Positions 1-25,377 of a stretch of DNA of 25,377 nt are shown piece after piece. The notes beneath the pieces are model-generated. The model saw only the letters and a list, made by a program, of their open reading frames with translations. It was not told where the DNA came from and ran no database searches. The position numbers and the translations under genes were made by a program. Location: positions 1 through 25,377 of the IMG/VR virus record IMGVR_UViG_3300032053_000470; one strand, written 5' to 3'. This DNA comes from a virus. Position 1 is the stretch's first letter. Each line of letters opens with the position of its first letter.

Positions 1-1145
1 GTCAAAGCTGGAAATGTTCCTGATGTTTGCCCATTTACTGTAACAAAAAACAACAAACCACATTTATCGTAAAAATAATTAGCTGTTGATGAAGTATTCA
101 AAGAATACCCCTTTAAAATCATTGATGTTTTATTGTATCCCTCGGTTATCCCTGCATACAACAAAGTATTTCCATTTGCAAGTTCTGATGCGTTTGCTTT
201 TAAAGGAACATAGTCTTGAAGTAGTTCAATTTCATTTATATCAAGTGGTATATAAACACTATCGTTTTTGAACCAAAATGTATAAATTGATTCATCTAAA
301 ATACCAAGATTTGCCTTATCAAATAGCTTTATTAATTTCCAATCGGAAGTTATTCCGTTGGTAGTTTGTCTAAACGCAACCTCTATTCCTTTTACGTTTT
401 GCCCTCCGGTACTAAAGTTTATAGATATTCTGCTGTTTTCTTTAACATCATTTGATGTATAATTTATTGAATCTTGCTGCGGTAGTGGAACTATACTCCT
501 TGAACTCCAAACAGATTTGTCTTGCGTGTCATAAACATATCTATAAGAAAACTGAAATAATGAATTACGAAGGTTGTTTTGAGTAGTTGTGCTATCGTAT
601 TCATAAACAACTTGTGGCGGCATAACAGGTGGTGCTTTGATAACCAAAATATCCTGCTTTCTCCATACCGAATATACCTGTTTTACATTAATACACTTTG
701 GTTGCGTGTTACTATCGTTAAAAAACAACAAATCTCCTTCCGTATCTCTATAAACTATATTAACAGATAGTATTTTGTAAGATGGGTTAAACTCTAATAT
801 ATCTACTCCCCCTGTATTCGTAAGGTTTATTAATAAACTTACTATTGAATTATTGTTATTATCATAGTAAAGTATGGTGTGATATTTGTTGCTATTCCAT
901 AAAAAGTAATATGCCCTGTTTCTTTTTCTATCTTCTTTAAATCCTATAATTTTATTTATTCCACTTGGTAGGGTATAAGGAATTAAAGTGTTCCCAATTA
1001 CACCCGACACAACCATATCTTGCCCTTCTCCCGGTGAATCTTTTGTTATGTTCAATGCGTCAACATAATCTCCGTTGCTTATCACACGAAAATCTGCATC
1101 GTCAAGGTTCATCCTTCCATTAAACGGGTTTGTTAATATGGGCAT
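1..1145 (-). CDS. Tail/neck stabilisation protein, C-terminus off window
   Basis: The minus strand is open from an ATG at 1143-1145 to the window edge, about 381 codons with no stop. The protein starts MPILTNPFNGRMNLDDADFR and continues with beta-rich, Asn/Tyr-rich sequence containing short repeated strands of the type GFKEDRKRNRAYYF and VYRDTEGDLLFFNDSN. The opening 'F.G..n.D.d.r.....dy.dA.Ni' and the 'I...y.d..g.llf.nd' repeats resemble the phage stabilisation protein (P22 gp10-like, annotated in crAss-like phages), a beta-propeller-like neck or tail hub. It starts 3 nt after the 257-aa gene stop, so it is the next gene of the late operon. The family call is from memory of the sequence pattern. 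The C-terminal part lies outside the window, so total length is unknown. Confidence 0.7.
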   Translation of the reverse strand, partial: MPILTNPFNGRMNLDDADFRVISNGDYVDALNITKDSPGEGQDMVVSGVIGNTLIPYTLPSGINKIIGFKEDRKRNRAYYFLWNSNKYHTILYYDNNNNSIVSLLINLTNTGGVDILEFNPSYKILSVNIVYRDTEGDLLFFNDSNTQPKCINVKQVYSVWRKQDILVIKAPPVMPPQVVYEYDSTTTQNNLRNSLFQFSYRYVYDTQDKSVWSSRSIVPLPQQDSINYTSNDVKENSRISINFSTGGQNVKGIEVAFRQTTNGITSDWKLIKLFDKANLGILDESIYTFWFKNDSVYIPLDINEIELLQDYVPLKANASELANGNTLLYAGITEGYNKTSMILKGYSLNTSSTANYFYDKCGLLFFVTVNGQTSGTFPAL

Positions 1146-1148
1146 TAA

Positions 1149-1922
1149 TTACGCTTTAACAGTTAATCTTTGGGCTTCAAGGTTTGCATCGTATGCTTCT
1201 AACAAGTACAATGGTTTAAATCTTGCAAGTGCTGTTCTTCGTTGGTTGTAAAATTCTCTCTTTCTTTCTGCTTTATCTCCTAATGAGCCTTTTCTTGTGT
1301 TAGGCATAGAAGCAATATCTCTCCACGATAACCACGCCAACAAAGCTTCTCTAAACACCATAGGAATCATATATTGTTCATCTGGGTTAGGGCTTGAAAT
1401 GTATTCAATCATTACATAGGGATAAGAGAAACTTTCATTTAGTAAAATTACTCCTGCCGAATCGTCAATATTAAATGAACCTACGTTTGGTGAGCCGCTT
1501 GGGAGTCCATAAATATTTTGAAATCCGTACCCATCCCAATAGTTGTAAAACATTGGTGTATTCTGCATATACCAATTTACAAGTGTATTGTCTTGTGTTT
1601 TTTCAAGTCTATCTGGAAGTGTATCTGAAAAAAAAGTCATTTTATTATTAAACTTTAATGGAACTATTTCTCCATTTGAATTTAATACTCCTATTTTAGT
1701 GTAATTGAGATAATCGGAAGGAAGTTTTACTGTGAAGTTGGTGGTATCAACAGGCAATTTTACTGATTTAATTCTATAAAAAAAATCAATACCTAGTTGC
1801 TCCATTCCACGATAGGCAATATTATATAGTTTAGCGTACTTATTTTGGCTTTGTTCACTTTCATCTATGTAGTCGTATATAACTGATTCAAGTGTTATAT
1901 AATTTCTTGTTTCTTGCCCCAT
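1149..1922 (-). CDS. Head-tail adaptor / tail tubular (ring) protein
   Basis: This is a 257-aa protein beginning MGQETRNYITLESVIYDYID. The N-terminal half is helical (residues about 10-50). It is followed by a beta section (VKLPVDTTNFTVKLPSDY, IGVLNSNGEIVPL) and a C-terminal helical part ending in a basic stretch (KGSLGDKAERKREFYNQRR). The 'hxLPsDyhxhhxIgh' pattern recurs in phage neck or tail-tubular proteins. Its position between the other adaptors and the stabilisation protein supports a ring/adaptor role in a podovirus-like neck. The ATG overlaps the GroES-like stop by one base (TAATG), implying translational coupling. No enzymatic motif is visible. The exact ring position cannot be assigned without structure prediction. 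Confidence 0.6.
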   Translation of the reverse strand: MGQETRNYITLESVIYDYIDESEQSQNKYAKLYNIAYRGMEQLGIDFFYRIKSVKLPVDTTNFTVKLPSDYLNYTKIGVLNSNGEIVPLKFNNKMTFFSDTLPDRLEKTQDNTLVNWYMQNTPMFYNYWDGYGFQNIYGLPSGSPNVGSFNIDDSAGVILLNESFSYPYVMIEYISSPNPDEQYMIPMVFREALLAWLSWRDIASMPNTRKGSLGDKAERKREFYNQRRTALARFKPLYLLEAYDANLEAQRLTVKA

Positions 1923-2185
1923 TAGTTAGAGTTTGATAGGTATGCTAATATATCTGATTCACGAATAATAAAGTGCTGCTCTCCATCAATAATTATTTCT
2001 TCCCCTACATCTTTGATATGACAGATAGTATCTCCTTGCTTTACTTCTTTGCATTTACTGCCGGATTCTATTACTACTGCCATATTGTTTCTTGTTCTTG
2101 CGCTTTCGGGTATATAAAGCCCTCCTTCTGTTTGTTCATCAGGGGCACAAGGTTTTACAAGTATTAAGTTTCTTAGTGTTTTCAT
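1922..2185 (-). CDS. groES: GroES-like co-chaperonin (Cpn10)
   Basis: The 87-aa product has the full Cpn10 layout: an N-terminal strand (LRNLILVKP), a mobile-loop region at residues 16-30 containing EGGLYIPESA, the following VVIESG strand, the V-x-x-GD segment (VKQGDTICHI), then GEEIIIDGEQHFIIRESDILAYL, which closely matches the Cpn10 C-terminus. Length is close to a bacterial GroES (about 95 aa). A GroES caps the GroEL chamber. Phage versions such as T4 gp31 let host GroEL fold the capsid protein. Here the gene sits between neck genes and is translationally coupled on both sides (ATGA overlap upstream, TAATG downstream). No GroEL gene is visible, so it presumably works with the host chaperonin. 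The family call is strong; the substrate is inferred. Confidence 0.9.
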   Translation of the reverse strand: MKTLRNLILVKPCAPDEQTEGGLYIPESARTRNNMAVVIESGSKCKEVKQGDTICHIKDVGEEIIIDGEQHFIIRESDILAYLSNSN

Positions 2186-2334
2186 TTTTCTTTTGCTTTT
2201 ATCTTTTTTTCTTGTTGAAGCATTGCTTTTGTTGGTTTTTTTCCGCTACCCCTGTTTTCTCTAATGCTATCCCAAAGTCCATGCCTTGAATAGCTGCCAT
2301 CTTTTCTTTTCATCATTGCATTTGTTTTTTCCAT
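2182..2334 (-). CDS. 50-aa basic conserved phage protein
   Basis: A short gene fills the space between the 206-aa adaptor and the GroES-like gene. It runs from the ATG at 2332-2334 to TGA at 2182-2184. The product is highly basic and Lys-rich: it starts MEKTNAMMKRKDGSYSRHGL, continues WDSIRENRGSGKKPTKAML and ends in a Lys/Gln helix. The core 'GLWD.IR.NRGSGKKPT' recurs, from memory, as a small protein in the structural modules of Bacteroidota phages; its function is unknown. Evidence that it is real: it starts 5 nt after the 206-aa stop and its stop overlaps the GroES start as ATGA. A nucleic-acid or virion-DNA contact is possible from the charge but unproven. Confidence 0.8.
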   Translation of the reverse strand: MEKTNAMMKRKDGSYSRHGLWDSIRENRGSGKKPTKAMLQQEKKIKAKEK

Positions 2335-2339
2335 AGTTT

Positions 2340-2960
2340 TTAGTTTGGCGTATCCACTCCATCGTTTGCAGTTTGGATTGGTCTTTGTTTATTTGCAATA
2401 AGTAATTTCATATATTCAACAATAACAGGTATATAATCATCCGGTACGTTTAATTCAGAAGTTAAGTCGGAAGAAACGCCTCCGCTCACCATTCTTATTT
2501 TTGCTTTAAAGTTTGTAATTATTGTTCCTGATTTTATATAAATTGTTTTGCCATCGTACCAAAAAGCAAATTTACCTTGTATTGGTCTTATATTATTTTG
2601 ATATACTGATTGTGCGGTATTAAGTGGTACTCCTGCTTTTGATTGTTGGTTAGAATAAATCTGCAAAGAAGCTACACCATCCGTTTTTCCTAATGCAAAA
2701 GGTATTTGTGGTAGTGTTATTGTGTACAAATCGGTATCAGCTTGCGTTATAGTCAAATTAGAAAAGGTAGTAAAGAAAGAACTATTTACAAAGGCTACAC
2801 CCTCTAATTGTAGGTTATCGGTATAGTTTTTTTTCGCAGCAACACCAATGCCATCGTTTAACCACTCATTTACAAGATTAAATGTAATAGTTGAATCATC
2901 GCTTGGCTGCTCGTTGTATATCAGCCTTAATATTCTTTCTATGAAAACCTGTCTTGTCAT
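2340..2960 (-). CDS. Neck/head-tail connector protein, 206 aa
   Basis: The product starts MTRQVFIERILRLIYNEQPS, a helical N-terminus (residues 1-45 with VNEWLNDGIGVAAKKNY), followed by a beta-rich middle (TLPQIPFALGKTDGVASLQIYSN; KFAFWYDGKTIYIKSGTII) and a C-terminal helix (DDYIPVIVEYMKLLIANK). The helix-beta-helix plan and position between the portal/capsid and stabilisation genes match the ring or adaptor proteins of short-tailed phages. The start overlaps the stop of the 222-aa gene by 4 nt (ATGA). No catalytic motif is visible. It may share a fold with its 222-aa and 257-aa neighbours, which all read 'helix, beta section with a Y/W-G-K-x-Y strand, helix'. The specific name is not certain. 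Confidence 0.6.
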   Translation of the reverse strand: MTRQVFIERILRLIYNEQPSDDSTITFNLVNEWLNDGIGVAAKKNYTDNLQLEGVAFVNSSFFTTFSNLTITQADTDLYTITLPQIPFALGKTDGVASLQIYSNQQSKAGVPLNTAQSVYQNNIRPIQGKFAFWYDGKTIYIKSGTIITNFKAKIRMVSGGVSSDLTSELNVPDDYIPVIVEYMKLLIANKQRPIQTANDGVDTPN

Positions 2961-3625
2961 TGTCCCTGTGTAATTATAGAGTTAGCGTAATTGAGTACAT
3001 CTCCATCTTTCAAGTTTATTCCTGCAAGTTTTAGTATTCTTGCTATGATTTCAAGTTGGTCTAGGTTGCTCCATTTTGGTTGTTCCGATAATGCAGGGGA
3101 GTAAATTGGTCTACCATTCCCATCAGTAGTATATGCCCAATATATTCTTGTTGGTTTTTTGATATAGGATAGCCTTGCTGCGGTTATATTGGCAGGATAG
3201 AACCTAAACCCTACATCTTCAATAAGGTAGGCAGGATTGGTTGCTATTGGGTCTATTTTTGAATTGTAGATAGAATACAACCTATCTTGGCTTGTCCACG
3301 TTACTCTTTGATTGCCATAGATAGTCCACATGGCATCTGCTTGTAAATAATCTCCGGGATAAAAACAAAATCCATTTAAGTCAACAGATAAGTTTGTGCT
3401 GTATATAAATGGTTGTAGTCTTTGTCTTACGTTGCTGTTTTGTCCGTACCCTATTCTTGATTGAGCCCTTCCGTATTGATACTGCTGAAACTCACCAATG
3501 AGATAATCAGCCCAAGAATTTTGTGCTTGTTCTACAAGTAGGTTGAACTCGGATGGTGTTAGGTTGCCATTTTGTGCCTTGTTAATTGCGTATTGGCAAA
3601 TCCTGTACATTTCATCAACATTCAT
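2957..3625 (-). CDS. Neck/head-tail connector protein, 222 aa
   Basis: It starts MNVDEMYRICQYAINKAQNG, with an N-terminal helical domain (residues 1-50, 'CQYAINKAQNGNLTPSEFN'), a long beta section rich in Tyr and aromatic residues (FCFYPGDYLQADAMWTIY, IEDVGFRFYPANITAARLSY) and a C-terminal helix (LDQLEIIARILKLAGINL). The N-terminal pattern recurs, from memory, as a protein of unknown function in Bacteroidota phage virion modules. It is the first gene after a terminator and a TATATTTG box, so it probably opens the transcription unit that runs through the GroES-like gene to the stabilisation protein. A structural role in the neck is inferred from position. Confidence 0.6.
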   Translation of the reverse strand: MNVDEMYRICQYAINKAQNGNLTPSEFNLLVEQAQNSWADYLIGEFQQYQYGRAQSRIGYGQNSNVRQRLQPFIYSTNLSVDLNGFCFYPGDYLQADAMWTIYGNQRVTWTSQDRLYSIYNSKIDPIATNPAYLIEDVGFRFYPANITAARLSYIKKPTRIYWAYTTDGNGRPIYSPALSEQPKWSNLDQLEIIARILKLAGINLKDGDVLNYANSIITQGQ

Positions 3626-3641
3626 ACGAATATATTATACA

Positions 3642-3649
3642 CAAATATA
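3642..3649 (-). promoter_or_regulatory. Candidate -7 box TATATTTG for the neck operon
   Basis: Read on the minus strand the site is GTATATTTGTGTAT, matching the Bacteroidota sigma-ABfr -7 consensus TAnnTTTG. It lies 16 nt before the ATG of the 222-aa gene and just downstream of the hairpin at 3665-3698, where a new promoter would be expected. No clear TTTG -33 element is seen at the usual distance. The same GTATATTTGT string recurs at 4653-4660. Confidence 0.4.
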
Positions 3650-3664
3650 CTTATTCCAAAAATT

Positions 3665-3698
3665 AAAAAAGCCTACAATTTTTAGTTTGTAGGCTTTT
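3665..3698 (-). terminator. Rho-independent terminator after the 295-aa gene
   Basis: The inverted repeat AAAAGCCTACAA (3667-3678) and TTGTAGGCTTTT (3687-3698) forms a 12-bp stem with an 8-nt loop. On the minus strand it is followed by a T run (CTTTTTTAA). It begins 4 nt past the stop of the 295-aa gene. The stem's own A and T tracts would let it work on both strands. Confidence 0.85.
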
Positions 3699-3702
3699 CT
3701 GC

Positions 3703-4590
3703 TTATTGAAGTTTTTTTAGCTGTTCAAGGAACTGCTTGCTATCATCTTGGGGATATAGTGCAAAGTCCACCAAGTATTCGTGTGCTTTTTGGTCTGGCG
3801 GTATTTTACAAATAAAACCTCCATCAGAAGCCCAATAAGCTGAACCCGGTCTGCTTGTCAAGTCAATTTTACTATCTGTGATAGCTTTTTTAACAACGAA
3901 AGCAACTTCTACTTCTTTACTTCCTACTGATTGCATAAACTTATTTGGCTGCGATTCTGCGTACAATTCGTAATCATTACGCAAACCTTCTGCTGATTTA
4001 GGAAAGCCCATTTCATCAATAAAGCTGATACCTAAATAGTTAGCGTGCCTACGCATATCTTCTTCGGTAGCGTTTGTTGCGATTTTGATTGCTTCAATAC
4101 GATTCAGCCTTTTCTTTCTATCAATTTCTGCTTGACGAAGTGGATTCCATTCAAAGAATGTGTTTCTCTTGTACCCTTTTCGGTGTGGGTTGTCAAGGTT
4201 TGCGTTTGATTTGTTTAAAAAGTCAATCGCTGTTTGGTCGTAATCTGGTAGCCTTAAAACCCTACGCTGGAAAACAAGCGTTCTCCGGTTGGCTTTAATA
4301 AAATCTTCCGTAAGTGCCTTTTGGTCTTCCAAATAAATACTTGGAAATCCTCGTAAAAGCCTAATACGTTCCATTCTTTGCTTTGATTCATTCCAAACAT
4401 CATCAATACCTTCCATGTGGAAGTCTCCATTTTTGTTTACATCTGATAGCTTGTAAACTTTAAAGGTACTTGTTTGGATTGTTGAAGATTGTGTCGCTGA
4501 CTGCGATTCTTCGTGTTGGTGTGATAAATCCGATTCATCTTGAAATACAAGAGATTGGTCGGAAAGTGTTGAACTTTTTTTAGTCGCCAT
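3703..4590 (-). CDS. Virion-associated protein next to capsid, 295 aa
   Basis: Product of 295 aa starting MATKKSSTLSDQSLVFQDES. Residues 1-45 are Ser/Thr/Gln-rich and probably disordered. Next comes a basic helical section (residues 75-185, LRGFPSIYLEDQKALTEDF, NPLRQAEIDRKKRLNRIEA) and a compact C-terminal part (EVEVAFVVKKAITDSKIDL, GFICKIPPDQ). It is the gene after the major capsid protein but is separated from it by a terminator and followed by another, so it appears to be a monocistronic unit with its own promoter box and a hairpin leader. No enzymatic motif is recognised. A head-associated or internal virion protein is plausible from position only; similar proteins follow the capsid gene in related phages as far as I recall. 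Confidence 0.55.
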   Translation of the reverse strand: MATKKSSTLSDQSLVFQDESDLSHQHEESQSATQSSTIQTSTFKVYKLSDVNKNGDFHMEGIDDVWNESKQRMERIRLLRGFPSIYLEDQKALTEDFIKANRRTLVFQRRVLRLPDYDQTAIDFLNKSNANLDNPHRKGYKRNTFFEWNPLRQAEIDRKKRLNRIEAIKIATNATEEDMRRHANYLGISFIDEMGFPKSAEGLRNDYELYAESQPNKFMQSVGSKEVEVAFVVKKAITDSKIDLTSRPGSAYWASDGGFICKIPPDQKAHEYLVDFALYPQDDSKQFLEQLKKLQ

Positions 4591-4605
4591 AAATGGTGAT
4601 TTTAT

Positions 4606-4639
4606 GAATAAGCAGAATCAATAGTAGTTCCGCTTATTC
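4606..4639 (-). promoter_or_regulatory. Leader hairpin upstream of the 295-aa gene
   Basis: An inverted repeat GAATAAGCaGAA ... TTCcGCTTATTC (8 bp plus 3 bp, one mismatch, 10-nt loop) lies between the promoter box at 4653-4660 and the ATG at 4588-4590. It would form a stem in the 5' leader of the mRNA. No U-tract follows, so it is not an obvious terminator. It could be an RNA stability element, a translational control site or an operator. Confidence 0.45.
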
Positions 4640-4652
4640 GGTTATTAATAAA

Positions 4653-4660
4653 CAAATATA
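4653..4660 (-). promoter_or_regulatory. Candidate -7 box TATATTTG for the 295-aa gene
   Basis: On the minus strand the sequence is GTATATTTGTTTAT, a match to TAnnTTTG, 3 nt downstream of the terminator at 4664-4694. It shares a 10-nt identity (GTATATTTGT) with the box at 3642-3649. A -33 TTTG is not evident at the standard spacing. Confidence 0.4.
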
Positions 4661-4663
4661 CAT

Positions 4664-4694
4664 AAAAAACCCCCAATATTATTGAGGGTTTTTT
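4664..4694 (-). terminator. Rho-independent terminator after the capsid gene
   Basis: A stem AAAAAACCC/GGGTTTTTT is continued by an inner CAAT/ATTG stem after one mismatch, with a T run on both strands. It lies 20 nt past the stop of the major capsid gene. It is the strongest hairpin in this part of the window and can act in both directions. Confidence 0.85.
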
Positions 4695-4714
4695 ATTGAT
4701 TTACTGCAAAAACA

Positions 4715-6121
4715 TTAATCTTGAACTACAACGAATTGGTTCGCAGCGCATACTCGGCTCGAACGATAGGTCAACATCGCAATTTGATTAGTCATTGTTC
4801 CGTCCGTAGGATTTGGAGAACCACCACCATACTGCCATACACGAATACCATTACCTATTGTTCCTCCTTTTGGAGGTTCTTGGTACATGATAGTTATGTT
4901 TTTGTAGGTGTTACCGGAACGGCTATCTTTAGTTTCTCCCATTGGATAGATAAGTCCGAAGTTACGGAAGAAATCGGTTGAAGGAGTGTATCCTGTCATT
5001 ACTTCGGAGTTAAACTGCGGATACTTCTTGATTTGAAGTAAATATCCATCAATGTAGATTTCTTGGAAACCATAAGATACGGCTGCTTCTTTTGATTTTT
5101 CACCATTACCCCAAACGAATGAACCGCCGGGATAAGCGGAGAAGATACCATCAGAGAAGTCTTGACGCTGGAAAATATCAGACAACCAAGCACACTGCTT
5201 TGCTGCTCCGTTTACGTCCATTACACGAGTAATTTCATGGAGTTTGGTAATATCCAAGTTGCCGGGAGTGTATCCTACGTTTACACCATCTGCGATTGCT
5301 TTAGGGATAATTCCTTGTGCGCCAACAGAAGTGGTAGAAAGTCCGGTATTTGTTAATGTATCACCTCTCATTAATTTGTTCTCGATGTTGTTTTTGTAGC
5401 GTACAAGTGTTTTATACATTCCTTTGTAGGTAAATGCGGTTACACCATTTGCAGCCATGTCAGCAGAAACAGGATATTCATAGTAAGTGTCTGCCATTTG
5501 AGCCAAGTCGGTATTACTCCAACCATCACGAATTTCTGTGATGTTGTTTTCGTAACGCTGGTCTAAATAAATCAATGGGTCAACTTGCGTGGATGCTTCA
5601 CCAACTTCTGATACACCACCAAACAACAATACCTCACCTGATAAAAGTGAAGGAGAACCTGCTGATGCAAAAGCAACAGTTGATTTAAGCGGTCTTACTG
5701 TGAAGGTAAATGCACCTGCGGAAGCGGTGTTAATGGAAAGGATTTTACCCTCTACGTTAGAAGATGCTACACGAAGAATTTCACCTACACGAAGTGGAGA
5801 TTGTGTTCCTGCGTTGTAGTGGTCGCCTGATGCAAGTGTTAAGGTTACTGTTGCACCAGCAGCACCTGTTACAGTGCCTGTGGTAGTAACTGCGGGCATC
5901 AATTTACCACGATTTTCAAACCAAAAGAAGTTTCTGTTTTTTACTTCTTCCATTCCGGCTTGGGCGGCTAACCACCATGTAAAGTCCTCATTACCATACT
6001 TTTCAGTATATTTTTTGTAATATTGAGGGGTAAGTAATTGAAGGTCAACCATAAGCTGCCTGTTCTGCGAAGTAAGGCTAATGCTTCCGGGCTTCAATAT
6101 ATTTGAAGTAGGGATACTCAT
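4715..6121 (-). CDS. Major capsid protein
   Basis: The 468-aa product starts MSIPTSNILKPGSISLTSQN. Residues 20-70 carry a conserved-looking segment (LQLLTPQYYKKYTEKYG, DFTWWLAAQAGMEEVKNR, FFWFENRGKLM). A Thr/Ala/Gly-rich beta insertion follows (about 75-175, GTVTGAAGATVTLTLASGDH). The rest is long alpha/beta sequence ending in an aromatic- and Gly-rich part. It lies directly downstream of an acidic scaffold-like gene and has its own strong terminator, as expected for a highly expressed capsid gene. Codon choice looks cleaner and more GC-rich than in neighbours. The HK97 fold is expected for this family but not proven here. The inserted beta domain may be surface exposed. Alternatives are few given length and position. 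Confidence 0.85.
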   Translation of the reverse strand: MSIPTSNILKPGSISLTSQNRQLMVDLQLLTPQYYKKYTEKYGNEDFTWWLAAQAGMEEVKNRNFFWFENRGKLMPAVTTTGTVTGAAGATVTLTLASGDHYNAGTQSPLRVGEILRVASSNVEGKILSINTASAGAFTFTVRPLKSTVAFASAGSPSLLSGEVLLFGGVSEVGEASTQVDPLIYLDQRYENNITEIRDGWSNTDLAQMADTYYEYPVSADMAANGVTAFTYKGMYKTLVRYKNNIENKLMRGDTLTNTGLSTTSVGAQGIIPKAIADGVNVGYTPGNLDITKLHEITRVMDVNGAAKQCAWLSDIFQRQDFSDGIFSAYPGGSFVWGNGEKSKEAAVSYGFQEIYIDGYLLQIKKYPQFNSEVMTGYTPSTDFFRNFGLIYPMGETKDSRSGNTYKNITIMYQEPPKGGTIGNGIRVWQYGGGSPNPTDGTMTNQIAMLTYRSSRVCAANQFVVVQD

Positions 6122-6142
6122 TTTTATAAGTATTAATTGTTA

Positions 6143-6160
6143 TGCTTTTCCGCAAAAGCA
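6143..6160 (-). promoter_or_regulatory. Hairpin in the scaffold-capsid intergenic space
   Basis: A perfect 7-bp inverted repeat TGCTTTT/AAAAGCA with a 4-nt GC-rich loop (CCGC) lies between the scaffold stop and the capsid ATG. No T run follows on the minus strand, so it is more likely an RNA processing, stability or translation element that raises capsid over scaffold output than a terminator. Confidence 0.5.
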
Positions 6161-6163
6161 ATA

Positions 6164-7261
6164 TTAAGAACCGAAAGCCCAATCTGCTAGGCTATCCATC
6201 ATAGAAGCATCGCTTTGGTTTATCGGTCTTTGCGGAGTTGTGCCTACGGATATTTGTCCAGATTGCTTTAATTGGTGAAGCATCCTTTGGCTTGCTGCTT
6301 CGTTACCAACCTTTTGAAGAATTTTGCTTTGATTTTCTAACAAGTAGATGTCGGACATAATTTGTTTTACTTGTGGCTTTCCATCCTCGGCAAACCATCT
6401 TTTAGACAAATAATCATCCGGGTTAAAATCAGAAAGCAATTCCTTTAACGAATTTTTTTCTTCATCCGTAATTGAAAAGGTGATAGGCATTTCTACTTCA
6501 CCATCTTTTACCGATAATTTAAAACCATCAAATTGTTGGTATTCGTTATTCAAAGTTTGCTCATAGACTTCTCTTGCTTTTCTAAGATTTTCGGAATCCT
6601 TCTCAAAATCTATTCTAGCTTGTTGGTCTATGTCCGGTAATTTAATTTCTTGTTGCAATTTTTGCAATTCGGGTCTTGCTATTTTGGCATCAATAACAAT
6701 CTTTTTGTTTATCTTATCCATTGCAATATCGTAACCCTTTTGCCTTGCATTAAAATCATCATCATCTTCAAACTCTCCTTTCTCCGGCTTGTCCGGGAAC
6801 TTGTAGTTGTCAGATATGAGCAAATCTATTTCCTCTTTCGTTAAATCCGAATATTTTTTTTCGTAGTTTAATTTAACAATATCTAATGCGTTTTGGGTTA
6901 TATCTCCATCAAGCAAAGATTTTATCTTTTTGTTCTCTTGAATTACCGAAAACGCTTCATCTTCTTTTCCTTCTTTAATAAGGTTAAACAGCCTTTCAGA
7001 AACTTCATTTTCAAATGATATTTCGGGCTTTGATTTTAACTTTTCAATTTCTTCTTTTGCTGAATCTACTGAATCGTACCCAAAGGTTTCTTTGATAAAT
7101 GAATTGTAGTCAACTTGTGGTGTTTCTGTTTGCGGTGCAGGGGATGTTTCTTGTGGTGTTTCTATTGGCTCTGTTGGTTCGGTTGTGTCAACAGGTGGTG
7201 TAGAAACGATTGTATCATCAAATGGGTTAAAATCGTCTGCTAGTGTAATTGTTTCTGACAT
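6164..7261 (-). CDS. Capsid scaffolding protein
   Basis: Product of 365 aa, strongly acidic and mostly helical. It starts MSETITLADDFNPFDDTIVS. Residues 20-50 are Pro/Thr/Glu-rich and likely disordered. Residues 60-330 alternate Lys/Glu heptad-like helices (YDSVDSAKEEIEKLKSKPE; PELQKLQQEIKLPDIDQQ), and the C-terminal 40 residues hold a Gln-rich helix and a short hydrophobic tail ending DSLADWAFGS, where scaffolds often bind capsid protein. Location immediately before the major capsid gene is the classic scaffold position. No protease motif is visible. The assignment rests on composition and position rather than a sequence family. Confidence 0.7.
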   Translation of the reverse strand: MSETITLADDFNPFDDTIVSTPPVDTTEPTEPIETPQETSPAPQTETPQVDYNSFIKETFGYDSVDSAKEEIEKLKSKPEISFENEVSERLFNLIKEGKEDEAFSVIQENKKIKSLLDGDITQNALDIVKLNYEKKYSDLTKEEIDLLISDNYKFPDKPEKGEFEDDDDFNARQKGYDIAMDKINKKIVIDAKIARPELQKLQQEIKLPDIDQQARIDFEKDSENLRKAREVYEQTLNNEYQQFDGFKLSVKDGEVEMPITFSITDEEKNSLKELLSDFNPDDYLSKRWFAEDGKPQVKQIMSDIYLLENQSKILQKVGNEAASQRMLHQLKQSGQISVGTTPQRPINQSDASMMDSLADWAFGS

Positions 7262-7279
7262 ATATTTGTTTTGTTTTGA

Positions 7280-7639
7280 TTAAACTAATTGTAAAAATCT
7301 ACCTAAATTAACAAATTTTACAACGGCACTTGCGGCAACAGAAGTTACTGATGTACCTGTTGAAACATTTATTCCTTGTACTGCAATCCAATTTGCAGGA
7401 ACTTGTGGAACAGGGAGTATTGTTGCAGAACCTTGTACATAGCCATTGTCATTTGTGGTGTTAAAGTTTATAGCTGCGGATGGCGACATTATTTGAACTG
7501 TTGCCGAATCCCATCCCGAAACATCTTCATAATATGTTTGTGCAGCCCCTGTTTGAAACACAGGTGTTACATCTACATATCTACTAACTTGTCCATTATT
7601 TCTTGAAAGTTCTATAATTACTTTTGTTGCCGTTGCCAT
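7280..7639 (-). CDS. Small virion protein, 119 aa (possible decoration)
   Basis: Start chosen at the ATG at 7637-7639 (MATATKVIIELSRNNGQ), because upstream codons in this frame only read the Gln repeats of the portal gene out of frame. The protein is beta-rich and Ser/Thr/Val-rich with few charges (MSPSAAINFNTTNDNGYV, NVSTGTSVTSVAASAVVKF), and lacks a signal peptide. It sits between portal and scaffold in the late operon. Composition resembles capsid decoration or head-fibre-like proteins and is broadly similar to the isolated 97-aa protein at 14232-14525. The role is inferred from position and composition; no family is recognised. Confidence 0.65.
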   Translation of the reverse strand: MATATKVIIELSRNNGQVSRYVDVTPVFQTGAAQTYYEDVSGWDSATVQIMSPSAAINFNTTNDNGYVQGSATILPVPQVPANWIAVQGINVSTGTSVTSVAASAVVKFVNLGRFLQLV

Positions 7640-7661
7640 ATTTTTTGTTTTTTGTGGGTTA

Positions 7662-7685
7662 TTATTGAGCCATTTATTGAGCCAT
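7662..7685 (-). repeat. 12-bp tandem duplication at the portal stop codon
   Basis: On the minus strand ATGGCTCAATAA occurs twice in a row. The first copy encodes the last residues of the portal (Met-Ala-Gln-stop); the second lies just past the stop and forms a start-to-stop mini-ORF of three codons. It looks like a slippage duplication in the spacer before the 119-aa gene. Confidence 0.8.
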
Positions 7686-10046
7686 TTCTTCTTGTGGCTG
7701 TTGTTGTTCTTGACCTTGTTCTTGTGGTTGTCCTTGTCCTTCTTGTTCCATTTGTTGTTGTTGTTGTTGTTCCATAATTGCTTGTTGCATTTGCTGGTTT
7801 TCCATTTCAACAGGCACTTGGAAGTTTTGCAAAACGCTTGAAACAACAGGCTTTAATTCTTCGGGTATAGGCATTTGAATTTTTGCTAACTCAAATAGCC
7901 CTTGAATTACCATTTCCTTTTGCTTTGATTCTGATTTTTTCTTTTCAATGGCTTCGTCTGCTTGTGCTTTTGCCATTATACTTTGCTGATTGGCTTCGTT
8001 GTTCATTTGAGCATTTTGTTGTGCTTTTTGCTGCTCGGTTTTTATGTATCTTTTTTGCCCTTGTCTAAAATACATTTCTGCAAGTTCTACACTTTCTTTT
8101 GCTATACGCATTATTTTGAAAGGGTCTAAATATACGGTAAGCAAAGGTGTAGCGGCTATGGCATTGTTCATCATAGCTTCTAATTTCTGCATTTCGTATT
8201 CGGTAGGCAGCATATCTACTCTTGCCAAAAAGTTTCTTTGTCTTACATCTTGCTCGGAGAACATATCTCTATACGCTTTTCCGCTATGAAGTACGGAAGC
8301 ATTTAATAAGCAAGCTACCTTTCTTGCGGTGTCCTCCATTACATACAAATAGCTATCATAAACATAGTCGGTAGCGTTATTGGCTAACTGCATAGATGAT
8401 TCTATGTTTTGTACTGCTACTCTTGGTCTAGACGCTTGTTGTAATAGATTAGGGTCGTCTCCCAATTCATCTTTTAATACTTGGTAGTGGAATTGGTAAA
8501 GCGAAATAAGTGCTTGTAATTGTGGTGCAAATCCATTGTTTGCAAGTTCTTTAATTGGAATAGGTATAGCTTGCCCTTCTGCATCTCTACCACGATAGTA
8601 AAGTTTACCTGTTTGTTCCCAAATCTTTTGTATATCTAATGGTTTGGAAAAATCTCCCAATCCTAAATCAAGTTCTTGCAAGGCATCAACATCAATAGCT
8701 GCACCGGATGGAACCATCTTTGCTACAAGCTGCTGAATTTTTAGCCTTGCTAAAATCATTTGCTCAATAGGTTCTTCAATCTTTTCAGCAATAGCCACGT
8801 TACGCATATCTTGCTGCTGATACATATAAAAAGAATATGAAAATTCTGCATCCCCTAATTCCTTTGGGTCTTGGGGGCGAATCATATTCTTTTTAATGTT
8901 CCATTTGATTATTTTCTTTATTGCCGGGCAATAAACTCCTTCATATATATTCCACTTTCCTTCGCTTACAAATTCTTGGTTTTCATCAATCTTTTGTGGT
9001 CTTTCAGATTTTCTTATGATTGTAGCGTTGTTCTTCTTTGTCTTTGTAACTAAATATCCTTGCGAATCGTAGGACTTTAATTCAAAGCACATTAAATCAA
9101 TGTTGAACTCGTCATAGGGTCGTAGATAGGATACATTCCAATCCTGCATCCACTTTATCTTATCGGTAAGCTGATAGTCTTTTGAAAATTGGGCTATTTC
9201 AAAAATTTCTTCTTCGGTAAGTGTACTTCCGTTTTCCTTTCCGTACTTTGCCCTTAATTCGCTTATTTTAATAGAACGAATATGCCCTCTGTATGATGTA
9301 TCTCTAAAATCGGGGTAGTCTGAATATGAATAAAAGCAGTTTTCGGGTCTTAACCACTCTACAAGTATTTCCCCTTTATCATTCATCCATGTATAAGTTC
9401 CTACAAGTCCTACGGAAGCTGCGTCGTGTAGCATCTTTTCTTTTAACACTCCATACCATCCGTTAGCATTAAATATGTTGTTACAACCTAAACTGAATTT
9501 TATTTCCTCTGGAAGATTATTGAACTCCATTGTCCATCTATCCAATTCATCTTTATCTTCTGCCACAAATTGTCCTTGTGGAATCATTGGTACACCCGAT
9601 TCTTGTGATATTTGAGTAAGTACCTCTTTATTTTGGTAGTAATACTCCGCTTCTGCTGCTTTGTCTTTCTTTTCTTGTAAACTTGTTGGGTCAACTGCGG
9701 TAACCTTTACTTTCTCTTTTCTTGCCATCCAACCGCCTACAAGCCTTGATATTATTGTGTTTCCAATAATAATAGGCTTCCAATTAATGTTTACATAATT
9801 GTTTTTGCCATTCATTTCCAATCTATCTAAATAGACTGACATATCTATCTTTCCGGTGGCTATTTGTCTATTCTTTCTAAAACGATTATTGCGTATCCAA
9901 AAGTATGTTTGGTTTCCGTATATTGTAGAATATATTGATTCAGCAACCTTTTTCCCAAAATCCAAATCTGACTTCAATGCTACATTGGTTGTAGTTTGAA
10001 AATCTTTTAGTGGTTGACCTGATGATATTTCGTTGTTGTTTAACAA
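7674..10046 (-). CDS. Portal protein
   Basis: The 790-aa product fits a large portal of the crAss-like/podovirus type. The N-terminal region (YGNQTYFWIRNNRFRKNRQ; NINWKPIIIGNTIISRLVGG) leads into a mixed clip/stem region and a long helical part (VAIAEKIEEPIEQMILARLK; LALISLYQFHYQ-like helices). Lys/Gln/Glu coiled coil follows, then a Gln-rich tail over about the last 45 residues. It follows TerL and precedes the scaffold and capsid, as usual. The only in-frame initiator ahead of the conserved sequence is TTG at 10044-10046 (next Met is near residue 69, after likely conserved sequence), so a TTG start is inferred. The Q-rich tail is encoded by a (TTG)n/(CAA)n tract prone to slippage. Confidence 0.85.
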   Translation of the reverse strand: MLNNNEISSGQPLKDFQTTTNVALKSDLDFGKKVAESIYSTIYGNQTYFWIRNNRFRKNRQIATGKIDMSVYLDRLEMNGKNNYVNINWKPIIIGNTIISRLVGGWMARKEKVKVTAVDPTSLQEKKDKAAEAEYYYQNKEVLTQISQESGVPMIPQGQFVAEDKDELDRWTMEFNNLPEEIKFSLGCNNIFNANGWYGVLKEKMLHDAASVGLVGTYTWMNDKGEILVEWLRPENCFYSYSDYPDFRDTSYRGHIRSIKISELRAKYGKENGSTLTEEEIFEIAQFSKDYQLTDKIKWMQDWNVSYLRPYDEFNIDLMCFELKSYDSQGYLVTKTKKNNATIIRKSERPQKIDENQEFVSEGKWNIYEGVYCPAIKKIIKWNIKKNMIRPQDPKELGDAEFSYSFYMYQQQDMRNVAIAEKIEEPIEQMILARLKIQQLVAKMVPSGAAIDVDALQELDLGLGDFSKPLDIQKIWEQTGKLYYRGRDAEGQAIPIPIKELANNGFAPQLQALISLYQFHYQVLKDELGDDPNLLQQASRPRVAVQNIESSMQLANNATDYVYDSYLYVMEDTARKVACLLNASVLHSGKAYRDMFSEQDVRQRNFLARVDMLPTEYEMQKLEAMMNNAIAATPLLTVYLDPFKIMRIAKESVELAEMYFRQGQKRYIKTEQQKAQQNAQMNNEANQQSIMAKAQADEAIEKKKSESKQKEMVIQGLFELAKIQMPIPEELKPVVSSVLQNFQVPVEMENQQMQQAIMEQQQQQQMEQEGQGQPQEQGQEQQQPQEEMAQ

Positions 10047-10066
10047 TTTATGTTAAATTTTATTTC

Positions 10067-10074
10067 CAAATATA
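10067..10074 (-). promoter_or_regulatory. Candidate -7 box TATATTTG upstream of the portal
   Basis: The minus strand reads CTATATTTGG, a match to TAnnTTTG, 20 nt upstream of the inferred TTG start of the portal, within the 50-nt spacer after TerL. No clear -33 TTTG at standard spacing. The same 8-mer also occurs inside coding sequence, so chance is possible. Confidence 0.3.
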
Positions 10075-10096
10075 GTACAAAAAATAAAAAAATAAT

Positions 10097-12139
10097 TTAA
10101 TTAACCAAATTCGGCAAATAGCTTTTAACCATAGGTTCTTTTTTTGGCTTATCAACCACAGTTTCAAGCAGTAAAACAAGCATCATTAAAAAAGAAACAG
10201 TAGTATCAAATTTGTTCCGGTCATTAGGGTCGTACTTCTTTGCATCTACAAGCAAGTTTTCAAAGTCTATTTTGTCAATGTGGTTTTCAAAATACATTAT
10301 GCCTACATCGTTTTGCTTTGTTAAACTAAATGGTGTAGTTGGGAATCCCCTATATCTTTCTGAATCTTTTTTGGTTGGGTCTATTACTGAATTAGGATAT
10401 AACCCCAAATATAGTATTCTACCTCTATCCCTAAAATAACTTAGGTAGTCGTCAGAATTATGCTCGTACCACACCTTGTAGCCATAATATTCACTTGCAA
10501 GTAGAACTTGTTCGTGTAGCGTTTCTTTTATAGATGGTCTGCCAATTAAATGCCCTATTGCTTTCCCTGTTTGAGATGGATTTAACATATCCCATCTCCT
10601 TCCTATCCACGCACTTGCCCTTGAACCATATTTACCTCCTTGACTATTACTATATCCATCAATAGCAATTACCCCATCGCTTATTCTTCCGGGCTTCTTT
10701 TGTTTTTGCTCGTATGTATATTTGTTGTCTTGTCCTTGTGGTGGAAATTGGGTTATTTTCCAATGGAAATCTTCATCTTTAGATTCTCTCCATTTTACTT
10801 TTTGGTCTATATCTCGGTAAAATAAAACCTTTCTTTTTAATATAGGATTTTCGTTTAGTTCTTGTTCCCTTTTAGCTATGTTCAATACGTTAAATATGCA
10901 ATCATCTGCATCCGTACTAAAGGCTTCCTCTATTGTTAGTGGTTCTTTTCTTATCCTTGCTGATAATGCTCTAGGGTTGTTTTTTGCTGCATCCCTTTCA
11001 GCCATTATAGCCTTTAGTGTTTTTTCTTCATCTGGGTATCCGTATAAATCAAAGTTTCTTGTCTTTTTTGCAGACATAAAGAAACGATACAAACCACTGC
11101 TTGTTTCTCCGTTTTCTTGTTTATTGTTTTGGTCGGATTCATCCCACAATAATTTAAAGGCATCTTGTATTCCGTTTTTATCGGTATCAAGTTTTTCTAC
11201 TGTGGTTGTGTATAATGCCTTGCCAATAATTCTACCTTCATCATCTTTTAAACAGTATCGTACTACTTCGTGTCTGTCATATACATTTGCTTCAACTGTT
11301 TTTCCGCACTCGTCGCCAACGTATCTGTGTATCTTTTGTCCGTCGTAAGCTGTTTCATCGGCACTTTGCCAATCTATCGCACTACCCAATTCGTCTTTAT
11401 CTACTGAATCTTCTGATTTTTTTCCTCTTACGTTTGTCTTTTGGAAACGCATTTCCGTTCTTGGATTAACTCCTAAAGACATATCGTATTCGGGTCGGAA
11501 AAATCTTGGCAATCTTCTAAATGGATTGACAATAGTCTTAGAAAAGAATTTCTTTGCATCTGAACCTGTCTTTGATTGTATGCCACCAAAAGTCATTTTG
11601 GTTCGTGTGATATAGTCAATAAGAAATATACCTGCAAAGAAAGACTTACCAAATCTTCGTTTAGTTACCTCAACCATTCCCATACTGATAGGGTCTTGTA
11701 TGCAGTATTCTAAAAAGTAAGATTTTTCTAAATCTGGAATCCTAAATTTAGGGCTTCCAATATCTATGTTCCACCATTGAAGATAAAGATAATGTAGTCC
11801 GGTTATGTAGGTAGGCTTACCATTGTTCATAAACCAAAATCCATTTAATCTTCTATCCCATTCTTGTTTCTTAAATTCTTCAAGTTTTTCGTTGTAGAAA
11901 TCGAGTTGGTCGTCTTTCCTTTTCTTTTCGTAGTTATCCCACTCCTTCATTACTTCATCATACCATATAGGGGGTTTTATTCTTTCCCAATATTGATGCT
12001 TAGGGTTATCTGACCTTTGATATATTCCCCTCCATTGTAGGGTGTTTGTAAAGGCATTAAAAACGTATCCCGGTTCGGGTATATTACATATTAACCCTTG
12101 TATATTAACCGATGTTCCGTTTTCGTATGGCTTAAACAT
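10097..12139 (-). CDS. terL: Terminase large subunit (ATPase/nuclease)
   Basis: The 680-aa protein carries a packaging ATPase followed by an RNase H-like nuclease. Walker A is VTKRRFGKSF (Lys165-Ser166 core). Walker B is HRYVGDECGK with Asp276-Glu277. A coupling motif TTTVE follows near 311-315. In the nuclease half, Asp494 (VIAIDGYS), Glu559 (WYEHNSDD) and Asp645 (NKFDTTVSF) are plausible metal ligands. The N-terminal section WDRRLNGFWFMNNGKPTYI before the ATPase is characteristic of large TerL proteins of Bacteroidota phages, as I recall them. It works at the portal vertex to translocate and cut genomic DNA. It begins 3 nt after the 136-aa gene and is followed by the portal, the standard order. 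Confidence 0.95.
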   Translation of the reverse strand: MFKPYENGTSVNIQGLICNIPEPGYVFNAFTNTLQWRGIYQRSDNPKHQYWERIKPPIWYDEVMKEWDNYEKKRKDDQLDFYNEKLEEFKKQEWDRRLNGFWFMNNGKPTYITGLHYLYLQWWNIDIGSPKFRIPDLEKSYFLEYCIQDPISMGMVEVTKRRFGKSFFAGIFLIDYITRTKMTFGGIQSKTGSDAKKFFSKTIVNPFRRLPRFFRPEYDMSLGVNPRTEMRFQKTNVRGKKSEDSVDKDELGSAIDWQSADETAYDGQKIHRYVGDECGKTVEANVYDRHEVVRYCLKDDEGRIIGKALYTTTVEKLDTDKNGIQDAFKLLWDESDQNNKQENGETSSGLYRFFMSAKKTRNFDLYGYPDEEKTLKAIMAERDAAKNNPRALSARIRKEPLTIEEAFSTDADDCIFNVLNIAKREQELNENPILKRKVLFYRDIDQKVKWRESKDEDFHWKITQFPPQGQDNKYTYEQKQKKPGRISDGVIAIDGYSNSQGGKYGSRASAWIGRRWDMLNPSQTGKAIGHLIGRPSIKETLHEQVLLASEYYGYKVWYEHNSDDYLSYFRDRGRILYLGLYPNSVIDPTKKDSERYRGFPTTPFSLTKQNDVGIMYFENHIDKIDFENLLVDAKKYDPNDRNKFDTTVSFLMMLVLLLETVVDKPKKEPMVKSYLPNLVN

Positions 12140-12142
12140 ATT

Positions 12143-12553
12143 TTATCTTTTTTGTCCTGCTAAATCCCCAACGGAATTGGCAACCGATTCGGCTGTAATT
12201 GGAATCCGTTCTTCAACCTTTTTTTGTACTTCTTTAGTATCTCCTTCCACTTCTTTTTGAGAAAACCCTTTTAGTATTTGTATGCTTTCTGATATTGTTT
12301 TTGCATCTGTCCAAACGCTTTTTATTCTTTCAAATGTTTTGTCTTTACTATCATTTATGTCTATTTCAGTTAGCTTGTGTTTGTTTAGTAAGTCTGCCAT
12401 TTCATTTGCTTTTCTTTGCAAAGAATTGTATAGTTTTCCTACTCCATCTGATTCGTATGAAATTAACTTATCTGATAGGTATTTGTTTTCTTTCTTTAAA
12501 GAGTTTATTTGCTCTTTTAGTTCGTCAATTTCTTTTTTAGTTTCCATATTCAT
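12143..12553 (-). CDS. Coiled-coil protein, possible small terminase
   Basis: Product of 136 aa starting MNMETKKEIDELKEQINSLK; an alternative start is the second Met at 12547. Residues 4-35 form a Lys/Glu/Leu heptad coiled coil, followed by helices (LYNSLQRKANEMADLLNKH; TFERIKSVWTDAKTISESI). Its start overlaps the end of the 214-aa gene by 17 nt and it stops 3 nt before TerL. Small terminase subunits commonly sit immediately before terL and contain an oligomerising coiled coil, so this is the best TerS candidate in the window. No helix-turn-helix is clearly visible, so a scaffold-like or regulatory protein remains possible. Confidence 0.5.
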   Translation of the reverse strand: MNMETKKEIDELKEQINSLKKENKYLSDKLISYESDGVGKLYNSLQRKANEMADLLNKHKLTEIDINDSKDKTFERIKSVWTDAKTISESIQILKGFSQKEVEGDTKEVQKKVEERIPITAESVANSVGDLAGQKR

Positions 12554-13181
12554 AGATTATTTTAGCTTCAGTTGGCGAAAGTCCTATTAATACCTGAAAT
12601 TTGTTTACCTTGTTTGTTAAATCGTGGTCTATTGCTACCATTTCATCCCTTTCACCCGAACTTCTAACTCTGATTATTCTTTTTTCTTTTCCATCTTGGT
12701 CTTGAAATATCACCTCATAATCAGAAGATTTCAATACTGCCATTACGTTTCCAGAATATTCTCCATCCGTAATATACAACTTGTTTTTTATTAGGGTAGG
12801 TTGTATTCCTTGAATAGCCCCCTTGTATGGTTCAAATAATCTCAATGCAGTAGAAAAGTGCGGAAATGGTTTCCATTTATCTTCAAAGTACAAATAACAT
12901 TCATCAATAGGTACTGAATAAGTTCCGCAAAGTGGTTTGTTCCTTACGCTAAACACCTTGTTTGTATCGTGGATAGTGTTATGGTGCATTATTACAGGTG
13001 TTCCCGGCTTTAATCCCATACCATCTACTAATACTCCGTTTACAGGGTTAGTGTACCTTCCGTTGAAGTTATCGTACCCTCTTTCAAGTCTTATTTTTGT
13101 TCCATCTTGAAAGGTGTGTGAGTTTTTGCTTTCCAAATCTACTTCTATAATAATTTTGTCTTTTGGTGCTATTAGTTTCAT
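12537..13181 (-). CDS. Conserved phage protein upstream of terminase, 214 aa
   Basis: The product starts MKLIAPKDKIIIEVDLESKN and is mostly beta-strand. It contains NPVNGVLVDGMGLKPGTPVI, MHHNTIHDTNKVF and, in the second half, LRLFEPYKGAIQGIQPTLI and NKLYITDGEYSGNVMAVL. I recall proteins of this pattern beside terL in Bacteroidota phages, without a function. The first 80 residues loosely follow a GroES-like barrel (K-D-x-hhhxV start, then NGVLVDG and KPGTPVIM), but the match is weak. It has no catalytic motif. It is the first sizeable gene after the two microORFs and overlaps the coiled-coil gene, so it belongs to the packaging operon. Confidence 0.6.
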   Translation of the reverse strand: MKLIAPKDKIIIEVDLESKNSHTFQDGTKIRLERGYDNFNGRYTNPVNGVLVDGMGLKPGTPVIMHHNTIHDTNKVFSVRNKPLCGTYSVPIDECYLYFEDKWKPFPHFSTALRLFEPYKGAIQGIQPTLIKNKLYITDGEYSGNVMAVLKSSDYEVIFQDQDGKEKRIIRVRSSGERDEMVAIDHDLTNKVNKFQVLIGLSPTEAKIIYEYGN

Positions 13182-13191
13182 ATTTTATTAT

Positions 13192-13245
13192 TTATCTATG
13201 GCAAAATGCTCCGCAGCTTGTTTCTTTTTTTAGTAGTTTGTACAT
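13192..13245 (-). CDS. Possible 17-aa microprotein with Cys pair
   Basis: A tiny ORF encoding MYKLLKKETSCGAFCHR starts at the ATG at 13243-13245, directly abutting the stop of the preceding 25-aa ORF (TAAATG), and ends at TAA 13192-13194, 10 nt before the 214-aa start. The compact arrangement suggests translation. The C-x3-C-H ending is unusual for chance sequence. No family recognised. It may be a leader peptide or non-coding. Confidence 0.3.
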   Translation of the reverse strand: MYKLLKKETSCGAFCHR

Positions 13246-13323
13246 TTATTTTATATCCTCAAATGGTAAAGTTTGATGCTTTTGCTCATTCATTACTTGT
13301 CGTAAAGATTTTCCATTACCCAT
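13246..13323 (-). CDS. Possible 25-aa microprotein
   Basis: Minus-strand ORF from the ATG at 13321-13323 to TAA at 13246-13248, encoding a charged peptide that starts MGNGKSLRQVMNEQKHQTL and ends FEDIK. It occupies the 187-bp space between the 269-aa and 214-aa genes. A GGGAGGTG string lies about 13 nt upstream of the ATG, rare in this window, but the spacing is long. Its stop abuts the next microORF. No family is recognised. Confidence 0.35.
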   Translation of the reverse strand: MGNGKSLRQVMNEQKHQTLPFEDIK

Positions 13324-13368
13324 TATTGAATAAAAACACCTCCCGAAAATGATATAAACTTTTTCACT

Positions 13369-14178
13369 TTAATTATTTAATACTTTATCTACATAATATT
13401 CAACTGCTTGTTGATGGTAAAAGTCGTATGCGTTTTCTCCGGTAGGTATTACATTAGGTATAACAGGAGATAGTTCAAGTATTCTTGGTATTTTTAATCC
13501 TTCCGCAAGTTGATAACAAAATGACTGATTACCTAAAAAACCTTTTGCCGTAGCAAAAAGTGCAGCAAGTTCCCTAAAATTGTTTATTTCTATATGGTCT
13601 ATCTCTAATCCCCATTGTTTACAAAAAAAATCTTTTTCCTCTTTTAAACCTACAAAAACAACTTTATCTTGATACCTTTTTAGAAAATTGTAGTCAATTA
13701 TTGTGTTTCTGTATCTGAATGTAAAGTTAATTATTAGTTTATCGCTAAATTCAAATAGTGCAAGATAATGGGGTAGTTCTTCTTTTTTTATCCAACTTTC
13801 AGACAAATCACAACTCATTTGAGGATAAACATAAAATATCCACCTGTTTATTAAACCTAATGGCTGATTCGTAAACACCTGCATCCGTACTTTGTCTAAA
13901 TCAATATCGTATTCTTGTCCGGTGTATATTTCAAACTTTTCAATATAATCTTGGCTTTCCAATAGTGGTTTTAGCATATTTAACATATACTCATTCATCA
14001 TTACTTCATCCCCTATTTCATTTTTAAATGGATGAATAGCCCCCTCATATCCTATCCCTGCTACATCTAATCTTTGGTATATTATAGCCCTTTTATTTTT
14101 GTCCTCACATAGCTTTTTAATACCCGGTAACATAGATATTAAATCTCCTGCCGGAGAAGAAGTTTTGAATTTAATCAT
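13369..14178 (-). CDS. GT9-like (heptosyltransferase-type) glycosyltransferase
   Basis: A 269-aa GT-B-like protein. It opens MIKFKTSSPAGDLISMLPGI, matching the 'GD.i..lP.i..L' N-terminal signature of family 9 glycosyltransferases, and has the C-terminal donor-side motif GFLGNQSFCYQLAEGLKIP (residues 214-232), equivalent to 'iG.dSG..HlA.alg.P', with Gln-Ser-Phe in place of the usual Asp-Ser-Gly. It is somewhat short for the family (about 320-350 aa). It likely transfers a sugar to a surface or virion glycan; donor and acceptor are unknown. It is divergent from the isolated plus-strand gene at 14232. The C-terminal half resembles the GT9 half of the fused enzyme at 16924-18369. Confidence 0.7.
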   Translation of the reverse strand: MIKFKTSSPAGDLISMLPGIKKLCEDKNKRAIIYQRLDVAGIGYEGAIHPFKNEIGDEVMMNEYMLNMLKPLLESQDYIEKFEIYTGQEYDIDLDKVRMQVFTNQPLGLINRWIFYVYPQMSCDLSESWIKKEELPHYLALFEFSDKLIINFTFRYRNTIIDYNFLKRYQDKVVFVGLKEEKDFFCKQWGLEIDHIEINNFRELAALFATAKGFLGNQSFCYQLAEGLKIPRILELSPVIPNVIPTGENAYDFYHQQAVEYYVDKVLNN

Positions 14179-14231
14179 AATAGTTCTTTATTTGGTAGCC
14201 AATCATTTTTAACAATTAAAACAAATCAACA

Positions 14232-14525
14232 ATGGCAAACATGCACTTTTTAGCTTCCATTTATGGAAAAGGTACGGCAAGTAACGCATCGGCTCGTGCG
14301 TTATTTTCTGCCCAAAACATTCCTGCTACGCAGGGGATTACAATGAGTTTCCCCTCTACCGGAACTGTTTTTTATCCAATCCCTGTGGGTAGCACCCCAA
14401 CAAACGTATTTAATGGTGTAACTACCATTACTTGCATTGAGGTTCTTCCGCAAGGACTGAATCAGCCATCAACAAAGTATTATACTGACGCAACAGTAAG
14501 TACTCTTGATACTGCTGCTAAGTAA
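14232..14525 (+). CDS. Isolated plus-strand Ser/Thr-rich protein, 97 aa
   Basis: The product starts MANMHFLASIYGKGTASNAS and is rich in Ala, Ser and Thr, nearly devoid of charged residues, with beta-prone segments (GTVFYPIPVGSTPTNVF; TTITCIEVLPQGLNQPS). No signal peptide or membrane segment is seen. It is the only plus-strand gene between 1 and 23427, has cleaner, more GC-rich codons than its neighbours, and ends 17 nt before a strong hairpin. These traits suggest a well-expressed small virion or decoration protein under its own promoter, but no family is recognised. A glycosylation target is possible, given the adjacent glycosyltransferases and its many Ser/Thr residues; this is only inference. 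Confidence 0.8.
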   Translation: MANMHFLASIYGKGTASNASARALFSAQNIPATQGITMSFPSTGTVFYPIPVGSTPTNVFNGVTTITCIEVLPQGLNQPSTKYYTDATVSTLDTAAK

Positions 14526-14541
14526 TTTTTAGCCGAAGTTT

Positions 14542-14569
14542 AAAAGCCCCCACTTGTTGGGGGTTTTTT
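14542..14569 (+). terminator. Hairpin terminator between convergent genes
   Basis: Stem GCCCCCA/TGGGGG (six GC-rich pairs, loop CTTGT) is followed by TTTTTT on the plus strand. It lies between the plus-strand 97-aa gene and the minus-strand 83-aa gene, which converge on it. On the minus strand the downstream tract is CTTTTAAA, weaker, so it may stop transcription in both directions with stronger effect on the plus strand. Confidence 0.85.
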
Positions 14570-14573
14570 ATTC

Positions 14574-14825
14574 CTAAAATATTGTATGATACCATTTTCC
14601 TTTTCCGCAATTTTTGCAAGCATCGCCTGTTAAACTTAAAGGTTCATAACCAATGCATGGTCTTGTGCCTGTTGTTACACCTGTCTTTATTTCATAAGAA
14701 GGCGGCTTCCCTGTTAACTCACTAATTATACGATGCCCATTACAAGTAGGACATGTATTGACACCACGTAAAGTTCCGGGAGAATTTATACCTTTGCCAT
14801 CACATACAGGACATTTTTGCCACAT
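14574..14825 (-). CDS. Zinc-binding protein with DnaJ-like CxxC motifs
   Basis: The 83-aa product contains CPVCDGKG (residues 5-12), CPTCNGHR (26-33) and CKNCGKGKW near the C-terminus: two CxxCxGxG-type DnaJ zinc-finger repeats and a third CxxC. It lacks a J domain. Similar short proteins with one or two DnaJ-like zinc ribbons are common in phage genomes, with no established function. It is the last gene of the minus-strand block that ends at the convergent terminator, 18 nt after the 255-aa gene. It could bind nucleic acid or act as a folding helper; neither is shown. Confidence 0.7.
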   Translation of the reverse strand: MWQKCPVCDGKGINSPGTLRGVNTCPTCNGHRIISELTGKPPSYEIKTGVTTGTRPCIGYEPLSLTGDACKNCGKGKWYHTIF

Positions 14826-14843
14826 ATTTTTTAATTTAAAAGT

Positions 14844-15611
14844 TTATGGTCTTTCCTTAACCCATTCTTCCATAAATTTAGGATGGGTTACTGAAATTGG
14901 TTTCAAGTCTTTTTCTGGGTCAAACCACAAATCGGGATTAAACACATCACACTCGTCTAGTTTTTTATCGTAATCAATCATCCCAAATACTCCCTGCTGC
15001 ATATTAATAATCTTAGATTTCATTACTTCTTTTTTCCTTACAAATCCATAATGTACTATTACTATGTTTTCGTTTAGTTCGGGTTGTGCATTGGTTGTGG
15101 TCATTAGGCTTTCTGCATCATCATAGGCACGATAATTAGCCTTTGCTAATCTTAATACTATGTTGCTGCAAGGAAGTCTTTCCTGCTGCACATTCAGTTC
15201 GTGGTTGGGTGTTTTCCATAAGTTTACCCTTCTTACTAGGCAACTATCTTTACCAGATTCTACAAACTTTCTTATTTCTGCATAGCTATCTTCGTGAACA
15301 ACTTCATCTGCTTGTACCGATAAAACGTATGAAAATCCTAATCGGTCTGCGTGTTGAATGGCTATGTTTGTGATGTAGGAAAGGCGGTGCTTGTCGGCGT
15401 AAAAGTTCCAATCGGTTTCGTCTAGATTGATTACTATAAGCGGTGTTCCGTTGTGCTTTGTAGCCATTAATCTTTCTAGGGTATCATCTTCGCTTTCTAC
15501 ATAAGCAACTATTACAACATCACAAACAGCCAATAAAGACTTGATTGATTCCTCAAAACAATAATCGTATTTTGCTGCATTTTTTAGTATTGATATTCCT
15601 GCTAGTTTCAT
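14844..15611 (-). CDS. GT-A/GT2-like glycosyltransferase
   Basis: The 255-aa protein begins MKLAGISILKNAAKYDYCFE, like the 'v.g...irNe...l..al.s.l...de.ivvd..S.D.T' opening of GT-A fold glycosyltransferases. It has VDVVIVAYVESEDDTLERL-type sequence (residues 30-48) and SVQADEVVHE (98-107), where the usual metal-binding DxD is replaced by Gln-Ala-Asp-Glu, the pattern of GT2 family members that keep a single Asp. The C-terminal half carries IVHYGFVRKKEVM, similar to the conserved 'H...' helix after the acceptor site. It overlaps the following methyltransferase by 4 nt. The substrate is not predictable; it fits the surrounding glycan-modification block. Confidence 0.7.
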   Translation of the reverse strand: MKLAGISILKNAAKYDYCFEESIKSLLAVCDVVIVAYVESEDDTLERLMATKHNGTPLIVINLDETDWNFYADKHRLSYITNIAIQHADRLGFSYVLSVQADEVVHEDSYAEIRKFVESGKDSCLVRRVNLWKTPNHELNVQQERLPCSNIVLRLAKANYRAYDDAESLMTTTNAQPELNENIVIVHYGFVRKKEVMKSKIINMQQGVFGMIDYDKKLDECDVFNPDLWFDPEKDLKPISVTHPKFMEEWVKERP

Positions 15612-16273
15612 TTTTTCGCTTTTTTCTTTTTTTCACTTTTCTTCAACAAGGCTACATAAAAACCATTCCACCAACTATCATTATCGTGACTGCCTTTTGA
15701 AGCCATATACTGCTCAAACAAAATCATATACCCGGCATCTTCAATACCTTTTCTTGTTCCTTGCTGAACTTCATCCCAATCAAAATCATCGCAAAGAAAA
15801 ATAAATTCATCTGCAAGATTATCTTTAAAATAAGTTAGTGCTTTTCTTTGATACTTTTCGGAGTGGTCGCCATCGTAAAGGTAAATATCAATTCCCTTTG
15901 GCAGTAAATTTAAATCTACTTGAAAAGAATCGCTAACAATAAGAGTAAAGTTTGATTCCGGTGATTTTAGCTTGTTAGCCCAATAGATAAATTGTGGTTG
16001 TGCTTTGTCGTTTTCGTTTTCCTTATCTGATTCAAAAGAATCAACTGCAACAATCTCTTTAAGGTTTGAATTATTTGATACGGAAGCTGTAAATGTTCCT
16101 CCCTTGTGAACACCAACTTCTAAATATTGTGTTCCTAATTTTCCAATGCTATTCAACATATGCCTAATCCTTAAACTTGTCAAAGCAGGAACATCGTATT
16201 GTTCGTTTGGCAAATCCGATTTTAATCGGTCTGCGTTTTCAATCGCTAATTTTAGTGCTGTAATTTTATCCAT
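15608..16273 (-). CDS. Class I SAM methyltransferase (Methyltransf_24 type)
   Basis: A 221-aa protein with a Rossmann SAM-binding site: LEVGVHKGGTF (residues 51-61, motif I), AVDSFES (76-82, motif II acidic loop) and YLYDGDHSEKYQ (131-142), the 'l.yiDG.Hs...' metal/acceptor signature of the Methyltransf_24 family, followed by LCDDFDW (160-166). The C-terminus is Lys-rich. Family members methylate sugars or small metabolites, so in this cluster a sugar O-methyltransferase is a fair guess. Its stop overlaps the glycosyltransferase start by 4 nt, and it follows a second, unrelated-looking methyltransferase by 2 nt. Confidence 0.75.
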   Translation of the reverse strand: MDKITALKLAIENADRLKSDLPNEQYDVPALTSLRIRHMLNSIGKLGTQYLEVGVHKGGTFTASVSNNSNLKEIVAVDSFESDKENENDKAQPQFIYWANKLKSPESNFTLIVSDSFQVDLNLLPKGIDIYLYDGDHSEKYQRKALTYFKDNLADEFIFLCDDFDWDEVQQGTRKGIEDAGYMILFEQYMASKGSHDNDSWWNGFYVALLKKSEKKKKAKK

Positions 16274-16275
16274 TT

Positions 16276-16923
16276 TTATAGTGTTGTGTTTTTAGCTATT
16301 GCTATATTTGTTATTAAATGCGTTACTTGCAATTCGGGTCTTAGATTAAGAGCCTTTTGTACATCGCTAAAAAGTGGATTCCAATCATCAAATATAAAGT
16401 TTGGTATTTTTAATTTAAGCCCCAAATCAATATCGTTTAATATGTAATCTAAGTCATGGCATCCATCAATAAATATTGTATCAAATGAAACTCCTTCAAG
16501 TATTGGGAAAACCCTTTTACTGTCAAAGTGGTGAAAATCAAACTTGTTAGGATATGATTTTTTAAGAAAATTAGCGGATGATAATGTTTCCCTTTTGTCG
16601 CTAATATCAACTGCTGCAATGTATTCAAGTTCTTTTGCTATGTTTAACCATAAAGCAGAACTATAACCCAAATTAAATCCAATTTCAAGTATTCGCTTTG
16701 GTTTAACTATGCTTACTACTTCTCTTAACCATTTTACAGAATGTACGCCTAAACTATAAGGGATGGGTACATTATCTTCATCAATACCAATACCATTGAA
16801 ACCCTCTTGGGTACTTAACCCTTTTACCGTATCCCCAAAAAACCGATGTTCTTCTGCTGTATAATTATACATTTCATCGGTATCCCAATCTTCAATAGTT
16901 CTTACAAATTCTTTGGGTATCAT
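16276..16923 (-). CDS. Second class I SAM methyltransferase
   Basis: A 215-aa protein with motif I RILEIGFNLGYSS (residues 77-89), AVDISDKR (104-111) and TIFIDGCHDLDY (149-160), then IFDDWNP (177-183). These are the hallmarks of Methyltransf_24-type enzymes (VioM-like), with a DGxH segment likely binding the acceptor or a metal. The N-terminal 70 residues (MIPKEFVRTIEDWDTDEM ...) are an acidic/aromatic cap. It differs in sequence from its 221-aa neighbour, so tandem duplication is not obvious. It directly abuts the DUF5672/GT9 fusion, consistent with stepwise glycan synthesis. Confidence 0.7.
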   Translation of the reverse strand: MIPKEFVRTIEDWDTDEMYNYTAEEHRFFGDTVKGLSTQEGFNGIGIDEDNVPIPYSLGVHSVKWLREVVSIVKPKRILEIGFNLGYSSALWLNIAKELEYIAAVDISDKRETLSSANFLKKSYPNKFDFHHFDSKRVFPILEGVSFDTIFIDGCHDLDYILNDIDLGLKLKIPNFIFDDWNPLFSDVQKALNLRPELQVTHLITNIAIAKNTTL

Positions 16924-18369
16924 TTAATCGTTTTTAATGCCAAATTTACTTAAAATAATTTCCGCATCCAAATAATATGCTCCAAATCTCGAACAAGGGG
17001 GATTTTCTTTATCAACATAACATTCCATACCCTCACAACCTATTGTTTCGTGCCAGCAATGCGGCTTATCGCATATTTTTGTTTGGGTTGGTCTGTCATA
17101 AAACCAATTTAACCATATTATTTTGCTCATATTGGGGTGAATCAGCCTTAAATCTACACTTCCCGAAAATATAACTGATGGGATACCAAATGCTTGTGCA
17201 ATATGTGATATACCCGAATCTATGCCTATAAAAAGGTCTGCTCCTGATACAACACTCATTAAAAACGGAAGTGTTTTTGTTTGTATAAAATCTGCACCCT
17301 CTATTTTCTTACCGTTTATACCCACTTGAAGTACGGCATATCCCATCAATCTAAATTGAGTTGCTATTCCATCAAAAGAAAAATAGTTTATGTTGCGATA
17401 GGGTTGTGCTCTTGTGTCGTTATGTATAATAACGTACTTTTTAAATATTTTATGCTCTTTTGTATCATACTGAAAGTAAAGGTTAGGCTTCTTTATTACC
17501 CCATCTTTTACTCCTGCAAATTCGTAGTATGTTTTTAGGTGAAGTTCTTTTGGTTTGGATTCATAGGACATATCCAAATTATAATATTCATGCGTTATTC
17601 TATTGGCATCAAAGTTTTCGTAAAATTCAATAGGGTATTTGTGTTGCAGAAATAGGTGATAAAATTCGGGTGTAGTTTTTAGCACTACTCTGTATCCTTT
17701 ATTGTAAAAGTGTTCAAGTACAGGCTCAACTCCAATAACATCACCCATAGCACCCATCCTTTGTATTACTACTGTTGGTTGATATGGTTTATGATGGTAT
17801 CCATGAAAGCCAAATGTTTTTCTTCTTGGTTCTTGCACTTCAAATGAAAACCTTTCTGCAATATAATCAGCAGCCCAAACAAGTCCATATTTTTGTTCAA
17901 GGTATCTGCGATAAATTCTACAAATTGAAACATCTTCGGGTGTTAATACTGAAATTGTTTCGTCTATGCCTATTGCATCAAGCAGTTTTTTTGACCGCCA
18001 CGAAAAACCTCCGTTTCCATTATTTAATTGGTCTTTTTCAAGCCACAATGCACCGCAGTAATCGTATAGGTACAAATCTTTTGGAAACAAATCTCCATTT
18101 AGCACATATCCATCGTGTTGAATAACCAATACAAAATCGGTGTTTATGTACTTGTATAGCTGCTTAATCATAAATCGGCTATAATCATCTACCGAATTTA
18201 TGTTATCTACTTTTATTGTTGTTACCCCCTCTAATTCAATATAAGCATTTGTAAAAAATAAACATTCATCCGGTTCAACCTCCATCAATGTTTTTCTTAA
18301 AGCTATTACTGATTCGCCCACGTTGTAAGTATCAACGCATACTATTGTTACATTATCTAGTTTTTTCAT
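16924..18369 (-). CDS. Fused glycosyltransferase: DUF5672-like plus GT9-like
   Basis: Two domains are visible in one 481-aa chain. Residues 1-195 fit the DUF5672 pattern (GT-A-like): VLVIQHDGYVLNGD (80-93), NGNGGFSWRSKKLL (117-130), LTPEDVSICR (142-151) and FGFHGYH (186-192). Residues 197-481 fit GT9: VIQRMGAMGDVIGVEP (201-216), IIHNDTRAQPYRN and GIDSGISHIAQAFGIPSV (382-399) with the Asp-Ser-Gly intact. The C-terminus has a Cys-rich loop (C433, C438, C445, C450), possibly metal- or disulphide-bound. A bifunctional enzyme may add two sugars in sequence. It overlaps the exported protein gene by 17 nt. Donor and acceptor are unknown. Confidence 0.75.
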   Translation of the reverse strand: MKKLDNVTIVCVDTYNVGESVIALRKTLMEVEPDECLFFTNAYIELEGVTTIKVDNINSVDDYSRFMIKQLYKYINTDFVLVIQHDGYVLNGDLFPKDLYLYDYCGALWLEKDQLNNGNGGFSWRSKKLLDAIGIDETISVLTPEDVSICRIYRRYLEQKYGLVWAADYIAERFSFEVQEPRRKTFGFHGYHHKPYQPTVVIQRMGAMGDVIGVEPVLEHFYNKGYRVVLKTTPEFYHLFLQHKYPIEFYENFDANRITHEYYNLDMSYESKPKELHLKTYYEFAGVKDGVIKKPNLYFQYDTKEHKIFKKYVIIHNDTRAQPYRNINYFSFDGIATQFRLMGYAVLQVGINGKKIEGADFIQTKTLPFLMSVVSGADLFIGIDSGISHIAQAFGIPSVIFSGSVDLRLIHPNMSKIIWLNWFYDRPTQTKICDKPHCWHETIGCEGMECYVDKENPPCSRFGAYYLDAEIILSKFGIKND

Positions 18370-18847
18370 ATTCTTTAAAGTTTATTCCAACACCTAATGA
18401 AAATTTGTTTGCGTTATCAAAAGAAAAAAGTAGTTGTATTTTTTTTATGTTGTAAGCAATATTTAGTCCATACAAAAGATAAGTTCCACCATCCCAAACT
18501 ACATACCACTTTTCTTCGTTTGTTTCTCCGTTATAAAAAATCTTTTTTGCTGCCGCACCTCCTTTTACTGAAATAACAAAATGATTTAGCAATCTTCCAT
18601 AAGTAGCATAGATTGTGCCATTGTAGTTATAAACAATTTCTTTTGCAAGGGCTGGATTATAAAAACCTGTATAATCTTTTCCTACTGCCCCTTTGTTGAA
18701 AAAGGTTGTAATGCCAATTCCATACACACCGGAGTTTCTTTTTTTAGTAAACTGAACACCAAAAGACTTTCCGTAATAAACAGAAGCGGTGTATTGTGAA
18801 TAGCAGGAAGAAGATATAAACAAAAAAAAACAAAGGCTATATTTCAT
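18353..18847 (-). CDS. Exported beta-rich protein with signal peptide
   Basis: Start set at the ATG at 18845-18847 because the product then opens with a clear signal peptide, MKYSLCFFLFISSSCYSQ, with cleavage likely after Gln, as usual in Bacteroidota. The 164-aa product continues with alternating aromatic/Gly strands (TASVYYGKSFGVQFTKK; GTIYATYGRLLNHFVISVK; YLLYGLNIAYN; KFSLGVGINF), like an outer-membrane beta barrel or periplasmic beta protein. It lies next to glycosyltransferase genes and overlaps the preceding gene by 11 nt. A phage-encoded exported envelope protein suggests superinfection exclusion or receptor masking, but no family is recognised. The lipobox is unconvincing. Confidence 0.6.
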   Translation of the reverse strand: MKYSLCFFLFISSSCYSQYTASVYYGKSFGVQFTKKRNSGVYGIGITTFFNKGAVGKDYTGFYNPALAKEIVYNYNGTIYATYGRLLNHFVISVKGGAAAKKIFYNGETNEEKWYVVWDGGTYLLYGLNIAYNIKKIQLLFSFDNANKFSLGVGINFKEYEKTR

Positions 18848-19115
18848 AATTGTAATTTTGAGCAAACCAATTATCATTGATTGTAAGTTTAGGATAATTT
18901 TTTATTAATATCTCACATTCTCTTTTCCACCAATCAATATGTTTTGCGTAAACAAATTTGTAGTATTCTAAGTCATTAATTTCATTTACTACATAAGCAA
19001 TAAAGGAAGAATTAACTGCTGAAAGTCTATCAAATGCTTTTGTTGCGGCTTTTGTAAACTCTCTTTTTTGACTTCTGTTTACCATTGATGGATATAAAAT
19101 AGCATCGTTTGTCAT
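18837..19115 (-). CDS. Hypothetical protein, 92 aa
   Basis: The product starts MTNDAILYPSMVNRSQKREF and is mostly helical (TKAATKAFDRLSAVNSSF; IAYVVNEINDLEYYKFVY), ending with WWKRECEILIKNYPKLTIN. No motif, signal peptide or membrane segment is visible. It sits between SSB and the exported protein and overlaps the latter by 11 nt, so it is part of the same minus-strand operon. The relatively even composition and overlap support a real gene. Function unknown. Confidence 0.55.
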   Translation of the reverse strand: MTNDAILYPSMVNRSQKREFTKAATKAFDRLSAVNSSFIAYVVNEINDLEYYKFVYAKHIDWWKRECEILIKNYPKLTINDNWFAQNYNYEI

Positions 19116-19127
19116 TTCTTAATTTTT

Positions 19128-19436
19128 TTATACTAAGGATATACTGCTTACTCTAATGTGTATTTGTGCTTGAATGTTTTTATCTTCTCCGGTATATGTT
19201 TTTGCTTCGGGTTTTCCCTCTATATAAATTGTAGTTCCCTTTTTCATATAGTTTGCAATATTTGTTTTTTCAGTCCACCATGCACAATAAAGCCATGTTG
19301 TTTTTTGCTGCTCTACTCCTTCTGCATTTTTGTACTTTTCAGTATGTGCAGCACTAAAGTTAATTACTGACTTTCCATTTACTTGATTAACTGTTGCATC
19401 TTTTCCAAGATTTGCGATTGTTTCAATTTTTAACAT
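19128..19436 (-). CDS. ssb: Single-stranded DNA-binding protein
   Basis: The 102-aa product has the SSB OB-fold: an N-terminal strand (MLKIETIANLGKDATVNQ), the conserved Asn-Phe-Ser-hydrophobic stretch (SVINFSAAHTE), aromatic strand TTWLYCAWWTEKTNIA and GTTIYIEGKPEAKTY ('G..v.veG.l....y'). It stops right after the last strand, ending SSISLV, with no disordered linker and none of the acidic tip that host SSB uses to recruit partners. It coats single-stranded DNA at the fork and during recombination. The start overlaps the C5 methyltransferase end by 14 nt, so it belongs to the replication operon. Confidence 0.9.
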   Translation of the reverse strand: MLKIETIANLGKDATVNQVNGKSVINFSAAHTEKYKNAEGVEQQKTTWLYCAWWTEKTNIANYMKKGTTIYIEGKPEAKTYTGEDKNIQAQIHIRVSSISLV

Positions 19437-20325
19437 TGTTTAGTTTTTTATTTATTAATGATTCGTATTCTTGAATTGCTTTAAATATTTGGTAAACGAT
19501 TTGCGGTACTATTGCGTTACCGGCTGCTTTGATTGATTCGTTTCTCCACTTAGAAAAGGTAATGTTGTCCAATCGGGAGGAAATCCCATCATTTCCAATA
19601 CAAATTGGGGATTGAGATGGGAACGTGTCCCAAAAATTTCGTTCATATGGCTGCCCAAATCGACTCCTTTCCAATTCTTTGTTTTCCAATGTATATTTTT
19701 GTCGCTGGCGGTCGGCGTTGGAAGTAAGCCGTTCCTCGCCATTTGTGGTAGAGATATTCCGTATCTTATCCCTGTCTTGAAACTGATACTCTTGCCGTTC
19801 GTTAACTCCCGCCCCTCGTTCGTTCCGTCCATAGTTTTTGGCGTAGGCAACAAACCAAACTCTATCCCTTCGGTGCGGAGCGTTGACGGATACAGCTGGA
19901 AGTACATACGGCCATACTTCGTACCCCGCAGCTTCCAAGTCAGCTTGCACCTCGTGGAATACCAACCCTCTTGACCAATTAACAAGGCCGAGAACGTTTT
20001 CGCCCACAACCCAACGTGGCTGAATTTCTCTAATTGCTCTAAGCATTTCCGGCCAGAGATGTCGTTCATCTTCTTTTCCTTTTCGTTTTCCGGCACTTGA
20101 ATAGGGTTGACAAGGGAACCCACCTGTGAGAATGTCAATTGTTCCTCGGTGAATAGTAAAGTCTGTTTTAGTGATGTCATTACAAGAAATTGATTTTGGA
20201 AAGTGATATTTTAATACTTTTTGTCCAAACTCGTTCCATTCACAATGGAATACGTTTTCCCATCCCATCCATTCGGCTGCTAAGTCAAAGCCGCCTATTC
20301 CGCTAAATAATGAACCATGTGTCAT
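19423..20325 (-). CDS. C5 DNA cytosine methyltransferase
   Basis: A 300-aa protein with the C5-MTase order of motifs: motif I SLFSGIGGFD (5-14), catalytic motif IV GGFPCQPYSSAG with Cys72, motif VI ENV (109-111), motif VIII NAPHRRDRVWF (148-158) and motif X AAGNAIVPQI (267-276). The target-recognition region between VIII and X is short (about 100 residues). No restriction enzyme gene is next to it, so this looks like a phage orphan methyltransferase that protects against host restriction or marks phage DNA. It starts 12 nt after the helicase stop. A second ORF is nested inside it in another frame (see 19509-20180), which should limit its synonymous variation. Confidence 0.92.
   Translation of the reverse strand: MTHGSLFSGIGGFDLAAEWMGWENVFHCEWNEFGQKVLKYHFPKSISCNDITKTDFTIHRGTIDILTGGFPCQPYSSAGKRKGKEDERHLWPEMLRAIREIQPRWVVGENVLGLVNWSRGLVFHEVQADLEAAGYEVWPYVLPAVSVNAPHRRDRVWFVAYAKNYGRNERGAGVNERQEYQFQDRDKIRNISTTNGEERLTSNADRQRQKYTLENKELERSRFGQPYERNFWDTFPSQSPICIGNDGISSRLDNITFSKWRNESIKAAGNAIVPQIVYQIFKAIQEYESLINKKLNNVKN
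19509..20180 (-). CDS. Overprinted gene inside the C5 methyltransferase
   Basis: A 223-aa ORF lies wholly within the methyltransferase gene, same strand, shifted +1. It starts MTSLKQTLLFTEEQLTFSQV. It is not a bland shadow: the product carries LLPTP (110-114), GLLPTPTASD (151-160) and LNPQFVLEMMGFPPDWT (189-205), with spaced aromatic residues (HVGLWAKTFSALLIGQEGW). From memory, 'LLPTPTA.D ... LNP.fv..MMGfP..WT' recurs in uncharacterised proteins encoded in or beside cytosine methyltransferases of phages and bacteria. The stop falls 86 nt before the methyltransferase end. The start at 20180 is the first ATG; initiation at Met38 is possible. Function is unknown; a partner or modulator of the enzyme is a guess. 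Confidence 0.7.
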   Translation of the reverse strand: MTSLKQTLLFTEEQLTFSQVGSLVNPIQVPENEKEKKMNDISGRKCLEQLEKFSHVGLWAKTFSALLIGQEGWYSTRCKLTWKLRGTKYGRMYFQLYPSTLRTEGIEFGLLPTPKTMDGTNEGRELTNGKSISFKTGIRYGISLPQMARNGLLPTPTASDKNIHWKTKNWKGVDLGSHMNEIFGTRSHLNPQFVLEMMGFPPDWTTLPFLSGETNQSKQPVTQ

Positions 20326-20337
20326 AAAATAATTTAA

Positions 20338-22167
20338 TTAAAAATAAGTAAAATCATTTGATTCTTCAACTATTTCTTCTTGTTGTCCAAAATTAATATT
20401 TTTATTTCTTAGCAATACTGCAATAGGGTCTATTCCATTAAATAAAAATCTTCTTGTTTTGAAAAACATTTCAAATAGTATAAAGCCCTTTTTCCCTACT
20501 ATCTTTTGTCTGCGTATCTTTTTAGAGTGAAATTCACAAGAAGGGTTTTGTGGGTCTGTTTGTGCTAATCCTCGGTGGTATATTAATATGTTATCCATTT
20601 TATTGTTCCACATAGCACCATCATTCAAATCAAATACATCGGGGCATGGATAGTTTCCGCTATTAGCTTTTACCATTAATTTAGGGTGGGCTATTATCCA
20701 AAAGAAAACATTATTAGTTTGTGCAAATCTGCTGAATAAAGATAACACCCATTCTAAGTACTTATCGGTTCTTTGAAAGTTTTTGTATTCGTTAGTAAGT
20801 TGGTTGAATGGGTCTATGTCGCAACCATCAATATTTTCCTTTATTATCAATTCAAGAAAAACCTCCATTACATATTGTGGTGTAGGGCTTACATCTTTTG
20901 GATATACATAGAATATGTGTTTACATACAAGGTCATATACTCCTTCGTAAATTTCTCTTGAAGGTCTGTTTGGATTACTTGGGCTACAATCGCAACCTAA
21001 TATAATCTCTACAAAATCGTGGTAGTATTCTTCGGGTGGATTATCTTCCGGTGCAAAAGAAGCAAACTTTTCTCCATGCAGTAACATTCGCATAGCTTGA
21101 TACCACTTCTTAAAAGTTGACTTGCCATAATTCCCGATTCCAGATAGCAAAGTTATTTCACCTCTTTTTGGCTTAAACCTTTCATCTAATTCGGGTATGC
21201 CTACTCCATCAATCTTTGCATATCCTTCATCGTATATTTTTAATGCTTGCTCTTTTACATCAATGCCATAAACAACATCTTTCAGCTTTAATCCTTCATC
21301 AAATATTGTTTGGTCAACAGGTATTTCTTTTCTTGTTACTTTATCCACTAACACTTCTCTATCAAAAGAAGCTGAACCATAACTTGAATTGTTTGATTTA
21401 TATGCTGACTTAATTGCCCTTTGTGCTTCGTTTCTTGTAAAATCAGAATTGCTTACAAACTCTGATTCAATCATACTTGTTGCGGAATGTAAGTCTATTC
21501 CGAACCTACAACAAGCAGAAGCTAATTTGAAAATAAAATTATTTCTCTCCCCTGTAACAAATGCTTCGTTCTTATTTGTTAGCCAAGTAAGTATTCTTTT
21601 GAAGATAACATCTTGCTCTGCGGTTTTTACATAAGTTGGTATTTTTTCAATCTTTTTTGTTTTGGTAAAAACACTCGCTTCCTTGTTTGTGTAAATTTCA
21701 CTATCGAAAGATTCATAGCATACCCTAGATGGGTTTATTCCGCTTTTATCTATGTCTATAAATTCTTCTTGTAGTGCCTGGAAATGTTCTCGGTGTTTTT
21801 TTGGACTGGATATTTTAACAAGTGCTTTTAACCCATTACCCGAAGGAGAAACCCAACAAGCATATACAAAGGGATGGGAAATTATCTCTGTTTGCTTATC
21901 CCTTAACTCACCTACATTATCAAAGTCAAGTACAATATATCCCGAATGTTCTATAAGTTGTTCATCTGTTCTATCCTTTCCAAACTTTCCGGAAAAGCAA
22001 ATGGAGGGTAAATTAAGTTTAATTTTGTTCGCTTTTTCCTTGTCTAAAGTACCCCTAATTTCCTCTACTATTTTTCTACTTTTACCCGATTTAATTCTTT
22101 CTAAAGCATCGTCAACGGAAACATAAAATGGTTCTTTTGAGAAAATGTTTTTGAAAATCGTAACCAT
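20338..22167 (-). CDS. Primase/helicase: VirE_N-like domain plus DnaB-like ATPase
   Basis: A 609-aa protein with two parts. Residues 15-170 fit the BT4734/VirE_N (PF08800) domain: CFSGKFGKDRTDEQLIEHSG, YIVLDFDNV with Asp91 and Asp93, and WVSPSGNGLKALVKIS (105-120), an archaeo-eukaryotic primase-like layout. Residues 310-580 are a RecA-like DnaB/Twinkle-type motor: Walker A SGIGNYGKSTF (342-352), an acidic Walker B DGCDIDPFNQL (447-457), IIAHPK (491-496) as the sensor region, and a C-terminal KIRRQKIVGKKG basic segment. It probably primes and unwinds phage DNA as one chain. The gene comes after the DUF1376-type initiator and before the methyltransferase. Primase activity is inferred, not shown. 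Confidence 0.85.
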   Translation of the reverse strand: MVTIFKNIFSKEPFYVSVDDALERIKSGKSRKIVEEIRGTLDKEKANKIKLNLPSICFSGKFGKDRTDEQLIEHSGYIVLDFDNVGELRDKQTEIISHPFVYACWVSPSGNGLKALVKISSPKKHREHFQALQEEFIDIDKSGINPSRVCYESFDSEIYTNKEASVFTKTKKIEKIPTYVKTAEQDVIFKRILTWLTNKNEAFVTGERNNFIFKLASACCRFGIDLHSATSMIESEFVSNSDFTRNEAQRAIKSAYKSNNSSYGSASFDREVLVDKVTRKEIPVDQTIFDEGLKLKDVVYGIDVKEQALKIYDEGYAKIDGVGIPELDERFKPKRGEITLLSGIGNYGKSTFKKWYQAMRMLLHGEKFASFAPEDNPPEEYYHDFVEIILGCDCSPSNPNRPSREIYEGVYDLVCKHIFYVYPKDVSPTPQYVMEVFLELIIKENIDGCDIDPFNQLTNEYKNFQRTDKYLEWVLSLFSRFAQTNNVFFWIIAHPKLMVKANSGNYPCPDVFDLNDGAMWNNKMDNILIYHRGLAQTDPQNPSCEFHSKKIRRQKIVGKKGFILFEMFFKTRRFLFNGIDPIAVLLRNKNINFGQQEEIVEESNDFTYF

Positions 22168-22271
22168 AACTTAATATTAATAATTTATTTACTATTTATT
22201 TTAAGGCTTAAATTTCGCTTCTTTTTTGGTGGGTGGTACGTTTATACAATTTTACCATTTGAATTGAAATT

Positions 22272-22291
22272 TACCCCTACTTATGGGGGTA
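22272..22291 (-). promoter_or_regulatory. Short inverted repeat after the initiator gene
   Basis: TACCCC ... GGGGTA makes a 6-bp stem with an 8-nt loop, 8 nt past the stop of the 260-aa gene and about 105 nt before the helicase ATG. No T run follows on the minus strand. It may be a weak attenuator or an RNA processing site in the 131-bp spacer at 22168-22298, which is otherwise AT-rich with no gene. Confidence 0.35.
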
Positions 22292-22298
22292 TTTCGGG

Positions 22299-23081
22299 CT
22301 ATTCTTCGGCATATTGCGTTGGAACAAAATTGTTTCTTGCGATTTCTAACTCCTTTTCAATGTTTATCGGAACGTAACCGGAGGGGGTAAAGTTCGCCCT
22401 TGCTTCCTCCAACCCTTTTTCCAAAAATTGCTTTTGGGGTGCTGCCATCGGTTTCAAAAATGGGATTGTGTTTTTAATTTTTGCTTTCCAATTTTTTATC
22501 GGTTTGTTGTGTCCATCCTTCCATCCGTTTTCCTGCCAAGTTTCAATTTTTGATTTCACCGGGTATTCAAATTTTGAAAAATCGTGTCCAAGTTTTTCAA
22601 TTTCAGTTTTGGCAAAATTTAGAATTTCTGAAATTTCGGGCATTTGTATTTTTTTAACTTTACTATTTGTAAGAATACTTTCTTTTTCTATTACATTTTC
22701 ATTTTCATTTTCATCTTCCATATGCTTATCCATATGAGTATCCATATGCTTAGCATATGCTTCGGTGTTTTTTTTCTTACTTTTTTCAACCAAACCGTTA
22801 CTGCGTCTGCTTTCTGTGTATTTACTTCTTCTTTCTTTTTCTTTCTCTAATCTTGAATTTAAATAATATTTACCATCAAATTCAAATTTTTCTAAAACAT
22901 TTGTGCAAACATTGTCAAAGCATACGCCAAGCATATGCTTAGCTTGTGCTTCTGTAAATTTACCCCTAGCAAACTGCAACATTAGTAGTTCTATGTACGC
23001 ACCTTTTTCTAATAAAGTGAAGTGCATAGTTCCTAGCTGCCAATCACCCGGATAAAACAAAAAAGCAGGGTCTTTTGCCAT
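22299..23081 (-). CDS. DUF1376-type replication initiator / helicase loader
   Basis: Product of 260 aa. Residues 1-90 fit DUF1376 (YdaU-like): MAKDPAFLFYPGDWQLGTMH, FTLLEKGAYIELLMLQFARG and DGKYYLNSRLEKEKERR. Residues 95-130 are a charged linker with the tandem HMDT/HMDK repeat and alternating Glu/Asn. Residues 140-205 hold a helix-rich part (FEYPVKSKIETWQENGWKDG). The C-terminus carries two copies of a short motif, GLEEARANFTPSGY (223-236) and ELEIARNNFVPTQY (244-257). Proteins of this type act as phage replication initiators or helicase loaders, much like lambda O/P. It lies just upstream of the primase-helicase, and its gene carries iteron-like repeats, both consistent with origin recognition. 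Confidence 0.75.
   Translation of the reverse strand: MAKDPAFLFYPGDWQLGTMHFTLLEKGAYIELLMLQFARGKFTEAQAKHMLGVCFDNVCTNVLEKFEFDGKYYLNSRLEKEKERRSKYTESRRSNGLVEKSKKKNTEAYAKHMDTHMDKHMEDENENENVIEKESILTNSKVKKIQMPEISEILNFAKTEIEKLGHDFSKFEYPVKSKIETWQENGWKDGHNKPIKNWKAKIKNTIPFLKPMAAPQKQFLEKGLEEARANFTPSGYVPINIEKELEIARNNFVPTQYAEE
22694..22764. repeat. Iteron-like array and AT-rich repeats; candidate origin
   Basis: Four tandem 12-bp units centred on the palindrome CATATG run from 22717 to 22764: TCCATATGCTTA, TCCATATGAGTA, TCCATATGCTTA, then the diverged GCATATGCTTCG. Immediately to the left, CATTTT is repeated three times (22694-22711), giving an easily melted tract. A further copy, AAGCATATGCTTAG, lies at 22929-22942. 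All are inside the DUF1376-type gene, as lambda ori lies inside O. The repeats also encode a 4-residue protein repeat, so selection on protein is an alternative cause. Confidence 0.5.
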
Positions 23082-23089
23082 ATTTAACT

Positions 23090-23329
23090 TTATTTATTTG
23101 TAAAACTTTTAAGTTTTGTTCCTAAAACCTCATTAATTTTAATTAAATTCGTTTCGGAAAAGGAAGATATTCTATGAACAAGGCAGTTGTAAAGAGTGGC
23201 ATAAGATATACCTGTTTTTTTAGATAACCACGACAATCTTCTTTCTTCTTCATTTAATCTTTTAAAAATCTTTTCAGCCATTTCATCCCTTTTCTTTTTA
23301 ATGAGTAGCTTGTTTTGTAATTTATCCAT
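23090..23329 (-). CDS. Small helix-turn-helix regulator
   Basis: Start set at the ATG at 23327-23329 (MDKLQNKLLIKKKRDEMAEK); codons upstream read low-complexity Phe/Leu/Lys-rich sequence. The 79-aa product has a basic N-terminal helix and a lambda-repressor/Cro-type HTH: RLSWLSKKTGISYATLYNCL (WLSKKTGIS as the first helix and turn, ATLYNCL as the recognition helix), then a third helix (SETNLIKINEVLGTKLKSF). It lies 8 nt before the DUF1376-type gene and faces the plus-strand operon across a 97-bp A/T-rich space, the usual site of a Cro-like switch protein. Operators cannot be pinned down by eye. Confidence 0.75.
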   Translation of the reverse strand: MDKLQNKLLIKKKRDEMAEKIFKRLNEEERRLSWLSKKTGISYATLYNCLVHRISSFSETNLIKINEVLGTKLKSFTNK

Positions 23330-23388
23330 GTTTTGATATTTGACACGAAGTAAGTATTTTCTTTTTAAATAAAAAAATAAAAAAAAGT

Positions 23389-23419
23389 TTTGCAAATAAA
23401 ATAATTTAATTTAACTTTG
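23389..23419 (+). promoter_or_regulatory. Bacteroidota-type promoter for the recombination operon
   Basis: TTTG at 23389-23392 and TAACTTTG at 23412-23419 are separated by 19 nt and match the Bacteroidota TTTG-(about 19-21)-TAnnTTTG promoter. The NinG-like ATG is at 23427, only 7 nt past the -7 element, so the mRNA would be leaderless or nearly so. An upstream run of A's could serve as an UP-like element. The spacing is the best promoter match in the window. Confidence 0.6.
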
Positions 23420-23426
23420 GATTCTT

Positions 23427-23975
23427 ATGTCAAATTCAACTATTGTAAAAAAGAAAAAAAGATGCGTTACCTGTTTTGGTTACGATTATATTTTTTCTAA
23501 AGGTAGGTGTAAGCATTGTGCAACAATAGAAGATACTCAAAAAAGAATTGATAAAGTACAAGACACAGATGAATCAGAAAGTATGCAAAATTTAATTGCT
23601 GATTTGGACTATGTGTTTTCGCAGTACATAAGAGTTAAACACGCAGATAAAGATGGAATTGTAACTTGCTTCACCTCTAGTAAAAAATATAATTGGCAAC
23701 AAATACAATGCGGTCATTTTATATCAAGAAAAAATTTATCTACTAGGTGGTTAGAAACTAATTGCAGACCACAATCAGAACACGACAACTGCTTATTAAG
23801 TGGTAATTTAGAAGTGTTTGAAAAGAACCTAGAAGAAGAAAAAAAAGGTAGTACAGAGTATTTAAGAGAATTATCAAGAGAAATAAATAAACCTACAATA
23901 AGTGAGCTTAAAGAATTGATTATTGAATATAGGTCAAAACTAAATCAAGCAAAAAAGAAGTTTTTGCAGGGATAA
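23427..23975 (+). CDS. ninG: NinG/Rap-like recombination nuclease
   Basis: Product of 182 aa. An N-terminal zinc ribbon is formed by CVTC (13-16) and CKHC (28-31). The central part carries VTCFTSSKKYNWQQIQCGHF (79-98), then RWLETNCRPQSEHDNCLLSG, the HNH-like core of lambda NinG/Rap, which cleaves branched (Holliday-type) DNA. The C-terminal half is helical (LREL, LKELIIEYRSKLNQAKKKF). It is the first gene of the plus-strand operon with the Rad52-like annealing protein and the exonuclease, so a role in phage recombination is consistent. Family assignment is strong; exact substrate specificity is inherited from lambda. Confidence 0.85.
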   Translation: MSNSTIVKKKKRCVTCFGYDYIFSKGRCKHCATIEDTQKRIDKVQDTDESESMQNLIADLDYVFSQYIRVKHADKDGIVTCFTSSKKYNWQQIQCGHFISRKNLSTRWLETNCRPQSEHDNCLLSGNLEVFEKNLEEEKKGSTEYLRELSREINKPTISELKELIIEYRSKLNQAKKKFLQG

Positions 23976-24006
23976 TCACCGAAAAGTAGGAATAAAAAAC
24001 AAAGTC

Positions 24007-24210
24007 ATGATGTTACAACTAAATCCAACAATTTCAGTAAAAACACCAAAGGGCGATGCAGAAGCGTTGATTATTATTGATTATGGTGTTAATGTAAACT
24101 CTGTATGGTTATGTAGAATGAAAGGCGGTAAGGTTTTACATTTTTATAGTGATGATATTTTGATATACGATAATCCAATGAATGGAAATGGATGGGATAT
24201 TGAAGACTAA
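24007..24210 (+). CDS. Small conserved phage protein, 67 aa
   Basis: Starts MMLQLNPTISVKTPKGDAEA; initiation at the second ATG (24010) is equally likely. It is a compact beta protein (VKTPKGDAEALIIIDYG; VWLCRMKGGKVLHFYSDD), ending in an acidic patch. I recall similar short proteins ('MLQLNPTI.V.TP.G.a.a..iiDYG') in early regions of Bacteroidota phages, without a function. The fold looks like a small SH3/Tudor-like barrel. It lies 31 nt after the NinG-like gene. Confidence 0.7.
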   Translation: MMLQLNPTISVKTPKGDAEALIIIDYGVNVNSVWLCRMKGGKVLHFYSDDILIYDNPMNGNGWDIED

Positions 24211-24252
24211 GATTATCTGAAAAAGATGTTTATTAACCCTCAAACAATAAAA

Positions 24253-24444
24253 ATGGCAAAAAGAGAACACACGCTTGGAAGCAAGCTAGGTAAGCTGGAA
24301 CTGAATGAAAACATTTCAGTTGACAACAGCTACATGACTACAATGGTAACTATTTCCAGATTGAAAAAAGATTTTAACCACAGCAACAAAAAATTTAAAG
24401 TAAAAGAAACCCAAGAAGGAGTAATTGTTACAAGAGTAAAATAA
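24253..24444 (+). CDS. Small protein, 63 aa
   Basis: Start chosen at ATG 24253 (MAKREHTLGSKLGKLELNE), which follows an A-rich stretch typical of these genes; an earlier in-frame ATG at 24226 would add nine residues that look like leader sequence. The product is Lys-rich: ENISVDNSYMTTMVTISRLK, KDFNHSNKKFKVKETQEGV and a basic C-terminus. No family is recognised. It ends 4 nt before the Rad52-like gene. A DNA-binding accessory role is possible from composition and context only. Confidence 0.55.
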   Translation: MAKREHTLGSKLGKLELNENISVDNSYMTTMVTISRLKKDFNHSNKKFKVKETQEGVIVTRVK

Positions 24445-24448
24445 TTTT

Positions 24449-25063
24449 ATGAAAGAATATTTAGAAAGTGTTAAGTTAAGTAAAGACCCATTCAATCAAC
24501 CACAACTACCCGAATGGATTAAAACAAAAAAGTCAGAAGTAACTGGAGAAGAATACCAATACAATGATATTGAACTTATTGAGGACATATTGAGTTATTT
24601 CGGAGAATGGAGATACGAAATAAATAAAACACAATTTGTTCAAGATAAGTTCGGTATCAGCGTAACAGTAGAAGTTCGTTTAACCATTTCATTGTCTAAA
24701 ACATCGGATTGGGTGCCAGATTTACTATTATTTTTTGGAATAGCATCCGAATTTGCCCCAAACACCAAGTACCTTACTCTTGCTACACCAAAAGCAGCTT
24801 CAATGGCTTTTAAAAACGCAGCAAAAAAGATAGGTAGATTATTGGGAAAGGATTTAAACAGGGGAATAGAAAACAATGAATTGCCATCAGTTTTTGTTGA
24901 GAAAGAACCAAAGCAAACAACGCAGCAAAGAGTTATTTTGCAAATTGCAAACTGCAAAACTACTGATGAACTTGAATCGTACAAGCTGTTAAGTAATTCA
25001 GACGAAGTAATTAAAAAAGCATACACCGAAAAATATACTGAATTTATTAAAGAAAATTTTTAA
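24449..25063 (+). CDS. Rad52-like single-strand annealing protein
   Basis: The 204-aa product has an N-terminal helical/beta section with LIEDILSYFGEWRYEINKTQ (residues 43-62) and VTVEVRLTISLSKTSDW (72-88). The decisive segment is KAASMAFKNAAKKIGRLLG (115-133), which follows the Rad52-family pattern of T-x-A-x-x-R/K-A-x-x-x-hG-x-x-G at the end of the annealing fold. The C-terminal 60 residues are linker and helices. It anneals single strands and pairs with the downstream exonuclease, as in lambda Red-like systems. Rad52-type rather than RecT/Beta is inferred from this segment and length. Confidence 0.7.
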   Translation: MKEYLESVKLSKDPFNQPQLPEWIKTKKSEVTGEEYQYNDIELIEDILSYFGEWRYEINKTQFVQDKFGISVTVEVRLTISLSKTSDWVPDLLLFFGIASEFAPNTKYLTLATPKAASMAFKNAAKKIGRLLGKDLNRGIENNELPSVFVEKEPKQTTQQRVILQIANCKTTDELESYKLLSNSDEVIKKAYTEKYTEFIKENF

Positions 25064-25066
25064 TCT

Positions 25067-25377
25067 ATGTTTGAAAACGCAAAAATACGCTGCTCTGCAT
25101 TGGGTAATTTAATGACTGAACCAAAAGCTGCTGCCGACAAGGCTAGTGGGGCATTATCAGCTACCGCAAAAACATCGCTTTTAGAAGTTTATGTTAAACA
25201 TATTTATGGTAGAGAAAAAGACATTCAAACCAGGCCTATGAAAAAAGGCACATTGGTAGAAGATGATTCAATTACTACCCTATCAATGTACGATGGAGTG
25301 CTTTATCAAAAAAACGAAAAGAAATACGAAAACGAATTTATAATAGGCACACCGGATATAGTAGATGGAAAGGTTAT
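25067..25377 (+). CDS. PD-(D/E)XK exonuclease (YqaJ-like), C-terminus off window
   Basis: The ATG at 25067-25069 lies 3 nt after the Rad52-like stop; the frame stays open for 103 codons to the window edge. The product starts MFENAKIRCSALGNLMTEPK, like the 'irCSslg.lmt' opening of phage YqaJ/recombination exonucleases. YVKHIYGREKDIQTRPMKKG follows, then LVEDDSITTLSMYDGVLY, and IIGTPDIVDG with the Pro-Asp of the PD-(D/E)XK active site. The downstream (D/E)XK residues are outside the window. It likely resects double-strand ends to provide single strands for annealing. Confidence 0.75.
   Translation, partial: MFENAKIRCSALGNLMTEPKAAADKASGALSATAKTSLLEVYVKHIYGREKDIQTRPMKKGTLVEDDSITTLSMYDGVLYQKNEKKYENEFIIGTPDIVDGKV

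Follow-up and report, generated by a model that had tools for sequence, protein, structure and literature searches.

A probable two-subunit C5 cytosine methyltransferase in overlapping reading frames, with an exchangeable cassette array in the nested gene

Long overlaps between genes on the same strand are rarely explained, and the locus described here raises the question of why a viral C5 cytosine methyltransferase gene should hold a second long open reading frame (ORF) inside it. The window analyzed is the whole of the IMG/VR virus record IMGVR_UViG_3300032053_000470 (25,377 bases), which appears as locus L081 in our comparisons. Its alpha gene matches PF00145 (E 6.3e-49) and phrog_363 (E 1.1e-74). 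Wholly within alpha, on the same strand and in the +1 frame, lies the beta ORF, which starts 48.33 codons into alpha (Table 1). A preliminary description of this DNA had reported this nested 223-codon frame, repeated LLPTP motifs together with LNPQFVLEMMGFPPDWT in its product, and a motif string shared with methyltransferase-associated proteins elsewhere. The ORF is present as described, its product carries the LLPTP-type motif twice as well as LNPQFVLEMMGFPPDWT, and the motif string belongs to a real family, since a database search with the beta protein finds phrog_1008 (E 2.1e-22). That entry reads 'DNA methyltransferase', category 'other', and is silent on overlap or role. No family was found for beta in Pfam or NCBIfam up to E 1, and its profile has no match among solved structures up to E 10. 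The reading we favor, at a probability of roughly 0.8, is that the locus encodes a two-subunit C5 cytosine methyltransferase in overlapping frames, with beta setting specificity by means of exchangeable cassettes.

Table 1 Features of the alpha-beta locus in window coordinates
Feature	Position	Strand	Basis or remark
alpha	19423..20325	-	300 aa; C5 cytosine methyltransferase catalytic subunit
alpha motif I (GSLFSGIGGF)	20287..20316	-	alignment to M.HhaI
alpha motif IV, catalytic Cys (GGFPCQPYSS)	20095..20124	-	alignment to M.HhaI
alpha motif VI (GENVLG)	19987..20004	-	alignment to M.HhaI
alpha motif VIII (APHRRDRVW)	19855..19881	-	alignment to M.HhaI
alpha residues 161-232	19630..19845	-	hydrophilic linker, alpha frame opposite beta cassettes
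alpha motif X (KAAGNAIVPQI)	19498..19530	-	weak second segment against M.HhaI
beta	19509..20180	-	223 aa, ATG start; proposed target-recognition and motif IX subunit
beta conserved core, residues 43-100	19881..20054	-	GRKC...W.S..C.L.WK..GTK..R..FQL
beta cassette 1 (LLPTPKTMDG...)	19725..19853	-	own boundary definition
beta cassette 2 (LPTPTASDKN...)	19623..19724	-	own boundary definition
beta motif IX-like segment (SHLNPQFVLEMMGFPPDWT)	19566..19622	-	best motif IX matrix window; weak hhalign segment

The genes around the pair provide its context. On the same strand, 19128-19436 encodes an SSB-family protein, 20338-22167 a protein with BT4734-like and primase C-terminal domains, and 22299-23081 a DUF1376 protein, and with such neighbors the alpha-beta pair seems to be part of a replication module. 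The window also encodes, at 16924-18369 on the minus strand, a 481-residue protein that combines DUF5672 with a glycosyltransferase family 9-like region. Relatives in bacterial genomes are mostly Bacteroidota (best 80 of 117 listed), which suggests a Bacteroidota host. The beta profile identified a copy in 2 of 296 Bacteroidota genomes, one of these being the centre genome, picked for having one, and this low prevalence fits carriage on mobile elements. A tblastn search with beta matched 72 phage records, and a plasmid search returned 6 records.

Conservation of the nested frame was examined in loci fetched by alpha alone, because selection of loci by beta was to be avoided; the best 80 of more than 80 matches were taken, and these are the closer relatives. 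Pooled with beta-fetched loci, and with four partial alpha genes dropped (L054, L061, L074 and L112), they gave 119 distinct complete alpha genes, 70 of which are represented in the alpha-fetched set. An unbroken +1 run of at least 170 codons is present in 69 of these 70 (among the best 80 alpha matches) and in 118 of the 119 overall. When the codons of the 119 alpha genes were shuffled synonymously, the observed longest +1 run was matched in 10 of 11,900 shuffles, in agreement with the earlier statement that the frame is unlike a random shadow; the median +1 run of shuffled genes is still 93 codons. Of the 119 genes, 101 have a +1-frame ATG within alpha codon index 40-49, compared to 2,777 of 5,950 shuffles. 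The frame relationship extends to more remote relatives, 80 of them loci from bacterial genomes and 9 from phage records, with beta identity down to 26%, where the best beta match lies at the +1 offset to alpha in 88 of 89 loci; this figure counts frame offset, and beta or alpha is broken in some of them (e.g. L085, L240, L242 and L247).

Stops or frame breaks in homologues had been named in the preliminary description as the place to look for trouble, and the gene survived the search. A strict count, run from alpha codon 60 to 45 codons short of the alpha end, finds a nested-frame stop in 4 of the 119 distinct genes (L037, L072, L100 and L163), with L100 and L163 belonging to the 70 alpha-fetched genes (among the best 80 alpha matches). 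In two of the four, alpha also has an unusual residue next to the stop, at a site that is otherwise highly conserved in its family (G to V ahead of GFPCQ in L072, P to L in HLWPEM in L100), so a single lesion or sequencing error hitting both frames is possible. L163 has a nested-frame stop while its alpha looks intact.

Several loci show structures of their own. L037 has an insertion at about 1490-1900, between beta motif IX and alpha motif X, which in the +1 frame resembles an HNH-like endonuclease by eye only; alpha is open across it and reaches 498 residues, and an Rfam search for an intron returned nothing at gathering score. L242 and L247 come from two Bacteroidales genomes and have two in-frame alpha TGA codons in common, at residue 19, which is Trp in the window, and at residue 59, with beta open over the part covered; in L247 there is a further alpha TGA at 256. 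Either decay or TGA recoding would account for these codons. The alpha and beta matches of L249 are each divided over two frames at a similar place, likely through a shared frameshift or in a decayed copy. Finally, a Larkinella genome has a gene of the alpha-beta type and one for a single-chain C5 methyltransferase side by side (L214 and L270).

Selection on beta was assessed through synonymous third-position differences in the alpha frame, computed for 119 aligned genes over 2,500 random pairs and uncorrected for shared ancestry. Inspection of these values along alpha reveals a difference of 0.426 at residues 1-47, before beta begins, and of 0.354 at residues 49-96, opposite the first 48 residues of beta, where the interval overlaps that of the beta-free part. 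The difference is 0.189 at residues 97-144, opposite the beta core, and 0.358 at alpha motif VIII. It then stands at 0.135 for residues 233-240, at 0.037 for residues 241-256, which lie opposite LNPxFVxxMMGFP of beta, and at 0.192 for residues 257-264, followed by 0.425 at alpha motif X and, past the end of beta, 0.414. Permutation over codons gives p of about 5e-5 for the beta core and the motif IX region alike; because the pairs share ancestry, which codon permutation leaves unmodelled, more weight attaches to the internal controls on either side of beta. Synonymous constraint tracks the conserved parts of beta. That is to say, the measurement proposed in the preliminary description gives strong constraint over the core and the motif region, slight constraint over the first 48 residues and none in either flank.

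The protein alignment marks the same core. Residues C46, L67, G69, W73, S75, C78, W82, R91 and L96 are invariant across 108 aligned beta proteins (alignment A1). These come from the 119 genes. Frame breaks or an insertion excluded L037, L072, L100 and L163, and L007, L020, L039, L062, L111, L118 and L125 were omitted without a fixed rule, most of the latter being apparent near-duplicates of retained sequences. As far as sequence comparison can establish it, the nested beta ORF is a gene.

What such a gene might contribute can be approached from what alpha holds and what it lacks. Alpha contains segments that we take to be motifs I, IV, VI and VIII, and with I, IV (PCQ), VI (ENV), VIII and X present it is a member of the PF00145 type. 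Within motif X, G269, N270 and A271 are invariant in 66 aligned alpha proteins (alignment A3, 66 chosen sequences comprising the window, 31 viral and 34 bacterial-genome loci). The alpha profile aligns with M.HhaI over alpha 2-168, covering motifs I-VIII, with a second, weak match at motif X. With M.HaeIII and some other chains the alignment is one stretch that continues as far as motif X (1-284 for 1dct), so the interruption found with M.HhaI is not common to all matches. A structure model of alpha (pTM 0.69) has M.HhaI as its best match (Z 23.1, rmsd 2.6, 205 residues aligned), with pLDDT below 50 from residue 192 to 230 and no confidently predicted small domain.

A candidate for motif IX lies in the other frame, where LNPxFVxxMMGFP of beta resembles motif IX of C5 methyltransferases. 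We scored it with a position-specific matrix built from 23 single-chain motif IX segments, which were found by our own widened regular expression, so that the matrix leans towards that pattern. The same beta segment is the best-scoring stretch in 107 of 108 beta proteins, matches that are not independent because the sequences are related; the exception, L131, has a motif IX-like segment and a higher score elsewhere. Scores exceed the 99th percentile of shuffled sequences in 59 of the 108, and the window's own beta, at 4.3, falls under that percentile (6.1). No alpha protein (0 of 119) exceeds the 99th percentile of its shuffles with this matrix. In hhalign comparisons of beta with 11 single-chain methyltransferases, beta 188-206 falls on motif IX with a probability of 0.8% and P 0.073, which is not significant. 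Structure prediction for beta alone was poor (pTM 0.22, mean pLDDT 54.6); two weak rows from structural comparison of this model (Z 3.0 and 2.9) were set aside, and the lack of a known fold in it is not evidence of a new one.

The order of the segments on the DNA is informative in its own right. Motif VIII (19881-19855) is followed by the cassettes (19853-19623), the motif IX-like segment (19622-19566) and motif X (19530-19498). The succession VIII, target recognition, IX, X is that of canonical C5 enzymes, except that its middle section is read in the +1 frame, and the position of the beta segment between VIII and X adds weight to its identification as motif IX. Overprinting on the conserved methyltransferase motifs is limited to the N-terminal half of beta. 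Taken together, the alignments and substitution patterns indicate that both frames are selected and that the conserved segments are divided between them. A compensating pair of frame changes in a single-chain ancestor, combined with an internal start, is a plausible origin for the arrangement.

Between motif VIII and the motif IX-like segment, beta is highly variable and modular. The variable region opens with LLPTP, and this anchor is then repeated, each anchor heading a cassette; the window's beta has two. With cassette boundaries and 60% clustering as defined in this analysis, 106 parsed beta proteins yield 244 cassettes of at least 18 residues. One to four LPTP cassettes occur in 105 of the 106, with one anchor in 15 proteins, two in 48, three in 33, four in 9 and none in 1. 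An earlier, narrower anchor pattern, applied to 108 proteins, placed no anchor in 1, one in 16, two in 51, three in 32 and four in 8. The motif was missed by our patterns in L095 and L114, which are outside the census (2 of 108), and one of the 108 was left out of the arrangement and open-frame analysis. The cassettes form 82 clusters and occur in 91 distinct arrangements, and the commonest has 13 left neighbors besides the array start and 14 right neighbors besides motif IX.

Cassettes change in the manner of a beta-frame coding sequence. Pairs from the same cluster differ by 0.117, 0.082 and 0.357 at the first, second and third beta codon positions (587 pairs, shared ancestry uncorrected), a signature of coding in the beta frame. 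Over the variable region, amino-acid differences between pairs reach 0.78 in alpha and 0.70 in beta (3,000 random pairs, shared ancestry uncorrected). The alpha frame is open across this region in 107 of 107 genes, versus 379 of 10,700 beta-synonymous shuffles, a contrast partly built into the sampling because alpha genes were taken as complete ORFs. Being divergent and open at once, alpha apparently must read through the cassettes, with its own sequence there hardly mattering. Arrangements differ even where backbones are nearly the same: among 118 pairs sharing at least 92% identity over alpha codons 1-155, 109 have different cassette arrangements, and L008 and L014, which show no difference in those 465 bases, carry different cassettes. 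The sequences are metagenomic contigs, so some swapped pairs could be assembly chimeras. These comparisons point to cassettes that are selected in the beta frame and shuffled, with the alpha frame held open through them.

Division of a C5 enzyme between two chains has precedents. The smaller subunit of M.EcoHK31I, a two-polypeptide enzyme for YGGCCR, is reportedly encoded within the gene for the larger, in another frame. According to the accessible portion of PMC3404938, the larger subunit carries motifs I-VIII and X along with the predicted target-recognition domain, and the smaller carries IX. The present pair is similar in that alpha has I-VIII and X and the motif IX-like segment, weak by hhalign, is in beta. 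It differs in that codon phase places the variable region in the smaller subunit, and in its cassette array, none being mentioned for M.EcoHK31I in that portion of the paper. We therefore do not assign the pair to the M.EcoHK31I type, whose recognition domain is placed in the larger subunit, the two having been compared by description only; by analogy, the pair may nonetheless work like an enzyme of this type. The same portion of PMC3404938 describes M.AquI as naturally split, with a break that falls within the variable region and leaves IX as well as X to the small subunit, whereas X stays with alpha here. It also reports that M.SssI fragments, the second starting between motif VIII and the target-recognition domain, retain about 4% of full activity, which makes the division between alpha and beta physically reasonable.

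Arrays of recognition domains have precedents of another kind. The multispecific methyltransferases of Bacillus phages are described as single polypeptides. In these C5 enzymes, tandem target-recognition domains confer several recognition sequences, with SPR, SPbeta, phi3T, rho11 and H2 as examples named in reference titles (PMC8936443, accessible portion). In contrast, the array here is in the nested subunit, and cassettes and catalytic motifs occupy different frames. The tandem LPTP cassettes would each have a recognition role comparable to those domains, and multispecificity is suggested by analogy.

We propose the following scheme. Alpha would supply SAM binding and catalysis through motifs I-VIII together with X, having no recognisable target-recognition domain or motif IX of its own. 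Translation of beta would start at the internal ATG about 48 codons into alpha, and its conserved core probably docks onto alpha. The remainder of beta would provide an array of exchangeable target-recognition cassettes followed by motif IX, and the two chains would assemble into one enzyme with a specificity set by beta. Exchange of cassettes between phages would change or add to the sequences methylated, and so may protect phage DNA from host restriction. Exchangeable target recognition directed against restriction is a likely role for the array, which by analogy is possibly multispecific.

How firmly this scheme should be held depends on what else could produce the same sequence. One alternative is that the nested ORF is a passive shadow of alpha codon usage. 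The conserved motifs of alpha do partly constrain the other frame, and shuffled genes keep +1 runs of appreciable median length. However, the observed open run far exceeds that of the shuffles, synonymous change is reduced mainly where beta is conserved, and the fastest-evolving position inside the cassettes is the third position of beta codons. Contradicted as it is at the level of sequence, this explanation is hardly credible. A different account dispenses with a separate beta by invoking two ribosomal frameshifts, +1 after motif VIII and back before motif X, that would deliver one canonical enzyme. The canonical order on the DNA with its middle in the +1 frame is just what this would need, whereas constraint on the beta core, which lies upstream of the first required shift, is not; nor is enrichment of a start ATG for beta, nor an alpha frame kept open through the cassettes in every gene analyzed. 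We consider frameshifting very improbable.

It could also be that beta is a real overlapping gene whose product is a separate partner or regulator of the enzyme, for instance an inhibitor or a tether to the replication machinery. The empty Pfam, NCBIfam and solved-structure searches, within their E limits, and the weakness of the motif IX similarity in profile comparison are compatible with such a role. Set against this, alpha has no recognisable motif IX or confidently predicted small domain, the beta motif sits on the DNA exactly between alpha VIII and X, and a hypervariable cassette array ahead of motif IX has the expected look of a target-recognition region. An independent partner or regulator is thus unlikely, and the best reading of the sequences is that beta is the missing target-recognition and motif IX half of the methyltransferase.

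Elements of this arrangement are already known, namely split C5 enzymes and tandem recognition domains, each separately, and overlap annotated in individual phage records. At the beta match in Paenibacillus phage Diva, for example, DIVA_50 ('g49 internal gene') is annotated inside a DNA-cytosine methyltransferase gene, its product a hypothetical protein with no function given. As far as the openly licensed literature shows, the novelty lies in their combination, an array of shuffled cassettes that belongs to an overprinted subunit and is conserved in phages as well as bacterial genomes; no account of an overlapping methyltransferase subunit with a cassette array was found in that literature, including the accessible portions of PMC3404938, PMC3439449, PMC6456624, PMC8936443, PMC6070908 and PMC11860570.

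Annotation can lose or misname half of such an enzyme. In KT997847 (L085), both annotated methyltransferase genes follow the beta frame and the alpha catalytic stretch is unannotated, and in many listed Paenibacillus records the beta match lies under two methyltransferase features, or under one and a hypothetical protein; half of the enzyme can thus be dropped or misnamed. In the 2291-3216 region of KT997847, the methyltransferase begins, with motif I, in the beta frame and continues from 2395, over its catalytic stretch, in another, a change due to a frameshift either in the record or in nature.

The logic of this overlap is readable: a canonical methyltransferase has its recognition section in the +1 frame and a second start upstream. 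The odds seem about even that phages and prophages of a widespread family obtain combinatorial methylation specificity in this way, with shuffled, overprinted cassettes that must each be readable in two frames and an array through which one enzyme addresses several targets. If the cassettes are recognition units, phages would be able to alter their methylation by exchanging segments that are mostly 30-50 residues long, and the specificities for targets could perhaps be read from cassette sequence and engineered.
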